This document shows positions 1 through 64,000 of a DNA stretch of 64,000 nt, one piece after another. The notes under the pieces were generated by a model. The model was not told the DNA's origin. It saw only the letters and a list, made by a program, of their open reading frames with translations, and did no database searches. A program made the position numbers and the translations under genes. Within the stretch, counting starts at the first letter, position 1. The number at the start of each line of letters is the position of its first letter. Source of the DNA: Zhihengliuella halotolerans (GTDB lineage: Bacteria > Actinomycetota > Actinomycetes > Actinomycetales > Micrococcaceae); the NCBI RefSeq assembly GCF_004217565.1, contig NZ_SHLA01000001.1:2542001-2606000 (forward strand). The letters run 5' to 3'.

Positions 1-67
1 CGTAAACTGCTGGAGGCGGGTGCCCGAGCGCCCGCGCAGACCAGATCAGTTGCGGGAGGACGAACGA

Positions 68-505
68 GTGCGTGCGAGAATCGCCGCGTGGATCGGCGCA
101 TGCTGCCTCGTCCTGGGCCTGCTGGGCATGCACGCCCTCGCCCAGCACGGGACCCACGCCGCGCAGCAGGCCCCGGCCGCGGTCTCGCACTCCACGCTCA
201 GCCACCCCTCAGATCCCTCGGCCCACCTCCTCACCGGTGCCGCGCACGCGGAACCGGGCGCGGCGTCGTCGTCCTCCCATCCGGCGCCAGGCGCCGAGGG
301 CTGCGCCGACTGCGCGCAGACCCACGCGACGACGGCGGCGGCCTGCCTGCTCGCCCTGCTCGCGGCCGCGCTGTGGCTGGCGCCGCCGCGAGTCTTCCGG
401 CTGGCCGCGCCCTCTCGCCGGCGGCTGTCGACCTCCTTCTCCGTGTTTCGGTCCGCGACGCCCCGGCCTCCGGACCTAACCATGCTCTGCATCAGTCGGA
501 CGTGA
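68..505 (+). CDS. DUF6153 family membrane protein
   Basis: Looks like the actinobacterial DUF6153 type; no biochemical function is established for the family. The 145-aa product has a hydrophobic helix at about residues 6-27, a low-complexity Ala/Ser/His stretch, a C-A-D-C motif at 79-82 followed by QTH, and a second helix at 90-105. The GTG at 68 was chosen because GGGAGGA lies 7 nt upstream; an in-frame GTG at 20 is the alternative. A DUF305 lipoprotein follows 44 bp downstream in the same direction. The His/Cys content and that neighbour suggest a metal (copper-type) context, which is inference. Confidence 0.7.
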   Translation: MRARIAAWIGACCLVLGLLGMHALAQHGTHAAQQAPAAVSHSTLSHPSDPSAHLLTGAAHAEPGAASSSSHPAPGAEGCADCAQTHATTAAACLLALLAAALWLAPPRVFRLAAPSRRRLSTSFSVFRSATPRPPDLTMLCISRT

Positions 506-549
506 ATCGCGGCTTCGACCGCACACCTCACCGACCACTAGGAGTAGAC

Positions 550-1176
550 ATGAAGAAGACAAACCTGACCCGTTCCGCCGCCGTGCTCGCGATCGCCGCG
601 CTCGGCCTCGCCGGATGCTCAACCCCGAACGACGACGCCGACACCGCGCCCGCCAGCCAGGCCCCCACCTCAGCGGGTGCCGAGCAGGGCGACGGCGAGC
701 AGACCGGCGCCGCCAACGAGGCGGACGTCGAGTTCGCCACCGGGATGATCGTCCACCACCAGCAGGCGATCGAGATGTCTGGGATGGTCCTGGGCGCCGA
801 GGGGCTGCGCGAGACCGCGCTGGGCCGCGAGACCGCCGAGCTGGCCGAGGAGATCAAGGCGGCCCAGGGCCCGGAGATCGGGCAGATGGAGAAGATGCTC
901 GGGCAGTGGGGCGCGCATGACGCCCACCAGGGCATGGACCACGGGGACATGGGCATGATGAGCGAGGACGACCTCGAGGCCCTCCGCGAGGCCAGCGGCG
1001 ATGAAGCGGCCCGGATGTTCCTCGAGCAGATGATCGTCCATCACGAGGGCGCCGTCGCCATGGCGCAGACCGTGATCGCCGAGGGGCAGGACGCCGAAGC
1101 GCGCGGGCTGGCTCAGGAGATCATCGACGCGCAGAACTCCGAGATCGCCAAGATGCGCAGCATGCTCGAGGGCTAA
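550..1176 (+). CDS. DUF305 domain lipoprotein
   Basis: Predicted surface lipoprotein (208 aa) with a signal peptide and lipobox L-A-G-C at residues 20-23, then an acidic linker. The DUF305 ferritin-like helical region shows two internal halves, each starting with M-I-V-H-H (66-70 and 161-165), plus a Met/His-rich segment at about 129-137. Family members are linked to copper or silver binding; the exact role here is unknown. The ATG follows AGGAG with a short spacer. It is probably cotranscribed with the DUF6153 gene. Its stop codon overlaps that of the convergent PAP2 gene. Confidence 0.85.
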   Translation: MKKTNLTRSAAVLAIAALGLAGCSTPNDDADTAPASQAPTSAGAEQGDGEQTGAANEADVEFATGMIVHHQQAIEMSGMVLGAEGLRETALGRETAELAEEIKAAQGPEIGQMEKMLGQWGAHDAHQGMDHGDMGMMSEDDLEALREASGDEAARMFLEQMIVHHEGAVAMAQTVIAEGQDAEARGLAQEIIDAQNSEIAKMRSMLEG

Positions 1177-1814
1177 ACGCCGAAGACCGGCAGCAGCCCG
1201 CCGAGGCTGACGAGCACGCCCACCACCGTTCCGGCCAACACCTGGCTGGGCGTGTGGTGGGCGATGCGCACCCGGCTCCAGCCGACGAGCGCGACCACGA
1301 GCACCGCGAGGTGCGGCCCGAGCGGCAGCGCGAGCAGGCAGTACAGTGCGGCGAACGCGGCGACGGCCGCATGGATCGAGAGCTTCCAGAAGAGATTGAC
1401 GGCACCGACGATGAGCAGGCCGAGCAGGAAGAGGCCGACCTCACCGACGACGACGGCCGGAGCCCCCGTCACGGCGAGGATCCCGAGCCCGGTCAGGATC
1501 GAAACGAGCGTGATCAGCAGCAGCGGCCAGCGCTGCTCGCGCCGGGTGACGTGGATGTCGCTGACATGGCCGGACCAGCGCATCGCGACGAGCGCCACCC
1601 ACGGGATGGCGATCGTGAAGGCGGTCGCCAGCAGCGCGGAAGACCACGTCGCCACCGGGTGGCGCAAGGGGATGCTCAGCAGCACCAGAGTGCCGATCAG
1701 TGCCGGAGAGAAGACGTGCGAGAGCAATGTCGCGATCACCGCCGCCCGGCTGCCGGGTGCACCGGACGCCGTCTGCTGCACGGGTTCGGGCTCGATGGTC
1801 GGCGTCGCGCTCAT
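1173..1814 (-). CDS. PAP2-family membrane phosphatase
   Basis: Integral membrane protein of the phosphatidic acid phosphatase type 2 superfamily, expected to hydrolyse a lipid phosphate or pyrophosphate. Conserved pieces are S-I-H-A-A in the middle and S-R-V-R-I-A-H-H-T-P-S-Q near the C-terminus, matching the SGH-like and SRx5H motifs (here IH and SR...H); the first motif is only recognisable as RREQRWP. About six hydrophobic helices are visible. The ATG at 1814 was preferred to an in-frame GTG at 1820, because a TAAGCT -10-like hexamer ends 6 nt upstream of the ATG and would give a leaderless mRNA. Substrate cannot be assigned. Confidence 0.8.
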   Translation of the reverse strand: MSATPTIEPEPVQQTASGAPGSRAAVIATLLSHVFSPALIGTLVLLSIPLRHPVATWSSALLATAFTIAIPWVALVAMRWSGHVSDIHVTRREQRWPLLLITLVSILTGLGILAVTGAPAVVVGEVGLFLLGLLIVGAVNLFWKLSIHAAVAAFAALYCLLALPLGPHLAVLVVALVGWSRVRIAHHTPSQVLAGTVVGVLVSLGGLLPVFGV

Positions 1815-1988
1815 CCCCACAGCTTAGTCGCCGGTGTTGGCGCAGGGCCCGGTAGTGGTGCGGGGTCGGAAATGGTGCACGCCCCGCCCGGCACTTTCGC
1901 CCGTGGCCAAGCAACACCGAACTGGACAAGTTGCACGTCGCGGCGACCTCGTAGTGAAGCTCCCGCACAAGCCGGTAGTGCTCAGAGA

Positions 1989-2267
1989 CTACGGACGACT
2001 CAGAGCTTGGACTGCGTCGGTTATGCTTACGCCCGGGTGTGACCGGCGATACTCTTTGACATCCGCTGGCGTGATTCCTTCTGGGAGCTTCGCTGCTCGA
2101 CCGGCGTTTCCAAGAACAGAAGGGCCAGTAAATGCAATCACAACCGCAAGGACAGCTGGCGCCATCGCCAGAAACTTCTCCTCGCTCAGGAAGAGAAACA
2201 CGCTAGCAATGACCAAGAGTACGATAATAGTGGCCTTGATTATCCCATTGCGCATTAGTTGAAACAC
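1989..2267 (-). CDS. small two-helix membrane protein, partner of the upstream secreted protein
   Basis: Not recognised as a known family. The 92-aa product has hydrophobic helices at about residues 9-27 and 33-50 and a charged C-terminal tail (residues 57-92) that would sit in the cytoplasm. Its start codon lies inside the 3' end of the secreted-protein gene (13-bp overlap), so the two are probably translationally coupled. Like its partner it uses many A/T-ending codons, unlike the surrounding genes, which suggests recent transfer. A small membrane protein coupled to a secreted protein would fit an immunity role, but nothing in the sequence proves this. Confidence 0.6.
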   Translation of the reverse strand: MFQLMRNGIIKATIIVLLVIASVFLFLSEEKFLAMAPAVLAVVIAFTGPSVLGNAGRAAKLPEGITPADVKEYRRSHPGVSITDAVQALSRP

Positions 2268-2842
2268 TTCTCCCTAATCGAGGTGACCCCAATAAACTCG
2301 GCCGCCAGGACCCCAATCGATCCACCGAGGGCTGAGATCTTCTCGTAAGAAAATGATGCTCCCCACATGAGCTTCACCGTCTCTTTTACACCGCCGACGG
2401 CCTTCACGAGGCGCTTAATCTTCAGAAGCTTCGCCACCGGAATTGCGGTTGTCGCGATCACGGTTCCGATAGCAGCCGAACACCCCAAGACGCTCGCATA
2501 CATGATCCCAACGGGAGCCGCTTCGCCGCCTGTCGCAGCAGACGGAACTCCTTCGACGTTGGTGCGCAGGTGCCCCTTGGCCCACTCCGCAGTAGCCACA
2601 TCGCCTCGCAGAAGCACGTCGTCGGGAATGGACATGATGTACTCCAGACCCGCTTCAAAATCCTTGACTTGCTCGCTGCTGCCGTAGTCCTCTGACGATA
2701 TCTGAATGTCGACTGGCATAGCAGCAGTCGCCGGCGCGGCAGTTAGCGCAAGGGAAGAAATGGCGACGGCCGACGCCAACGAACCAGCCAACACGGCCTT
2801 CTTAATCGGCTTTCGCCCGCCGACAGGTGGACCCCACTTCAT
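2255..2842 (-). CDS. secreted protein of unknown function with hydrophobic Gly/Ala-rich C-terminus
   Basis: Not assigned to a family. The 195-aa precursor has a Sec-type signal peptide (basic stretch at residues 9-15, hydrophobic core, cleavage probably after A-T-A-A near 41). The mature part starts with an acidic helical region, E-Y-I-M-S-I-P-D-D-V-L. It ends in a long hydrophobic, cationic region containing L-L-K-I-K-R-L-V-K and two cysteines, one near the middle and one four residues from the end. The ATG at 2842 has GGGGG 7 nt upstream; an in-frame TTG at 2875 is less likely. Base composition is clearly lower in G+C than the flanks. A bacteriocin-like or envelope-acting protein is possible but unproven. 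Confidence 0.65.
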   Translation of the reverse strand: MKWGPPVGGRKPIKKAVLAGSLASAVAISSLALTAAPATAAMPVDIQISSEDYGSSEQVKDFEAGLEYIMSIPDDVLLRGDVATAEWAKGHLRTNVEGVPSAATGGEAAPVGIMYASVLGCSAAIGTVIATTAIPVAKLLKIKRLVKAVGGVKETVKLMWGASFSYEKISALGGSIGVLAAEFIGVTSIREKCFN

Positions 2843-3003
2843 ACGTGACCCCCAAGCTTTCGTACGATGTACCAATTACCAACCCAACGTATCACGCGTT
2901 GACCCGGGGGCTCGCTCGAGGCGGATCGCTATAAGTCAACCCCTTTTAAGTGACCGCAAGTGGCAGTGTCTCGATATTGAGACTCGCTGTGACCACTCCT
3001 TGT

Positions 3004-3093
3004 TCAGACGGCGTCCACGCCGCACGCCGGCGCATCGTCCAGCAGCGGCACCATGAGCAGTCCCTGCGCTGGATTCGCCGTCGTCGCGCCCGG
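3004..3093 (-). pseudogene. LysR-family regulator C-terminal remnant
   Basis: Reading leftward, this stretch encodes ANPAQGLLMVPL directly followed by LDDAPACGVDAV and a TGA. This matches the last ~50 residues of the intact LysR at 8188-9141 (AQGLLMLPLPA ... LLDDAPACGVDAA) with about 25 residues deleted in between. The 38 nt at 3009-3046 are identical to 8193-8230. No N-terminal HTH or effector domain remains, so it is a relic. It sits at the left edge of the sulfatase/FGE/BCCT block while the intact copy sits at the right edge. Confidence 0.75.
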
Positions 3094-3105
3094 CGACGAG
3101 CTCGG

Positions 3106-3153
3106 GCCGCCGTTCCGACCGGCCGCCTTGCGGCTTCCGGTCGGAACGGCGGC
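3106..3153 (-). terminator. strong hairpin downstream of the sulfatase gene
   Basis: A perfect 17-bp inverted repeat (3106-3122 with 3137-3153) around a 14-nt loop begins 7 bp beyond the sulfatase stop codon. It reads as an intrinsic-type terminator for the leftward transcript, without a clear U-tract. Confidence 0.7.
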
Positions 3154-3159
3154 TCCGGA

Positions 3160-4689
3160 TCAACGGGACGGGTCCGGGATCTTCCCGTACTCGAGCGCGC
3201 CCCAGAAATCGCCCCGGACGTAGCGCTGCTCCGGCTCCGGATTGAAGTCCCAGTGCCGGACCTTGCCCTGCTGCAGCGACTCGGCCACGAGCCGGCGCGT
3301 CGCCTGGCTCCCCAGGATCCGCACCTCCAGATCAGCGAGATCGTAGCGGGACTCCAGCTCGGCTCGAAGCTGCGCGACGATCTCGGTATACGCGCGATCC
3401 GCGGCGCGGTTGGCCAGCTCGTCCGGGTCCTCGACGAGGTCGAAGAGCTGGTCGGGGTCTCCCGGGCAGATGACGTACTTGTACTGGCCCCGCACGATCG
3501 TCAGCTGCGGGCGGAGGGTGCCCTCGGCCAGGTACTCGATGACGATGTCGCGGTCCTGCGGACCCGCCTCGCCCTGCCGCTCCTTGCGGGCGGTCTCCAG
3601 CAGGGACACGCCGTCCGCCTCCGGATCCGGGGCGCCGGCGAGGTCCAGCAACGTCGGCATGAGGTCGAGCAGGCAGACCGGGTTTGCGAACCGACCGCGG
3701 GGTACCAGGGACTCGGGGCCGTCCATGATCAGCGGGACCCGCGAGGACTGCTCGTAGGGCGACATCTTGTACCAGAGGCCCTTCTCCCCCAGCATGTCTC
3801 CATGGTCGCTGGTGACGACGATAACGGTGTTGTCCGCCAGCCCCAGACGCTCGAGACGCTCGCGGATCATCCCGATCTGGTCGTCGATGTAGCTCACCGC
3901 CGCATAGTAGGAGCGCCGGGCGCGCCGGACCTCCTCGAGGCTGGGGTCGCGCTGGTCGAAACCGCTCATGGTCCGGAGGCGGTGCGAGTGCGGATCCTGG
4001 GCGAGTTCTGGCACGTCCGGGTGCGCGGGATCGGGGATCTCGACATCCGCGAACCGGTCCCAGTGCTCGCGCGGCGGCTCGTAGGGGTCGTGGGGGTGGA
4101 TGAAGGACGTCACCATGAGGAATGGGCGCTCCACGCCGGCCGCCTGGTTGGCCCGGACACGGTCGTTGAGGTGGCGCAGTGTCCGGAACGAGACCTCGTC
4201 GTCGAAGTCCTGCTGCACGTTGGCAGTCGCGGCACCGGCCGTGAAGACGGCGTCCGCGTCGTGGTACCACTGCAGCCGCTCGTCCATGGGCCGCTTCCAG
4301 TCCGGGACCATGTCCAGGTCCGCCGGATACACATCCGTGGTCAGTCGTTCTTCGAACCCATGCTGCTGGTCGGGACCGATGAAGTGCATCCGGCCGATCA
4401 ACGCGGTGTGATAGCCGAGGCGCCGCAGACGGTGGGCGAACGTCGGCACGGACGCTGCGAAGTCGTCTCCGTTGTCGTAGCAGCCGACGTCGGACGGCAT
4501 CCGACCGGTCATCATCGACGCCCGGGACGGGGCGCAGAGCGGAGTGTTGCAGTAGGCGCGGTCGAAGACGGCGCCGTTCTCGGCGAGGCTGTCGATGTTG
4601 GGCGTCTTCGCCGCGGTGTCGCCGTAGGCCCCCAGGGCCTGCGCCGCCATCTGATCCGCCTGGATGACGACGATGTTTGGTGCTTGCAT
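3160..4689 (-). CDS. betC: choline-sulfatase
   Basis: Type I sulfatase of the choline-sulfatase group, expected to hydrolyse choline-O-sulfate to choline and sulfate in the cytoplasm. The 509-aa product carries the sulfatase signature C-A-P-S-R at 52-56, whose Cys52 would be oxidised to formylglycine, preceded by metal ligands near D12. Choline-sulfatase hallmarks include HFIGPDQQHGFEERLTTD and YPADLDMVPDW, and the C-terminal tail is also typical. The ATG at 4689 was chosen over upstream in-frame starts (for example 4743) because those would overlap the divergent activating-enzyme gene starting at 4734. Neighbours are its maturase and a BCCT carrier, which together give a complete uptake and use route. 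Confidence 0.88.
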   Translation of the reverse strand: MQAPNIVVIQADQMAAQALGAYGDTAAKTPNIDSLAENGAVFDRAYCNTPLCAPSRASMMTGRMPSDVGCYDNGDDFAASVPTFAHRLRRLGYHTALIGRMHFIGPDQQHGFEERLTTDVYPADLDMVPDWKRPMDERLQWYHDADAVFTAGAATANVQQDFDDEVSFRTLRHLNDRVRANQAAGVERPFLMVTSFIHPHDPYEPPREHWDRFADVEIPDPAHPDVPELAQDPHSHRLRTMSGFDQRDPSLEEVRRARRSYYAAVSYIDDQIGMIRERLERLGLADNTVIVVTSDHGDMLGEKGLWYKMSPYEQSSRVPLIMDGPESLVPRGRFANPVCLLDLMPTLLDLAGAPDPEADGVSLLETARKERQGEAGPQDRDIVIEYLAEGTLRPQLTIVRGQYKYVICPGDPDQLFDLVEDPDELANRAADRAYTEIVAQLRAELESRYDLADLEVRILGSQATRRLVAESLQQGKVRHWDFNPEPEQRYVRGDFWGALEYGKIPDPSR

Positions 4690-4733
4690 GTGTACTGCGC
4701 TACCTTTCGTTGATTCCGTGGAGAGGTTCTGAG

Positions 4734-5669
4734 ATGAGTTCATGCTGTGGTCCCGATCGAGACGCCACTGCGGGCCCGACGGGGAGGGGATCTGGGGAGC
4801 CAGGGGCCTCCTCGTCCGCCGGTCATGAGCTGCTGCAGCTGCTCGCTGGAGGCGCTCCCTCCGAGCTAAAGCTGGTCGGCCTCCCCGGCGGGACTTTCCG
4901 GATGGGCAGCGAGGCGCCCGAGTCGTATCCGGGCGATGGCGAGGGCCCGGTCCGGACCGTCTCCGTCGCTCCTTTCGCACTCGCCGCCACCACCGTCACG
5001 GTGGCGGAGTTCGCGGCGTTCGTCCTGAGCACCGGATACCGGACGGAAGCCGAGGCGCACGGCGACTCCCTGGTCTTCGCGGGCCGCCTCACCCCCGAAC
5101 TGCGCGCCGTCTCGCCGGCCGTCGAAGCGACCCCGTGGTGGATCCAAGTCGACGGTGCCTGCTGGCACCGTCCCGAGGGTCCCGGATCCACAGCAGCAGG
5201 GCGGTCCGACCACCCGGTCACACACGTTTCCTGGACCGACGCCGAGGCCTACGCAAAGTGGGTGGGCGGACGACTCCCGACCGAAACCGAGTGGGAGTAC
5301 GCCGCCCGCGGCGGCCTGGATCAGCAGCCGTACCCCTGGGGATCGGACTTTGCGCCGGGCGGCAAACGGCGGATGAACACGTTCACGGGTGAATTCCCCG
5401 ACGCGCCCACTGAACCGGTTGGAACCATGCCCGCCGGCTCCTTTCCGTCCAACGACTACGGACTGCACAACATGACCGGTAACGTGTGGGAGTGGACCGC
5501 GAGCTTGTTCGACCCCGAAAGCACGGAGAAGACGCTGCGCGGCGGTTCCTACATGTGCCACGCCTCGTACTGTAGGCGCTACCGCACGTCCGCCCGGATC
5601 GGTGCCACGACGGAGACCTCGCTGGGCCACACGGGTTTCCGGATCGCACTGAGCTCCGCGACCGCGTGA
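4734..5669 (+). CDS. formylglycine-generating enzyme (sulfatase maturase)
   Basis: SUMF1/FGE-family copper enzyme that oxidises the active-site Cys of type I sulfatases to formylglycine. The 311-aa product has the FGE-sulfatase fold, with R-L-P-T-E-T-E-W-E-Y-A-A-R-G at about 180-193, N-M-T-G-N-V-W-E-W at about 246-254, and the catalytic Cys pair Cys275/Cys280 in GGSYMCHASYC. The N-terminal S-S-C-C start is common in actinobacterial homologues. It is transcribed divergently from the sulfatase with only 44 bp between start codons, so they share a control region. The physical pairing strongly suggests that the neighbouring choline-sulfatase is its substrate. Confidence 0.92.
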   Translation: MSSCCGPDRDATAGPTGRGSGEPGASSSAGHELLQLLAGGAPSELKLVGLPGGTFRMGSEAPESYPGDGEGPVRTVSVAPFALAATTVTVAEFAAFVLSTGYRTEAEAHGDSLVFAGRLTPELRAVSPAVEATPWWIQVDGACWHRPEGPGSTAAGRSDHPVTHVSWTDAEAYAKWVGGRLPTETEWEYAARGGLDQQPYPWGSDFAPGGKRRMNTFTGEFPDAPTEPVGTMPAGSFPSNDYGLHNMTGNVWEWTASLFDPESTEKTLRGGSYMCHASYCRRYRTSARIGATTETSLGHTGFRIALSSATA

Positions 5670-5691
5670 CGGCGACCCGGCCGCAGGCGCC

Positions 5692-7665
5692 CTAGCCACC
5701 GGCCTCGTCCTTCGGCTGCTGCTCTCGGAACGCCGCGGGGATCTCGCCGGTCACGGGGTCCCAGCCGTCTGCCCATTCGCCGGTGTCGTAGCGGTAGCCG
5801 ACGGGCTCACCGTCCTCATTGGTGCGCTGGTACCAATCGGTGTAGTCGTCGTGGGCCGAATCGACGTCCGCTCCCGCGCCCGCCCCCGGCTCGCTCTCAA
5901 CGACCTGCAGGGCGAAATCGTCTCCGTACTGGTCGACGCCGCTCATGACCGCGTTGTTGACCGCCGTCTCGGCGTACTGGTGCCGCAGCGCGTAGGGGTC
6001 GGTCCGCAGTTCACGGAACCAGGCCACGACGATCATGATCATGACGAGGGCGAACGGAGCGGCCGTGACGATGACCAGCTGCTGCAGGCCAGCCAGCGCC
6101 GACGACTCCCCCAGGAGCAGCATCACGATCGCGATGCCTGACATCACCAGGCCCCAGAAGACCACGACCCAGCGGCGTGGCGTCGGGTTCCCCTGCGTGG
6201 TGAGCATGCCCATCACAACCGAGGCGGAGTCGGCCGAGGTGATGAAGAAGATCGCGAGCACCACGATGGCGACGGCGGGTACCCATTCCGCGTACGGGAG
6301 GTTGTCCACGATGGTGAAGAAGACCTGGGGCGGCGCCATGTCCGCCGAGAATCCCTCGCGCCCCTCCCGGTACATCCAAATGGCCGTTCCGCCCATGACG
6401 CCATAGGCGAGGAACAGGAAGGAGGACGGGATGAGGATCGTGCCCAGCACGAACTGGCGGATGGTCCGGCCACGGGAAATGCGGGCGATGAACGTGCCGA
6501 CGAAAGGCGACCAGGAGATCCACCACGCCCAGTAGTAGACCGTCCAACCGGATTGGAAGGTCTCGGTCTCCGCCCCCCAGGACAACGAGCGCCCCATCAT
6601 GTCGAACAGGGAACCCAGGTAGGACATCAGCGACGACGGGAGCAGGTTCAGGAGGAAGAGCGTCGGACCGAGGAACAGGACCAGCCCGACAATGCCCAGC
6701 GTCAGAACGATGTTGATGCTGGAGAGGTAGCGGATGCCCCGGGCCACTCCGGAGACTGCGGACACCACGAACCCCAAGGTGAGGACGAGGATGACGACGA
6801 CGAGCATGTTATTCGTCAGCGGGCCCGCATCGGTGACTATGCTGACACCCGTTCCGATCTGCATGGCGGCGATGCCCAGCGCAGCGGCCGTACCGAACAG
6901 CGTGGCGATGATCGCGAAGATGTCGACGATCTGCCCGGCGAAGCCTTCGGTCTGCCGCTTGCCGAAGAGCGTGCGGAAGATGGAGGACATCAGGAGCGAC
7001 CGGCCGCGCCGATACGCGGCGTAGGCGATGGCACCGCCCACCAGCGCGTACATCGCCCAAGCGTGGAAACCCCAGTGGAAATAGGTCTGGGCCATCGCAC
7101 CGTGCATCGCTTCGATGCTCTCCGGCTCGCTGGTCAGCGGTGGTGGCGACAGGTAGTGGGACAGTGGTTCCGACGGTCCGAAGAAGAGGACACCGATGCC
7201 GATGCCGGCGGCGAAGAGCATGGCGACCCACGAAAATGTGCTGAACTCCGGCGTCTCACCATCCTTGCCGAGAGGGATCTTGCCGTAGGGTGACAGCGCC
7301 ATCCCGATGAGCGCGACGAGCAGGACGATCGCAACGACATTGAAGAGCCAACCGAGGTTCGACGTCGTCCAGTCGAAAGCGCCTTGGGCGACTGAGGCGA
7401 CGCTCGCGGAATCCACGACACCCCAGATAACGAAGGCGACGGTGAGGCTTCCGGCGGTCACGAAGATGGGCAGACTGAACCGGTATCGACGACGTTGTTC
7501 GTCGATGGAAATTCCCGGGACCAGCACAGGATGCGTATCGTGCGGATACTTCGGAAGCCGGTAATCCAATCGTCCGAGAGACTTTCCGGCACGACGACCA
7601 GCGCGCCTCGCCTCAGCTTCTATCTTTCGTCGAACAGAATCGCGTTTACTACCATTTTCGGGCAT
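5692..7665 (-). CDS. BCCT-family choline/betaine-type transporter
   Basis: Secondary transporter of the betaine/carnitine/choline family, about 12 membrane helices, importing a quaternary ammonium compound. The 657-aa product has the BCCT signature around W-A-W-W-I-S-W-S-P-F-V-G-T-F-I-A-R-I-S-R in TM8, and F-A-A-G-I-G-I-G-V-L-F-F-G earlier. A ~70-residue basic N-terminal tail and a ~100-residue acidic C-terminal tail with Tyr/Trp-rich ending are cytoplasmic; long tails in BCCT proteins often act in osmosensing. Adjacent choline-sulfatase makes choline-O-sulfate or choline the likely cargo, but glycine betaine is also possible. Confidence 0.9.
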   Translation of the reverse strand: MPENGSKRDSVRRKIEAEARRAGRRAGKSLGRLDYRLPKYPHDTHPVLVPGISIDEQRRRYRFSLPIFVTAGSLTVAFVIWGVVDSASVASVAQGAFDWTTSNLGWLFNVVAIVLLVALIGMALSPYGKIPLGKDGETPEFSTFSWVAMLFAAGIGIGVLFFGPSEPLSHYLSPPPLTSEPESIEAMHGAMAQTYFHWGFHAWAMYALVGGAIAYAAYRRGRSLLMSSIFRTLFGKRQTEGFAGQIVDIFAIIATLFGTAAALGIAAMQIGTGVSIVTDAGPLTNNMLVVVILVLTLGFVVSAVSGVARGIRYLSSINIVLTLGIVGLVLFLGPTLFLLNLLPSSLMSYLGSLFDMMGRSLSWGAETETFQSGWTVYYWAWWISWSPFVGTFIARISRGRTIRQFVLGTILIPSSFLFLAYGVMGGTAIWMYREGREGFSADMAPPQVFFTIVDNLPYAEWVPAVAIVVLAIFFITSADSASVVMGMLTTQGNPTPRRWVVVFWGLVMSGIAIVMLLLGESSALAGLQQLVIVTAAPFALVMIMIVVAWFRELRTDPYALRHQYAETAVNNAVMSGVDQYGDDFALQVVESEPGAGAGADVDSAHDDYTDWYQRTNEDGEPVGYRYDTGEWADGWDPVTGEIPAAFREQQPKDEAGG

Positions 7666-7812
7666 GACGAATTACCTTTCGCCCATGAGGGAAGAGTGAT
7701 TGTTTTAAGCAGTCTGAAAACTGCTCACGAGGCAAGTCACACAGCGTGAAGATGCGACGAAGAGAAGCCCCGCCTCACGCAGCGCGGACCTCTATACAAG
7801 GAGAAGAAGAGC

Positions 7813-7828
7813 GGGAGTTAAGGCTCCC
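7813..7828 (-). terminator. hairpin at the end of the small ORF, in the BCCT leader
   Basis: GGGAG (7813-7817) and CTCCC (7824-7828) form a short stem that includes the stop codon of the small upstream ORF. On the leftward transcript it is followed by a C/U-rich run, so it may act as an attenuator before the BCCT gene. Confidence 0.35.
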
Positions 7829-7997
7829 GGCCAGACCAGCCGATGGCCACGCCGTCCCAGGAATCGTTCGCATAGCCGACGGTCGCCAACGGGGCGGTAC
7901 CGGTCGGGGGCGACTGGCGGTGCATGGCACGGGCAGGGGTCAGCTCTCCAAGTGCACGCGCAGATCGCGCTGGGACTGAGAATCTGACGCCTGACAT
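7818..7997 (-). CDS. candidate leaderless 59-codon ORF upstream of the BCCT gene
   Basis: The ~520 bp between the LysR and BCCT genes hold one plausible small gene. A strong promoter (TTGACA at 8033-8028, 17-bp spacer, TAACAT at 8010-8005) places the transcription start at or one base from the ATG at 7997, as in actinobacterial leaderless mRNAs. The 59-aa product has no recognised domain; its second half (GYANDSWDGVAIGW) has G+C-rich third positions like real genes. The BCCT start lies 152 bp downstream on the same strand. It could be a leader peptide, an independent small protein or a decayed fragment. Confidence 0.4.
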   Translation of the reverse strand: MSGVRFSVPARSARALGELTPARAMHRQSPPTGTAPLATVGYANDSWDGVAIGWSGREP

Positions 7998-8004
7998 ATC
8001 AGTG

Positions 8005-8033
8005 ATGTTAGACCCCGCGCAGTGGGGTGTCAA
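8005..8033 (-). promoter_or_regulatory. near-consensus sigma-70 promoter upstream of the small ORF and BCCT gene
   Basis: TTGACA and TAACAT hexamers on the minus strand separated by exactly 17 bp. The transcript would run leftward through the 59-codon ORF into the BCCT gene. Confidence 0.65.
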
Positions 8034-8187
8034 CGAATTTCGCGAGCAACAGACGCTGGGCAAGCAGGCCATTGTTGACACCGCGCATTTCGCAACGATA
8101 AGGAAACATTCCCCCGACTATTGCCTCCGAGAATATCCTCGGCTGTCGTCATTTCCATTCCCCGCAACTGATGTCAGCGGGCCGATG

Positions 8188-9141
8188 TCAGGCGGCGTCC
8201 ACGCCGCACGCCGGCGCATCGTCCAGCAGCTCGAGCAGATGGGTCGCGGGAGCCTCGGCGCGCTCCCGCCCGCTCCAGACCACCGAGACCGTCCACTCCG
8301 GCGTGCCCGCGGCCGGCAGCGGCAGCATCAGCAGACCCTGCGCCTGCGGCTTCGCCGCCACGTGCCGCGGCACCACCGCCACACCGAGCCGCCGCGCCAC
8401 CAGATCCAGCAACGTGTGCACGTCGTTCACCGTGCAGCGCACCCGCCGGTGCACCCCGTTGAACCCGAACGCCGCGTCGTTCAGCTCGCGGATCGCCCAC
8501 GATTCGCCGAAGTCCACGAAGTCCTGCTCGCCCAGGTCGGCCCATCGCACGCCACGCCCATCACGCGGCAGCGCGCCCTGGCCCGGCCCGGCCGGCAGCG
8601 ACTTGGCGCCGGCCACGAGCGGGTGCCCGGGAGCCGCCAGGAAGACCAGCGGCTCGCGGCCCAGCTCGCGGTGGGCCAGGGAGCCGAACTGGCGGTTCGT
8701 CGCGACGAACGCGACGTCGAGGTCCCCGGCCCGCAGCATCGCGAGCAGGTCCTGGGTGCCCGCCTGCGCGAAGTGGGTTTCGACGGCAGGATGCCGCCGG
8801 TGGAACCGCTCGAGCAGCGGGTTGATGTCCACGATGCCGAGGCACTGCTCGGATCCGATCCGCAGCGTGCCGGACACGGCCCGGCTGGCCTGCACGACGG
8901 CGTCGCGCGCGCCCGCCGCCTGCTCCAGCATGGCGCGCGCGTACGGCAGCAGCGCCAGGCCGGCGTCGGTCGGCTCGACGCGGCGGGTCGTCCGCAAGAA
9001 GAGCTGCGTGCCGAGCTCCTCCTCCAGGCTCCGGATGGCCGCGGAGAAGCCCGACTGGGAGATGCGCGTCAGCTCCGCGGCGCGGGTGAAATGGCGCTCC
9101 TCGGCCAACGCGACGAGGTATTCCATCTGCCGCAGATCCAT
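8188..9141 (-). CDS. LysR-family transcriptional regulator
   Basis: LTTR of 317 aa, normal length. The N-terminal winged HTH (residues 1-60) begins M-D-L-R-Q-M-E-Y-L-V-A-L-A-E-E-R-H-F-T-R-A, followed by the linker helix and a periplasmic-binding-like effector domain (about 90-300). It is divergent from the first aldo/keto reductase gene across 105 bp that contain a perfect palindrome, so control of that gene and of itself is likely. The effector is unknown. The last 13 codons are duplicated, almost unchanged, in the remnant at 3004-3093. Confidence 0.9.
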   Translation of the reverse strand: MDLRQMEYLVALAEERHFTRAAELTRISQSGFSAAIRSLEEELGTQLFLRTTRRVEPTDAGLALLPYARAMLEQAAGARDAVVQASRAVSGTLRIGSEQCLGIVDINPLLERFHRRHPAVETHFAQAGTQDLLAMLRAGDLDVAFVATNRQFGSLAHRELGREPLVFLAAPGHPLVAGAKSLPAGPGQGALPRDGRGVRWADLGEQDFVDFGESWAIRELNDAAFGFNGVHRRVRCTVNDVHTLLDLVARRLGVAVVPRHVAAKPQAQGLLMLPLPAAGTPEWTVSVVWSGRERAEAPATHLLELLDDAPACGVDAA

Positions 9142-9164
9142 TGATCGCTCCAGCTTCTTGTTGT

Positions 9165-9179
9165 CAGTTCTGAGAACTG
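9165..9179. promoter_or_regulatory. palindrome in the LysR / aldo-keto reductase intergenic region
   Basis: CAGTTCT-G-AGAACTG, a perfect 7-1-7 inverted repeat 24 bp upstream of the LysR start codon and about 70 bp upstream of the reductase start. Position and symmetry suit an LTTR binding site. Confidence 0.55.
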
Positions 9180-9246
9180 TTGGACTTCTGAATTAACCGT
9201 TCCTAGAGTGACACACGGCACGGTCATCCACCACCAAGGAGCCTCA

Positions 9247-10125
9247 ATGCAGACCAGCACCACACTCCCGACCCGCACGATCGGCGGCCGCTCCGTCTCC
9301 GCGATCGGCCTGGGCGCCATGCCCATGTCGATCGAGGGCCGCCCCAGCGCCGAGCAGTCCATCGCGACGATCCACGCGGCCCTCGACGCCGGCGTCACCC
9401 TCATCGACACCGCCGACGCGTACCACCGCGACGCCGACGAGGTCGGCCACAACGAGGAGCTCATCGCCCGCGCCCTGCGCGAGTACGGCCCCGGGGCCGA
9501 TGATGTCCTGGTCGCCACCAAAGGCGGCCACCTGCGCCCGGGCGACGGGTCGTGGACCAAGGACGGCCGTCCCGAATACCTCAAGGAGGCCGCCAAGGCC
9601 TCGGCGCAGCGACTCGGCGTCGAGGCGATCGGCCTCTACCAGTTCCACCGCCCCGACCCGGACGTACCTTACGAGGACTCCCTCGGCGCGATCCGCGACC
9701 TGCTGGACGAGGGCGTGATCGCCCTGGCCGGCATCTCCAACGCGAACATCGAGCAGATCGAGACCGCCAACGAGATCCTCGGCGGCCGCTTGGCCTCGGT
9801 GCAGAACCAGTTCAGCCCGCGTTTCCGCTCTTCCGAGGCGGAGCTGCGCCACTGCGCCGAGCAGGGCATCGCGTTCCTGCCGTGGAGCCCGCTCGGCGGC
9901 ATTGCCAACGCCGGCGAGCTCGCCGCGAACCACGCCGCGTTCGGGGAGGTCGCTGCCGAACTCGGCGTCAGCGTCTATCAGGTCACGCTCGCGTGGGAGC
10001 TTGCGCTCGCGCCCGTCGTCGTCCCGATTCCCGGCGCTTCGCGAGCCGCCAGCGTCCAAGACTCGGTCCTGGCCGCAAACCTCACCCTGACCGACCGCCA
10101 GATCACCCGCCTCAGCGCGGCCTGA
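9247..10125 (+). CDS. aldo/keto reductase
   Basis: NADPH-dependent aldo/keto reductase with a TIM-barrel fold (292 aa). Features are the N-terminal T-I-G-G-R-S-V-S-A-I-G-L-G, the catalytic D-T-A-D-A-Y-H segment (Asp and Tyr), Q-F-H-R-P-D for the catalytic His region, and I-P-G-A-S-R near the C-terminus for the cofactor phosphate. The ATG at 9247 is preceded by AAGGAG; the in-frame upstream start lacks this. It lies downstream of the divergent LysR and 14 bp before a second reductase, forming a two-gene operon. Substrate is unknown. Confidence 0.9.
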   Translation: MQTSTTLPTRTIGGRSVSAIGLGAMPMSIEGRPSAEQSIATIHAALDAGVTLIDTADAYHRDADEVGHNEELIARALREYGPGADDVLVATKGGHLRPGDGSWTKDGRPEYLKEAAKASAQRLGVEAIGLYQFHRPDPDVPYEDSLGAIRDLLDEGVIALAGISNANIEQIETANEILGGRLASVQNQFSPRFRSSEAELRHCAEQGIAFLPWSPLGGIANAGELAANHAAFGEVAAELGVSVYQVTLAWELALAPVVVPIPGASRAASVQDSVLAANLTLTDRQITRLSAA

Positions 10126-10139
10126 AACTCGAGGACCAC

Positions 10140-11072
10140 ATGAAAACCTTCCCCATGCCCGACGTCGCACTGCCCGCACCCAACGTGGTGCAGGGGCTCA
10201 TGCGCATCCAGGACAAGTCCGACGACGAGGTCCGCACCATCGTGCGCACCGCCCGCGACGCCGGCATCACATTCTTCGACCACGCCGACGTCTACGGCAC
10301 CCCGAAGCACGGGTGCGAGCGCCGGTTCGCCGAGGCAATGCAGTTGAGCGCCTCCGAGCGCGAGCAGTACACGATCCAGACCAAGGCCGGCATCAGGACC
10401 CCGGGGCCGTTCTTCGACTTCTCCTACGAGCACCTGACGAGTTCGGTCGAGGGGTCGCTGAAGGCGCTTGAGACCGACTACATCGACATCCTGCTGCTGC
10501 ACCGCCCCGACGCCCTCGTGGAGCCCGAGGAGGTCGCCCGCGCGTTCGACGAGCTGCACGCCTCCGGAAAGGTGCGGGCGTTCGGCGTCTCCAACCACAC
10601 GCCGGGCCAGATCGAGCTGCTGAAGAAGTTCGTCAAGCAGCCGATCGTCGCCAACCAGCTGCAGCTCTCCATCACGCACGCACCGATGATCGCCCAGGGC
10701 ATCGCCGCGAACATGAGCGGGCTGGACCAGTCCGTCTCCCGCGATAGTGGAATCGTCGACTACTGCCGCCTGAACGACATCACGATCCAGGCGTGGTCGC
10801 CCTACCAGGCAGGATTCTTCGATGGGCCGTTCCTCGGCTCGGACAAGTACCCGGAGCTCAACGCCGTGATCGACCGCCTGGCGGAGAAGTACGACGTGCC
10901 ACCCACGGCGATCGCGACCGCGTGGATCACCCGACACCCGGCGCAGATGCAGGTGGTCCTCGGGACGACGACGCCGGAGCGCATCACCGCGGCCGCGCAG
11001 GGCTCCGACATCCCGCTCACCCGCGCCGAGTGGTACGAGCTGGTCCGCGCGGCCGGGTACGTCGTCCCGTAA
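10140..11072 (+). CDS. aldo/keto reductase, YdhF type
   Basis: Second aldo/keto reductase (310 aa), of the YdhF-like subgroup, with F-F-D-H-A-D-V-Y-G (catalytic Asp/Tyr), T-K-A-G-I (Lys), L-L-L-H-R-P-D (His) and V-L-G-T-T-T-P-E-R-I at the NADP-binding end. Its ATG is 14 bp after the stop of the first reductase, so the two are cotranscribed under the LysR. The two paralogues are clearly different subfamilies rather than a recent duplication. Physiological substrate cannot be deduced. Confidence 0.9.
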   Translation: MKTFPMPDVALPAPNVVQGLMRIQDKSDDEVRTIVRTARDAGITFFDHADVYGTPKHGCERRFAEAMQLSASEREQYTIQTKAGIRTPGPFFDFSYEHLTSSVEGSLKALETDYIDILLLHRPDALVEPEEVARAFDELHASGKVRAFGVSNHTPGQIELLKKFVKQPIVANQLQLSITHAPMIAQGIAANMSGLDQSVSRDSGIVDYCRLNDITIQAWSPYQAGFFDGPFLGSDKYPELNAVIDRLAEKYDVPPTAIATAWITRHPAQMQVVLGTTTPERITAAAQGSDIPLTRAEWYELVRAAGYVVP

Positions 11073-11093
11073 CCGGCGAAACCGTACCCAAGC

Positions 11094-11140
11094 GGTTCCC
11101 CATAGTTACAGTTTCGCCTAAACTGTAACTATGGGGAACC
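11094..11140 (+). promoter_or_regulatory. 21-bp perfect inverted repeat overlapping the Fic start codon
   Basis: Arms 11094-11114 and 11120-11140 are perfectly complementary around a 5-bp spacer. The right arm contains the ATG at 11131, and a TAAACT -10-like hexamer (11119-11124) lies 6 nt before it. It may be an operator bound by the winged-helix end of the Fic protein itself, or an mRNA hairpin that hides the start codon. Confidence 0.6.
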
Positions 11141-12360
11141 CGGGAGGAACACTTTCGCTGCCCGTCACGCCTCTCGGCTACGAAGACCACACGTGGATCG
11201 CCGAGTCGGACGGGATGTCGTCACGCGCCGCCCTCGCCGCTGGTTCCGGACCCTACCGCTCGGCGGTCGTCCCGCCGATCTCACAGCTGTCCGTCCATCT
11301 GGACGGGAGCATGAGCGCCGATTCGGAAGAAGCCGTCGCGGCGTTGGCATCGTTCGACCGCTACGCGTCCTCGCGACTCGGAAGCCAGTCGACGACCCTG
11401 GGCCCCATGTCAGCGGTTCTCCTGCGCACCGAATCCACCTCCTCATCCCAGATCGAGAATCTCACGGTCGGCGCACGCCAACTGGCACTGGCGGAGCTCG
11501 ACCAGTCCACCAGCGACAACGCTCGGGTCGTGGTCGCCAACGTGCGTGCCATGGAGGCGGCCCTACGCCTCGCGGACGCCCTCGATCTCAACGCGATCCT
11601 CACGATGCACGCCGAGCTGATGGCCGGCCAACGGGGTTGGGAAGTACATGCCGGACGTCTGCGAGAGCGGCTTGTCTGGGTGGGGCGTTCGGCTGTCAGC
11701 CCTCGCGGCGCCTCGTTCATCGCCCCGCAACCCGAACTCGTTCCCGCCGCTCTCGCCGACCTGACGGAGTTCATGCGCCGGGACGACCTCCCCGTTCTCG
11801 TGCAGACAGCCATCGCGCACGCGCAGTTCGAGACCATCCATCCCTTTGTCGACGGCAACGGCCGGACCGGCCGCGCCCTTGTCCACGCGCTGCTGCGCGC
11901 CAAGAACATCCTGACGCAGACCACCGCCCCGGTCTCCGCCGGGCTGCTCCGCCGCACCGAGTCCTACTTCGAGGCTCTGACCGCCTACAGATCGGGAGAC
12001 GCGGCCCCCATCGTCGCCGAGTTCGCGGGGGCCGCCCGCTTCGCGGCGCGGACGGGTGAAGACCTCGTCGATTCGCTGGAAGACCAGCTCGACGCCGCCC
12101 GGCGCAGCATGTCGTCGCTGCGCCCGCAAGCTGCCGCGTGGAGGGTACTCCCGCATCTCGTAGCCCACCCGGTGATCAACGCGCACCTCGTCTCCCGCCT
12201 GCTCGGTACCTCCGGAACGACGGCGCAGCGCGCGCTCGCCCAGCTGACCGAGGCCGGCGTGCTCAGCGAGCGCAGCGGATTGAAACGCAATCGCGTCTGG
12301 CAGCACGGCGGGATCCTGGGCATCCTCGACACCTACGCCGCCGAGCTGACCCGGCGTTAG
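11131..12360 (+). CDS. Fic-domain AMP-transferase with C-terminal winged helix
   Basis: Fic-family protein (409 aa), expected to transfer AMP (or another NMP) from NTP to a protein hydroxyl. The active-site motif [12 protein letters not shown] is complete at 237-248 (His237). An inhibitory-helix motif of the [S/T]xxxE[G/N] type is present upstream at 105-110 (S-S-Q-I-E-N), which makes it class II, self-inhibited. The last ~70 residues form a winged-helix domain ([19 protein letters not shown]) suited to DNA binding. There is no Shine-Dalgarno sequence before the ATG; GGGAGG falls after it, so translation is probably leaderless. No antitoxin gene is adjacent. Confidence 0.88.
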
Positions 12361-13064
12361 AAGCCGGCGAGCAGTTCCCGCGCCGCCGCGGCCGGATCCT
12401 CGGCCTCGGTCACGGCCCGCACGACGACGACGCGCTCGGCGCCGGCCTCGACCACCTGGGGCAGGCGCTGCGCGTCGATGCCGCCGATCGCGAACCACGG
12501 CTTCTTCGCGACCGCGGCCGCGTACCCGAGCAGGTCCAGCCCGACGGCGGCCCGCCCCGGTTTGGTCGGCGTCTCCCACACGGGCCCGACGCAGAAGTAG
12601 TCGATGCCGGGATCCTGGTTCGCCTCGTTGATCTGCGACAGCGAGCGCGTGCTGCGCCCGATGAGCACCTCCGGTCCGAGCAGGGCGCGCGCCTGACTGG
12701 TGGACAAGTCCCCCTGCCCCAGGTGCAGCACGTCGGCGCCGGTGAGCGCGGCGACATCGGCGCGGTCGTTAACAGAAAACATCATCCCCTGCTCGCGGGC
12801 CACGTCCGCCAGGACCATGACGCGCTCGATCTCCGCACCGGCCTCCATCCCCTTGTCCCGCAGCTGCACGATCCCGACGCCCCCGGCGTACGCGGCTGCC
12901 AGGAATTCACGCAAGTCACCACGCTCCTCCCGGGCGTTCGTGCAGACGTACAGCCGCGTGGCATCCAGCAGCTCGAGGCGCTCGGCGCGCGTCAGCGGCG
13001 TCGTCGTACCGGTGGCCCAGAGGGCCGCATCTGCTGTCACGGGTGCGTCTTCGGAGTGGGTCAT
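12357..13064 (-). CDS. thiE: thiamine-phosphate synthase
   Basis: Joins HMP pyrophosphate and thiazole phosphate to thiamine phosphate in the cytoplasm. The 235-aa TIM-barrel protein shows V-Q-L-R-D-K (pyrophosphate binding), [36 protein letters not shown] and A-I-G-G-I, all standard ThiE motifs. The ATG at 13064 was chosen; a very long upstream extension in the same frame is only antisense to thiO. Its stop overlaps the convergent Fic stop. It is divergent from the riboswitch-controlled thiOSG operon and does not itself lie behind the riboswitch. Confidence 0.93.
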
Positions 13065-13086
13065 GTGTCTACAATAGGGGCCAATC

Positions 13087-13173
13087 CGTGGGAGCCCGCA
13101 CAGGGCTGAGAGGGCGCCGAGGCAGGTAGGCGCCGACCACCAGACCTGATGCGGATCATGCCGCCGTAGGGAG
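13087..13173 (+). promoter_or_regulatory. TPP riboswitch (THI element)
   Basis: Contains the conserved CTGAGA at 13106-13111 and the second conserved block ACCTGATGCGGATCATGCC ending at 13162, followed by GTAGGGAG. The terminal GGGAG (13169-13173) is also the Shine-Dalgarno of thiO, five nt from its ATG. Ligand-dependent masking of that ribosome site is the probable mode of control, so thiamine pyrophosphate should shut down thiOSG. Confidence 0.95.
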
Positions 13174-13178
13174 AGAAC

Positions 13179-14389
13179 ATGCCACGCGCGATCGTCGCCG
13201 GGGCCGGAATCATCGGCCTGGCCACCGCCTTCGAGCTGACCACCCGCGGCTGGGACGTGACCATCTGCGACCCCGCACCCGCCTCCGGCGCCAGCTACGC
13301 GGCCGCCGGCATGCTCGCGCCGGGCGCGGAGATGGCCTGGGGCCAGGTCCCGCTGCTCAGCATGATGACCGTCTCCGGCCGGATGTACCGCAGGTTCCTC
13401 GAGCGGCTCCTCGAGGACCGCCTGCCCGTCGGCGGCGTCCACGACATGTGCGTCGGCTACCTCCGGACCGGGACCGTCGTCGTCGGCGCCGACGCCGCGG
13501 ACCGCACGGCACTCGAGGAACTCGTCGGGCTGCAGCGCGCCGCCGGCGTGCCCGTCGAGAAGGTCACGAGCCGGCAGCTGCGCGCGCTGGAACCCGCGCT
13601 GGCCCCCTCGATCGCCGGCGGCGTGCACCTGCCCGCGGACCACCAGATCGATCCGCGCCGGCTCACCACCGCGATGATGGAGCGCCTCGTCCTCGATCCG
13701 CGCGTCGAGTTCGTCCGCTCCCGCGTGACCGGGCTGACCGGATCCGCCGGGAGCACCACCGGCGTCGTGCTCGACGACGGCCGCCGCCTCGGCGCCGACC
13801 AGACCGTCGTCGCCACGGGCCTGGCCGCGACGGAACTGCTCGACCTGCCGCTGCGCCCGATCCACGGCGACATCCTCCGCCTGCGGCTGCCCGAGCGCAA
13901 CCGCCCGCTCATCACCCGAATCGTGCGGGCGATCGTCAACGGGCGGCCGGTCTACGCGGTCCCGCGCGACGACGGGACGGTGGTGCTCGGTGCGACGAGC
14001 CGCGAGGACTCCGAGCCCGGCGTCAGCACCGAGGGCGTGCACGCGCTGCTCGAATCCGCCCGCCGCATCCTGCCCGGGGTGCTCGACTCGACCCTGCTCG
14101 AGACCACCGCCCGCGCACGCCCCGGCACCCCGGACGACATCCCGCTCATCGGCCGCCTGGACCCCGGCCTGGTGGTCTCCACCGGATACTCGCGCCACGG
14201 CGTCCTGCTCACACCTTTCGGCGCCCGCCTCACCGCCAAGATCGTCGCGGAGCCGGCCCCGCAGCCCGACCCGAACGACCCCAACGACACGGCGGCGCTG
14301 TTCGCCTCGGTCCACCCGGACCGGTTCGCCTCCCCCGCCCCGAACGACCCGGTCGGCACCGCCGGCCCCGCACACCCCAGGAGCGACGC

Positions 14390-14393
<4 letters not shown>
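13179..14393 (+). CDS. thiO: glycine oxidase, thiamine thiazole synthesis
   Basis: FAD-dependent glycine oxidase (404 aa) supplying dehydroglycine for thiazole formation. The N-terminal dinucleotide-binding motif [10 protein letters not shown] begins at residue 8 (the A-G-A-G-I-I-G stretch), [11 protein letters not shown] follows, and the DAO C-terminal motif [12 protein letters not shown] is intact. It is the first gene of thiO-thiS-thiG behind a TPP riboswitch, and its stop overlaps the thiS start by ATGA. The ~40-residue Pro/Asp/Ala-rich C-terminal tail is longer than usual. Confidence 0.93.
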
Positions 14394-15446
<1,053 letters not shown>

Positions 15447-15597
15447 ATGGTTCTCCCACTCCCGACTCGTCATCTACATTGCGGTCCACCGCGACGTCAG
15501 TCCACAGCCGTGCCTTCCTCACAGCTGCCTTGAGGCGACCGGGCATAGCCTGTCCGCATGACGCTCATCCCGCGCGATCCCTTGAGGGCCTGGCTCA

Positions 15598-15608
15598 ATG
15601 TCAGACAT
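15598..15608. promoter_or_regulatory. small palindrome in the toxin-antitoxin promoter
   Basis: ATGTC-A-GACAT, a perfect 5-1-5 repeat just upstream of a TACAAT -10 hexamer (15615-15620) whose downstream edge is 6 nt from the antitoxin ATG. A likely autoregulatory site for the antitoxin. Confidence 0.5.
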
Positions 15609-15626
15609 AGGTACTACAATGGAGTG

Positions 15627-15905
15627 ATGAAGTCGATCAGCAAGAGAGACTTGAACCAGAAGACCGCAGAGGTGCTCGACCGGATCTCCGCGGAGGACGA
15701 GCCCGTTCTCGTCACGGAACGAGGGAAGCCGCGGTGGCGGATCGAACCCGTTGACGGCCACACCGACCTGTGGGACAAGCTGCGCGCCGAGGGCCGCCTT
15801 TCGAGCCCAAAGACAGTCGAAACACCATGGCCGACCGAAAATCCGGGCGACTACACGCAGGCAGAAGTTGACGTTCTTCTCGACTGGGCGAAGGGCGAGC
15901 ACTGA
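15627..15905 (+). CDS. Phd/YefM-family antitoxin
   Basis: Antitoxin of a type II pair (92 aa). The N-terminus M-K-S-I-S-K-R-D-L-N-Q-K-T-A-E-V-L-D is the Phd/YefM DNA-binding fold, followed by P-V-L-V-T-E-R-G-K-P-R-W-R-I. The acidic, Pro-rich C-terminal half would wrap and neutralise the toxin. The ATG at 15627 was preferred to the longer in-frame ORF because homologues start at M-K-S-I and a -10 element lies directly upstream. Its TGA shares one base with the toxin ATG (TGATG), the usual coupling. Confidence 0.88.
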   Translation: MKSISKRDLNQKTAEVLDRISAEDEPVLVTERGKPRWRIEPVDGHTDLWDKLRAEGRLSSPKTVETPWPTENPGDYTQAEVDVLLDWAKGEH

Positions 15906-16300
15906 TGCGCTGGTACCTCGATTCCTCCGTGGCGCTTGACGTGGTGCTGCGCCCGCTTGGCCGCTCGGCCTCGTGGATGAAGTCCAATCTGACAGGGGGT
16001 GACGAGTTCGCTTCCTCGTCGCTGTTGAAACTCGAAGCTACCCGTGTCCTGCGCCGGGAGAACCTGGCCCTTCACTCCGCGGATCACGTGCTGAACAACG
16101 CCTCGTTCTTCGGCATCGACGGCGGCGTCCTCCGGTTCGCTGCCGCCATCGAGCCCCACATCAAATCCCTGGACGCCATCCACCTGGCGACCTGCTCGCT
16201 ACTCGGTTCCACCGTGACCCTGGCCAGCCATGATCAGCAGATGTTGGCCGTCGCGGAAGAGCTCGGCCTCGACGTGCACGATCCGCGCAGCCGTTCCTGA
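15905..16300 (+). CDS. VapC-type PIN-domain toxin
   Basis: PIN-domain ribonuclease toxin (131 aa). All four metal-binding acidic residues are present: Asp6 (W-Y-L-D-S-S-V-A), Glu44 (L-K-L-E-A-T-R), Asp90 (K-S-L-D-A-I-H-L-A-T) and Asp110 (L-A-S-H-D-Q-Q-M). Family members cleave RNA, often tRNA or rRNA; the target here is unknown. It starts on the last base of the antitoxin stop, so the two are translated together. The gene appears intact. Confidence 0.9.
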   Translation: MRWYLDSSVALDVVLRPLGRSASWMKSNLTGGDEFASSSLLKLEATRVLRRENLALHSADHVLNNASFFGIDGGVLRFAAAIEPHIKSLDAIHLATCSLLGSTVTLASHDQQMLAVAEELGLDVHDPRSRS

Positions 16301-16478
16301 ACTGATGCGAGCACTGCCCTGCTTCGAGGCCTGAATTCGACTGCCGCGCCTCGGCAGCGATTCCTCGAACTCGGCGATTCTGGCGTTGAGATCCCGGAGC
16401 GCCGGGCGGACGAGGCCCGTGCTACCGACTTCACGCAACACGAATCATCATCTCCAACGTGAACGCGAGCGCCCGCCA

Positions 16479-18122
16479 TTACTCCTGCAGCCGGTGGCAG
16501 AGCACGGCCACGTGCAGCGCCGTGCGCGATTCCGCGTCGTCGAGCGAGACCCCCAGCTTGTCCTGCAGCTTCGCCAGCCGCGCGTAGAGCGCCGGCCGGC
16601 TAAGGTAGCCGGTGCGCGCGAGCGCCGACTTGTTGCCGCCGTGCGCGAGGAAGCGCTCGAGCAGGTCGAGCCCCGCGTCGTCGTCGTACTCGAGCAGGGG
16701 CGCTAGCTCCGCCGCGGCGAATGTGGCCACACGCGGATCAGCGCGCAGGTTCGACAGCAGCCCGCGCAGCCGCAGGTCGCCGAAGCGGAAGAACGGCTGC
16801 CGGCGGGTCTCGAGCGTGCCAGCGATCTCGGCGACCTGCACGGCCTCGTCGAGCCCGGCCGCCGCCTCCACAAGCCCCGGCCGGCTGGGCGCGACACCCA
16901 CCGACCAGTCCGGCTCCTGCTCGCCGCGCCTCGCCGCGGTGAGCCGCGCGCACAGGTCCTCCACCAGGCCGTCCTCGAGCTGCCGCGCCGGCACGGGCAG
17001 CAGCACGCCGAGCGACCCGGAATTCATTCCGGCCACCAGCGCGGAGCGCCGCGCCCGCCCCACGACCCGCGTCAGCTCCTCGAGCAGGGCGCGCTCTCGC
17101 AGCTGCAGCCCGGTCGGGTCCTCGTCCGGGTGCCGGTCCAGTCGGAACACGACGGGCAGGTAGTAGGGGGCCTCCGCGAGCCCCAGCGCCGCAGCCCGCG
17201 TGCGCGCCTCGCCCTCGCCGAGGGTGTGCGAGTGCCGCAGCTCGTGGATCAGGCCGGACTGCGCCTGGTAGAGCAGCTCGCGTTCGTCGCGGCCGGCCAT
17301 CCGGGCAAGAGTCAGGGCCTGCCCGGCGCGTTCGAGCACCTGGCTGGCTTCGTCGTCGTCCACCAGCGGGCCCGGCACTACGAGCCGTCCCCACCGGCGC
17401 CCGCGCACGCCGACGGGCGTCTGCAGCCAGTCCTCCGGCCCGCCGCGACGGCCCGTGGCCTCGAGGTATCCGACCCCGCGCGCCCGCTGGACCCAGTCGC
17501 GCAGCAGGCCGACGGAGTCCTCCCCGTGGAACGCGAGCACCCGGTGCGCCACGTCCTCGAGCACCACGGGCGAGTCGAGCAGGATCGCCGTCCGGTCCAC
17601 GATCCGCTGCTCGCTCGCGGACTCGAGGGAGAGCTGGGTGAAGACCTCGTGCACGTGGCGGGCGCGCTCGACGCGGGCGAGCTGCTCGCCGACGAGCACC
17701 CGGTGCGCGACCTGCGTGACCCGGACGAACCGCACCTTCCGCGTCAGCAGCACCACCGGCAAGTCCCGGCCGACGACGGCGGCGCGCAGGTGAGCGATCG
17801 CCCCCGTCGCCGGCTCCGACCGCTCGTCCACGAGCTCGATGACGACGCCGGCCGCTCCGGCTGCGGTCACGTCGTCCAGGAAGCGTCCGGTCGCCTCCGC
17901 GGAATGGCGGAACGCCTGCCCCGTGGTCAGCACGAGCTCACCGCCCTCGAGCAGCCCGCCGACCGCCGCGGAGTCGGCGACGTGCACCCAGCGCACCTCC
18001 TCCGAGAGCCGGTTGCCGCCGGCCAGCACCTCGGGCGACCCGGTGCGGATCTCCTCCTGCTCCAGGACGGCCGCCACGGTCAGGCGGCCGGGGGCGGGAG
18101 CAACGTCGGGGTTCACATCCAT
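16479..18122 (-). CDS. PucR-family transcriptional regulator
   Basis: Regulator of 547 aa. The N-terminal PucR sensory domain (about 10-130, L-T-V-A-A-V-L-E-Q-E-E-I ... G-G-E-L-V-L-T-T-G) is followed by a GGDEF-like middle region and a C-terminal PucR helix-turn-helix (H-G-G-N-K-S-A-L-A-R-T-G-Y-L-S-R-P-A-L-Y). It is divergent from the semialdehyde dehydrogenase and aminotransferase genes, and PucR-like activators commonly control nitrogen compound catabolism; beta-alanine or a precursor is the likely inducer. The 178 bp downstream (16301-16478) show no convincing gene. Confidence 0.9.
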   Translation of the reverse strand: MDVNPDVAPAPGRLTVAAVLEQEEIRTGSPEVLAGGNRLSEEVRWVHVADSAAVGGLLEGGELVLTTGQAFRHSAEATGRFLDDVTAAGAAGVVIELVDERSEPATGAIAHLRAAVVGRDLPVVLLTRKVRFVRVTQVAHRVLVGEQLARVERARHVHEVFTQLSLESASEQRIVDRTAILLDSPVVLEDVAHRVLAFHGEDSVGLLRDWVQRARGVGYLEATGRRGGPEDWLQTPVGVRGRRWGRLVVPGPLVDDDEASQVLERAGQALTLARMAGRDERELLYQAQSGLIHELRHSHTLGEGEARTRAAALGLAEAPYYLPVVFRLDRHPDEDPTGLQLRERALLEELTRVVGRARRSALVAGMNSGSLGVLLPVPARQLEDGLVEDLCARLTAARRGEQEPDWSVGVAPSRPGLVEAAAGLDEAVQVAEIAGTLETRRQPFFRFGDLRLRGLLSNLRADPRVATFAAAELAPLLEYDDDAGLDLLERFLAHGGNKSALARTGYLSRPALYARLAKLQDKLGVSLDDAESRTALHVAVLCHRLQE

Positions 18123-18131
18123 TGACAGATC

Positions 18132-18158
18132 GTATCGTCCACGGCCGACCCTCGATAC
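18132..18158. promoter_or_regulatory. inverted repeat between pucR-like and mmsA genes
   Basis: GTATCG (18132-18137) and CGATAC (18153-18158) form a 6-bp inverted repeat with 15-bp spacing in the 114-bp divergent region, a possible PucR-family binding site. Confidence 0.35.
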
Positions 18159-18236
18159 ACCTTGTCACTTACATCGGCCGCGAACGGCGCGCATGCTGGA
18201 TGCAGCACACCGATTCCACCGTTTGAAGGGCACCAC

Positions 18237-19742
18237 ATGCAGACCGTCTCCCTCCGCACCACCGCCCACTGGATCGACGGCGCCACCGTCGCCGAGCCCG
18301 GCACCCGCACCGCCGACATCACCAACCCGGCGACGGGCCAGGTCACCGGCAGCGTCGCGCTGGCCTCCACCGCGACCGTCGACCGGGCCGTCGCCGCCGC
18401 GAAGGCCGCATTCCCGCTCTGGCGCGACACCTCGCTGGCCAAGCGCACCACGGTCCTCTTCGCCTTCCGCGAGCTGCTCAACGCCCGCAAGGGCGAGCTC
18501 GCCGAGATCATCACGGCCGAGCACGGCAAGGTCCTCGACGACGCCCTCGGCGAGATCTCCCGCGGCCAGGAAGTCGTCGAGGTCGCGTGCGGCATCGCCC
18601 ACCTGATCAAGGGCGGCCACACCGAGAACGCCTCGACCAAGGTCGACGTGCACTCCGTCCGCCAACCGCTGGGCGTGGCCGCGATCATCGCCCCCTTCAA
18701 CTTCCCGGCCATGGTGCCGATGTGGTTCTTCCCGGTCGCCATCGCCGCCGGCAACACCGTGATCGTCAAGCCCAGCGAGAAGACCCCGACGGCCGCGAAC
18801 TGGATGGCCGAGCTGTGGAAGGAAGCCGGCCTGCCGGACGGCGTCTTCAACGTCGTGCACGGCGACAAGGAGTCGGTCGACGCGCTGCTGGACCACCGCG
18901 ACGTCTCCTCCGTCTCCTTCGTCGGTTCCACCCCGATCGCCCAGTACGTCTACGAGCGCGGCACGGCCGCCGGCAAGCGCGTGCAGGCCCTCGGCGGCGC
19001 CAAGAACCACATGCTCGTGCTGCCCGACGCCGACCTCGACCTCGCTGCCGACGCCGCGGTCAACGCCGGTTTCGGCGCGGCGGGCGAGCGCTGCATGGCG
19101 ATCTCCGTCGTCGTCGCCGTCGAGTCCATCGCCGACGAGCTCGTCGCGAAGATCGCCGAGCGCACGCGCACCCTGCGCATCGGCGACGGCACGCGCGGCT
19201 GCGACATGGGCCCGCTCGTCACGGCCGCCCACCGCGACAAGGTCGCCTCCTACATCGACGCCGGTGAGGCCGCCGGGGCCGAGCTCGTGCTCGACGGCCG
19301 GCAGGTCTCCCCGGACGCCGACGGCGAGGGCTTCTTCCTGAACCCGACGCTGTTCGACCGCGTCACCACGGACATGTCCATCTACACGGACGAGATCTTC
19401 GGCCCGGTCCTCTCCACGGTCCGCGTCGACAGCTACGACGACGGCCTCGAGCTCATCAACGACAGCCCGTACGGCAACGGCACGGCGATCTTCACGAACG
19501 ACGGCGGCGCCGCCCGCCGCTTCGAGAACGAGGTCGAGGTCGGCATGGTCGGCGTCAACGTCCCCATCCCGGTCCCGATGGCCTACTACTCGTTCGGCGG
19601 CTGGAAGGCCTCGCTGTTCGGCGACACTCACGCCCACGGCGCCGAAGGCGTACACTTCTTCACCCGCGGCAAGGTCGTCACCAAGCGCTGGCTGGACCCC
19701 AGCCACGGTGGCCTGAACCTCGGTTTCCCGACCCACTCTTAA
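18237..19742 (+). CDS. mmsA: CoA-acylating methylmalonate/malonate-semialdehyde dehydrogenase
   Basis: NAD-dependent aldehyde dehydrogenase that converts malonate or methylmalonate semialdehyde to acetyl- or propionyl-CoA with loss of CO2. The 501-aa product has the oxyanion Asn155 in P-F-N-F-P and catalytic Cys286 in G-A-A-G-E-R-C-M-A, the CM context being typical of this family rather than general ALDH. The ATG at 18237 aligns with the family start. An omega-aminotransferase follows 11 bp downstream, so together they make a beta-alanine (or beta-aminoisobutyrate) degradation route. Confidence 0.92.
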   Translation: MQTVSLRTTAHWIDGATVAEPGTRTADITNPATGQVTGSVALASTATVDRAVAAAKAAFPLWRDTSLAKRTTVLFAFRELLNARKGELAEIITAEHGKVLDDALGEISRGQEVVEVACGIAHLIKGGHTENASTKVDVHSVRQPLGVAAIIAPFNFPAMVPMWFFPVAIAAGNTVIVKPSEKTPTAANWMAELWKEAGLPDGVFNVVHGDKESVDALLDHRDVSSVSFVGSTPIAQYVYERGTAAGKRVQALGGAKNHMLVLPDADLDLAADAAVNAGFGAAGERCMAISVVVAVESIADELVAKIAERTRTLRIGDGTRGCDMGPLVTAAHRDKVASYIDAGEAAGAELVLDGRQVSPDADGEGFFLNPTLFDRVTTDMSIYTDEIFGPVLSTVRVDSYDDGLELINDSPYGNGTAIFTNDGGAARRFENEVEVGMVGVNVPIPVPMAYYSFGGWKASLFGDTHAHGAEGVHFFTRGKVVTKRWLDPSHGGLNLGFPTHS

Positions 19743-19753
19743 GGAGTTTGAGC

Positions 19754-21133
19754 ATGACGGACACCACCACGACGACGGCCGGCGGCCCCACCGACGCGCA
19801 GCTGGCGGCCGGGCGCCGCGCCTACGAGCTGGACCGGGCGCACGTCTTCCACTCCTGGTCGGCGCAGGAGACGCTCGACCCGATGAGCATCGTCAAGGCC
19901 GAGGGCGTGCACGTCTGGGACGCCGACGGCAAGCGGTACCTGGACTTCTCCTCGCAGCTGGTGAACACCAACATCGGGCACCAGCACCCGAAGGTCGTCG
20001 CGGCGATCGCCGCCCAGGCCGCCGAGCTGTGCACGGTCGCCCCGCAGCACGCCAACGCGGCGCGCTCCGAGGCGGCACGCCTCATCGCTGAGCTCACCCC
20101 GGGTGATCTGAACCGGATCTTCTTCACGAACGGCGGCGCGGACGCCGTCGAACATGCGATCCGCATGGCGCGCCTGCATACGGGCCGGCGCAAGGTCCTC
20201 TCCGCGTACCGCAGCTACCACGGCGGCACGCACCTGGCCATCAACGTCACCGGGGATGCGCGGCGCGTTCCGAACGACGACGGCGACTCCGGTGCCGTGC
20301 ACTTCTTCCCCGCCTACCCCTACCGTTCCTACTTCGACTCGGCCACCCCCGAGGAGGAGACCGAGCGGGCCCTGAAGCACCTGGAGGACGTGATCGTCCT
20401 GGAGGGGCCGGCCAACATCGCGGCCCTGATCCTCGAATCGATTCCGGGCACCGCGGGCATCTACGTGCCGCCGCCCGGGTACATCGAGGGCGTGCGGGAG
20501 CTGACCGCCAAGTACGGGATCGTCTACATCGCGGACGAGGTCATGGCCGGCTTCGGCCGTTCAGGCAAGTGGTTCGCGGTCGAGCACTGGAACGTCACCC
20601 CGGACATCATCACCTTCGCAAAGGGCGTGAACTCCGGGTACGTGCCGCTCGGCGGCGTCGCGATGAGCGAGGCGATCTACCAGACCTTCGCGCAGCGCCC
20701 CTACCCGGGCGGGCTGACGTACTCGGGCCACCCGCTGGCCTGCGCGGCGGCGGTCGCGGCCATCACTGCGATGCGCGAGGAGGGCATGATCGAGCACGCG
20801 GCCGCCCTCGGCGAGAACGTGTTCGGCCCCGAGCTGCGGGCGATGGCCGAGCGCCACCCGTCGATCGGCGAGGTCCGCGGCGCCGGCTGCTTCTGGGCGA
20901 TCGAGCTCGTGAAGAACCGGGAGACGCGCGAGCCGATGGCCGCCTACGGCGGCTCCTCACCCGAGATGAACGAGCTCGTCGGCGCGCTGAAGGCCGCCGG
21001 GATGCTGCCGTTCGCCAACTACAACCGCATCCACGTGGTTCCGCCGCTGAACATCAGCGAGGAGGACGCGCGTCGCGGCCTGGCGATCATCGACGAGGCG
21101 CTGGCACTGGCCGACGCGCACGTCGTCAGCTGA
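19754..21133 (+). CDS. class III aminotransferase, probably beta-alanine:pyruvate type
   Basis: PLP-dependent omega-aminotransferase (459 aa). PLP lysine Lys290 lies in I-T-F-A-K-G-V-N-S-G-Y-V-P-L-G, Asp261 in I-A-D-E-V-M-A-G-F-G-R, and Y-H-G-G-T-H surrounds the ring-stacking aromatic. AAGGAG lies 7 nt before the ATG at 19754. It sits directly behind the semialdehyde dehydrogenase and across from PucR, which supports beta-alanine to malonate semialdehyde as the reaction; GABA or taurine cannot be excluded. The 3' end overlaps the convergent HAD gene by 8 bp. Confidence 0.9.
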   Translation: MTDTTTTTAGGPTDAQLAAGRRAYELDRAHVFHSWSAQETLDPMSIVKAEGVHVWDADGKRYLDFSSQLVNTNIGHQHPKVVAAIAAQAAELCTVAPQHANAARSEAARLIAELTPGDLNRIFFTNGGADAVEHAIRMARLHTGRRKVLSAYRSYHGGTHLAINVTGDARRVPNDDGDSGAVHFFPAYPYRSYFDSATPEEETERALKHLEDVIVLEGPANIAALILESIPGTAGIYVPPPGYIEGVRELTAKYGIVYIADEVMAGFGRSGKWFAVEHWNVTPDIITFAKGVNSGYVPLGGVAMSEAIYQTFAQRPYPGGLTYSGHPLACAAAVAAITAMREEGMIEHAAALGENVFGPELRAMAERHPSIGEVRGAGCFWAIELVKNRETREPMAAYGGSSPEMNELVGALKAAGMLPFANYNRIHVVPPLNISEEDARRGLAIIDEALALADAHVVS

Positions 21134-21986
21134 GCCCGAGCTCCGCGAAGGCCGCCACGAGGCCCTCCTCGCGCGGTGGCGCGGCCGTGCGGTCGGCGAG
21201 CGCCGTCAGCTGCGGGGAGGAGCCCTCGATCGCCACGCCGATTCCGGCGTACGCCACCATCTCGAGGTCGTTCTCCCCGTCGCCCACGGCAATCGAGTGC
21301 TCCCGCGGGATGTTCAGGTGCTCGATCGCCGCCGCGAGGCCGTCGGCCTTGCTGATCCCGTGCAGGTAGAGCTCGCCGGAGTGGCGGCCCTCGGCGGCGA
21401 TCGAGTTCTCGACGACGGCGACGCCCTCGCCGATCTCGGCGAGGAGCCGGGACATCGGCACCGGGGACGCGAAGACCGAGACCTTCGCGAACGGCACGGC
21501 GGCGAGGTCGGCGGCGGGCCGCAGGGCGCCCAGGATCGCCGCGGCCCCCGTCGGCGAATGACGGAAGTGCTCCTCGATGATCTCCCGCAGGCGCTCCATG
21601 GCGGCCGGCGGCGCGTGCAGGGCCTCCTGCGCCTCGAGGATGTAGACGGCGTCGTGCACGTCGAGGACCTCGACCGTGCGGGCGGCGAGCCCGGCCGGGA
21701 AACGGCGGTCAAGCAGGACCTCGCCGCCGATCTTCACGTGGGCACCGGCGCTGGCGACGACGCCGTCGAACCCGGCGCCGAGTATTTCGTCGTCGAGCAT
21801 CGAGAGGGGCCGACCCGTGCACAGCAGCACCTTGTGGCCGGCGGCCCGTGCCGCGCGCACTGCCCGGACGTGTCCGTCGGGCACGACGCCGTGGTCGGCG
21901 TAGGTGCCGTCCACGTCGAGGAAGACGGCGCGGGCGGACTCGTCGACGACGGTGTGGGACTTGGCGTTTTCCGTTGCTGCGCTCAT
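21126..21986 (-). CDS. HAD-family hydrolase, Cof type
   Basis: Cof-like HAD phosphatase (286 aa). Motif I is F-L-D-V-D-G-T-Y (nucleophile Asp), motif II L-C-T-G-R-P, and motifs III/IV are K-A-D-G-L-A-A-A-I and V-G-D-G-E-N-D-L-E-M. A type IIB cap domain lies between them. Such enzymes hydrolyse sugar phosphates or FMN/PLP-type phosphates with overlapping specificity. The ATG at 21986 gives a ~19-residue extension before motif I. It converges on the aminotransferase with a short overlap and is probably unrelated to it. Confidence 0.9.
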   Translation of the reverse strand: MSAATENAKSHTVVDESARAVFLDVDGTYADHGVVPDGHVRAVRAARAAGHKVLLCTGRPLSMLDDEILGAGFDGVVASAGAHVKIGGEVLLDRRFPAGLAARTVEVLDVHDAVYILEAQEALHAPPAAMERLREIIEEHFRHSPTGAAAILGALRPAADLAAVPFAKVSVFASPVPMSRLLAEIGEGVAVVENSIAAEGRHSGELYLHGISKADGLAAAIEHLNIPREHSIAVGDGENDLEMVAYAGIGVAIEGSSPQLTALADRTAAPPREEGLVAAFAELGLS

Positions 21987-22034
21987 GGTCCGGATCCTAC
22001 CTGCGCACCCGCGCCGCGGTGAGATCATGGAGCA

Positions 22035-22286
22035 ATGTCCACGACTCCCGCTCCGGGCCCGGCCGTGCCCCCGCCGAGCAAGCGCCAGCTCGCGCTCATG
22101 ATCTGGCTCGCCGTCTTTCCCACGCTGACCGTCATCAACCTGGCCTTGGGTTCGTGGCTCGAGCTGCTGCACCCCGTGCTGCGCACCTTCGTCCTCGCGA
22201 CGGTCGCGGTGCCGATCGTGATCTACGGGATCGTCCCGCAGCTGCAGCGCCTGCGCGCGCAGCTCATCCTGCGCAGCGCGGGCTGA
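22035..22286 (+). CDS. small membrane protein
   Basis: 83-aa protein with a Pro/Ala-rich N-terminus and two hydrophobic helices (about 18-40 and 48-70), ending in a basic tail. It resembles the membrane segment found alone or fused to antibiotic-biosynthesis-monooxygenase domains in bacteria, but no function is known. ATG preceded by a weak ribosome site; divergent from the HAD gene across 48 bp. Confidence 0.65.
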   Translation: MSTTPAPGPAVPPPSKRQLALMIWLAVFPTLTVINLALGSWLELLHPVLRTFVLATVAVPIVIYGIVPQLQRLRAQLILRSAG

Positions 22287-22299
22287 GGAACCGCCCCGG

Positions 22300-23424
22300 T
22301 CAGGCGGCTCCCAGTACCTCGTGGTGCGGCAGCGCGGGGCTGACATGGCCGTCGCGCCCCTCGACATCCTCGTTGTTCACGAGCGCGTTGAGGACCGATT
22401 CCTCGACGGCCTGCACGGTGGCTTCGAAGAACGGGTCGATGCCGCCCCACGGAACGTGCTCGATGCTCTCCAACTCCTGCTGACGCCCGGGAACCGGGAA
22501 GTCCGAGCGTAGGCCGCCGTCGTTCCCGGTGGAGAACGCGAGAAAGATGTCTCCTGAGAAGTGCCCGCCCGTGGTCCCGGTGCGCGCCAAGCCCAACGGG
22601 ACGCGGCGGGCCAGCGCTTTCAGCTGTCCGGGTAGAAGCGGCGCATCGGTGGCCACGATGACGATGACCGACCCGGCCCCTCCGGGGACCCGCGCGGCGT
22701 CGACTTCCTCCTGCAGCCAGTTCGTCTCCTCGAGCGGGCATGGCGCGGCGGAAGCGCGTCCCACGGGCCGCCCGTCGATGCGCAGCTCGTGCCGAGAGCC
22801 GAAGTTTGCCTGCGTCAGCACGCCGACGGTGTACTCGCCCGCGCCGAACGCCACCCGCCGCGATGCCGTGCCGGTACCGCCTTTGAACCCGTAGCAGTTC
22901 ATGCCGGTGCCACCTCCGACGGATCCCTCGGCCAAGGGGCCGCCGGTGGCGGCGTCGAGGGCCCGCCGGGCGGTCTCGGGCGTGACGTGCGGTTCGTTGA
23001 TGTTGTTGAGGTAGCCGTCCCACGTCTCGGCGACCACGGGGAGCATCCACCGGCGGGCGACGTCGGGGGCGACGTCGGCCATCCACGCGTCCACGCCGGC
23101 GTGCGCCGCACCCACGGCATGGCTGTTGGTGAGCAGGATCGGCGTCGCGAACTGGCCCGACTCCTCAATCCACGTCCGCCCCGTCATCTCTCCGTTGCCG
23201 TTGAGACTAAACGTCCCGGCCGCGCATGGGTCTCCCACACCGGCGCGACCACGCGGCAGGATCGCCGTGACGCCCGTGCAGGCAGTGCGATCCTCCGGCC
23301 GCAGCGTGACGTATCCGACCTCGATGCCGGGCACGTCAGTGATCGCGTTCGCAGCGCCGGGAGTGCCGTCGAGCCTGATGCCCAGGTCCCGAGCACGAAC
23401 TCTTGAATTTGATTGGGTGTTCAC
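22300..23424 (-). CDS. P1/DmpA-family beta-aminopeptidase
   Basis: N-terminal-nucleophile peptidase of family P1 (S58), which self-cleaves into two chains and removes N-terminal beta-amino acids or D-amino acids. In the 374-aa precursor, Asn207 (T-Q-A-N-F-G) and the autocleavage site Gly251-Ser252 (G-A-G-S-V-I-V-I-V) match the known catalytic positions, followed by A-T-D-A-P-L-L-P. G-G-G-T-G-M-N-C-Y-G-F-K-G-G-T-G is also characteristic. No signal peptide, so cytoplasmic. GTG start. Divergent from an APC permease and a TetR gene, which suggests uptake and processing of a beta-peptide or amide. Confidence 0.9.
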   Translation of the reverse strand: MNTQSNSRVRARDLGIRLDGTPGAANAITDVPGIEVGYVTLRPEDRTACTGVTAILPRGRAGVGDPCAAGTFSLNGNGEMTGRTWIEESGQFATPILLTNSHAVGAAHAGVDAWMADVAPDVARRWMLPVVAETWDGYLNNINEPHVTPETARRALDAATGGPLAEGSVGGGTGMNCYGFKGGTGTASRRVAFGAGEYTVGVLTQANFGSRHELRIDGRPVGRASAAPCPLEETNWLQEEVDAARVPGGAGSVIVIVATDAPLLPGQLKALARRVPLGLARTGTTGGHFSGDIFLAFSTGNDGGLRSDFPVPGRQQELESIEHVPWGGIDPFFEATVQAVEESVLNALVNNEDVEGRDGHVSPALPHHEVLGAA

Positions 23425-23483
23425 ATTTATCCCGTTCTTCCAGATTTAACAGGCAAAACCCTTGACTGCAGCACGCCCACATA

Positions 23484-23501
23484 TTTGAATCAGTGTTCAA
23501 A
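23484..23501. promoter_or_regulatory. operator-like palindrome between peptidase and permease
   Basis: TTTGAA-TCAGTG-TTCAAA, perfect 6-bp arms with a 6-bp centre, in the 116-bp divergent region. A related TTGA...GTGTTCA sequence occurs near the peptidase start. Probable site for the TetR-family protein encoded downstream. Confidence 0.55.
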
Positions 23502-23540
23502 CATGATCCATGACACATCCCCTTCAACGCAAGGACCACC

Positions 23541-25025
23541 ATGTCGGGAACCAGAACCGCACCAACCGCCGAACGCAACTCCCTCTCCACCGGCCGCCTC
23601 GGCATCTGGGGAATCGTCTTCCTCGTAGCCTCCGCCGCCGCCCCACTGACCGTGGTCGTTTCGGCGGCGCCGATGGCCTTCCGGCTCGGCGGAATCGGGG
23701 CACCTGGCGCCATGCTGCTCTGCGGGGCCATCTTGGCGCTGTTCGCAGCCGGCTTCACTGCCATGAGCACCCACGTGCCCAATGCCGGAGCGTTCTACGC
23801 ATACGCGCTGCACGGGCTCGGAAAATCGGCCGGCGTGGGGCTGGCGTTCGTCACTGCGTACGCCTACGCCTTCCTGTGCTTCTGCTTCTACGCCTTCATC
23901 GGGTTTTTCGGCGAGCTTGTCCTCACCGAGTGGTTCGGATCGGCACCGTCGTGGTGGGTCATCGCGCTGGCCTCAGCGGCCGCCGTCGCGCTGCTCGGGA
24001 TGCGCCAAGTCGACGTCGGTGCCAAAGTGCTCGCCGTCCTCGTCACCGCGGAAGTGGCCATCCTGCTGGTCATCGCTGTCGCCGTGCTCATCATCGGCGG
24101 CCCCGAGGCCCCGTCGGCGGCGGGTTTCGACCCGCGCAACATCCTCGCCGGCGGCGGCATCGGCATGCTGCTGGTCATCGGTTTCGGCGCCTTCCTCGGA
24201 TTCGAGGGCACGGCGATCTACGCGGAGGAGGCCAAGCGACCGGGACGCACCATCCCCCGGGCCACGTACCTCGTGGTCGCGCTGCTCGCCGCGTTCTACG
24301 CGTTCACGTTCTGGATCCTGACCCTGGCCTTCGGAGTCGAAGGCGTGCTCGCCTTCGCCGCCGGAGACAACTTCGAATCTATGGTCTTCGCCGCAACCAC
24401 ACAGTTCGTGGGCCCGCTGGCCGCCGGAGTCGTCCAGGTTCTGATCGTCACGAGCTTCTTCGCCTGCATCCTGGCCTTCCACAACGCCTGCACCCGCTAC
24501 CTGTTCTCCCTCGGCCGCGAAGGCATCCTGCCCTCCACCCTGGGCCGAACGCACCGCGTCCACAAGGCCCCCGCCACGGCGAGCCTGGCCCTGTCGGCGG
24601 CCTGCATCGCCGGCATCGGGATCGCCGGCATCGGGATCGCCGCCGTGTTCGTCACGGACGCATACCTCGGGCTCGCCGTCTGGACCTACGCCACCGGAGT
24701 GCTCGGCCTCGTCTTCGGTCAGGCTCTCGCCGCCGTCGCCGTTGTGGCCTTCTTCGCGCGCGATCGACGCGGTCATTCACCGTGGCGGGTGGTCGTGGCG
24801 CCCGTTCTCGGTGCCGCGGGCCTCATCGCCGCGGTGACCCTGATCGTCATACACTTTGATCTCACCACCGGTATGAACGGAGCGATCAATTGGGTTCTCA
24901 TTCTCCCCACGCCTCTCCTGTTCATTGCCGGGATGATCTACGAGCGAATCCTCAAAACGCGGCGTCCGGCACTGTGGGCGGCACTGGGGCGGACGGAGAA
25001 GCCCGTTGAGCGACAAGCGGACTAG
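23541..25025 (+). CDS. APC-family amino acid/amine permease
   Basis: Amino acid-polyamine-organocation transporter of 494 aa with about 12-14 helices. The TM1 region (W-G-I-V-F-L-V-A-S-A-A-A-P-L) and G-F-E-G-T-A-I-Y-A-E-E-A-K-R-P-G-R-T-I-P in TM6-loop are typical of APC members. A small in-frame repeat (I-A-G-I-G twice) occurs near residue 360. AAGGA precedes the ATG. The last 20 bp overlap the TetR gene, so the two are coupled. Substrate is probably an amino acid, beta-amino acid or amide related to the divergent peptidase. Confidence 0.88.
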   Translation: MSGTRTAPTAERNSLSTGRLGIWGIVFLVASAAAPLTVVVSAAPMAFRLGGIGAPGAMLLCGAILALFAAGFTAMSTHVPNAGAFYAYALHGLGKSAGVGLAFVTAYAYAFLCFCFYAFIGFFGELVLTEWFGSAPSWWVIALASAAAVALLGMRQVDVGAKVLAVLVTAEVAILLVIAVAVLIIGGPEAPSAAGFDPRNILAGGGIGMLLVIGFGAFLGFEGTAIYAEEAKRPGRTIPRATYLVVALLAAFYAFTFWILTLAFGVEGVLAFAAGDNFESMVFAATTQFVGPLAAGVVQVLIVTSFFACILAFHNACTRYLFSLGREGILPSTLGRTHRVHKAPATASLALSAACIAGIGIAGIGIAAVFVTDAYLGLAVWTYATGVLGLVFGQALAAVAVVAFFARDRRGHSPWRVVVAPVLGAAGLIAAVTLIVIHFDLTTGMNGAINWVLILPTPLLFIAGMIYERILKTRRPALWAALGRTEKPVERQAD

Positions 25026-25647
25026 GGCCAGACGCGCCGCGCACTCTCCGCGACCCGGCGGGGCCGGGGACGCCCGACGCGACGCGCTGCTGCAGGCGGC
25101 CGTCCGCGTCGTGATCCGCGAAGGGGCCAGCGGGGCCAGCGTACGCGCGATCGCGGAGGAGGCCTCAGTTAGCCCCGGCAGCGTCCTCTACTACTACGAC
25201 GGCGTCGACGATCTCGTCGACCGCGCCCTCGAAGCCGTTATGGACCGCTTCCACGACCGGCGGCTCAAAGTCGTCGCCGGGGGGCGCCGCCCGGTCGAGA
25301 AACTGGCGGAGATGATTCACCTCGGCGTCCCCGACGATGTCGGCGACGAGCTGCGCAGCGTCTACGAGAGCATTGGCACCGCGCGCACCCGCCCGGAAAC
25401 CCGGCGCATGCACTGCCAGGTGGTCGAACGACAGGTGACGCTCTACCGCTCCCTGCTCGAGGTCGGAACCGAATCCGAGGACTTCGCTCCGCAGCACGAC
25501 GTCGGCCTCATCGCCCGGAACCTCGTGGCCCTCGAGGACGCCTACGACCTCTACCCCCAGCTCGGACTGTCCCTGACGGGTGCCGAACGGCGCGCAGGGG
25601 TGAGGGCCTACGCGGAGCTCGCACTCCAGTGCACTCTGCCCGGATAG
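25006..25647 (+). CDS. TetR-family transcriptional regulator
   Basis: TetR-type repressor (213 aa). After a basic 25-residue N-terminus comes the HTH (L-L-Q-A-A-V-R-V-V-I-R-E-G-A-S-G-A-S-V-R-A-I-A), with A-S-V-S-P-G-S-V-L-Y-Y-Y as the recognition helix, then an all-helical ligand domain. The TTG start at 25006 has GGAGAA 5 nt upstream and overlaps the permease end. Likely controls the permease and the divergent peptidase through the palindrome at 23484-23501. Confidence 0.88.
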   Translation: MSDKRTRARRAAHSPRPGGAGDARRDALLQAAVRVVIREGASGASVRAIAEEASVSPGSVLYYYDGVDDLVDRALEAVMDRFHDRRLKVVAGGRRPVEKLAEMIHLGVPDDVGDELRSVYESIGTARTRPETRRMHCQVVERQVTLYRSLLEVGTESEDFAPQHDVGLIARNLVALEDAYDLYPQLGLSLTGAERRAGVRAYAELALQCTLPG

Positions 25648-25807
25648 CCGGTGTTCTCGAGCGCTTCTGATCTTCCCAGCAACCTCCAAGCCCGCAGGCC
25701 TTCGAAGGGCGGCCGCCGCTGTGATAGCCATGGATGAGAGGCGCCCGCGGGGCACCCGCCCCGCCAGCACTCGTGAAGGCGCCCACCCGTCGAAAGGAAG
25801 CACACCC

Positions 25808-26392
25808 ATGGCATCCGCATCGAACACCACCGGGACCACGCTGGACGGACGCGAGGTTCTCGTCATCAGCACCAACTACGGCACCGAAAGCGACGAGCTC
25901 ACCCAGCCGATCGAGACCCTGCGCTCCGCGGGAGCCCAGGTCACCGTGGCCGCCGTCGAGAACCGGCCGGTGCGCACGCTCGTGGCCGACAAGGACCCCG
26001 GGCCCGAGGTCCCCGTCGACACCACCCTCGCCGTGGCCGAGGCCGCGGACTACGACGCCCTGGTGGTCCCCGGCGGGACGCTCAACGCCGACCAGTTGCG
26101 CGCCGACGGCAACGCGCGCAAGATCATCGCGGATTTCGCGCAGGCCGGGAAGCCCGTCGCCGCGATCTGCCACGGCCCGTGGCTGCTCATCGACGCCGGG
26201 CTGGCCTCCGGGAAGAAGCTCACCTCCTACTCGAGCCTCGGCATCGACCTGGAGAACGCCGGGGCGACGTGGGTCGACCAGCAGGTCGTGCTGGATACTT
26301 CGGCCGGATTCCCGCTCATCACGTCCCGGAACCCCGGCGATCTCGAGGCATTCACCGGCGAGCTGGTCGAGCAGCTCTCCGGCGGCGCGTGA
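25808..26392 (+). CDS. DJ-1/PfpI-family protein
   Basis: Class I glutamine-amidotransferase-like protein (194 aa) of the PfpI/YhbO group. The nucleophile elbow A-I-C-H-G-P-W gives Cys121 and His122, with Glu27 (Y-G-T-E-S-D-E-L) as the acidic partner. Such proteins act in stress responses, with protease, glyoxalase or deglycase activities reported for relatives. GAAAGGAAG lies a few nt before the ATG; the longer in-frame ORF is not needed. It stands alone between the TetR gene and the large glycosidase. Confidence 0.9.
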   Translation: MASASNTTGTTLDGREVLVISTNYGTESDELTQPIETLRSAGAQVTVAAVENRPVRTLVADKDPGPEVPVDTTLAVAEAADYDALVVPGGTLNADQLRADGNARKIIADFAQAGKPVAAICHGPWLLIDAGLASGKKLTSYSSLGIDLENAGATWVDQQVVLDTSAGFPLITSRNPGDLEAFTGELVEQLSGGA

Positions 26393-26410
26393 CCGCCGGA
26401 GAGCCGACTG

Positions 26411-29400
26411 TCAGCCGCGCAGCGGCGAGACCGTGATCCGGTCGATGATCGGCGCCTCCGCCGCCCGCAGCGGGATGCCCGGCCAGTTCTGCTCCGCGTA
26501 GGTTTCACCGTCGAAGTTCGGCTCCTCCTCCGCCGAGACCGTCACCGTGTTCGCACCCTCTTCGAGCTCGAGGTAGATGGTCCGCTCGAAGAAGTTGTTC
26601 GCGTGGAACGACGGCGCGAACAGGACCCGTTGGGCGTCACCCCCGTTGACCGAGAAGTCCGCGTGGCGAGCCATCGGGTTGGGGTTGTAGTGCGTCGCCG
26701 GCACCTGCTCGGGGTTGGAGTAGCGGACGACGACGGCGTGCTCGCCCGCGGTCTGGGCCTCCACCTCGAACGTGAGGGTGTTGGCGTTGCCGGGCTCGCC
26801 GCCGATGCCCTCGACGGCGGTGCCGCCCTCGGCGAGCGAGAGCGCGGTGGTGCGGGCGTCGCCCGCCGCCTCCGCGTCCTCCGCCTGGTACTCGACCGCC
26901 GCCAGCTGGCCCGCGGAAGCGTCGACGACCAGACGGTCGACCTTCAGCCCCTTCCGGCCCTCTGCGGTGACGACGATCTTGTTGACCCCGCCCTGCAGGT
27001 GGGCGGAGAGCTCGACCCCGCGGCCGACCTGCGCGACCTCGCGGTCGTTCACGCTCAGCGTGCCGGCCCCGGAACCGAAGGCCTCCAGCGCAAGTTGCGC
27101 CTCGCCGTCGTGCTCCCCGTAGACCCAGAAGGTTGCGGACTGCCCGTCGGCGAGCTTGGCACCGCCGGAACCGGAACCGTCGTCGGGCTTGTCGTGCTCG
27201 GCGAACCCGCCGTCGTGCACGGCGATCTCGGCCTCGTAGACGTCCCCCGAGTCACGTGGCTGGCTCAGCGTGATCCGGTCGATCAGCGCGTCACCGACCG
27301 TGGCGCCGGATCCGTCGAGACTCTGCGCCGCCAGCGTGATGGTGTGGGTGCCGGCCGTGAGTTCGACGGTGGTGTCCGCGTGGTCCCAGACCACCCACTT
27401 GTAGCCCAGCGGCAGGAAGAGCTCCTGCTCGGCCTCCCCATCGACCCGCAGGAACACGTTGGTGGGGCCCTGCTCCTCAATCAACGGGTAGGTGTTGAGG
27501 CTATTCGCGAAGACCGAGAGATCGTACTCTCCGTCCTGGGGCACATCGACCGTGAAGTCGAGGGCGCCGTCGGATCCGGTGCGCAGGCCCCCGACGTTGA
27601 AGCCGCCGGAGGTGTAGAACTTTCCGACGTCGGCCGGCGAGCCCTCGGGGCCGTTGCGGCTGTAGCCGTCTCCGGTGTAGTCAGCGTCCTCCGCCTCGTA
27701 GGAGGCGCTCCAGGTGGAGTCGACCGTGCTCTCCACGCCGGCGCCCGCCGGGGTCATGACCAGCTCGTAGGCGGAGGCCTCGGAGAGCTGCGGCAGCGTC
27801 TCGCCGTCGAAGTCGACCGTGACGCGGCCGTCCTCGACGGGTAGAACCAGCTCCGCGAGCTCGGCCGGCTGCGCCGAGTCGCCGAGCTGGCCCGTCCAGC
27901 CGATCTCGTGCAGCCAGACGCGCACGGTGTCCCCGAAGGTGTCCGCCGGGATGTTCTCGAACGTCACGGGCGCCTTACCATCCGTGCCGCCGAGGATCGC
28001 CCGGGCGGTCTGCTTGGTCTCGTCGAGCGAAGCGACGCCCTGCAGCGAGTAGTTCTGCCCCGGGAACGGCGGAGCGACCTCGACGGTCTCGCCGCTGAGC
28101 TTCGAGTAGGCGTTGTAGAGCCACCACTGCCCGTTGCCGCGGTTGACCTGCACGGCCGAGTCGGAGAGGTTTCCGTTGATGTTCCAGAACGCGATCATCG
28201 CGTCGACCTTGGTGTCCTCGATCGCGGAGATCCACTGGATCATCTGGCCGGGAACAGAGGTGTGGTAGTTGAACGCGTACTCGTTGATGTTCAGGGGCAG
28301 CTCGGTACCCTCGTACTCGGTGCCGGCGAAGGTCGCGGCCTCCCAGCCCCGGTACTTCGCTACCGAGTCGCGAATGGCCTGCGGGTGGGTCAGCTCGTGC
28401 CACGTGACGATGTCGGGGACGGTGCCCTCCGCGACGGCGTGCTCCATGAAGCCCTCGTTCTGATCGAAGAGGATGCTCGTGCCGGGGCCGGCGACGCGCA
28501 TGGCGGGGAAGGCCTCCTTGATGCGCCGGTACGTCGAGTCCCAGGCGGCGAAGTAGTCCGCCGGGTCATCGAGCCAGCTGGTGCCGTCCAGGCTCCACTG
28601 CCCGGTGCCGAACATGTTGCCCTCGGGCTCGTTGAAGGGCTCGATGACGAGATTCTCGCGCTGCTCTGCTGGGATCTGCTCGATCATCTCCAGCTGCGCG
28701 TCGAGGACCTCGCGGTAGTCGGCGAGCTTCTCCTGCGGGGTGTCCCCCGGCCACTGGTATGGGAAGCCGCGGTACCAGTCGGTCACGCGCAGGTACACGT
28801 CGCCGCCGGTGGTCTCGCTCAGCGTGGGCAGGACCTCCAGCGCGTCCGATCCGGGGTGCTGGGACCCGTCCTGGGCCTTGGTCGCGACCGAGCGCACGTC
28901 CATGCCCTCGATCAGGTTGTCCGTGGGCATGCCCTCGCCGTAGAGGCCGTAGAGCACGCCCGAGGCCCCGCCGTGCACGGGCCCGGTCGTCGCGCCGAGG
29001 TCGATGCTCACGTCGTTGCCGCGCACGGTGACGACGGCGGCGACCTCCGTCCCGTCGGCGTCGCCGGTCACGGTGAACTCGCCGGAGGAGGCGTACTGCT
29101 CGGGCGCCACGTCTTCCCAGGCCACGGGCACGCCGCGCTGGTAGCCGTCGGAGTAGTCGGCGAGGACGGTCGCGGGCAGCTCGGGGGCCGCGCCGGTGAC
29201 GGTGTCGACCTCGATCCGGTCCGTGACGGACTCCCGGGTCGGCACGTCGCCGGGCACCAGGTCGGCGACCTGCTCCGGCGTCAGCGCGGCGTCGTAGAGC
29301 CGGAAGTCGTCGACCGCGCCGGCGAAGGCCGGGTCGGGATAGAACGACTTGCCGATGAATCCGGTGCTCTCGGCTCCGTCGCCCCAGAGGTCGGCGGCCG

Positions 29401-29998
29401 CGACGTCGCTTGCGGCCGAGCCGACGGGCACCCCGTTGAGGTACGTCGTCACGGTGTCGGCGTCGTCGTCGAGCGTCACGGTGAGCGTGGCCCACTCGTC
29501 GGTGTGCAGCGGGCCCGCGCCCGTGACCGTCGCCTCGCCGCCTGCGGCGGCCTGCGTGACGGCCGCGCGCAGGTTGCCGTCCCCGTTGGACGGGGTCGCG
29601 AAGAGGTACCGGTCGGTGTCCTCGCCGAGTGCGAAGAGCCACTGCCAGGCCCCGCCCGTCCCGTCCCACTTCACCCGCGTCGAGACGGTGAGGTCGGCGG
29701 CGTCCTCGAGCGCGCCGGCGGGGATGGTAACGTGGCCGCCGGTGAGCCCGAGGGCCGGCCCGTCCGGCGCGTCGACGCTTTCCGTCGCTCCGGAAATCGT
29801 CCCGTCCAGCCCGTTGCCCGAGCTGTCCGGGACGACCCCGTCGCCGACGTCGTCCATGGTGTAGTGGATGACCGGTTCCGGTGGTGCGGCGGAAGCCGCC
29901 GTCGCGGATGCGGAGATCGCCCCGGCGCCGAGCGCCACCGCGGTTGCCGCCGCGGCCGCTCGCCGGAACCGGCGACGATGGTGCGTGTGCTGCATCAT
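26411..29998 (-). CDS. secreted multidomain glycoside hydrolase (LamG, Ig-like, clan-A barrel, CBM-like modules)
   Basis: Very large extracellular enzyme (1195 aa). Order: signal peptide (1-38); LamG/concanavalin-type module (about 45-245); Big_4-like Ig module (about 255-325); a TIM-barrel glycosidase domain (about 335-640) with clan-A acid/base candidate Glu457 in I-E-P-F-N-E-P-E-G and nucleophile candidate Glu573 in N-I-N-E-Y-A-F; a beta-sandwich; then three CBM6/35-like modules beginning near 766 (Y-E-A-E-D-A-D), 920 (Y-E-A-E-I) and 1036 (Y-Q-A-E-D-A-E). No sortase motif, so released. It is the last gene of the LacI/ABC/GH127 operon. I cannot assign a GH family; GH39/GH30/GH51-like activity on arabinose-containing glycans is a guess. 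Confidence 0.8.
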   Translation of the reverse strand: MMQHTHHRRRFRRAAAAATAVALGAGAISASATAASAAPPEPVIHYTMDDVGDGVVPDSSGNGLDGTISGATESVDAPDGPALGLTGGHVTIPAGALEDAADLTVSTRVKWDGTGGAWQWLFALGEDTDRYLFATPSNGDGNLRAAVTQAAAGGEATVTGAGPLHTDEWATLTVTLDDDADTVTTYLNGVPVGSAASDVAAADLWGDGAESTGFIGKSFYPDPAFAGAVDDFRLYDAALTPEQVADLVPGDVPTRESVTDRIEVDTVTGAAPELPATVLADYSDGYQRGVPVAWEDVAPEQYASSGEFTVTGDADGTEVAAVVTVRGNDVSIDLGATTGPVHGGASGVLYGLYGEGMPTDNLIEGMDVRSVATKAQDGSQHPGSDALEVLPTLSETTGGDVYLRVTDWYRGFPYQWPGDTPQEKLADYREVLDAQLEMIEQIPAEQRENLVIEPFNEPEGNMFGTGQWSLDGTSWLDDPADYFAAWDSTYRRIKEAFPAMRVAGPGTSILFDQNEGFMEHAVAEGTVPDIVTWHELTHPQAIRDSVAKYRGWEAATFAGTEYEGTELPLNINEYAFNYHTSVPGQMIQWISAIEDTKVDAMIAFWNINGNLSDSAVQVNRGNGQWWLYNAYSKLSGETVEVAPPFPGQNYSLQGVASLDETKQTARAILGGTDGKAPVTFENIPADTFGDTVRVWLHEIGWTGQLGDSAQPAELAELVLPVEDGRVTVDFDGETLPQLSEASAYELVMTPAGAGVESTVDSTWSASYEAEDADYTGDGYSRNGPEGSPADVGKFYTSGGFNVGGLRTGSDGALDFTVDVPQDGEYDLSVFANSLNTYPLIEEQGPTNVFLRVDGEAEQELFLPLGYKWVVWDHADTTVELTAGTHTITLAAQSLDGSGATVGDALIDRITLSQPRDSGDVYEAEIAVHDGGFAEHDKPDDGSGSGGAKLADGQSATFWVYGEHDGEAQLALEAFGSGAGTLSVNDREVAQVGRGVELSAHLQGGVNKIVVTAEGRKGLKVDRLVVDASAGQLAAVEYQAEDAEAAGDARTTALSLAEGGTAVEGIGGEPGNANTLTFEVEAQTAGEHAVVVRYSNPEQVPATHYNPNPMARHADFSVNGGDAQRVLFAPSFHANNFFERTIYLELEEGANTVTVSAEEEPNFDGETYAEQNWPGIPLRAAEAPIIDRITVSPLRG

Positions 29999-30030
29999 CT
30001 CGTGTACCTCTCTGTCTCACTCGTGATGAA

Positions 30031-30108
30031 CCGCCGTCGGGTACGACGGCGGCGCGTGGCGGCCGCGCTGAATCCGCGGCCGCCGCGTTCGACTCCCCCT
30101 CGCGGGGG
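30031..30108 (-). promoter_or_regulatory. three consecutive hairpins between the two glycosidase genes
   Basis: Stems: 30031-30039 with 30044-30052; 30058-30067 with 30075-30084; 30095-30099 with 30104-30108, all perfect. They fill the 112-bp gap between GH127 and the secreted enzyme and could cause partial termination or protect mRNA ends. Confidence 0.6.
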
Positions 30109-30110
30109 AA

Positions 30111-32153
30111 TTAGGTGGACGCGGGCAGGAACACCCGCATCGTCGACGGGCCACGCTCGGCCCACCGGTAGTAGGGGATCAGGCGCACCTCGAGGCCGCC
30201 CTCCGCAGGTTGCCCGCCCGGGGCGTCCGGTCGCTGCGCTGGCGTGCCGTCCGCCGGGTCTTCGCACGGACCGAACGGCAGGCGCCCGCCGGACGCGTCG
30301 CGCCCGGGTCGCGGCAGCAGTCGCACCGAGGCCCCGTCGTTCGCGGGCTGCGGCGGGGCGGACGCGTCGAGCACGAAGCCGTAGATCTCCATACCGGCCG
30401 GCAGGTCCGGCGACTCAAGACACAGCACCAGTGGACCGCGTTCGACGGCGACCGTGCCGCGCACCGCGTCGATGCGCGAATCGGGCCACGTCAGCCGGGG
30501 CTCATCGCCCAAAACGAGGCGGATCTCGTCCCCCGCGGCGAGCACCTGCGAGACGTGCGCCCAGCCCGGGGCGGCATCGACGCGGCGGGCGCCGCCGGCC
30601 GCCGTCGTGCTCCACAGGGACGCGCGCCGCGCCCAGTGCGGCACGCGCAGCCGCAGCGTCACGGGTGTCGCAGGCGCGTCGGTGACGCTGAGGACCACCG
30701 TGCCGTCGTGGGGGTAGCCGGTCGCGACGCTCACCGCGAGCCGCCCGTCGTCGAGTTCCACGGAGACGTTGCCGGCGGCGTACTGCAGGACGCTCAGGGC
30801 CGCCGGGCCGTCGACGGAGACCGCGTAGGCCTGCAGCGAGGCCAGCGTGCGCGCGACGTTGGTGGGGCAGCACGAGACGTCGAACCAGGGGGCGCGCAGG
30901 CCCCCCTCGGCGCGCATGTGCACGCCGGCGGCCTCGACGGGGTCGGCGGCTTCGCGCAGGTGCAGCGGGTTCGCGTAGAAGAAGGCGCACCCGTCCGCGC
31001 TCGGCGAAGCCGCCACGACGTTGTAGAGCGTGCGCTCGATCAGGTCCGCGTACTCGGCCTCGCCCGTCGCGAGGTAGAGCCGCCAGGAGACCATGATGGA
31101 GGCGACGCCGGCGCACGTCTCGCAGTAGGCCCGGTCGGCCGGCAGCTCGAAGTCGTCGCCGAAGCCCTCGTCCTGGTGGCGCGAGCCCATGCCCCCCGTC
31201 AGGTACGTGCGCCGCTCGACGGTGCGGCGCCACTGGCGTACGAGCGACTCGAGCAGCCCGTCGTCGCCCGTGTCGACGGCCACGTCGACGGCGCCGGCCG
31301 TCAGGTAGAGGGCCCGCACGGCGTGCCCGCGCAGGGCCTCGGCATCGCGCACGGGCACATCGTCCTGGAAGTAGTCGGCGGCCAGCAGGGGGCGCACGGG
31401 CAGCCGGCCGTGGCCCCGGCGCTCGATGAAGATCCGTGCCTGCTCGACGTAGCGCGGCTCGCCGGTCGCCCGCCCGAACTCGGCGAGCGCGACCTCGATC
31501 TCCGGGTGACCGCACAACTCGTCCCGCCCGCCGGCGCCGAACTCGCGGCACACGTGCTCGGCGACGCGGCGGCCGGCGGCGACGAACGCGTCGTCCGCCC
31601 CGGCCGTGCGCAGGCGGGCGACCGCGGCCTGGAGCAGGTGCCCCATGTTGTAGAGCTCGTGGCCCATGGCCAGGTCCGAGTAGCGGGGCTCGAGCCCGGG
31701 GTGGCCGAACGCCGTGGTGAGGTAGCCGTCGTCGTCCTGGGCTGCGGTCACGCGGTCGGCGAGCCGGACGAAGAGGGCCTCCGCGCCCGCGTCGCCCGAG
31801 CGCGCCGATTCCCACGCTGCGGCCTCCATCAGCTTGTAGACCTCGGAGTCGGAGAACTGCCAGCCGGGCCGGTCGACGGTCCGCTCGCCGCGGGCGACGC
31901 GGTCGAAGTTCTCGAGCCACCCGAGCTCCTCCATCCACCGCTCGCAGTGCGCAAGCGTCGCGGCGGCGTTGACGTCCTGGCGGTCGCCCCAGAAGCCGCC
32001 GGCGTCGAACGCGACCTCGCCGAGACCGGCGCCGCGACGGGTCCCGCGGGCGGGGACGACAGGGCGCGCAGCTGCACTGGCAGGGGCGGGCGGCGGGGGC
32101 GGTGCGTGCGGGCCGCGGGCGTCGTCGTCGTACCGGGTGGTGGTGTCGGTCAC
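30111..32153 (-). CDS. GH127-family beta-L-arabinofuranosidase
   Basis: Cytoplasmic GH127 enzyme (680 aa) expected to release beta-L-arabinofuranose from short oligosaccharides. All catalytic and zinc residues known from Bifidobacterium HypBA1 are found with conserved spacing: Glu329, Glu345, Cys347 (Y-C-E-T-C-A) and Cys428/Cys429 (D-V-S-C-C-P-T-N), corresponding to Glu322, Glu338, Cys340, Cys417 and Cys418. A ~40-residue Pro/Ala-rich N-terminal extension precedes the (alpha/alpha)6 barrel. GTG start with AAGGA upstream, one base past the permease stop. No signal peptide, so it works on imported sugars. Confidence 0.92.
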   Translation of the reverse strand: MTDTTTRYDDDARGPHAPPPPPAPASAAARPVVPARGTRRGAGLGEVAFDAGGFWGDRQDVNAAATLAHCERWMEELGWLENFDRVARGERTVDRPGWQFSDSEVYKLMEAAAWESARSGDAGAEALFVRLADRVTAAQDDDGYLTTAFGHPGLEPRYSDLAMGHELYNMGHLLQAAVARLRTAGADDAFVAAGRRVAEHVCREFGAGGRDELCGHPEIEVALAEFGRATGEPRYVEQARIFIERRGHGRLPVRPLLAADYFQDDVPVRDAEALRGHAVRALYLTAGAVDVAVDTGDDGLLESLVRQWRRTVERRTYLTGGMGSRHQDEGFGDDFELPADRAYCETCAGVASIMVSWRLYLATGEAEYADLIERTLYNVVAASPSADGCAFFYANPLHLREAADPVEAAGVHMRAEGGLRAPWFDVSCCPTNVARTLASLQAYAVSVDGPAALSVLQYAAGNVSVELDDGRLAVSVATGYPHDGTVVLSVTDAPATPVTLRLRVPHWARRASLWSTTAAGGARRVDAAPGWAHVSQVLAAGDEIRLVLGDEPRLTWPDSRIDAVRGTVAVERGPLVLCLESPDLPAGMEIYGFVLDASAPPQPANDGASVRLLPRPGRDASGGRLPFGPCEDPADGTPAQRPDAPGGQPAEGGLEVRLIPYYRWAERGPSTMRVFLPAST

Positions 32154-32156
32154 GGT

Positions 32157-32975
32157 TCAGTCCTTCACTGCCCCGGCGGTCACGCCGGCGGCGACATAGC
32201 GCTGGGCAACCACCAGGAGGATGGCGGCGGGGATCGACGCGACGACGGCCGTGGCCATGATCGCGTTCCACTGCGTGGTGTTGTTGCCGATGTACGAGTA
32301 GATGCTCAGGGTGATGGGGATCAGGTCGGCGTTGCGGCTGAGCGTGGAGGCGAAGATGAAGTCTGACCACGCCCACAGGAACGCGAACAGCGAGACCGTC
32401 AGCACCGAGTTGCGGCTCATGGGCAGCACGATCGCGGTGAAGACCCGCCACGATCCGGCGCCGTCGATCCGGGCCGCCTGCAGGAGCTCCTTCGGCAGGC
32501 CGGACATGAACGCGGTGAACAGCAGGACGCCGAACGGCACCGCGATCGTCGAGTCGGCGAGGATGAGACCCCACACGGAGTTGAGCAGGCCGAGCCGCAC
32601 GTAGATCGCGTAGAAGCCCATCGCCATGACGACGCCCGGAATCATCTGCGCGACCAGAAGCAGGAAGTTCAGGCTGCGGCCGCCGCGCAGGTTCAACAGG
32701 GCGATCGCGTAGCCGGCCGGGGCGGCGATCACGACCGTGAGCAGCACGCAGCCGAGCGCGATCAGCAGGCTCGTGCCGAGGGCCGGGAGCTGTTGCCCGA
32801 ACACGGCCGCGTACCCCTCGAACGTCGGGTCGAGCGGGAACAGCTGCGGCGGGCTGGAGCGCAGGTCCTTCGTCTCGGTCAGGGAGACGTTGATCATCCA
32901 GTAGACGGGGAAGAGCATCAGGGCGGTCAGGACGAGCCCGACGGCCGTCTTCCACCAGGGGCGGGTGGCGGTCAT
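32157..32975 (-). CDS. sugar ABC transporter permease, MalG type
   Basis: Inner-membrane component of a carbohydrate ABC importer (272 aa), six helices, with the cytoplasmic EAA-like loop L-L-Q-A-A-R-I-D-G-A-G-S-W-R-V-F near residue 170-190 that docks the ATPase. The start ATG overlaps the previous permease stop by four bases. No ATPase gene is present in the operon, so a shared MsiK-type ATPase encoded elsewhere is presumed. Confidence 0.93.
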   Translation of the reverse strand: MTATRPWWKTAVGLVLTALMLFPVYWMINVSLTETKDLRSSPPQLFPLDPTFEGYAAVFGQQLPALGTSLLIALGCVLLTVVIAAPAGYAIALLNLRGGRSLNFLLLVAQMIPGVVMAMGFYAIYVRLGLLNSVWGLILADSTIAVPFGVLLFTAFMSGLPKELLQAARIDGAGSWRVFTAIVLPMSRNSVLTVSLFAFLWAWSDFIFASTLSRNADLIPITLSIYSYIGNNTTQWNAIMATAVVASIPAAILLVVAQRYVAAGVTAGAVKD

Positions 32976-33979
32976 GACTTCTCCTGACGTTGCTGCACGC
33001 GCAGGTACACGAACCCGAAGACCAGTGCGATGACGATGAGCAGGTTGCCGACGGCGGCGGCCGGGGACATGTCCGGCTGGCCGGTGCCGAAGGCCTCCCG
33101 GTAGGACCAGATGGCCAGCGTGGCAGTCGAGTTCGCCGGTCCGCCGGCCGTCATGATCCAGATGATGTCCACGACCTTGAGCGTGTAGACGAGGCCGAGC
33201 AGCAGGGTGATCGCGGAGACCGGGCGCAGCAGGGGGAACGTGATGGACGTGAACTTCCGCCACGCGCCGGCCCCGTCGAGGGAGGCCGCCTCGTAGAGGT
33301 CCTCCGGGATGTTCTGCAGGCCCGAGTAGAGGATCACCAGGTTGAAGGGGATGCCGAGCCAGATGTTGGCGATGACGACGGCGGCCATTGCCGTGTCCGG
33401 CGAGGTCAGCCAGTTGATCTGTCCGATGCCGAACGCGGAGAGGAAGGAGTTGACGATCCCGTTGTCGCTGTTGAGCATCCAGGCCCACGTGGAGCCGGAG
33501 ACGATGAGCGGCAGCAGCCACGGGACGAGGAAGAGAGCGCGCAGGATGCCGGAGAGCCGGAAGCTGGACCGGAAGAAGACCGCGAGGGCCAAGCCGATCG
33601 CGTACTGGAAGGCCAGCGAGACGATCACGAACACGGCCGTGTTCCAGAGGGCCTTGCCGAAGAGCTCGGAGGAGAGGACCTCCGCGTAGTTCGCGAAGCC
33701 GACGAACTCGGCGTCGCCCTGGACGAACGCTCGAATCGTGTAGTCGTGCAGGCTGAGGTCGATGCTGCGCAGCAGCGGGTAGGCGTAGAACGCCAGCAGG
33801 TAGGCCACCAGCGGGGCGGCGAAGGCGGCGGCAGCCCACCGGCCCGACGTCGGCCGCCGCGGCGTTCTGTCGGTGGGCGCCGTCGTGCCGCGGCCGGTTG
33901 GACCGGGCGTCTGCGCCGCGGATCGCGGTGCGGTAGCGGCCGAGCCCGCCGGGGGCGCGCTCGTCGAATGTGTCGTCAT
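32972..33979 (-). CDS. sugar ABC transporter permease, MalF type
   Basis: Partner permease (335 aa). A ~50-residue Ala/Pro/Thr-rich cytoplasmic N-terminus is followed by six helices and the EAA-like loop L-Y-E-A-A-S-L-D-G-A-G-A-W-R-K-F. The ATG at 33979 has AAGGA 6 nt upstream; a GTG one codon earlier is possible. It lies 66 bp after the solute-binding protein gene, with a hairpin between them. Confidence 0.93.
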   Translation of the reverse strand: MTTHSTSAPPAGSAATAPRSAAQTPGPTGRGTTAPTDRTPRRPTSGRWAAAAFAAPLVAYLLAFYAYPLLRSIDLSLHDYTIRAFVQGDAEFVGFANYAEVLSSELFGKALWNTAVFVIVSLAFQYAIGLALAVFFRSSFRLSGILRALFLVPWLLPLIVSGSTWAWMLNSDNGIVNSFLSAFGIGQINWLTSPDTAMAAVVIANIWLGIPFNLVILYSGLQNIPEDLYEAASLDGAGAWRKFTSITFPLLRPVSAITLLLGLVYTLKVVDIIWIMTAGGPANSTATLAIWSYREAFGTGQPDMSPAAAVGNLLIVIALVFGFVYLRVQQRQEKS

Positions 33980-33999
33980 CACGTGTCCTTCATGGGCGC

Positions 34000-34020
34000 G
34001 GGGCGGGCGCCGCCCGCCCC
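34000..34020 (-). promoter_or_regulatory. intercistronic hairpin after the solute-binding protein gene
   Basis: GGGGCGGGC-GCC-GCCCGCCCC, perfect 9-bp stem between the binding-protein and MalF-type genes. Such hairpins usually stabilise upstream mRNA and allow excess binding protein. Confidence 0.65.
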
Positions 34021-34045
34021 ACGCGTCGGGTGCTGCTGCGTCCGG

Positions 34046-35287
34046 TTATCCGGCCGTGGCCGCTTCGGCGGCGCGCTGGGCGTCCTCGAGCGCCTGCTGG
34101 GGCGTCTTGGAACCGGAGAGCGCGTCCTGGACGGCGGTCCAGAGCTGTTCGGAGATCAGCGGGTAGTCGGTGCCGAGGTTGTCGCTCGTGCGGCCCTTGG
34201 CGGCCTGCACGGCCGCGACCCAGGTCTCGAGCTCCGGGTGATCCGCCAGGAAGGCCTCCTGGCCCTCGGGCGTCGGCGGGATGTAGTAGGCGAAGGTCTC
34301 GGCCGTCTCGACGAAGCCCTCCGGCGTCGTCATGCACTCGACGATCTCCCGCGTGGTCTCGTAGCGGTCGGCGTCGTCCTGGACGGGGGCGACGACGAAC
34401 TCGCCGCCGGTCGGGGCGGGTGCAGGGCCGCCGTCGCGCGCCGGGAGCTCGATCACGCCGGTCTCGAAGTCGGCCTCGGCGGCGGCGTTGACCTGCCACG
34501 TGCCGTTCTCGACGAAGGCGAAGTCACCCGTCAGGAACTCCTCCCACGTGGTGTTCTGGGAGTTGCCGATCACGGAGTTGGGCGCGTAGCCGGCGTCCAG
34601 CCACCCTGTCCACAGCTCGAGGGCCTCGACCGCCTCCGGGGAGTCGAGCTGCGCCAGGTCGGCGCCGGAGCCCCAGAACCACGGCAGGAACTGGAACGAA
34701 CCCTCCTCCGTGTTGATGCCGGCGAAGGTGATGCCCCGGTGGCCCGCGCCGTCGACCTGCTCGAGCGCCGCCGTCAGGGACTCCCAGTCCGTGATCGACG
34801 CCGGGTCGATCCCGGCCTCGTCGAGGATCTCGGCGTTGTAGTAGAGCGCCAGGGTGTTGGCGCCGATCGGGATGCCGTAGGTCTCGCCGTCGACCTCGCC
34901 GGCGGCGAGCAGGTTCGCGTCGACGGCCGAGGTGTCGAGGCCGAGCTCCCCGACGGTGCTGAGCATGCCGGTCTCGGCGAGCGTTGAGACGGCCGGGTTG
35001 TCGAGCAGGATCACGTCGGGCGAGGTGCCCTCCTGCGCGGCGAGCAGCGCCTGGTTGGTCAGCGAGGTGGTGTCGTACGGGGTGCGCTGGATGGCGACGC
35101 CGGCGGCCTCGCCGCACGTCTGGACGCGCTCGTCCCACGCCGAGCCTTCAGCGTGCTGGGGGTACGGATCCCACCAGGTAAAGGTGTCGGACGAGGCGTC
35201 GCCGCCGCCCGACGAGCAGCCGGCGAGGACGCCGACGGAGACGACGGCGGCGGCCGCGAGTGTTCTGCGAACGGTCCTGTTGTTCAT
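34046..35287 (-). CDS. sugar ABC transporter substrate-binding lipoprotein
   Basis: Extracellular solute-binding protein family 1 (413 aa) anchored by a lipobox V-L-A-G-C at about residues 18-22. The mature protein begins with an aromatic strand F-T-W-W-D-P-Y and shows A-L-Y-Y-N-A-E-I-L-D-E-A-G-I, the hinge signature of carbohydrate binders. The ATG at 35287 follows GGAGGAAG; an upstream in-frame start would only add ten residues. Expected to capture arabinose-containing oligosaccharides, judged from GH127 in the same operon. Confidence 0.92.
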   Translation of the reverse strand: MNNRTVRRTLAAAAVVSVGVLAGCSSGGGDASSDTFTWWDPYPQHAEGSAWDERVQTCGEAAGVAIQRTPYDTTSLTNQALLAAQEGTSPDVILLDNPAVSTLAETGMLSTVGELGLDTSAVDANLLAAGEVDGETYGIPIGANTLALYYNAEILDEAGIDPASITDWESLTAALEQVDGAGHRGITFAGINTEEGSFQFLPWFWGSGADLAQLDSPEAVEALELWTGWLDAGYAPNSVIGNSQNTTWEEFLTGDFAFVENGTWQVNAAAEADFETGVIELPARDGGPAPAPTGGEFVVAPVQDDADRYETTREIVECMTTPEGFVETAETFAYYIPPTPEGQEAFLADHPELETWVAAVQAAKGRTSDNLGTDYPLISEQLWTAVQDALSGSKTPQQALEDAQRAAEAATAG

Positions 35288-35378
35288 GCTTCCTCCTTGA
35301 AACGGTGCTTCGGGCACACGGGTGCCACGGAACGCGGGCCGGGCGCCGGGGCGCGGGGCCTGGATGAGTGGATCGGGG

Positions 35379-36404
35379 TCAGGGGTCGGACCGAGGTGGC
35401 GCGAGGCTGCCGCGGTCGATGATCATCGGCGGGAGCAGTTCCACGGTGGCCGCCTCGGCGGCCGGGATCTGCCCGGAGATCCGTCCGACAAGGCGTTCCA
35501 CGGCGGAACGTCCCAGCCGGTCGGCGGCGCTGTCGATCGCGGAGAACGGCAGCGAGAACGTGCGGGCGAAGTCGTCGGAGTAGCGGCCGATCACGGACAG
35601 GTCGCCCGGAGCGGACAGCCCTCGGGCGCCGAGGACGCTGGGCAGCGCGGCGGCCGCCGCTTCGTTGTTGAGCAGCAGCCCAGTCGCGTGCGGGTGCGCG
35701 TCGAGGAAGCGGGTCAGGTCGGCACCGATATCGGGCTGGGCCGCGGCACCGTGGTAGGCGTGCACGCGGACCCCCAGGGCCTCGGCGCGGTCGCGGACGG
35801 CATTCGCCAGCCGCCACACGTACGCTCCCCCGCGCTCGAGTACGTGCTCGGGCTGCGAGACCAGGATGAGCTCCCGGTGGCCGAGCCCGTGCATGCGGTC
35901 GACCATGAGTCGGCCGCCGGCCTCGAAGTCGAGGTCGAACACGTCGACCCCCGCGTCGCCGCCCGGCAACCCGACCAGAGCCGCTGGATGCCCGACCTCT
36001 TCCAAGGCGGCCAGGCGCTGATCGTTCTCGGCCACGTTGAGCAGGACGAACCCGTCGACCTTGCGTGAGCGGGCGAGCCTGTGCAGGGCGCGCACGCCGT
36101 CCTCCTCCGAGACGAGCAGCGTGTCGTAGCCCAGGCGGCGGGCCATGTGAGTCACACCCAGGATGTACTCCAGCATGGCCGGGGCGAACTCGTCGTCGAG
36201 GAACCGGGCGAGAAGCCCGAGCACGTTCGTCTGCGAGGTGGCCAGGGCGCGGGCACCGGCGTTCGGCGTGTAGCCGAGCTCGGCGACCGCCGCCTGAACG
36301 CGCTGGCGCACCGCCGGGGAGATCGAACGCTTGCCGGAGAGCGCATAGGAGGCCGTGCTGCGCGAGACTCCCGCCACGCGGGCCACGTCGCCGATGGTCG
36401 CCAT
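35379..36404 (-). CDS. LacI-family repressor of the sugar operon
   Basis: LacI/GalR repressor (341 aa). The HTH and hinge run from M-A-T-I-G-D-V-A-R-V-A-G-V-S to L-G-Y-T-P-N-A-G-A-R-A-L-A (residues 1-60), then a periplasmic-binding-like effector domain. AAGGGGAG precedes the ATG. It is the promoter-proximal gene of the leftward operon, and two operators of LacI type lie immediately upstream, so the whole operon is probably autoregulated and induced by an imported sugar. The gap to the binding-protein gene is 91 bp. Confidence 0.93.
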   Translation of the reverse strand: MATIGDVARVAGVSRSTASYALSGKRSISPAVRQRVQAAVAELGYTPNAGARALATSQTNVLGLLARFLDDEFAPAMLEYILGVTHMARRLGYDTLLVSEEDGVRALHRLARSRKVDGFVLLNVAENDQRLAALEEVGHPAALVGLPGGDAGVDVFDLDFEAGGRLMVDRMHGLGHRELILVSQPEHVLERGGAYVWRLANAVRDRAEALGVRVHAYHGAAAQPDIGADLTRFLDAHPHATGLLLNNEAAAAALPSVLGARGLSAPGDLSVIGRYSDDFARTFSLPFSAIDSAADRLGRSAVERLVGRISGQIPAAEAATVELLPPMIIDRGSLAPPRSDP

Positions 36405-36421
36405 GGTGCTCCCCTTTCGTA

Positions 36422-36455
36422 GATCGAACCGGTTCGATCAGTCGAACCGGTTCTA
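36422..36455. promoter_or_regulatory. twin LacI-type operators
   Basis: GATCGAACCGGTTCGATC (36422-36439) is a perfect 18-bp palindrome; TCGAACCGGTTCTA (36442-36455) is a second near-perfect copy, centres 18 bp apart. The central CG and flanking symmetry fit LacI/GalR sites. Confidence 0.85.
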
Positions 36456-36753
36456 CAATAACGTGCCCCAGCTCACACCGACAAGGGTCCGGCGGGGCGT
36501 TCGACACGGTTCGACGGCGTTCGATTCCCACGTTGAAACACATCCACGCTGGTCAACCCCCAATCGCGGGGAAGTTTGAAGAATTCGCGCGTCGACGCCG
36601 TTCCGCGCCCGCGGGTCCGGAACGGGGCCCCGAGAGGGCCTCCCACCGGCCGACAGGTCGGGCGTAGGGTGGACGAGTCGCAGCGTACGCCGCGGACCGA
36701 TCGGCCCGCAGCCCGCGCGGCAAGCCTCCGTACCACCGAACGAATGGAGAGCC
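36456..36753. other. intergenic stretch without a recognisable gene
   Basis: Between the LacI operators and the alcohol dehydrogenase. Short TTCGA-type half sites recur (for example near 36500-36525), possibly degenerate LacI sites. No credible coding region seen; the ORFs here overlap one another in several frames without a ribosome site. Confidence 0.5.
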
Positions 36754-37794
36754 ATGCTCACCGCCAAGGCCTACGCCGCCCCCTCCGCCACCGAACCTCT
36801 CGTCCCGCTCACCATCGAGCGGCGCGACGTCGGACCGAAGGACGTGCTGATCGCCATCCGCTACGCCGGCATCTGCCACAGCGACATCCACACCGTGCGC
36901 GAGGAGTGGGGGCCCATCACGTTCCCGCAGGTCGTCGGCCACGAGATCGTCGGCGAGGTCACCGAGGTCGGTTCCGCAGTCACGAAACACGCCGTCGGCG
37001 ACCGCGTCGGCGTCGGCTGCATGGTGAACTCCTGCCGCGAGTGCGAGCAGTGCCGCGCGGGCAACGAGCACTACTGCCTGAGCGGCAACACGCAGACCTA
37101 CGCCTCCGTCGACCGCGACGGCACCATCACGCAGGGCGGCTACTCCACCCACGTCGTCGTCGACGAGGACTTCGTGCTCACGGTCCCCGAAGCCCTGCCG
37201 TACGACGCCGTCGCTCCCCTGCTGTGCGCGGGCATCACCACCTACTCCCCGCTCGCCCGGTGGAATGCCGGCCCGGGATCCCGCGTCGCCGTCGTCGGCA
37301 TGGGCGGGCTCGGCCACCTGGGTGTGAAGATCGCCGTGGCCATGGGCGCCGAGGTGACGGTCCTGTCCCGCAGCGAGTCCAAGAAGGAAGACGCGCTCGC
37401 CTTCGGCGCCGCGCGGCACGTGGCCACCGGGGACGACGGCGCGCTCGAGTCCCTGCGCGGTTCGTTCGACTTGATCATCAACACGGTCAGCGCCCCGCTG
37501 CCCATGGACGCCTACCTGGCGACCCTGCGCCCCGAGGGCGCGCTCGTGAACGTCGGCGCCCCGCCGCAGCCGCTGCCGGTCTCGGCGTTCTCTCTGATCA
37601 TCGGTGGCCGCTCGTTGGCTGGCTCCAACATCGGATCGATCCGCGAGACCCAGGAGATGCTGGACTTCTGCGCCGAGCACGGCATCGCCCCGGAGACCGA
37701 ACTCATCTCCGCGGACCGCATCAACGACGCCTACGAGCGTGTGCTGAACAGCGACGTGCGCTACCGGTTCGTGATCGACACCGCGACCCTCTAG
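36754..37794 (+). CDS. zinc-dependent NAD(P) alcohol dehydrogenase
   Basis: Medium-chain zinc alcohol dehydrogenase of the AdhA/YahK cinnamyl-alcohol type (346 aa). Catalytic zinc ligands are in I-C-H-S-D-I-H and G-H-E-I-V-G-E-V; structural zinc Cys residues in [15 protein letters not shown]. The Rossmann motif is G-M-G-G-L-G-H-L-G with S-R-S-E following, which favours NADPH. GGAGA precedes the ATG. Probably reduces aldehydes; no operon partner is obvious. Confidence 0.93.
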
Positions 37795-37886
37795 CCCGGG
37801 CAGATACCGGCGGCTGCGGAGCCCGCCTCCGCGGCCGTCGTCGTCCGGTCGTCGCCACGGGCCGCCGGTTCTGGCAGGATACGGCC

Positions 37887-38603
37887 ATGACCTCAGACGC
37901 GAACCAGCACACGGGCCCGGCGGACGGCGACGCGCCCTCCTTCGACAAGGACTTCTGGGAAGAGCACTGGGAGGATCCGGAGCGGGGCGGGGCCGCCGCG
38001 CCGGCGAACCCGTACGTGGTCGCCGAGACCCGGGATCTGTCGCCCGGCCGCGCCCTGGACGCCGGGTGCGGCACCGGGACCGAGGCCCTGGCCCTTGCGG
38101 CGACCGGCTGGGACGTCACGGGCGTCGACCTCTCCGAACGCGCGATCGCGACCGCGCGCGAACGGGCGGCCGCCGGCGGGGCCGCGGGGCTGACGCACTG
38201 GATCGCCGCGGACCTGACCGTATGGGAACCGGAACGGCCCCTGGACCTCGTCATGACCAACTACGCGCACGCTTCCATCCCGCAGCTGGACCTGTACCGG
38301 CGGATCGCCGAGTGGGTCGCTCCGGGCGGGACCCTGCTCATCGTGGGCCACCTCGACCACGGCGGCCACGGCCACGACCACGACGACGCCGGAGACCGCC
38401 ACGGCGAGCACTCCGAGGAGCACGACGGCGACTGGCCGCCCGCCGAGGCCACCGTCACCGGCGACCGGATCGCCGGCGTGCTGGATCCCGCGCTCTGGCG
38501 GATCGAGACTGTCGCCGAGCACACCCGCACCCTGCCCGGGCACGACGGCGAGCGGACGCTGCGCGACGTCGTCGTCCGCGCCACCCGTCACGTGGGGGAC
38601 TGA
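37887..38603 (+). CDS. SAM-dependent methyltransferase with His-rich insert
   Basis: Class I methyltransferase (238 aa). Motif I is A-L-D-A-G-C-G-T-G-T-E (about 54-64), motif II V-T-G-V-D-L-S-E, with D-L-V-M-T-N-Y-A-H later, resembling the TehB/UbiE-like group. Between the last core strands (about 152-180) lies an unusual His/Asp/Gly segment, starting G-H-L-D-H-G-G-H-G-H-D-H-D, which could bind metal. Substrate unknown; thiopurine, tellurite or small-molecule detoxification are possibilities only. It stands alone between adh and poxB. Confidence 0.85.
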   Translation: MTSDANQHTGPADGDAPSFDKDFWEEHWEDPERGGAAAPANPYVVAETRDLSPGRALDAGCGTGTEALALAATGWDVTGVDLSERAIATARERAAAGGAAGLTHWIAADLTVWEPERPLDLVMTNYAHASIPQLDLYRRIAEWVAPGGTLLIVGHLDHGGHGHDHDDAGDRHGEHSEEHDGDWPPAEATVTGDRIAGVLDPALWRIETVAEHTRTLPGHDGERTLRDVVVRATRHVGD

Positions 38604-38708
38604 GCCGGGGATCTCCCGGACGTTCTTCCCCTCACACACCCCTGACAGGCCAGGAGCACGAGGGGTAGGGTGCGAAGCATCAGGCTCTTTTCTCGTCGGA
38701 GGGACATC

Positions 38709-40433
38709 ATGGTCACGGTCGCAGAGAACATGGTCAGCACGCTGAGCGCCAACGGCATCGAGCGGGTCTACGGACTGCCGGGCGACTCGCTCAACGGTTT
38801 CACGGACGCGCTGCGCAAAGACGGCACGATCGACTGGGTGCACGTGCGGCACGAGGAGGCGGCCGCGTTCGCCGCGGCCGCCGAGGCCGAGGTCACCGGG
38901 GAGCTGACGGTCTGCGCCGGCTCCTGCGGGCCTGGCAACCTGCACCTGATCAACGGGCTCTACGACGCCCAGCGCTCGCGCGTGCCCGTGCTCGCGATCG
39001 CCGCGCACCTGCCCACGCCGGAGATCGGGTCGAATTACTTCCAGGAGACGCACCCGCAGGAGCTCTTCCGCGAGTGCAGCGTCTACGTCGAGTACGTCGC
39101 GCACCCCTCGCAGATGCCGCGGCTGCTGGAGATCGCGATGCGCACGGCGATCGAGAAGCGCGGGGTCGCGGTCCTCGTGATCCCGGGCGACGTCGCCCTG
39201 GCCGAGGCCCAGACGGACCGGAACACGGTCATCGCCCGGGCCCGCCCCGTCGTCGTACCGTCCGAGACCGAGCTGGACCGGGCCGCCGAGCTGCTCGACG
39301 CCGGCGGGAAGACCACGATCCTCGCCGGAGCCGGCGTCGCCGGCGCCCACGCCGAGCTGCTGGCCGTGGCCGACAAGCTGGGCGCGCCGATCGTGCACGC
39401 CCTCCGCGGCAAGGAGCACATCGAATACGACAACCCGTACGACGTCGGGATGACCGGGCTGCTCGGCTTCTCCTCCGGGTACCGGGCGATGGAGGACGCG
39501 GACACCCTCCTGATGATCGGCACCGACTTCCCGTACCAGCAGTTCTACCCCGAGGACGCGACGACGATCCAGATCGACCTGCGCGGCGAGCAGCTGGGAC
39601 GGCGCCACCCCGTGGACCTGGGCCTCGTGGGCGACAGCCGCGCGACCCTCGAGGCGCTGCTGCCGCGGCTCCAGGGCACCGCGGACCGCAAGCACCTCGA
39701 CGCCGCCCGCCGCCACTACGCCAAGACGCGCGAGAAGCTCGACGACCTCGCCGTGCCGAGCCGCGGCAAGGCCGCCATCCACCCGCAGTACCTGGCCCGG
39801 CTGCTCGACGAGCAGGCCACCGACGACGCCGTCTTTCTGCCCGACGTCGGCTCCCCCGTGGTGTGGGCCTCGCGCTACCTGACGATGAACGGGAAGCGCC
39901 GGCTCATCGGCTCGTTCAGCCACGGGACCATGGCCAACGCGCTGCCGCAGGCGATCGGCGTGCAGGCCGCTGCGCCGGAGCGGCAGGTGATCGCGATGTC
40001 CGGCGACGGCGGGCTGAGCATGCTCTTCGGCGAGCTCATCACGCTGGTGCAGAACAAGCTGCCCGTGAAGGTCGTGGTCTTCAACAACTCCTCGCTGAAC
40101 TTCGTCGAGCTGGAGATGAAGGCCGCCGGCTTCATGACTTACGCGACCGGTCTGGACAACCCGGACTTCGGCGCCGTCGCGAACGCGCTGGGGATCTGGG
40201 GCAAGCGTGTAGAGTCATCGCGCAAGCTGCCGCAGGCGGTGAAGGAGTTCCTCGCCGTCGACGGCCCGGCCGTGCTCGACGTGCGGACCGAACGGCAGGA
40301 GCTCTCCATGCCGCCGGCCATCACCGCGGAACAGGTCAAGGGCTTCACGCTCTACGCGATCCGCACCGTCATGTCGGGCCGCGGCGACGAGTTGCTCGAG
40401 CTGGCCAAGACCAACCTGCGCCAGCTTTTCTAG
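38709..40433 (+). CDS. poxB: pyruvate dehydrogenase (quinone), pyruvate oxidase
   Basis: ThDP- and FAD-dependent peripheral membrane enzyme that oxidises pyruvate to acetate and CO2, passing electrons to quinone. The 574-aa length matches E. coli PoxB. The ThDP-activating Glu50 is in R-H-E-E-A-A-A-F; the GDG cofactor motif is M-S-G-D-G-G-L-S-M-L with N-N-S-S-L-N-F downstream; P-L-P-G-D-S is near the N-terminus. GGAGGG precedes the ATG at 38709. A small hairpin spans its stop codon. Usually a stationary-phase or overflow enzyme. Confidence 0.93.
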   Translation: MVTVAENMVSTLSANGIERVYGLPGDSLNGFTDALRKDGTIDWVHVRHEEAAAFAAAAEAEVTGELTVCAGSCGPGNLHLINGLYDAQRSRVPVLAIAAHLPTPEIGSNYFQETHPQELFRECSVYVEYVAHPSQMPRLLEIAMRTAIEKRGVAVLVIPGDVALAEAQTDRNTVIARARPVVVPSETELDRAAELLDAGGKTTILAGAGVAGAHAELLAVADKLGAPIVHALRGKEHIEYDNPYDVGMTGLLGFSSGYRAMEDADTLLMIGTDFPYQQFYPEDATTIQIDLRGEQLGRRHPVDLGLVGDSRATLEALLPRLQGTADRKHLDAARRHYAKTREKLDDLAVPSRGKAAIHPQYLARLLDEQATDDAVFLPDVGSPVVWASRYLTMNGKRRLIGSFSHGTMANALPQAIGVQAAAPERQVIAMSGDGGLSMLFGELITLVQNKLPVKVVVFNNSSLNFVELEMKAAGFMTYATGLDNPDFGAVANALGIWGKRVESSRKLPQAVKEFLAVDGPAVLDVRTERQELSMPPAITAEQVKGFTLYAIRTVMSGRGDELLELAKTNLRQLF

Positions 40434-40446
40434 AGGCTTCTCTAGA
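40429..40446 (+). terminator. hairpin at the poxB stop codon
   Basis: TCTAGAG-GCTT-CTCTAGA, a perfect 7-bp stem containing the TAG stop; weak as a terminator because no T-run follows. Confidence 0.35.
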
Positions 40447-40476
40447 GCGCGCCGAACACCTACGGGAAGCAGACCC

Positions 40477-41319
40477 ATGAAACAGACGGCGATCATCACC
40501 GGCGGCACCGGAGGCATGGGTCTGGCCACGGCGCGGATCCTGGGCCGCGACCATCGAGTCGTCATCGCCGACCTGAACCAGCGGCGGCTCGACGAGGCAG
40601 TCGCGTCGTTGGGCGAGGACGGCATCGAGGCCCACGCCGTCTACTGCGACATCACCAGCCGCCAGTCCGTCGCCGATCTGTTCCGCGAGGCCGGGTCCGC
40701 CGGCACCTTGCGAGCGGTCGTGCACGCGGCCGGGGTCAGCCCGCAGATGGGCGACGCCGAGACGATGGTCTCCGTCAACGCGCTGGGAACCATCCACGTC
40801 ACCGAGGCGGCCCTGGCCGTCGCGGTCGAGGGATTCGCCCTGGTCAACGTCGCTTCCTCCGCAGCCCACATGGCGCCGCGGCCCCTGGTTCCGCGCCGCT
40901 CCTACCGGCTCGCGTTCAAGGATCCCGCGCGGCTGGCATCACGTCTCGTCGCACGCGCTGGCCTCGCACCGCATCGCCTGCGCTCCGGTCTCGCCTACTC
41001 TCTGAGCAAGAACTTCGTCATGTGGTACTCCCAGGAGATGGCGGGACGCTTCGGCGCCCGCGGCGCCCGCATCCTCTCGGTGTCGCCGGGCAGTTTCGAC
41101 ACCGGCATGGGCCGGCTGGAGAACAAGAGCGGATCGCACAAGCTCCTCGAATACGCCGCACTGCACCGCTACGGCAAGCCAGAGGAGATCGGTGAGGTCC
41201 TCGCCTTCTGCGCCAGCGACCGGCCCGGATACCTCACCGGGATCGACATCCTCTGCGACGGCGGGACGAAAGCCGGCATGGACCTCAAGGGCATGCTCTC
41301 GATGACCAAGGGCAGCTGA
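40477..41319 (+). CDS. short-chain dehydrogenase/reductase
   Basis: SDR oxidoreductase (280 aa) with the cofactor motif T-G-G-T-G-G-M-G at the N-terminus, D-L-N-Q-R-R after strand 2 (favouring NAD), catalytic Ser in V-A-S-S-A-A and Tyr/Lys in Y-S-L-S-K-N. A ~35-residue insert between the catalytic Ser and Tyr is longer than in classical SDRs. Ends with the family's G-Y-L-T-G-I-D-I-L-C-D-G-G. Substrate unknown; 3-alpha-hydroxysteroid-type homologues look similar. Confidence 0.87.
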   Translation: MKQTAIITGGTGGMGLATARILGRDHRVVIADLNQRRLDEAVASLGEDGIEAHAVYCDITSRQSVADLFREAGSAGTLRAVVHAAGVSPQMGDAETMVSVNALGTIHVTEAALAVAVEGFALVNVASSAAHMAPRPLVPRRSYRLAFKDPARLASRLVARAGLAPHRLRSGLAYSLSKNFVMWYSQEMAGRFGARGARILSVSPGSFDTGMGRLENKSGSHKLLEYAALHRYGKPEEIGEVLAFCASDRPGYLTGIDILCDGGTKAGMDLKGMLSMTKGS

Positions 41320-41335
41320 ACGCCGGGCCGGCCCT

Positions 41336-41821
41336 TCAATGGTGCGCCCCTCGTTTCCGGGTCACCTCCCACGTGAGCTGAGCCGGGTATCGAATCTCGA
41401 GGGGATTTCGGCTGCGCACAACCGTCATCAAGAAATCAAGACGCAGGCGTGCCGGATTCCCCGCGCCGTAGGGTGGAAGGGCCAGCCGGGGGTACAGGAC
41501 GTCCCTGAACACGCCGCGGAAAACGAAGTGACTGACGTCGCCCAACGTGCCAACTCCCAGCTCGCCTGCGTCAGAAGCTTCATAAACCTCCACCTCGAAC
41601 TCGAGACCCCGCCGACTCCCAGTGCGATCAAGCGCGATCACGTCGGCCAGAATCAGCTCATCAGGCGCCTTTGCGAGGCAAGCTAGGAACGGCGGCCCTG
41701 CACCCGACGTCGCAAGATACGGCGCTTTCACCGCCGCTGCCACCACTGGGAGGCGCCACGCGGGACTGTGTGCCGGGGCGCGCCGTCGCGCGTCGCGTTG
41801 TTTTCCTGCGTTCCGCTGCAC
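41336..41821 (-). CDS. hypothetical protein
   Basis: Not recognised. The 161-aa reading frame begins with a GTG 10 nt after AAAGGAG. The N-terminal third is basic and low-complexity; residues 55-160 look like a folded domain (E-L-I-L-A-D-V-I-A-L-D-R ... D-V-S-H-F-V-F-R-G-V-F-R-D-V-L-Y). No signal peptide or membrane helix. Converges on the SDR gene. Could be a decayed gene. Confidence 0.4.
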   Translation of the reverse strand: MQRNAGKQRDARRRAPAHSPAWRLPVVAAAVKAPYLATSGAGPPFLACLAKAPDELILADVIALDRTGSRRGLEFEVEVYEASDAGELGVGTLGDVSHFVFRGVFRDVLYPRLALPPYGAGNPARLRLDFLMTVVRSRNPLEIRYPAQLTWEVTRKRGAHH

Positions 41822-41955
41822 TGGCCCGCTCTCCTTTGGGTCATCTGACTGAGGTGCCGGGCGCGTCCTGCTGACCCCCGGCCCACCGCCGCGACCAACT
41901 CCGCTGAAGGCGCGTCCGGGGACCCAGCGAGACCGCCCAAGAACAACTCAGTTTA

Positions 41956-41970
41956 GTGCAACTATTGCAC
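41956..41970. promoter_or_regulatory. operator-like palindrome upstream of the MFS-SDR-RbsD-IclR genes
   Basis: GTGCAA-CTA-TTGCAC, perfect 6-3-6 repeat, followed at once by a related half-symmetric CAGTGCATATGTTGC. About 120 bp upstream of the MFS start; a plausible IclR-family site. Confidence 0.6.
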
Positions 41971-42092
41971 CTGCAGTGCATATGTTGCTAATGTCACACT
42001 CGCTGCGAACGACCACGGTCCCAACGACGGCCACACCGAAGCTCTTCCGAAGAGACATCGCTCGCGGCGCGACAACAAGCCGAAGGAGTCTC

Positions 42093-43442
42093 ATGTCGAC
42101 CCCCACCACTCAAGCCCCTGCTGGCACGCACCTCGCCAGCGCGCTCCGGAAAGCGCGCTGGCGCATCATGCCGCTGATCTGCGTGCTCTACTTCATCGCC
42201 TATCTCGACCGCAACAACGTCGGATTCGCCCGCGAGGAAATGAGCCGGGACATCGGTCTGACGGCCACGGCCTTCGGACTCGGAGCCGGACTCTTCTTCG
42301 TGGGCTACACCCTCTTCGAAATCCCGAGCAACGCCGGCATGCACCGCTTCGGTGCCCGCCGCTGGATCTCCCGGATCCTGATTCCCTGGGGCCTCCTCGC
42401 CATGGCGACCGCGTTCGTCGTCGACGACGTCTCCTTCGCCTGGATCCGCTTCCTGCTCGGCGTCGCAGAAGCAGGATTCTTCCCGGCCGTGGTCTTCTAC
42501 TTCACGCTCTGGTTCCCCGTCCGGGAACGCGCGGCGGTCCTCGGGATCTTCGTCCTCGCGCAGCCCCTTGCCAACATGATCGGCGCTCCGCTCAGCGGGG
42601 CGCTCCTGACCCTCGACGGCCTGCTCGGTCTTCACGGCTGGCAATGGATGTACCTGATCGAGGGCCTTCCCGCCGTGTTGTTCGGCATCGCCGTCCCCTT
42701 CCTGCTGACCGACAGGCCGGCCAACGCGCGGTGGCTCACGGGAGCCGAACGCGCCGCGCTCGAGAACGCCATCGCCGACGACGACGCCCGAGTCACGTCG
42801 CACTCGGTTCGCAGTTTCATGTCCGCCCTGGCCAGCCCCACCGCGTGGGCGTACGCCGGGCTCAACTTCGGCATGGTCCTGGGGATCTATGGCCTCGCTT
42901 TCTGGCTTCCCTCGATCGTGGGCGAGCTCGGCGATTTCGACCCCTTCCAGCGCAGCCTCGTGGTGGCGATCCCCTACGCGGCGGGCGCGTGCTTCGTCCT
43001 GTGGTGGAGCGGACGCGCCGATCGCACCGGCAAGCGCGCCGCACATACGGCCGGCAGCCTCAGCGTCGCGGCAATCGGACTGCTCGGCGCCGGATACACC
43101 CTGCATCTCTCCCCCGTTCTCGCGCTCACCTTCCTCTGCCTCGCGGCGATCGGCATCTACACCGCGATCGGCCCCATGCTCTCCATGTCGGCAAGCCTGT
43201 TCTCCGGAGCAGCTGCCGCAGCCGGCATCGGCCTCGTCGGCGCGGTCGGAAACATCGGCGGTTTCGTCTCACCGCTGACTGTTGGCTGGCTCACCGATCT
43301 GACCGGGTCGTCCCAGGCAGGCTTGCTCTTCCTCGCCGCGGCGCTGGCCCTCACCGCCGCGTCGGTTTGGCTGTTCGCCCGGCATCGCCCCGAAGGCGAC
43401 ACCCGCCTCGTCCTTCCCACCACCCAGGAGTCATCACGATGA
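42093..43442 (+). CDS. MFS transporter, anion:cation symporter family
   Basis: Major-facilitator permease (449 aa) of the ACS group that carries organic anions such as sugar acids, with Y-L-D-R-N-N-V-G-F-A in TM1-loop and about 12 helices. The loop after TM2 has F-E-I-P-S-N. GAAGGAG lies 4 nt before the ATG at 42093; the longer in-frame ORF would start before the promoter region. Its TGA overlaps the SDR start by ATGA. With the downstream SDR and RbsD/FucU protein it suggests import of a sugar or sugar acid. Confidence 0.9.
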   Translation: MSTPTTQAPAGTHLASALRKARWRIMPLICVLYFIAYLDRNNVGFAREEMSRDIGLTATAFGLGAGLFFVGYTLFEIPSNAGMHRFGARRWISRILIPWGLLAMATAFVVDDVSFAWIRFLLGVAEAGFFPAVVFYFTLWFPVRERAAVLGIFVLAQPLANMIGAPLSGALLTLDGLLGLHGWQWMYLIEGLPAVLFGIAVPFLLTDRPANARWLTGAERAALENAIADDDARVTSHSVRSFMSALASPTAWAYAGLNFGMVLGIYGLAFWLPSIVGELGDFDPFQRSLVVAIPYAAGACFVLWWSGRADRTGKRAAHTAGSLSVAAIGLLGAGYTLHLSPVLALTFLCLAAIGIYTAIGPMLSMSASLFSGAAAAAGIGLVGAVGNIGGFVSPLTVGWLTDLTGSSQAGLLFLAAALALTAASVWLFARHRPEGDTRLVLPTTQESSR

Positions 43443-44200
43443 ATCACCTCGATCTGCACGGCCGCACCGCCCTCGTCACGGGCGGAGGCGTCGGGATCGG
43501 CGCCGCGATCGCCGAAGAACTCGCTCGGCGCGGCGCCCGCGTCGTCGTCACCTACCACTCCCACACGCCCGACGACGACGCGCTGGCCGCGCTCGGCTCC
43601 GCTGACGGGAAGCCAGGATTCGCGGTGCACGCCGACCTGACCATCGAGTCCGAAGTCGAGGCCCTCGGCCGGCGTCTCGAGCAGGACTGCGGGAACGTCG
43701 ACATCCTGGTCCACAACGCCGGCGGCCTGCTCCAGCGCTCGCCCATCAGTGACATGCCGTACGACCTCTTCCGCCGTGTTCAAGCACTCAACGTCGACTC
43801 GGTCTTCCTCGTCACGCGCAGGATCCTCCCCCTGATGCGAGACGGCGGACGGATCGTCACGGTGGCCTCCCTTGCGGGCCGCAGCGGCGGGCACGCCGGA
43901 GCCACGGCCTACGCCGCCGCCAAAGCGGCACTGTTCGGTTTCACACGCGGCCTGGCGGGCGAAGTCGCCGCCGACGGCATCACGGTCAACGCGGTGGCCC
44001 CCGGGTTCATCGAAGCCACCCCGTTCCATGACACGTTCACCACCGCCGATTCCAAGCAGCACACAGTGAGCGGAATTCCCGTGGGCCGAGCGGGAGTGCC
44101 CGCCGACGTCGCGGCCGCCGTCGCCTGGTTCGCCTCCCCGGGCGCCTCCTTCACGACGGGCACCATCTTGGACATCAATGGCGGGCAGCACTTCAGCTGA
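43439..44200 (+). CDS. short-chain dehydrogenase/reductase
   Basis: Classical SDR (253 aa): T-G-G-G-V-G-I-G at 16-23, N-A-G-G, catalytic Ser in V-A-S-L-A-G and Y-A-A-A-K-A-A-L-F. C-terminal T-T-G-T-I-L-D-I-N-G-G-Q-H. Resembles 3-oxoacyl-ACP reductase-like sugar dehydrogenases. Coupled at both ends: start overlaps the MFS stop, stop overlaps the RbsD-like start (TGATG). Likely oxidises the sugar delivered by the transporter. Confidence 0.9.
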   Translation: MNHLDLHGRTALVTGGGVGIGAAIAEELARRGARVVVTYHSHTPDDDALAALGSADGKPGFAVHADLTIESEVEALGRRLEQDCGNVDILVHNAGGLLQRSPISDMPYDLFRRVQALNVDSVFLVTRRILPLMRDGGRIVTVASLAGRSGGHAGATAYAAAKAALFGFTRGLAGEVAADGITVNAVAPGFIEATPFHDTFTTADSKQHTVSGIPVGRAGVPADVAAAVAWFASPGASFTTGTILDINGGQHFS

Positions 44201-44643
44201 TGATTAGAGCAACGATCACCCACCCCGTCGCCCTGTCGACGCTCGCCCGCGCCGGTCACGGCTCGTTCATCCTCATCGCCGACGCGCACTTCGCCGTAGC
44301 CACAGCCCTCGGCCCCAACGCGGTGACGGTGCATGCCGCGCTGGCTCCCGGTGCTCCGCTGGTGCCGGAGGTCGCGCGCCTCGTCGCCGCCACCATCGCG
44401 ATCGAGGAGGTCACCACCATGGCGGTACCTGCTGAGGCACACGCACAAGTCGGTCTGGAAGCGCTGGCCGCGGTGCGGGCTTTCCCGACAACCACACCCA
44501 TCCCGCATTCCACTGCCACCCGGGAAGAGTTCTTTGCCCGCTGCGGCTCACCAGATCTCGCCCTCTGCCTCGTCAGCGGTGACCGTCGCAGGTTTGCGAA
44601 CGTCCTGCTCCGAATCGGTGTCACAGATCCCGAGCCTGCATAA
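44200..44643 (+). CDS. RbsD/FucU-family sugar mutarotase
   Basis: Predicted pyranase or mutarotase (147 aa). The N-terminal L-A-R-A-G-H-G-S-F-I-L-I-A-D-A gives His20 and Asp28, the positions used in RbsD. The C-terminal F-A-N-V-L-L-R-I-G-V matches the family's YxN motif except that Tyr is replaced by Phe132 (Asn134 kept). It starts on the last base of the SDR stop and ends 7 bp before the IclR gene. The presence of a mutarotase argues that the pathway handles a reducing sugar. Confidence 0.85.
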   Translation: MIRATITHPVALSTLARAGHGSFILIADAHFAVATALGPNAVTVHAALAPGAPLVPEVARLVAATIAIEEVTTMAVPAEAHAQVGLEALAAVRAFPTTTPIPHSTATREEFFARCGSPDLALCLVSGDRRRFANVLLRIGVTDPEPA

Positions 44644-44650
44644 TGAGGGA

Positions 44651-45415
44651 ATGAGCTCGACTGTATCCCGCGCCATCGAGATCTTGGAGCTGTGCAGCGC
44701 AGAGCCGAGGACCGCGGCCCAGATCGCCGCGGTCCTCGGCGTGCACCGCACCACGGTGCTGCGCACACTGCTGACGCTTCAAGACGCCGGGCTGGTCCGC
44801 CAGACGGAGACCGGAGTGTTCGGCACGGGGTTTCGCCTGGCCGCCCTCGCAAAGTCGGCGATGGCGCACTTCGATCTGCGGGGCATCGCCCACCCGCACC
44901 TGAAGGATCTCAGCGACCGCATCGGCGTGACCGTGCAGTTCGCCGTTCCGGACAGGGACCGCATCCGCTACGTCGACAAGATCGAGCCACGAGACTCAAT
45001 CGTGCTCAACACGGAAATCGGGGGCGACGCCGTGGTCAGCACGTCCGGCGTCGCCAAAGCGATACTCGCCCACCTTTCGGGCGAGCGCCGACGATCGATT
45101 CTCGACCGCGCGACGTTCGAGACATTCACCGAACGCTCGATCACGAGCAGGGAAGCGTTCGAGCGCGAGCTCACCCGAGTGCAGGAGCGGGGCTGGTCAT
45201 TCGACGACGGGGAATACGACGAGCTGTCCAACTGCATCGCCGCCCCGGTCCGCGATCATGCCGACGACGTCGCCGGGGCCGTTTCCATCACGGCCTTCCG
45301 CACGCGGCTCGACATCGATGCCCTCCAGCAGCACCTGCCGGCCCTTCTGACCACGACGGAGGCCATCAGCCGGGACCTGGGCTGGCGCGGCAGCGCCGGG
45401 TCTGGATCCGCGTGA
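44651..45415 (+). CDS. IclR-family transcriptional regulator
   Basis: IclR regulator (254 aa): N-terminal winged HTH (S-R-A-I-E-I-L-E-L-C-S-A-E-P-R-T-A-A-Q-I, residues 6-60) and the C-terminal effector domain with G-V-A-K-A-I-L-A-H-L and S-N-C-I-A-A-P-V-R-D. ATG directly after GAGGGA. Last gene of the coupled MFS-SDR-RbsD-IclR unit, probably controlling it through the palindrome at 41956-41970. Confidence 0.92.
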   Translation: MSSTVSRAIEILELCSAEPRTAAQIAAVLGVHRTTVLRTLLTLQDAGLVRQTETGVFGTGFRLAALAKSAMAHFDLRGIAHPHLKDLSDRIGVTVQFAVPDRDRIRYVDKIEPRDSIVLNTEIGGDAVVSTSGVAKAILAHLSGERRRSILDRATFETFTERSITSREAFERELTRVQERGWSFDDGEYDELSNCIAAPVRDHADDVAGAVSITAFRTRLDIDALQQHLPALLTTTEAISRDLGWRGSAGSGSA

Positions 45416-45418
45416 GAT

Positions 45419-45892
45419 TCAGGCCGCACCGTTGGCATTCAACACACTGAACGAGCTGGCCTGTGCGGCCTGCGCCCTGGCTGCTGTCGGATTAAGGTCT
45501 TCGCACCAGGACGGGTAGAGCCGAAATCCCCGTTTGCCGGGGCTGCGATTTCCCCGCGTTATGCCGAGCTCCGCGAGGCGTTCGGATGTGAAGCGGAAGC
45601 AACCGCGTCGGTGACCGTCGACCACAAAGACCATCAACCCGCTGACAGCCTCGTCCGCAGGAAATGGCTCCGTCTCCCCGTCGGCGTTGCGCCGCCACAC
45701 GGCAACAAACGCGCCCGCCTTCGTCGGAGTGATGCGAGCGGTGCGGATGCGCCAATGCTCACCGTTGATGTCCACGATTCCGGACTCGTAGTCACTATTC
45801 TGCTCTTCGGGAAGAACAGCGAACTGCTGGCCCCGAGGTTCGAGACAATGCTGGCTAAACCAGTCGAAGGAAGGGAAATTCACGTCTCTCAC
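45419..45892 (-). CDS. MepB family protein
   Basis: 157-aa MepB-like protein, recognised by E-S-G-I-V-D-I-N-G-E-H-W-R-I-R-T, P-T-K-A-G-A-F-V-A-V-W and G-K-R-G-F-R-L-Y-P-S-W-C. MepB was named from the Staphylococcus mepRAB locus; its function is unknown. GTG start; GATAAT on the minus strand (45904-45899) ends 6 nt before it, so the mRNA is probably leaderless. It converges on the IclR gene. Confidence 0.85.
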   Translation of the reverse strand: MRDVNFPSFDWFSQHCLEPRGQQFAVLPEEQNSDYESGIVDINGEHWRIRTARITPTKAGAFVAVWRRNADGETEPFPADEAVSGLMVFVVDGHRRGCFRFTSERLAELGITRGNRSPGKRGFRLYPSWCEDLNPTAARAQAAQASSFSVLNANGAA

Positions 45893-46014
45893 TAGAGCAT
45901 TATCGCTGCAGATTCGAGTCTGATCACAACGCGTGCTGCGAGTTCGGGCCCACGTCGAAGACCGGCCACAACGGAGTCAAGTCCTGCTCGTGCTCCTCAG
46001 AGCAACGAACTCAG

Positions 46015-46608
46015 TCACGTAGAGGCAAAGTGCAGAAAAACGCCGGCGATCCAGAGACATCCCGGGACGATGAAGGCTCGCTGCGCCAACCCGGTCCGCG
46101 GCGCGTCAGCCTCCCAGTCCCGGCTGAACGCGTTGAGAGCGAGAACCAGGATGATCACCACGGCAACCGTCGCCACCTTCCACATCAGGCCCGGCAAGAC
46201 AAAGGCACCGACCACCGCGGTGACGGGGAGGGAGAAGAACACCACGGCTCCGGCATGGTCATGTAGCTGGTGCTGCCGGGAGAACGCAGCGGGATCCGCG
46301 TCAGGCGTACCGGGCGGATAGCCGCGCATGGGGTCCATCCGGAAGACCCCGGAGACGACCAGGCCCAGCCCGAACACCGCCAGCAGCGCGCCCAGCAAGT
46401 ACTGGCCCGCGAGCACGACCGCGCTCCCGCCCGCCGCCATCGAGGCACCGCACACCAGGAAGTTCGCCGTCTGGATCCATCCCCTCGGGCCGAGCGCCAA
46501 CGCGCTGACGGTCTGGCGCGTCGGAGAGTACCCGGGCCGCGTCAGACCATCGAGCAAGAACACCACCACGAACAGCACGGCACCACCCGCGCCCACCAAG
46601 AACGCCAT
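46015..46608 (-). CDS. DUF998 family membrane protein
   Basis: Integral membrane protein (197 aa) with about six helices; G-Y-S-P-T-R-Q-T-V-S-A-L and F-R-M-D-P-M-R-G-Y-P-P-G-T-P are typical of DUF998. Function unknown. Strong purine-rich GGGAGAGGG precedes the ATG. Divergent from a TetR gene whose operator lies between. Confidence 0.88.
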   Translation of the reverse strand: MAFLVGAGGAVLFVVVFLLDGLTRPGYSPTRQTVSALALGPRGWIQTANFLVCGASMAAGGSAVVLAGQYLLGALLAVFGLGLVVSGVFRMDPMRGYPPGTPDADPAAFSRQHQLHDHAGAVVFFSLPVTAVVGAFVLPGLMWKVATVAVVIILVLALNAFSRDWEADAPRTGLAQRAFIVPGCLWIAGVFLHFAST

Positions 46609-46678
46609 CCCTCTCCCTCTCCCGGGTCAGCGCTCCGCCATGGGGCGGAGCTTCCGCATCACGTCGACCTTCAGACCC

Positions 46679-46708
46679 TTGGTAATTTTAGTCCGATCGG
46701 ACTAAAAT
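46679..46708 (+). promoter_or_regulatory. TetR promoter and 24-bp operator
   Basis: A perfect 24-bp palindrome (46685-46708, core GTCCGATCGGAC) fills the spacer and covers the -10 hexamer TAAAAT (46703-46708), with TTGGTA (46679-46684) as -35 at 18-bp spacing. The ATG is 6 nt after the -10, so transcription would start at the start codon. Confidence 0.85.
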
Positions 46709-46714
46709 CAGACC

Positions 46715-47341
46715 ATGCGTCACGATAACAGTCCGGCCGTCCAAAGGGAACGCTCGTTCATCGAGCAAGCCCGTCGCCTCCAGATCGCCGATGCGGCGGC
46801 CGAGGCCGTGGCTGAGCTGGGCTACGCCAAGACGTCGCTCGCGCGAATCGCCGAAAAGGCCGGCATCAGCAAAGGTGTGATCACCTACCACTTCGGCAGC
46901 AAGGACGAGATCCTGCGCTTGGTCGCCACTCAATTCTTCGATCGCTGCTGGCAGTACATGGAGCCGAGGATCCTGGCTGAGGAAACCGCCATCGGGCAGG
47001 TGAAGGTGTGGGTCGGATCGCAGCTGGAGTACTTCAGCACCCACCGCGTCGAATTCCTCGCCATGGCCGAGATCATGACCAATCACCGCGGTGGCGACGG
47101 AACACTTGCCTACGCCGAGGAGATCGCCGAGGAAATCGACGGCGTCGCGGAAATCCTCCGGCGCGGTCAGCTCGCGGGTGAGCTTCGCCAGTTCGACCCG
47201 CGCAGCGTCGCCAACATCATCTTGCGCAGCGCCGACGGAGTCCTGAGTTCCTGGGCCACCAGCCCGAGCCTGGACCTCATGTCCCAATCCAGTGTCCTGT
47301 TGGACTTCATCGAACACGCGATACGCAAGGAGCCGTCATGA
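46715..47341 (+). CDS. TetR-family transcriptional regulator
   Basis: TetR repressor (208 aa) with HTH at about 18-65 (L-Q-I-A-D-A-A-A-E-A-V-A-E-L-G-Y-A-K-T-S; K-G-V-I-T-Y-H-F as recognition helix). Expected to bind the palindrome that overlaps its own promoter. Apparently leaderless. Its stop overlaps the start of the first PH-domain gene (ATGA), so the three downstream genes form one autoregulated operon. Confidence 0.9.
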   Translation: MRHDNSPAVQRERSFIEQARRLQIADAAAEAVAELGYAKTSLARIAEKAGISKGVITYHFGSKDEILRLVATQFFDRCWQYMEPRILAEETAIGQVKVWVGSQLEYFSTHRVEFLAMAEIMTNHRGGDGTLAYAEEIAEEIDGVAEILRRGQLAGELRQFDPRSVANIILRSADGVLSSWATSPSLDLMSQSSVLLDFIEHAIRKEPS

Positions 47342-47850
47342 AACCGATACCTGTGGATGATCCGCCCCTCGCCCTCCGCCCGCCCGAACATCGCGTGGAA
47401 CGGCGCGCCATCGGCTGGTGGATGCTGCAGTCGCTGGTGTTCTCCGGGGCGATCCTGGCAGCGACGATCGTCGCGTACCTGTGGTGGGAAGCCGCCCGAA
47501 CATGGCTGGTGCTCCCGTTGGTCGCCGCAGCAGCACTGCTCGCCGTCGGGCTCCTGATCGAGCCGTTCTGGAGATACCGGGTTCACCGGTGGGAGACCAC
47601 TGACGAGGCCGTGTACGCACGCACCGGCTGGCTCGTGCGCGAATGGCGCGCCGCACCGTTGACCCGTGTGCAGACCGTGGATGCCATCCAAGGTCCCCTC
47701 GAGCAGCTCCTGGGCCTCTCGACTCTGCGGGTCACCACCGCGTCGTCAGCGGGCGCAATCGAGATCGGCGGGCTGGACAGGGAAACCGCCACCCGTCTCG
47801 CCGAGCAGTTGACGCGGATCGCCGAGCTCACACCGGGGGATGCGACATGA
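47338..47850 (+). CDS. bacterial PH-domain membrane protein, YdbS-like
   Basis: 170-aa protein with two helices (about 27-50 and 55-74) and one bPH2 domain (about 78-160, R-Y-R-V-H-R-W-E-T-T-D-E-A-V-Y-A-R-T-G). Short partner of the larger PH protein that follows with a 4-bp overlap. Such YdbS/YdbT pairs are envelope proteins of unclear role. Confidence 0.88.
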   Translation: MKPIPVDDPPLALRPPEHRVERRAIGWWMLQSLVFSGAILAATIVAYLWWEAARTWLVLPLVAAAALLAVGLLIEPFWRYRVHRWETTDEAVYARTGWLVREWRAAPLTRVQTVDAIQGPLEQLLGLSTLRVTTASSAGAIEIGGLDRETATRLAEQLTRIAELTPGDAT

Positions 47851-49496
47851 GCTCCCCCGACGACGCGCAGCGGTCACCGGTAGACTCGCAGCCGGCACCC
47901 GGTCAGGACTGGCAGCGCCTCAGCGCGCGCATGATCTGGGTCGACCTCGTCCAGAGTCTCCTCTCCCTCCTCCCCGCGGTTGTCGCCATTTGGGTAGTCG
48001 GAGTCGATCCGAACGGCGGCCAGATCTGGCCGCTCATCGGCCTCGCCGCCGTCGGCGTCTGGGGAGCCGTTGCCGATGCACTGCGCTGGATCTTCACGAG
48101 CTACCGCGTGACAGCGACCCATGTCGAGGCGAAGTCCGGAATCTTCCGGCGCGTGCACCGGTCGATTCAGCGCGACCGTCTGCGCAGCGTCGACATCGAG
48201 GCCAAGCTGCGTCACCGGCTTTCGGGACTTCGCGTAGTGAACATCGGCGCCGGTCAGCAATCTGCCGAGGGCGACTCCGCGTTCGCGCTCGACTCCCTGA
48301 GCGTCGACGACGCCCGCGCGCTCCAGAGCGGACTCATGCACGCAACTGACGCTCCGGTCAGTCACGACGACGAATCTGCCGCCGGCGACGACCCGTCCGC
48401 CGCAGAAACCCAGGCTGTCGGGCCCGGCCAAAGCGTGCCGTCACGGGTCTTTGCGCGTTTCGAACCACGTTGGGTCGTCCACAACCTCTTCAGCGTGTGG
48501 ACATACATCGTGGTTCTCGGCATCGGCGGCGGAACGTACTGGTTTCTCAGCAGCCTCGGCGTGGACGTTTCCGGGTTCGTGGCCGGATTGCTGGACTGGG
48601 AATCGCTCGGCTGGGTTGGCATCGCCGCCGTCGCCTGGGTGAGCCTCACCGCCGTCGGAGCGCTCTTCATGGCGGTCGTCTACTTCACCGAATACTGGGG
48701 GTTCGAGCTGGCGCGCGTTCGCGGCCGCGAAGGAACCATGCTGCGAACCCGGCACGGGCTCCTGACGTCCAGGGAGGTCAATCGCCAAGAGCATCGAATT
48801 CGCGGGCTGCAGATCTCCGAACCCCTGCTGTGGCGGTGGATGGGCACCAGTGACACCAGCGTCATCACCACAGGCCTCAACATGTGGTCGATGGCCCAGC
48901 CGTCCGCTATCCTGCCGCGCGGGCCGGTCGAGGTTGCGCGCGACGTCGCCGCCGACGTCCTCGGTACGGCCGAGAACCCGTTCGAGACTCCACTCAGCCA
49001 GCATCCGGTCGCCGCCTTACGACGTCGCCTCTGGTGGGCTACTGCTATCGCCGCAGGCACGGCCGCGGTCCTCGCATGGCTTGCTGCCACCGGCATCCTC
49101 CCGGTGAGCGTCGTCTGGGCGGCTGTGGCGATGTGGCCGTTGCTGCTCGCCGGGGCCGCCATCGCGTATCGCGCGCTCGGCCACACCATTGCGGGTCCCC
49201 ACCTCATCACGCGTTCGGGGCTGGCCAGCCGGTCCACCACCGTGCTGCAGCGCTCAGCCGTCAGCACCATTGTCGTGCGCGAATCCATCTTCCAGCGTCG
49301 CCTCGGGTTGAAAAGCGTCTCTGCGATGACCGCCGCGGGCTACTGCGAATACACGACGCCGGACATCGACGCGCGGACGAGCCTCCAGTTCGCCCGGGAC
49401 GTCGCCCCGGGAATACTCGACCCCTTCCTCGTCCCTGCACCGTCTCGCGTTGACGGCTCACGCCCGCACGCTGGCGTCTCAACACACGCACGGTGA
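47847..49496 (+). CDS. bacterial PH-domain membrane protein, YdbT-like
   Basis: 549-aa membrane protein with three bPH2 repeats (about 88-155, 285-345 and 440-505), each following a pair of hydrophobic helices; typical lines are T-S-Y-R-V-T-A-T-H-V-E-A-K-S-G and H-G-L-L-T-S-R-E-V-N-R-Q-E-H-R. A ~45-residue acidic linker follows the first repeat. Coupled to the YdbS-like gene (ATGA) and to the TetR gene upstream. In Bacillus, relatives affect resistance to a bacteriocin; the role here is not shown. Confidence 0.88.
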   Translation: MSSPDDAQRSPVDSQPAPGQDWQRLSARMIWVDLVQSLLSLLPAVVAIWVVGVDPNGGQIWPLIGLAAVGVWGAVADALRWIFTSYRVTATHVEAKSGIFRRVHRSIQRDRLRSVDIEAKLRHRLSGLRVVNIGAGQQSAEGDSAFALDSLSVDDARALQSGLMHATDAPVSHDDESAAGDDPSAAETQAVGPGQSVPSRVFARFEPRWVVHNLFSVWTYIVVLGIGGGTYWFLSSLGVDVSGFVAGLLDWESLGWVGIAAVAWVSLTAVGALFMAVVYFTEYWGFELARVRGREGTMLRTRHGLLTSREVNRQEHRIRGLQISEPLLWRWMGTSDTSVITTGLNMWSMAQPSAILPRGPVEVARDVAADVLGTAENPFETPLSQHPVAALRRRLWWATAIAAGTAAVLAWLAATGILPVSVVWAAVAMWPLLLAGAAIAYRALGHTIAGPHLITRSGLASRSTTVLQRSAVSTIVVRESIFQRRLGLKSVSAMTAAGYCEYTTPDIDARTSLQFARDVAPGILDPFLVPAPSRVDGSRPHAGVSTHAR

Positions 49497-49510
49497 TTCC
49501 CACACACGCA

Positions 49511-49538
49511 AAAGGCCCGGACCGAAGTCCGGGCCTTT
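49511..49538. terminator. bidirectional terminator hairpin
   Basis: 12-bp perfect stem (49511-49522 with 49527-49538) with loop CGAA, flanked by A and T runs, between the PH-protein gene and the convergent tRNA. Serves both strands. Confidence 0.85.
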
Positions 49539-49546
49539 CGTTCATC

Positions 49547-49622
49547 TGGTGGAGGTAAGGGGATTCGAACCCCTGACCTTCTGCATGCCATGCAGACGCG
49601 CTACCAACTGCGCCATACCCCC
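49547..49622 (-). tRNA. tRNA-Ala(GGC)
   Basis: Full cloverleaf on the minus strand: acceptor GGGGGTA with TACCTCC, D-arm AGTTGGTA, anticodon loop ATGGCAT with GGC, T-loop TTCGAAT, discriminator A and encoded CCA (49549-49547). Reads GCC/GCU alanine codons. Confidence 0.95.
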
Positions 49623-49800
49623 AGAAGGGTGGTTTCCCGCCGGAGCGGTGAACCGGATAGAAACTATACAGGACCGCCGAACCGCGAACAAAATCGGGCC
49701 CGTCCGGGCGCCCATGCCGCCCGGACGGTCCGACCCCGACTCGAAGTTCAGGGCGATCCCCCACATCCATCTGCCAGCATCGCTCACTAGACTTGCCCAC

Positions 49801-51051
49801 ATGATGGGGGAAACCACGCCCGAGCACGACCGGGCCACCAGGACGACCGGACGCACAGCAGCGGGCATGGTGTGGCCGCGCATCGCGCTCGTCGCCGTGA
49901 CCATCACCGGCATCGCGCTGCTCATGTACTTCGTCCAGGGCGCACGCGAGATCGTCGCGCCGATCTTCCTCGGCCTGAACCTCATGATCGTCGCCTACCC
50001 CCTGCAGCGGCTCATGGTGGCGCGCGGCGTACCGAGGTATCTGGCCGCAGCGGCGACGCTCGTCGTCGTACTGGTGTTGATCACCGTCTTCTTCGGCGCG
50101 ACGGGCTGGGCCGTCGGGGAACTGCTACGCGAGCTGCCGGAGTACAACCGGGAGTTCAACGAGCTCTGGGTCGAGATCAGTGCCGGACTGACTCAGCTCG
50201 GCATCAGCCAGACCATGATCCTCGACGAGTTCCGGGCCATCGGCGCCGGGAGCATCCTGAGCCTGCTCACCCCGCTGATCACCAACGTCACCGGGGTGCT
50301 CGCAGTGCTCGTGACAGTGGTGATGGCGGTGTTCTTCCTCGCGATGGACTCGGCCGGCTTCGGTCGCCGGCTCGACATGCTCCTGCGTGCCCGCCCGTCG
50401 ACGCACCGGGCGCTGACGAACTTTGCCCACGGCGTGCGCCGCTACTGGGTGGTGACCACGACCTTCGGCCTGATCGTCGCGGCCCTCGATGTGTTCGCGC
50501 TCGCGATCATCGATGTCCCGCTGATCTGGGTGTGGGGCGTGCTCGCGTTCCTGACGAACTACATCCCCAACATCGGCTTCGTCATCGGGCTGGTCCCGCC
50601 CGCCTTGCTGGCCCTGCTGGACTCCGGCGGCGGGGCGGCCATCGCCGTCGTCATCACCTACTCTGTCCTGAACTTCACAGTCCAGTCGATCATCCAGCCC
50701 AAGTTCACCGGCCAGTCCGTGGGCGTGACGCCCATGGTTTCGTTCCTGTCCCTGATGTTCTGGTACTGGGTCCTGGGCTGGCTCGGCGCCCTGCTGGCCC
50801 TGCCGGCGACCCTCCTGCTCAAGGCGTTCCTGATCGACGCCGATCCCACGGCCCGCTGGATGAACGCCCTGATCTCTTCTAATCCCGAAGGCGAGGTGCC
50901 GGCGGAGATGCTGCCGCCGGCAGCGTCCGCCCCCGAGCCCGGCGGCGCGACGGACGGGGAGGACGACGACGCGGGCGCGGCACCGTCGTCGTCCCCCGCA
51001 GCCCCCGTCGAACTCAGGGGTTCCGCAAAGCCGACCGGCGCGCAAGAATAG
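49801..51051 (+). CDS. AI-2E family transporter
   Basis: Membrane protein of the AI-2E/YdiK/PerM family (416 aa), with paired N-terminal helices, a central amphipathic region and C-terminal P-N-I-G-F-V-I-G-L-V-P-P-A-L-L-A-L and P-K-F-T-G-Q-S-V-G-V-T-P-M-V signatures. Relatives export autoinducer-2 or act as Na+(Li+)/H+ antiporters. The ~60-residue C-terminal tail is acidic and disordered. Start at the first of two ATG codons (49801/49804). Confidence 0.9.
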   Translation: MMGETTPEHDRATRTTGRTAAGMVWPRIALVAVTITGIALLMYFVQGAREIVAPIFLGLNLMIVAYPLQRLMVARGVPRYLAAAATLVVVLVLITVFFGATGWAVGELLRELPEYNREFNELWVEISAGLTQLGISQTMILDEFRAIGAGSILSLLTPLITNVTGVLAVLVTVVMAVFFLAMDSAGFGRRLDMLLRARPSTHRALTNFAHGVRRYWVVTTTFGLIVAALDVFALAIIDVPLIWVWGVLAFLTNYIPNIGFVIGLVPPALLALLDSGGGAAIAVVITYSVLNFTVQSIIQPKFTGQSVGVTPMVSFLSLMFWYWVLGWLGALLALPATLLLKAFLIDADPTARWMNALISSNPEGEVPAEMLPPAASAPEPGGATDGEDDDAGAAPSSSPAAPVELRGSAKPTGAQE

Positions 51052-51100
51052 CGTCAGGGTGCCGCAACGGCTCCTGTTCAACGCTGCGAAAGGCGCCACC

Positions 51101-51526
51101 ATGACGATCGGACTGACCCCCTACCTGCAGTTCCCCGGCCAGGCCAAAGAGGCTCTCGAGTTCTACCACTCCGTGTTCGGCGGCGAGCTCGGCATGATGA
51201 CCTACGCCGAAGGAATGGGCGAGGCCGCCGGCGATTCGGGCGACAAGATCATGCACGGATCACTGTTTCTGGACCGCGGCATCCACGTCATGGCTTCGGA
51301 CCTCCCCGAGGGGATGGAGGGCAACGGCTACGGGACCATCTCGCTGAGCAGCAGCGGCGACGACGAGTCCGATTCCTCCCAGCTCGAGGAGTGGTGGGAG
51401 AAGCTCTCGGCCGAGTCAGCGGTGACCATTCCACTGGAGACCGCGCCGTGGGGCGACAAGTTCGGTCAGCTCAAGGACCGCTTCGGCGTCGACTGGATGT
51501 TCAACGTCAGCGCCGTCGCGAGCTGA
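51101..51526 (+). CDS. VOC-family protein, PhnB/glyoxalase-like
   Basis: 141-aa vicinal-oxygen-chelate fold protein of the PhnB / 3-demethylubiquinone-methyltransferase-like group (P-Y-L-Q-F-P-G-Q-A-K-E-A-L-E-F-Y; W-G-D-K-F-G-Q-L-K-D-R-F-G-V-D-W-M-F). No catalytic role is known. ATG at 51101 after a GAAAGG site. It converges with an MFS gene. Confidence 0.88.
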   Translation: MTIGLTPYLQFPGQAKEALEFYHSVFGGELGMMTYAEGMGEAAGDSGDKIMHGSLFLDRGIHVMASDLPEGMEGNGYGTISLSSSGDDESDSSQLEEWWEKLSAESAVTIPLETAPWGDKFGQLKDRFGVDWMFNVSAVAS

Positions 51527-51530
51527 CGGG

Positions 51531-52748
51531 TCAGGCCGCGCGAGCGAGCTTCCGGCGGTGCGCCAGGCCCGCAATGAGGGCGAGGACGAGGCCGCCGAAG
51601 CCGAGCATTGCACCCACGTACGCCGGCGCCTGGTAGCCCAGGCCGGCGTTGATGACCGCCGCGCCGAGGGCCGCACCCAGGGCGTTCGCGATGTTCAGAG
51701 CCGAATGGTTCAAGGACGCCGCGAGCGACTGGGCCTTCGGCGCGGAATCCATGAGCAACGACTGCAGACCCGGCGCGAGCAGCGACCCTACGCCGCCCAT
51801 GACGAACACGAAGATCAGCGCCAGCCACGGGATCGGCGAGACGAATCCGAAGATCACCATGACGATCGTCAGCGACGCCATCGAGACGTAGAGACTGCCG
51901 AAGACCGACCAGTCGGCGAGACGCCCGCCGACGAGGTTGCCCACCACCATGCCCAGGCCGTAGAGCCCCAGGACGAGTGGGACGACCTTGATCGGCAGGC
52001 CGGTGACGTCCGTCAGGATCGGGCTGATGTACGCGTAAACCGCGAAGAAGCCGCCGAACCCGACGATGCCGGTGAACAGCGCCAGCCACACGGCGCCGCT
52101 CTTGAGCGCCGTGAGTTCGCGGCGGATGCTCGCCTCCGCGTGTGCGGGGTTAAAGGGGACGAACGTGCGGATGGAGACGAAGGTCAGGGCGCCGATCACG
52201 GCGACGGCGAGGAACATCGAGCGCCAGCCGAGCTCCTGCCCGAGCCACGTGAACAGCGGGACGCCGATCACGTTCGCCACGGCGAGCCCGAGCATGATCC
52301 AGGCGATGGCCCGGCCGCGCTTCGTCGGCGGCACGAGCGTCGCGGCGAGGATCGCCGCCAGCCCGAAGTACGCACCGTGCGGCAGCCCGGAGAGGAACCG
52401 TGTGAAGACCATGACCTCGTAGGTCGGCGCGATGAACGAGGAGGCGTTCGCGAGGGTGAAGAACACCATGAGCCAGAGCACCATGGTCCGCTTCGCGACG
52501 CGCGCGCCCAGCGCGGTGAGCACGGGAGCGCCGACAACGACGCCGATCGCGTAGGCGGAGATCAGCAGGCCCATGTCCTGGTTGCGCACGCCGAGATCGG
52601 CCGCACCCTCCTGGAGCAGGCCCATGATCGTGAATTCGGTGGTGCCGATGCCGAACCCGCCCATGGCGAGCGCGAGCACTGCGAGCAGCAGCTTGCGTCC
52701 TTCGAGGAGCGTGGAGACGGCCGGAGCCGTCGAGGCGGTGGTGGTCAT
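51531..52748 (-). CDS. MFS exporter, AraJ-type
   Basis: DHA1-type major-facilitator exporter (405 aa), 12 helices, with G-G-F-G-I-G-T-T-E-F in TM1 and G-A-R-V-A-K-R-T-M-V in the TM2-3 loop. Members export drugs or sugars; substrate unknown. Start ATG at 52748 follows GGAAGG. The region upstream contains two nested inverted repeats. Confidence 0.9.
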   Translation of the reverse strand: MTTTASTAPAVSTLLEGRKLLLAVLALAMGGFGIGTTEFTIMGLLQEGAADLGVRNQDMGLLISAYAIGVVVGAPVLTALGARVAKRTMVLWLMVFFTLANASSFIAPTYEVMVFTRFLSGLPHGAYFGLAAILAATLVPPTKRGRAIAWIMLGLAVANVIGVPLFTWLGQELGWRSMFLAVAVIGALTFVSIRTFVPFNPAHAEASIRRELTALKSGAVWLALFTGIVGFGGFFAVYAYISPILTDVTGLPIKVVPLVLGLYGLGMVVGNLVGGRLADWSVFGSLYVSMASLTIVMVIFGFVSPIPWLALIFVFVMGGVGSLLAPGLQSLLMDSAPKAQSLAASLNHSALNIANALGAALGAAVINAGLGYQAPAYVGAMLGFGGLVLALIAGLAHRRKLARAA

Positions 52749-52768
52749 CAGGCCTTCCGGGGGAAGTG

Positions 52769-52815
52769 GGGAGACAATCGGGCGTACGACGACGGCGTCG
52801 CCCCCATTGTCTCCC
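52769..52815. repeat. inverted repeat upstream of the MFS exporter
   Basis: GGGAGACAAT (52769-52778) and ATTGTCTCCC (52806-52815), perfect 10-bp arms around 27 bp that partly pair. Candidate operator or 5' leader hairpin of the exporter gene. Confidence 0.6.
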
Positions 52816-52829
52816 ATCCCACCGGAGCC

Positions 52830-52900
52830 TCGGCGCAGTTGCGGCGAAGAATGACGAAGGTCTCCCAGAGCCTTCCACTCCGCGGACGCAACTGCGCCGA
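52830..52900. terminator. long inverted repeat after the isochorismatase gene
   Basis: TCGGCGCAGTTGCG (52830-52843) and its exact complement (52887-52900) form a 14-bp stem; the loop contains a second imperfect stem GAAGG...CCTTC. Lies 4 bp past the isochorismatase stop, so termination of that leftward transcript is the simplest reading. Confidence 0.6.
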
Positions 52901-52904
52901 AGAC

Positions 52905-53510
52905 CTACGGGGCGGCGGTGTCGAGGCTCGACAGAACCGCGGCCGTCTCGGTCACACGCGCGAACCCCGCGCCATGCAGGCTAACGGCCGTTGCGCGCAT
53001 CAACTCTTCGGCACTCAATTTGAGTGGCGAATTCCCAGTCAGCACGGGGCCTTCCAGATCGAACGTCGCGGTCGCGTCAAGTGGAACCGTGACCGAAAAG
53101 CCGAGATTTCCGCCCATGCGCGCCGTCGTCTCGACGCAGGCGTTCGTCTGCACGCCTGCGACGACGATCGCGGAGATCCCCCGTTCTCGGAGCCAGGTTG
53201 CCAGGTCCGGCGTTCCGAGGAATGCCGAGTTGACCGTTTTGGTCACCAGGACATCTCCTGACAGCGCATCGATCGCCGCTTCGAACCGGTTTCCAGGTCC
53301 ACCCGAGTACAGCGGCGATTCGGGGTTGCGGCTGTCGTGGCGCACTTTGACCACGGGGAGGCCCCTGTCGTTCCACGCCCGGCCGAGACGGGTGATATTC
53401 GCGTAGGCGGTGCCGAGGCCTGACGGGCGCCCCCACCAGGGATCGCGGAACCCCTGCTGGACGTCCACGAGGACTAGTGCTGCGTTCTTCAGATCGAGTT
53501 CATCAGTCAT
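52905..53510 (-). CDS. isochorismatase-family cysteine hydrolase
   Basis: 201-aa isochorismatase-like hydrolase with the catalytic triad Asp16 (L-V-D-V-Q-Q-G-F), Lys91 (V-T-K-T-V-N-S-A-F) and Cys125 (T-N-A-C-V-E-T-T-A), preceded by the cis-peptide segment V-A-G-V-Q. Such enzymes act on nicotinamide, carbamates or similar amides; no isochorismate context is seen. Start at 53510. Divergent from a GlxA-type regulator, a frequent pairing. Confidence 0.9.
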   Translation of the reverse strand: MTDELDLKNAALVLVDVQQGFRDPWWGRPSGLGTAYANITRLGRAWNDRGLPVVKVRHDSRNPESPLYSGGPGNRFEAAIDALSGDVLVTKTVNSAFLGTPDLATWLRERGISAIVVAGVQTNACVETTARMGGNLGFSVTVPLDATATFDLEGPVLTGNSPLKLSAEELMRATAVSLHGAGFARVTETAAVLSSLDTAAP

Positions 53511-53580
53511 GTCCTCAGTACATCTCGCGGTCACGTCGACCAACAGTGGCATGAATGCCATGTACCAGTAGAATCCTGCC

Positions 53581-54534
53581 ATGCGGACGATCCGGACAGC
53601 GATCCTGGCCTACGACGGTATGCGGATCTACGATTTCGCCGTCGCGCAGGAGGTGTTCAGCACCCGACCCGAGATGACAGGCGTCGAATTCAGCCCGGTC
53701 GTCGTCGCGAGCAAGCCCCTCGTGAGAACGGCCGAGGGCATTACCGTCGCGCGAACCGCGAGTCACGCCGGACACAGCCCCGACATGGTGGTGGTGCCCG
53801 GTTCCGAGGAACGACTCGGACAGATTGCCGGAGAGGATCTCGAGTGGGTGCGGAGCCAGGCAGCGCAGGCCGGGACCGCGGTCATCGGGCTCTGCACAGG
53901 CGCGTTCGTGCTCGCCGCGGCCGGGCTTCTCCACAGCCGTCGCGCCACGACGCACTGGAGGTTCATGGGCCAACTGGCCCACAGCGCGCCCGGCATCAAG
54001 CCCGTGACCAACGCGCTCTACGTCCGCGACGGCAACGTCTGGACATCCGCCGGCGTCACGGCCGGTGTCGATGCCCTGTTGGCCGCAATCGAATCGATCG
54101 CCGGTTCGTCGACGACGCAGATCATCGCGCGCTCAATGGTCACGCCACCTCGTCGGCAGGGGAGCCAGGCGCAATTCGCTCCGCGCGAGCGCTCCGCCCC
54201 CACGCACCCTTTCGCCGAACTCGCGGATACCGTCCAGGAAGAACTGGACAGGACCTGGACTGTTCATGATCTCGCCGCCGCCTCACACATGTCCGACAGG
54301 ACGTTCCACCGGCGCTTCAAGGAGGTCATGGGCCGGACACCCGCCAAGTGGGTCACCGAATTGCGCCTTCAGGAGGCGCGGGCCGCGTTGGAGACAACAT
54401 CCCTGACCGTCGAGACCATCGCTCATCGCGTTGGCTACAGCACGGCCGATCATTTTCGGCAGCAGTTCGCCGCGCAGTTCGGACTCGCACCCAGCGTGTA
54501 TCGAACCAACATGACGTCGACACCCACGGGGTGA
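53581..54534 (+). CDS. GlxA/AraC-family transcriptional regulator
   Basis: 317 aa: N-terminal DJ-1/PfpI-like sensor (about 5-190, nucleophile-like Cys105 in L-C-T-G-A-F-V-L-A-A-A-G-L-L) and C-terminal AraC double HTH (about 215-312, with M-S-D-R-T-F-H-R-R-F-K and A-H-R-V-G-Y-S-T-A-D-H-F-R). Likely controls the divergent isochorismatase gene across the 70-bp gap. Confidence 0.92.
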   Translation: MRTIRTAILAYDGMRIYDFAVAQEVFSTRPEMTGVEFSPVVVASKPLVRTAEGITVARTASHAGHSPDMVVVPGSEERLGQIAGEDLEWVRSQAAQAGTAVIGLCTGAFVLAAAGLLHSRRATTHWRFMGQLAHSAPGIKPVTNALYVRDGNVWTSAGVTAGVDALLAAIESIAGSSTTQIIARSMVTPPRRQGSQAQFAPRERSAPTHPFAELADTVQEELDRTWTVHDLAAASHMSDRTFHRRFKEVMGRTPAKWVTELRLQEARAALETTSLTVETIAHRVGYSTADHFRQQFAAQFGLAPSVYRTNMTSTPTG

Positions 54535-54676
54535 GGACATTTCCCCGGCACCCGCCGTCCACAAGCGCTGGATCCTCCGCGAACGTCCACAGCCGGCGAG
54601 CGCGTCCAGATGCACGGAGTGCGGCTTGGCATGATGAGAGGTGCACATCAGCAACGACACTCGGCGAGGAGATCCC

Positions 54677-55294
54677 ATGGCGGTCACGGAAGATATCGGC
54701 AACGGGCTCGTCGTCGGCGAGGACGGGCTCTCCCGACCCGCCTGGGCGGCGCACGACGACTTGTTGCGCGAGTACTACGACACCGAATGGGGCCTGCCCG
54801 TACGCGACGAGCAGGGCGTCTTCGAGCGGCTGAGCCTGGAGGCCTTCCAGTCGGGGCTCTCCTGGGCCACGATCCTGCGCAAGCGGCCGGCCTTCCGGAC
54901 GGCGTTCGCGGGCTTCGACCCGGAACGCGTCGCGGCCTTCGGCGAGGCCGACGTGGCGCGCCTGCTAGGCGACGCCGGCATCATCAGGAATCGGGCCAAG
55001 ATCGACGCCGCGATCCGGAACGCCCGGGCGACGCTCGAGCTCCGGGAGGGGCCGGAGGACCTCGCCGCGTTCGTGTGGTCGTTTCAGCCGGAGGAAACAC
55101 CGGTACCGCGCACCGCGGCGGAGGTACCGTCGACGTCCCCCGAGTCGAAAGCGCTCGCCAAGGCGCTGAAGAAGAAGGGCTTCGCCTTCGTGGGGCCGAC
55201 GACGATGTTCGCGCTCATGGAGGCGATCGGGATCGTCGACACGCACGTCGTCGGCAGCCACCGGCGCGGAAGCAGCGGCGTCTGGGCGGACTGA
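54677..55294 (+). CDS. tag: DNA-3-methyladenine glycosylase I
   Basis: Base-excision repair glycosylase (205 aa) of the Tag family removing 3-methyladenine. Conserved blocks are D-T-E-W-G-L-P-V (catalytic Glu), G-L-S-W-A-T-I-L-R-K-R, D-A-G-I-I-R-N-R-A-K-I and K-G-F-A-F-V-G-P-T-T. The zinc-snap ligands of E. coli Tag are largely missing: no N-terminal Cys, His17 is Tyr, and the C-terminal Cys is Ser (only the His in T-H-V-V-G-S remains). ATG at 54677 behind GAGGAGA. No alkylation-response partner adjacent. Confidence 0.9.
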   Translation: MAVTEDIGNGLVVGEDGLSRPAWAAHDDLLREYYDTEWGLPVRDEQGVFERLSLEAFQSGLSWATILRKRPAFRTAFAGFDPERVAAFGEADVARLLGDAGIIRNRAKIDAAIRNARATLELREGPEDLAAFVWSFQPEETPVPRTAAEVPSTSPESKALAKALKKKGFAFVGPTTMFALMEAIGIVDTHVVGSHRRGSSGVWAD

Positions 55295-55331
55295 CCCCCG
55301 CCCCGGCCGGGGGATCGGGGCCGGCGCTCTG

Positions 55332-56126
55332 CTACTCCGCTTCGGGGTCGGGGATCTCCACCGGTTCGCCCCATTCGAGGAACGTGTCCCGCGTCGTCAC
55401 GGTCTGCCCCATGGTCGTGCCCGTCGCCTCGGCGTAAACGCCCAGGTAGTCGGGCGTCAGCCAGATCTTGTAGTCGGTCAGCTCTACCCCCAGGACCTCC
55501 ATCGGACCTGCCGGTTCGAAGAGCCAACCTCGTTCGGCCACTGCGTCGTCGACGGGGACCTCACCCTCCTCGACGATCGTCCAGGTGTCGGCCGCGGCGA
55601 TGGTCGCCGCGATCATCTCTGGGTGCGACGCGACGCGGACGAGCTCGACAATGGTGCCGGCCATCAGGGCCTGCGGGTCGCTCGACTCCGCATCGCCCTT
55701 GATCCACGCACCGGTCTCCGCATCCCGGATCCACCCGTCGTCACCCTTGATGACAACCGCCTGCCCGCCCTCGGCCGACATCTCGAAGTCGGGGTTCCAG
55801 CGGAAGCTCACGGTCTGACTCTCGCCGTCGCTTGTCTCGACGCGGTGCACTCCGCTGCCGGCGGCGACCATAGCGGCGCTGATGCATCCTCCCAGTTCCT
55901 CGCCGGACGTGGATCCGCCCTCTTCGAGCAGGATGCCACCGCATTCCGGCACGGAGACGTCAGCCTCTTCGTCCTCCCCGGGCGGGGACACGACGCCGGC
56001 CGACGCCGAGGACGTCGCACCTCCCGGCGCAGGAGACGAATCCGGCTCATCGTCGCCCGAGCCGCAGCCGGACGCGAGACCGAGGACTGCGATGACAGTG
56101 ATTAGACGCGCGAGTTTCCCACCCAT
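55332..56126 (-). CDS. predicted lipoprotein
   Basis: 264-aa lipoprotein with signal peptide and lipobox L-A-S-G-C at about 17-21, an acidic/Ser/Pro linker (22-60), then a globular domain resembling mycobacterial LprG/LppX-like beta-sheet proteins (T-V-S-F-R-W-N-P ... D-Y-K-I-W-L-T-P-D-Y-L-G-V-Y-A). That likeness is weak. Function unknown. Converges on tag. Confidence 0.75.
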   Translation of the reverse strand: MGGKLARLITVIAVLGLASGCGSGDDEPDSSPAPGGATSSASAGVVSPPGEDEEADVSVPECGGILLEEGGSTSGEELGGCISAAMVAAGSGVHRVETSDGESQTVSFRWNPDFEMSAEGGQAVVIKGDDGWIRDAETGAWIKGDAESSDPQALMAGTIVELVRVASHPEMIAATIAAADTWTIVEEGEVPVDDAVAERGWLFEPAGPMEVLGVELTDYKIWLTPDYLGVYAEATGTTMGQTVTTRDTFLEWGEPVEIPDPEAE

Positions 56127-56164
56127 GACAGAAATACTAAGCCGGATGATCTCAGCGCGGAAGG

Positions 56165-56638
56165 CTACTCCAGACGCGTGCTGCCGTCATGCTCGACCGC
56201 CGTGCGGATGCGCTCGAGGTAGATCTCGCGCATCGGCGGCAGATCGTCGAGCCGGAACCAGCCCGCCGCGGTCGACTCGTCGTCGGCCGGGTACGGCTCG
56301 CCGGAGATATACCGGCAGCGGAACGTGTGGTCGAGGTACTGGGCGCGGTCCCCGTTGACGTGGACCACCGGGTCGGTGACGCTCACCCACGCGAGGGCCT
56401 CGACCTCGATCTCGACGCCGGTCTCTTCGGCCGCTTCCCGCACGGCTGTGCGCGCGGGATGCTCGCCCGGATCCACGATCCCGGTCACCGGTGTCCACGC
56501 GCCGTTGTCGGAGCGGCGCACGAGCAGCACCTCGTCACGGCCGTCGCCCCGCAGGACGACGGCCGTGACTCCAGGGAGCCAGAGCGGGTCGGTGCCGATC
56601 CGCTCGCGCAAGCGCAGAATGAAGTCCGGTACAGGCAT
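56165..56638 (-). CDS. Nudix hydrolase
   Basis: 157-aa NUDIX-domain hydrolase with a complete Nudix box G-x5-E-x7-R-E-A-A-E-E-T-G-V (G-I-V-D-P-G-E ... R-E-A-A-E-E-T-G-V, about 62-84). Likely hydrolyses a nucleoside diphosphate derivative; substrate unknown. Followed 38 bp later by the lipoprotein gene and preceded 53 bp upstream by an SMR gene, all leftward. Confidence 0.92.
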   Translation of the reverse strand: MPVPDFILRLRERIGTDPLWLPGVTAVVLRGDGRDEVLLVRRSDNGAWTPVTGIVDPGEHPARTAVREAAEETGVEIEVEALAWVSVTDPVVHVNGDRAQYLDHTFRCRYISGEPYPADDESTAAGWFRLDDLPPMREIYLERIRTAVEHDGSTRLE

Positions 56639-56691
56639 TCCCTCACCCTACCGGCCGACCCGGCGGCTGCCACTGAGCGCGCAGTCGGTGC

Positions 56692-57033
56692 TCACCCGTG
56701 CGCGGCGCCCTGCTCGATGAGCAGGACTCCCCCGCAGATCATGACGATCCCGATCGTCATCATGAGCGTCAGCGGCTCCTTGAAGATCAGCCGGCTGAGC
56801 ACGGCCGTCAGCGCCACACCCGTCGCCGCCCACACTCCGTAGGCGATACCCAGCGGCATCGAATGCGCGAGTGCGAGGGTGAGCAGCACGAAGGCGCCAG
56901 CGTAGAAGAGGCCGACGCTCAGGTACCACCAGCGGCTGGCGTGCGTCGCCGCGCGCAGGCTCAGGGTCCCGCCGACCTCGAGGACCACCGCGAACGCGAG
57001 GAACACCCAAGCCAGCGCCGTCGGGCCGGTCAC
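56692..57033 (-). CDS. SMR-family efflux subunit
   Basis: 113-aa small multidrug resistance protein with four helices and the essential TM1 glutamate Glu19 (A-V-V-L-E-V-G-G-T-L). G-V-W-A-A-T-G-V-A in TM3 is typical. Start overlaps the stop of the other SMR gene by four bases; two unequal SMR genes in tandem usually make a heteromeric (EbrAB/YkkCD-like) exporter of cationic compounds or guanidinium-type substrates. Confidence 0.92.
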   Translation of the reverse strand: MTGPTALAWVFLAFAVVLEVGGTLSLRAATHASRWWYLSVGLFYAGAFVLLTLALAHSMPLGIAYGVWAATGVALTAVLSRLIFKEPLTLMMTIGIVMICGGVLLIEQGAAHG

Positions 57034-57407
57034 GGCGTCACCTCGTGGGCACCGTCACCGGGCGGGTGCGTCCGGGTGCGCGGCATCGCCCGCTGATGGC
57101 CGAGCTCGACGAGGAGCACCCCGCCGATCACCAGCACGAAGCCGCACGCCATGAGCAGCGTGATGGGTTCGGAGAAGACGACGGCGGCGGCGAGCGCCGT
57201 GAGCACCACGCCGGCGGCGCTCCACAAGCCGTAGGCCACCCCGAGGGGCATGCCCGCGCGCAGCACGCGGCCGAGGAGGGCGAAGGCCGCGATGTACCCG
57301 GCGGCCACGACCCCGTAGAGCAAGGGCTGTTCGAGCGCACCCTTGAGACAGAGCGTCGCCGTCACCTCGGCGACGACCGCGACGGCCAGCAGGATCCACT
57401 TCTTCAC
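57030..57407 (-). CDS. SMR-family efflux subunit
   Basis: 125-aa SMR protein, TM1 glutamate Glu14 (V-V-A-E-V-T-A-T-L-C-L-K), four helices and a ~20-residue hydrophilic C-terminal extension. The start is GTG, overlapping the TGA of the arsenic-type permease upstream (GTGA), and the gene overlaps the second SMR gene. The three form one coupled operon. Confidence 0.92.
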   Translation of the reverse strand: MKKWILLAVAVVAEVTATLCLKGALEQPLLYGVVAAGYIAAFALLGRVLRAGMPLGVAYGLWSAAGVVLTALAAAVVFSEPITLLMACGFVLVIGGVLLVELGHQRAMPRTRTHPPGDGAHEVTP

Positions 57408-58489
57408 GGCCCCAGCCTAGAGGAACCGTTGGGTGCCGGAATCAGCCGCGGCACCCACCGCACGAGGATCACCATGAGGACCAGCTCGACCAGCGTCTGG
57501 GTCACGACGGCGAGCGGAGCGAGGTCGTACGCGGCCGGCAGCGCGAGCACCAGCGGCAGCACGACGAGCGAGTTCCGGGTCACGCCCGTGAAGACGATCG
57601 CCCGGCGGGCGGCGACGTCGAAGCCGGGCCGGCCGATCCAGCCGGGCGCGCGGCCGAGCAGCAAGCCGGCCGCGAACATGAGCACCCCGAACCCTGCATA
57701 GAGCGGGATCAGCCGGGCGAGCCGGGCCAGCTCGAGGCTCACACCGTGGATCTGCGAGGCGACCACCACGGCGAGCGTGAGCATCATGAGCGGGACCATG
57801 ACCGCGAGCATCGTTCTCGCGCTCCGCCCGGCGGCGCGCCGGACCCGGGGCCCGCCGCGCTCGGCGAGTAGCTGCGTGAGCATCGCGGCGGCCAGTGGCA
57901 GCAGGATCAGGTAGAGCAGAGCGTCGACGAAGGGCGCGAGATCGAGGCGGGCGACGACGTCGTGCCCGGCCATGAGCCACAGCAGGCCCGGCAGGGCGAC
58001 CAGCTGGGCGAGCAGCAGGATGGGCGCCGCGGCGAGCAGCCGGTCCTTCGCGCCGCCGGCGAGCCCGGTGAACACGATGACGTAGTCGACGCACGGGGTG
58101 AGCAGGACGAAGAGGACGCCGAGCGTCAGGGCGGCGTCGTCGGCAACGAACCGCGAGAGACCGAAGACCAGCGGCGGAACGAGCGCGAAGTTCAGGGCGA
58201 GGATCGCGATCAGGAAGCGCCAGTCGCGCGCGGCGCGGGCGAGGTGGGCGACCGGGATGGACAGGAACGTCGCGTACAGCAGCACGCCGAGCGCGGGATT
58301 GATGAGCACGGCCGCAGGCCCGGCGAGCGCGGGGAGGCCGAGGCCGGCGAGCGCGGGGAGGCCGAGGCCGGCGAGCGCGGGGAGGCCGAGGCCGGCGAGC
58401 GCGCCGAGCCCGATCGCGGCCAGGTAGAGCCCGACCTGGTGCCGCTCCATGGCGGCGACGAGGCGGGCATGAGTGCTGGCGGGATTCAC
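57404..58489 (-). CDS. arsenic-resistance/BASS-type permease
   Basis: 361-aa membrane protein, about ten helices, of the arsenic resistance (ACR3/BASS) superfamily. The key segment is L-L-T-P-C-V-D-Y-V-I-V-F-T-G-L-A-G-G with the conserved Cys after Pro; the family motif A-P-I-L-L-L-A-Q-L follows. In TM1 an in-frame 24-bp tandem repeat encodes the octapeptide A-G-L-G-L-P-A-L three times. Coupled to two SMR genes. No arsR or arsC nearby, so substrate (arsenite or organic anion) is uncertain. Confidence 0.85.
   Translation of the reverse strand: MNPASTHARLVAAMERHQVGLYLAAIGLGALAGLGLPALAGLGLPALAGLGLPALAGPAAVLINPALGVLLYATFLSIPVAHLARAARDWRFLIAILALNFALVPPLVFGLSRFVADDAALTLGVLFVLLTPCVDYVIVFTGLAGGAKDRLLAAAPILLLAQLVALPGLLWLMAGHDVVARLDLAPFVDALLYLILLPLAAAMLTQLLAERGGPRVRRAAGRSARTMLAVMVPLMMLTLAVVVASQIHGVSLELARLARLIPLYAGFGVLMFAAGLLLGRAPGWIGRPGFDVAARRAIVFTGVTRNSLVVLPLVLALPAAYDLAPLAVVTQTLVELVLMVILVRWVPRLIPAPNGSSRLGP
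58321..58402 (-). repeat. 24-bp in-frame tandem repeat, about 3.4 copies
   Basis: Unit CGGCGAGCGCGGGGAGGCCGAGGC at 58321-58344, 58345-58368 and 58369-58392 without mismatch, plus a 10-bp partial copy. Adds eight residues per unit to the first membrane helix of the permease. Confidence 0.9.
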
Positions 58490-58556
58490 GCGGCGAGTCT
58501 AGCCGCCACGGGCGCGCTCCCCGGTCAGCGGCGGGATCAGCGGGGATACTGGAGCC

Positions 58557-59390
58557 ATGAGTCATTCTTTGAGCGGCCAGCCGATCGTCCTCCTGCACGG
58601 ATGGCCCGTCACCGAGGCGCACTGGAGGAACCTGTTGCCGCCGCTGCACCGTGCTGGATTCACGCCTGTGCCCATCACGCTGCCCGGTCTCGGCATCCCG
58701 CGCGGGAGCGCGCACAGCTTCCGGAAGAGTGAGCTCGCGGACTGGTTGCGCGAGGAGCTCGCTGACCGCGGAATCGAACGTTTCGCCGTCATGGGCCACG
58801 ATTGGGGAGGAACCGTCGCGGCTCTCCTGGCCGCCATGATGCCGTCGGCAGTGACGGCGCTCGTCATCGAGGAAGAAGTTCTTCCCGGCATCACCGTAGA
58901 CATTCCGGCACCCGGCGATCAGCACTACCCTTCGTGGCACGGCCCCTTCAATCGCGTGGTCGGTGTCGCCGAGGAACTCGTACCGGGGCGCGAGGCTTCG
59001 TACTACGGCCCCTTCCTCCAGCAGAGCGCCGGGCCCGCGGGCCTAGATCCGGATGCGGTGCAGTCCTATGTCGAGGCCTACGCGGCAGCCGGTGTCCTCG
59101 AGGCTGGGCTCGGCTACTACCGCACCCGAGCGGCCGACATCGCCGACGTCGAACGAATTCAGAAGAACCCGATCCAGACGCCGGTGCTCGCGATCGGCGG
59201 GCGTTACGCCATGGGCCCCGCGGTCGCGGAGGGCCTCCGCCCGGTAGCAACCGACGTCCTCGAAGCCGTCCTGGAACAATCCGGTCATTACCCGGCCGAG
59301 CAAGAACCCGAAGCGGCTGCCAGTGTCATCGTCGAATTCCTCCAACAACACCATCGGCAGCCAGCGCTCAACAGGGCCCAGCCCGCATAG
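58557..59390 (+). CDS. alpha/beta hydrolase, epoxide-hydrolase-like
   Basis: 277-aa alpha/beta-fold hydrolase. The oxyanion motif H-G-W-P-V-T-E-A-H-W lies near residue 13 and the nucleophile elbow G-H-D-W-G-G-T gives an Asp nucleophile as in epoxide hydrolases and haloalkane dehalogenases; the catalytic His is in S-G-H-Y-P-A-E-Q. A helical cap lies between. Substrate unknown. ATG 58557 behind GGAG. Confidence 0.88.
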   Translation: MSHSLSGQPIVLLHGWPVTEAHWRNLLPPLHRAGFTPVPITLPGLGIPRGSAHSFRKSELADWLREELADRGIERFAVMGHDWGGTVAALLAAMMPSAVTALVIEEEVLPGITVDIPAPGDQHYPSWHGPFNRVVGVAEELVPGREASYYGPFLQQSAGPAGLDPDAVQSYVEAYAAAGVLEAGLGYYRTRAADIADVERIQKNPIQTPVLAIGGRYAMGPAVAEGLRPVATDVLEAVLEQSGHYPAEQEPEAAASVIVEFLQQHHRQPALNRAQPA

Positions 59391-59439
59391 CGGTTGAGGC
59401 CCAGCGACAGCCTCGCATCGACTGGAGACACAAGAAAAC

Positions 59440-59466
59440 CCCCCGGGCCGATGGCCCGGGGGTTTC
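59440..59466. terminator. bidirectional terminator hairpin
   Basis: CCCCCGGGCC (59441-59450) pairs with GGCCCGGGGG (59454-59463), flanked by AAAAC and TTT. Serves the hydrolase gene and, on the other strand, the tRNA. Confidence 0.85.
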
Positions 59467-59509
59467 CAGTGACTTGTCTCGGGACTGATGTCCCGACTCA
59501 TCACCATTG

Positions 59510-59582
59510 TGGAGCTTAGGGGAATCGAACCCCTGACCTTTTCATTGCGAACGAAACGCTCTACCAACTGAGCTAAAGCCCC
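59510..59582 (-). tRNA. tRNA-Ala(CGC)
   Basis: Cloverleaf on the minus strand: acceptor GGGGCTT with AAGCTCC, D-arm AGTTGGTA, anticodon loop TTCGCAA with CGC, T-loop TTCGATT, discriminator A. CCA is not encoded (CAA follows). Reads GCG alanine codons. Confidence 0.93.
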
Positions 59583-59657
59583 GCGGCCCGAGAACGAGCC
59601 AGTGCACGCTAGATTAGCGCCGGAGCGGCCTCCGCCACAAATCGGCGCCCTCGCGGC

Positions 59658-59894
59658 CTACGCCGAATCCTGCTTCTCTTCGGCCACGTGCTCGGCGCGG
59701 TACTGCTCCGCCGCCGCCCTCGCAGCCTCCCGCTGGCGGTCGATGTACTTCTCGAAGTCCTCGCGCTCGACGCGCCACATGCCCCGGCCGCCGACCTGGA
59801 TGGCCGGAAGCTCGCCGGTCTTCACCAGGTTCCGCACCAGGGAGAGTTTGACGTCCAACTCGTCCGCAACATCGTCAAGCCGCATGAATCTCAT
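59658..59894 (-). CDS. HTH_17/excisionase-type DNA-binding protein
   Basis: 78-aa MerR-like/HTH_17 protein: R-L-D-D-V-A-D-E-L-D-V-K-L-S-L-V-R-N-L-V as the helix-turn-helix and I-Q-V-G-G-R-G-M-W-R-V-E as the wing, followed by a charged helix rich in Glu/Arg/Ala. Short proteins of this kind are widely conserved in actinobacteria and are regulators rather than phage excisionases. Two in-frame ATG codons (59894, 59885) are possible; neither has a strong ribosome site. Confidence 0.85.
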   Translation of the reverse strand: MRFMRLDDVADELDVKLSLVRNLVKTGELPAIQVGGRGMWRVEREDFEKYIDRQREAARAAAEQYRAEHVAEEKQDSA

Positions 59895-60043
59895 GAATAA
59901 GAATTTACCGCCCCCAAACGGCATCATCCAGCGGTTCGGCCGGATTGTGGAAAACTCGCCTGCAACGTCGCGCATACGCAACACATTCGGCGTATCGCAC
60001 CCCCACGATCTAGCGTGGGAACCACCCCAGCCCAAGGACGGTC

Positions 60044-60514
60044 ATGACTTCAGCGAGCCATCAACTCGACGCGACGGACAAGCGCATCCTGATTGCGCTC
60101 GACGACGATCCGCGTGTCCCCATCATGATGCTCGCCCAGCAGCTCGGCCTGGCCCGCGGCACCGTCCAGTCGCGCCTCGAGAAGCTCACCGCGGCCGGCG
60201 TGCTGCAGGCCAACAGCATCCGCGTCACGCCCACCGCCCTCGGCTACACCGTCGCCGCCTCGGTGGACGCGCAGGTCGAGCAGTCTCGGCTCCTCGACGC
60301 CGTCGCGGCCCTGCAGGACATCCCCGAAGTCCTCGAGTGCCTGGCCCCCGCGGGCGACACCGACCTCCGCCTCCGCGTCACCGCCAAGGACACCGACCAC
60401 CTCTACCGGGTCAGCGAGAAGATCCGCCTCTGCCCGGGCATCACGCGCACGTCGACGACGCTCTTCCTGCGCCAGCTCATCCCCTACCGGACCACGGGCC
60501 TGCTGACGGAGTAA
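60044..60514 (+). CDS. Lrp/AsnC-family transcriptional regulator
   Basis: 156-aa Lrp-type regulator with N-terminal HTH (residues 8-55, D-A-T-D-K-R-I-L-I-A-L-D-D-D-P-R-V) and C-terminal RAM ligand domain (70-140). Usually senses an amino acid. Divergent from the HTH_17 gene across about 150 bp. No structural gene is paired with it. Confidence 0.92.
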   Translation: MTSASHQLDATDKRILIALDDDPRVPIMMLAQQLGLARGTVQSRLEKLTAAGVLQANSIRVTPTALGYTVAASVDAQVEQSRLLDAVAALQDIPEVLECLAPAGDTDLRLRVTAKDTDHLYRVSEKIRLCPGITRTSTTLFLRQLIPYRTTGLLTE

Positions 60515-60957
60515 TCAGTACCCGCCGCCCGGCAGCATGACAGACCGCAGAACCTCGGGGTCCACGTTGGAAGCCGCCCACCACGCCATCGCCGAGCACG
60601 CGGCGATCGTCAGGACCGTCCAGAGCACAGCGATCTTCGCGAGATAGCGGGCCTCGGCGCGTTGCTCCCCGGTCCGCCCGGCGCGGAAGTCCCCCCACGG
60701 CAGCGGCCGCCCGCTCAGCCGGCGGCAGCACGGACGGTACGACGGCGTCGAGGCGGTTGGGTGCCGAATCCCGCCCGCCGCCGCGCAGCACGGCGACGGT
60801 CACGCCCAGCCGGCGGTCCTGTCGGAACCGCGTCACCGCGTCCCCGTGGCGGGCCAGCAGGATGTCCTCCCCCAGCGGCGCGCCCTGCGGGCTCGTCCGG
60901 GGCAGCCACGTGCGGGCGCCCTCCAGTGCGGTGCGGAAGCGGGCAGAGGTGTTCATG
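60515..60957 (-). pseudogene. frameshifted gene for a small membrane protein
   Basis: From ATG 60957 the frame reads M-N-T-S-A-R-F-R-T-A-L-E-G-A-R-T-W and stays plausible for about 80 codons. Near 60715-60760 coding character moves to the next frame, which then encodes W-G-D-F-R-A-G-R-T-G-E-Q-R-A-E-A-R-Y-L and a membrane helix (I-A-V-L-W-T-V-L-T-I-A-A) before a TGA at 60517-60515. A total length of 443 nt, not divisible by three, fits a single 1-nt frameshift. Family not recognised; a sequencing error is possible. Confidence 0.5.
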
Positions 60958-61008
60958 CTGCCAGCGTAGGGGCGCGAAGGCGCGGCTCTCCAGCGTTCGT
61001 CGCCAACC

Positions 61009-61677
61009 TCACCTGAGCAGTTCTTTGAGCATGTTGAGGTGCGCGCGAGTGAGGGCGGCGGCCGCTTCTGCGTCGCGCGAGGCGATCGCCTCATAGATGA
61101 GCTCGTGAGTGTCGTGGTCCGCTTGATCTCCGTGATGGCCGCGAAGGCGAAGCATGTCGCTCATGGCCTGACGGCTGCGGGATTCGAAGCCGTCGAACAG
61201 CTCGAGGAGGACCGGGCTGTGCGCTGCGACGATGATGCAGCGGTGAAACGCCATGTCGGTCTCAACGTACTCGCCGATGTCCGACCGGTGCTGCTCGCGA
61301 TCGTCCAGCGCTCTTCGGAGGTCGTTGAGTTCGACCGCCGTGCGGCGTCGGGCAGCAAGCGCGGCGGCTTCGACTTCGATCGCCGTCCGCGCCTCGATGA
61401 CCGCAACGACGTCAGCACGCGCAAGGACGGCCTCCCAGCTCGCAGGGGTATCAGTAGCAGTGACGAACACGCCAGCCCCTTGGCGAGTGGTGAGGACGCC
61501 ACGGCCCGCGAGAATGCGGATCGCTTCTCGGGCCGTGGACCTGCCGACGCCGAGCTGCGGGGCGAGAGTCGTCTCACCAGGCAGCTTCCCGCCGATCTCC
61601 CATTCCCCGTCCCGGATACGCGAGAGAAGGAGCTCGGCGGCCTGCTCGGCAAGGGATTCGCGGCGCACAATCGTCAT
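61009..61677 (-). CDS. FadR/GntR-family transcriptional regulator
   Basis: 222-aa GntR regulator, FadR subfamily: winged HTH at about 10-75 (L-S-R-I-R-D-G-E-W-E-I-G-G-K-L-P-G-E; V-G-R-S-T-A-R-E-A-I-R-I-L) and all-helical FCD domain with D-M-A-F-H-R-C-I and H-D-T-H-E-L-I-Y-E-A-I. Start at 61677; the longer in-frame ORF would run back through the leuA leader. Divergent from leuA, so probably controls it. Confidence 0.92.
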   Translation of the reverse strand: MTIVRRESLAEQAAELLLSRIRDGEWEIGGKLPGETTLAPQLGVGRSTAREAIRILAGRGVLTTRQGAGVFVTATDTPASWEAVLARADVVAVIEARTAIEVEAAALAARRRTAVELNDLRRALDDREQHRSDIGEYVETDMAFHRCIIVAAHSPVLLELFDGFESRSRQAMSDMLRLRGHHGDQADHDTHELIYEAIASRDAEAAAALTRAHLNMLKELLR

Positions 61678-61708
61678 AAGGGCATTCTCCCATCGATTCA
61701 ACTCCTCT

Positions 61709-61723
61709 ACTTGTCTGAGAAGT
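61709..61723. promoter_or_regulatory. imperfect palindrome in the GntR/leuA divergent region
   Basis: ACTTGTCTGAGAAGT, symmetric in ACTT-TC-GA-AAGT with two mismatched pairs, within a broader TCTAC...GTAGA frame; candidate FadR-type operator. Confidence 0.4.
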
Positions 61724-61865
61724 TGTGGTAGATTGACCGCGTGTTCATCTCTTGGTTCTCTCTCCTTCGCTGCCACGGCGGGGCATGGCCAGACCGGCTC
61801 CCCGACGTGGAGCCGATCGATGCGCCGGTCGATTCGATGTGAACGACCCGGACAGGAACCAGACC

Positions 61866-63638
61866 ATGACCAGCAGCACCTTCCCGACCCTTTCGACACC
61901 TGCAGGACCGATCCCGGCTACTGCGCCCGGATGGGACCGGCAACGGCACTCGCAGATGCCCTCACATCGCTACCGGGATGCATACTCGCGGGTCCCGGTG
62001 CCGCTCACCGTCCGCGATTGGCCGAGCAACCAGTTGGCCCATGCGCCGCTGTGGGTGCCGGTTGATCTGCGTGACGGGAACCAGGCTCTGGCCGAGCCGA
62101 TGGATCCTGCGCGGAAGCGGCGCTTCTTCGAGCTGATGGTCGCGATGGGTTACAAGGAGATCGAGGTCGGCTACCCGTCTGCCTCGCAGACCGACTACGA
62201 CTTCGTCCGTCTGATCGCCGAGACCGAAATCGCACCCGAGGACGTGACGATCGTGGTGTTCACCCCGGCGCGGCGCGAGTTGATCCAGCGCACCGTGGAG
62301 TCCGTCCGCGGCATCCGCAACCACGTAGTGATCCACATGTACACCGCCACCGCGCCGACTTGGCGCGATGTCGTCCTCGGGCAGGACCGAGACGGATTGA
62401 AGGAACTCATCCTGGGCGGGGGCCGCGACGTGCTCGAATTCGCCGGACACCTGCCGAATGTGCGGTTCGAGTTCAGTCCGGAAGTATTCAACCTCACCGA
62501 GCCCGACTACGCGCTCGAGGTCTGCGACGCCATGACCGAGTTGTGGGAGGCGACCCCAGAACGGCCGGTCATCCTCAACCTGCCGGCCACCGTCGAGATC
62601 GCGACGCCGAACGTGTATGCCGATCAGATCGAGTACATGCACAAGCACCTTGCCCGCCGCGAGGCCGTGATCCTCTCGGTGCATCCGCACAACGATCGCG
62701 GGACCGGCGTCGCCTGCGCCGAGCTCGCTGTTCTCGCCGGCGCGCAGCGCGTTGAGGGCTGCATTTTCGGCAATGGAGAACGAACCGGGAACGTCGATCT
62801 CGCCACCCTTGCGCTGAACCTGCACTCGCAGGGCGTCGACCCGATGATCGACTTCTCCGACATCGACGAGATCCGCCGCACCGTCGAGCACTGCAACCGC
62901 ATCGAGATCCACCCGCGCCACCCCTACGTCGGAGACCTCGTGCACACTGCTTTCTCCGGCACGCATCAGGATGCGATCAAGAAAGGCTTCGCCGAGCACC
63001 GCCTCCGTGCCATCGCAGAAGCCCCATCCGCACGGGAGGTCGAGTGGAAGGTGCCGTACCTGCCGATCGACCCCGCCGACATCGGGCGCAGCTACGACGC
63101 CGTCATCCGCGTCAACTCCCAATCCGGAAAGGCCGGCATCGCCTATCTGTTGAAGGCCAAGTACGGAATCGAACTGCCCCGCCGCCTCCAGATCGATTTC
63201 GCCCGCCACATCCAGCAGCACACGGACGAAACCGGTAGTGAAGTCACCGCCGACCAGCTCTGGGACATCTTCCACGGCGCATACCTCGCCGCACCGGCTC
63301 AGGCCCCCGTCGACCTCGTCGACTGCACCACGACCGGTCAGAGCACGACGATCACCATCCGCGCGAACGGAAGCGAGAAAGCCACCACACACGACGGCAT
63401 CGGTCCTGTCGAAGCACTCACCGCAGCCCTCTCACACATCGGTTTTGCGATCGACATCCTGAGCCTCCACCAGACGAGCACCGGTACCGGGAGCGACAGC
63501 GAGGCGATCACGCTGATCGAGTACCGCCACCGTCAACGCACCGGATGGGTTGCCGGGAAGAACCGGTCCGTGCTCACCGCGTCCCTCATCGCCGTGATGA
63601 ACGCAGCAACGGTCGAGACAGGAGCTCGCACCCGGTGA
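61866..63638 (+). CDS. leuA: 2-isopropylmalate synthase
   Basis: First committed enzyme of leucine synthesis: acetyl-CoA plus 2-ketoisovalerate. The 590-aa product is the long actinobacterial type (LeuA2), with D-L-R-D-G-N-Q-A-L at 67-75, metal-binding His273/His275 in [11 protein letters not shown], and the C-terminal LeuA allosteric domain (about 440-585). The ATG at 61866 fits homologues; a short GTG-initiated ORF of 33 codons (61741-61842) lies in the leader without a Leu run. The adjacent divergent FadR-type regulator is unusual for leuA and hints at specialised control or a second paralogue. Confidence 0.93.
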
Positions 63639-63693
63639 GCAACGATCTATTGGGCCCTCGCTCCCGGAGCCTGTCCGGGCAGGGGCGTGCCCC

Positions 63694-64000
63694 CTAGTTG
63701 GCGACGAAGTGCCAGATGACCCCGATGACCCAGAGCGACGTCGCCAGCGCGGCGCACCCGAACTCGATGAGGATGCCGATCCCGGTGGCCTTCAGTGCCG
63801 ACGCCGAGGACCTCAGCGCGGCCTTGAAGTCCTTGCGCCGGAGCATCTCCGCACCCAGCAGGCCCGCGCCGAAGCCGACGAACAAGCCGACCACGGGGAT
63901 CACGAACATTCCCACCACCGCGGCGACCAGCGCCACAAGAATCGACCCGTGCGGGATCTGCTGCTGCTTGAGGTTCCGTCCGGTCAGCACGGCTGAGGCG
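63694..64000 (-). CDS. DUF456 membrane protein, truncated by window end
   Basis: C-terminal part (about 102 codons visible) of a DUF456 protein: L-T-G-R-N-L-K, V-G-M-F-V-I-P-V-V-G-L-F-V-G-F and S-A-L-K-A-T-G-I-G-I-L-I-E are family signatures. The frame stays open to base 64000, so the N-terminus lies outside the window; the GTG at 63990 is not the real start. About three helices seen. Function unknown. Confidence 0.85.
   Translation of the reverse strand, partial: ASAVLTGRNLKQQQIPHGSILVALVAAVVGMFVIPVVGLFVGFGAGLLGAEMLRRKDFKAALRSSASALKATGIGILIEFGCAALATSLWVIGVIWHFVAN

Follow-up and report, generated by a model that had tools for sequence, protein, structure and literature searches.

The 64,000-nucleotide stretch of Zhihengliuella halotolerans DNA analyzed in this study (contig NZ_SHLA01000001.1, positions 2,542,001 to 2,606,000), referred to below as the window, contains a fic gene whose start codon is covered by a long inverted repeat. 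An aldo-keto reductase gene lies upstream on the same strand, and the palindrome begins about 22 bp past its stop codon. The next gene downstream of fic is thiE, on the opposite strand, with a reading frame that overlaps the fic stop codon. The features of the locus, in window coordinates, are as follows.

11082..11091, minus strand: degenerate upstream half-site H1, within GGCGAAACCGTACCCAA, 70% complementary
11094..11140, no strand assigned: predicted main operator, an inverted repeat with dyad axis at 11117; the Z. salsuginis ortholog has the same core
11102..11111, plus strand: half-site H2, ATAGTTACAG, 10 bp, family geometry
11119..11124, plus strand: predicted -10 element TAAACT of a leaderless promoter, 6 nt upstream of the ATG
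11123..11132, minus strand: half-site H3, CTGTAACTAT (the reverse complement of ATAGTTACAG), family geometry
11131..12360, plus strand: fic gene, 409 aa, with Fic_N, Fic, and C-terminal winged-helix domains; start at 11131, predicted to be leaderless
11143..11152, plus strand: degenerate downstream half-site H4, GGAGGAACAC followed by TTTCG, in coding sequence, 60% complementary
11443..11460, plus strand: class II inhibitory motif (S/T)xxxE(G/N), S105-S-Q-I-E109-N110
11839..11874, plus strand: catalytic Fic motif, residues 237-248, fitting HxFx(D/E)GNGRxxR
12136..12306, plus strand: winged helix-turn-helix domain, about residues 336-392
12211-12258, plus strand: recognition helix, about residues 361-376

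The palindrome (GGTTCCCCATAGTTACAGTTT-cgcct-AAACTGTAACTATGGGGAACC) consists of two perfect 21-bp arms (11094-11114 and 11120-11140) separated by 5 bp, as seen both on reading the sequence and in a repeat search, which also returned a longer version (39 nt, 79%). An earlier note on this DNA had claimed a perfect 21-bp palindrome over the Fic start codon, and this is confirmed, with the ATG at 11131 located in the right arm. Its score of 21 is the highest of any inverted repeat in the 64-kb window, the runners-up scoring 17 and 15, and even a score of 13 was reached by none of 580 dinucleotide-shuffled versions of homologous start regions. With up to three mismatches allowed, the 3.58-Mb genome contains the core a single time, and the 13-bp half-site is confined genome-wide to the two palindrome arms with up to two mismatches allowed; no regulon of further operator sites was found by these core and half-site scans. 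Two other inverted repeats in the window may be mentioned. One, at 3106-3153, is strong and G+C-rich, with 17-bp arms and no T-run after it. The other, a 15-bp repeat at 44704-44740, apparently lies within an ORF that looks like the N-terminal part of an IclR-type regulator and is probably due to chance in coding sequence.

The window protein (Pfam Fic match, 2.9e-20) has both sequence hallmarks of class II Fic adenylyltransferases, that is, the catalytic and the inhibitory motifs. The former is intact in 117 of 119 homologs, and the latter, located N-terminal to it, is present in 84 of the 119. The closest solved structure is the Fic-domain protein of PDB entry 7cb8, matched over residues 47-403 (E 3.8e-54), C-terminal domain included. 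The C-terminal DNA-binding domain claimed in the earlier note is borne out by a profile of this region built from 18 relatives, which matches the Fic structure 7cb8 and MarR-type regulators such as AdcR, SlyA, and ZitR. MarR_2 scores 18.3 bits in the single window protein, under the Pfam cut-off of 27, and is matched by 11 of the 18 members of the profile. The winged-helix assignment is one of profile comparison, an AlphaFold model of the window protein run with one ortholog being unusable (pLDDT 34). Outside the window, the same genome encodes another, distantly related Fic protein (27% identity; G000:C1:2680680-2681516). Judged by eye, two adjacent small ORFs at window positions 15558-16300, of 115 and 131 aa, resemble an antitoxin of Phd/RelB type paired with a PIN-type toxin.

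The start codon of fic is preceded by the layout TAAACT-GTAACT-ATG. The TAAACT hexamer, conserved in Zhihengliuella salsuginis, lies within the inverted repeat, where the earlier note had presumed a -10 element, and is a plausible one. The same note's remark that no Shine-Dalgarno sequence lies upstream also agrees with our reading of the sequence: none precedes the ATG at 11131, and the sole GGAGGA-like string (about 11143-11149) is inside the ORF. A TANNNT motif 6-7 nt before the start codon, in the absence of a Shine-Dalgarno sequence, is the pattern of leaderless actinobacterial genes. Among 111 homologous loci, 65 have TANNNT exactly 6 nt ahead of a possible start codon; other spacings account for 0 to 8 loci each, save spacing 16 with 25 loci, an excess that we ascribe to some operators having another TANNNT 10 bp upstream of the first. 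The fic transcript probably starts at the ATG and is leaderless, and therefore the missing Shine-Dalgarno sequence would not be needed. We rejected a downstream CTG start, with the in-frame GGAGGA serving as Shine-Dalgarno sequence, since CTG is seldom used as a start and the relatives use the same or neighbouring start codons.

An exact scan for the palindrome core in 84,980 species genomes, from which those nearest to the window's own were possibly left out, yielded two records. In Z. salsuginis the fic ortholog (88% identical) has the palindrome over the same start codon. An extra gene lies between the aldo-keto reductase gene and the palindrome, so that the palindrome goes together with fic. 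The two sequences differ symmetrically in both arms at a single position outside the core (CCCC/GGGG in the window, CTCC/GGAG in Z. salsuginis), and the same difference makes codon 2 GGG in the former and GAG in the latter. The second record is an assembly named Kocuria polaris (G073), from the same genus group as the window. Here about 1.17 kb of fic is lost, leaving an in-frame remnant of 24 codons (MGNSVDTHPSLRRLDTYAAALTRR), and the predicted -10 element reads GAAACT, not TAAACT. We counted the retention of the palindrome despite the deletion of fic against an autorepressor function.

This locus (L003, the same as L074; Kocuria polaris MS50-16, MLDA01000023.1, about 6107-6240), with fic deleted and the operator intact, is a natural example of a predicted operator without its repressor.

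For a wider comparison, homologs were collected across the family (200 genomes) and the class (395 genomes), and further regions were added. An inverted repeat scoring at least 10 was found in 48% of 116 homolog start regions versus 1.9% of 2117 control windows taken from the same loci, the proportions being valid for this sample of loci, whose proteins were picked from those most similar to the window protein. When the proteins are clustered at 70% identity, the counts are 24 of 52 start regions and 20 of 921 controls. In about half of the homologs the searched span contains no strong palindrome, and many of these still score well at the fixed geometry described below. The palindromes differ in sequence from clade to clade, with half-sites such as ATACCAAAGG, TTACGCAACG, TTAGCATCGG, TTAACTTCAC, TTACCAACAC, TTACTATCAC, and TTTTCTCATTA, the window half-site being ATAGTTACAG. 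Recurrence at homologous Fic starts was the conservation half of a refuting test set in advance by the earlier note, and on this half its proposal stands.

In most leaderless loci the dyad axis is located exactly at -25.5 relative to the start codon, with half-sites of unrelated sequence. When all possible centres are scanned, complementarity peaks at -25.5 with 0.75 for all loci and 0.69 for clustered ones, over a background of 0.26 (sd about 0.05); the set was selected by TANNNT-N6, a choice that itself fixes positions -12, -11, and -7. In these loci the right half-site has the -10 element as its outer edge. Exceptions are the window and Z. salsuginis, with the axis at -14.0; in the window, the final two bases of H3 are the A and T of the fic start codon. 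In their nearest relatives (loci L006 and L007) the axis is at -25.0 and the start codon four codons downstream. It looks as if in the window clade the operator stayed in place, and the -10 element and start codon moved 12 nt upstream into it, a derived arrangement. The half-sites in the window are spaced as 10-N11-10 (31 bp), and those of most leaderless relatives as 10-N12-10.

Alignment of the loci on the palindrome axis revealed further two-fold symmetry at +20.5 and -20.5 bp (0.50 and 0.37, respectively), which after clustering amounts to 0.43 at +20.5 and 0.42 at -20.5 over a background of 0.26 (sd 0.03). The corresponding window axes are 11096.5 (0.70), 11117 (1.00), and 11137.5 (0.60), that is, the H1/H2 dyad is centred exactly -20.5 bp from the main axis and the H3/H4 dyad, weak alone in the window, at +20.5 bp. 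The upstream dyad of Z. salsuginis is 82% complementary at -20.0. Taken by themselves, the outer half-sites of the window are unconvincing, and the argument for them as candidate sites is the exact phase that they have in common with the family. In many leaderless relatives the third half-site consists of the start codon and codons 2-4, for instance, ATGGCATCGGAT beside TTAGCATCGGAT or GTGACTTCACTT beside TTAACTTCACTT, and therefore the N-terminus of the protein appears to be constrained by the operator sequence. The comparison shows that the start codons and first codons of leaderless genes double as predicted operator DNA.

Further half-sites formed by the start codon and codons 2-4 (positions 0 to +11) were seen at loci L088, L089, L091, L093, L120, L122, and others. 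A different arrangement occurs at the Shine-Dalgarno-led loci L009-L012, L059, L064, L065, and L070, where at least three alternating half-sites are located upstream of fic.

Similarity of half-site positions 4-10, the three outer positions shared with the -10 element being left out, was compared with that of 16-residue protein windows in 33 clustered leaderless loci. The best of 93 protein windows is residues 356-371, which overlap the recognition helix (partial r 0.42, with whole-protein similarity controlled). For the recognition helix itself (361-376) the partial r is 0.41 (0 of 2000 permutations); the homologs being related, p-values in these comparisons are not fully independent, and the permutation test takes no account of the tree. 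An earlier test with loosely extracted arms had given a partial r of 0.13 (p 0.007), with r 0.06 (p 0.12) for a flank control, and the signal was sharpened by fixing the half-site frame. This statistical association is the strongest evidence that the Fic protein may read its own operator. Together with the palindromes of the homologs, it lends comparative support to the proposal of the earlier note that Fic represses itself by binding its own start site. In the view of that note, such control would tie AMPylation activity to autoregulation.

We thus consider it very likely that the palindrome is an autorepressor operator on a leaderless fic promoter, bound by the winged helix of Fic. Two copies of the C-terminal winged helix would bind the inverted half-sites ATAGTTACAG...CTGTAACTAT, and the bound protein would occlude the -10 element together with the start points of transcription and translation, turning fic transcription off. 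Further subunits are probably recruited by the weaker half-sites located two helical turns (20.5 bp) away on each side. As for the purpose, a potentially toxic AMPylase related to the SoFic anti-phage proteins may be kept low until needed. The palindrome and its recurrence, the leaderless spacing and fixed geometry of the loci, and the co-variation of helix and half-site can be read from the compared genomes; from them we infer binding by Fic, repression as the sign of its effect, oligomer formation, and the biological role.

A further-reaching version of this model, to which we assign a small chance, makes the operator an allosteric partner. The phased half-sites would assemble an inactive, DNA-bound Fic oligomer, and ATP binding, self-AMPylation, or infection would release it, yielding active AMPylase and derepression simultaneously.

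Any dimeric regulator could use such a palindrome, binding by Fic being our own inference, and the site might therefore belong to a regulator other than Fic. We regard this as improbable: the similarity of half-sites follows the winged helix that the fic gene itself encodes, the site is single in the genome and located at fic, and a separate regulator would have to be exchanged in parallel in every clade.

The alternative offered in the earlier note is an RNA hairpin sequestering the start; a transcript begun upstream would fold into the 21-bp stem and hide the start codon. In its favor are a very stable predicted RNA stem (-50.4 kcal/mol for 100 nt, z -7.7) and possible read-through from the aldo-keto reductase gene. 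However, every perfect DNA palindrome folds as RNA, and the predicted leaderless transcript has no left arm, so that the whole hairpin is not expected to form. In many homologs the palindrome is wholly upstream of the start, including the Shine-Dalgarno-led arrays at about -95 to -15, and RNA pairing explains neither the fixed axis at -25.5 nor the co-variation with the recognition helix. Since the genes look leaderless and the palindromes of the Shine-Dalgarno-led relatives are well upstream, this alternative is disfavored and seems very improbable.

Quasi-palindromes can be corrected to perfection by template switching, which may explain the symmetry beyond the 10-bp half-sites. That the whole structure is a terminator or repeat element of the reductase gene, or a palindrome without function perfected in this way, is hardly to be believed: the short distance to the reductase stop codon and persistence in a congener without fic speak for it, but the stem is not followed by a T-run, the Z. 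salsuginis palindrome is still found at fic although another gene separates it from the reductase gene, and palindromes recur at fic starts throughout the family.

The proposed self-repression has a known parallel. CccR of Yersinia pseudotuberculosis, a secreted type VI effector, is a class II Fic protein with a C-terminal HTH that represses itself via a palindrome; its dimer binds its own promoter, as demonstrated by footprinting, EMSA, and a lacZ fusion (PMC9755527). Compared by description, the window protein resembles it in the Fic class, the C-terminal HTH, and the palindrome at its own promoter, located in CccR near -35 and -10. In contrast, the CccR operator is 10-N26-10 (46 bp), a geometry that the window palindrome does not have, being 10-N11-10 (31 bp) with phased side sites, and the start codon of CccR is not reported to be inside its operator, whereas that of the window gene is. 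Nor does anything examined here point to type VI secretion of the window protein. No other autorepressing Fic-HTH protein was found in the open-access literature. Thus the principle of autorepression is not new, as CccR had already demonstrated it (2022). What appears new from the comparison is the fixed geometry, the co-variation of operator and helix, the half-site array, and the leaderless start embedded in an operator. Autorepressing MarR-type regulators also have, by profile, the same winged-helix fold and a palindrome over their own promoter; unlike in these, the winged helix of the window protein is fused to an enzyme.

The PADLOC SoFic model (PDLC03963) matches the window protein nearly over its full length (E 2e-69, residues 54-399), and the NCBIfam SoFic equivalog scores 68.1 bits, far below its cut-off of 550. 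A small AS1-type gene downstream of fic was not found at the locus. In the available text of PMC12249575, Sofic is described as a dimer whose C-terminal domain moves upon ATP binding, with no DNA binding described there; for the window Fic such binding is predicted. A role of the window Fic in anti-phage defence is a reasonable guess.

These observations suggest that self-repression is common throughout a large family of actinobacterial Fic proteins with winged helices. The comparison predicts binding sites for dozens of family members from sequence alone, and the matched recognition helices and half-sites form a natural series for decoding specificity. Should the operator be an allosteric partner as well, DNA would take the place of an antitoxin, and paralogs sharing a cell would be insulated from one another by the divergence of their helices and half-sites.
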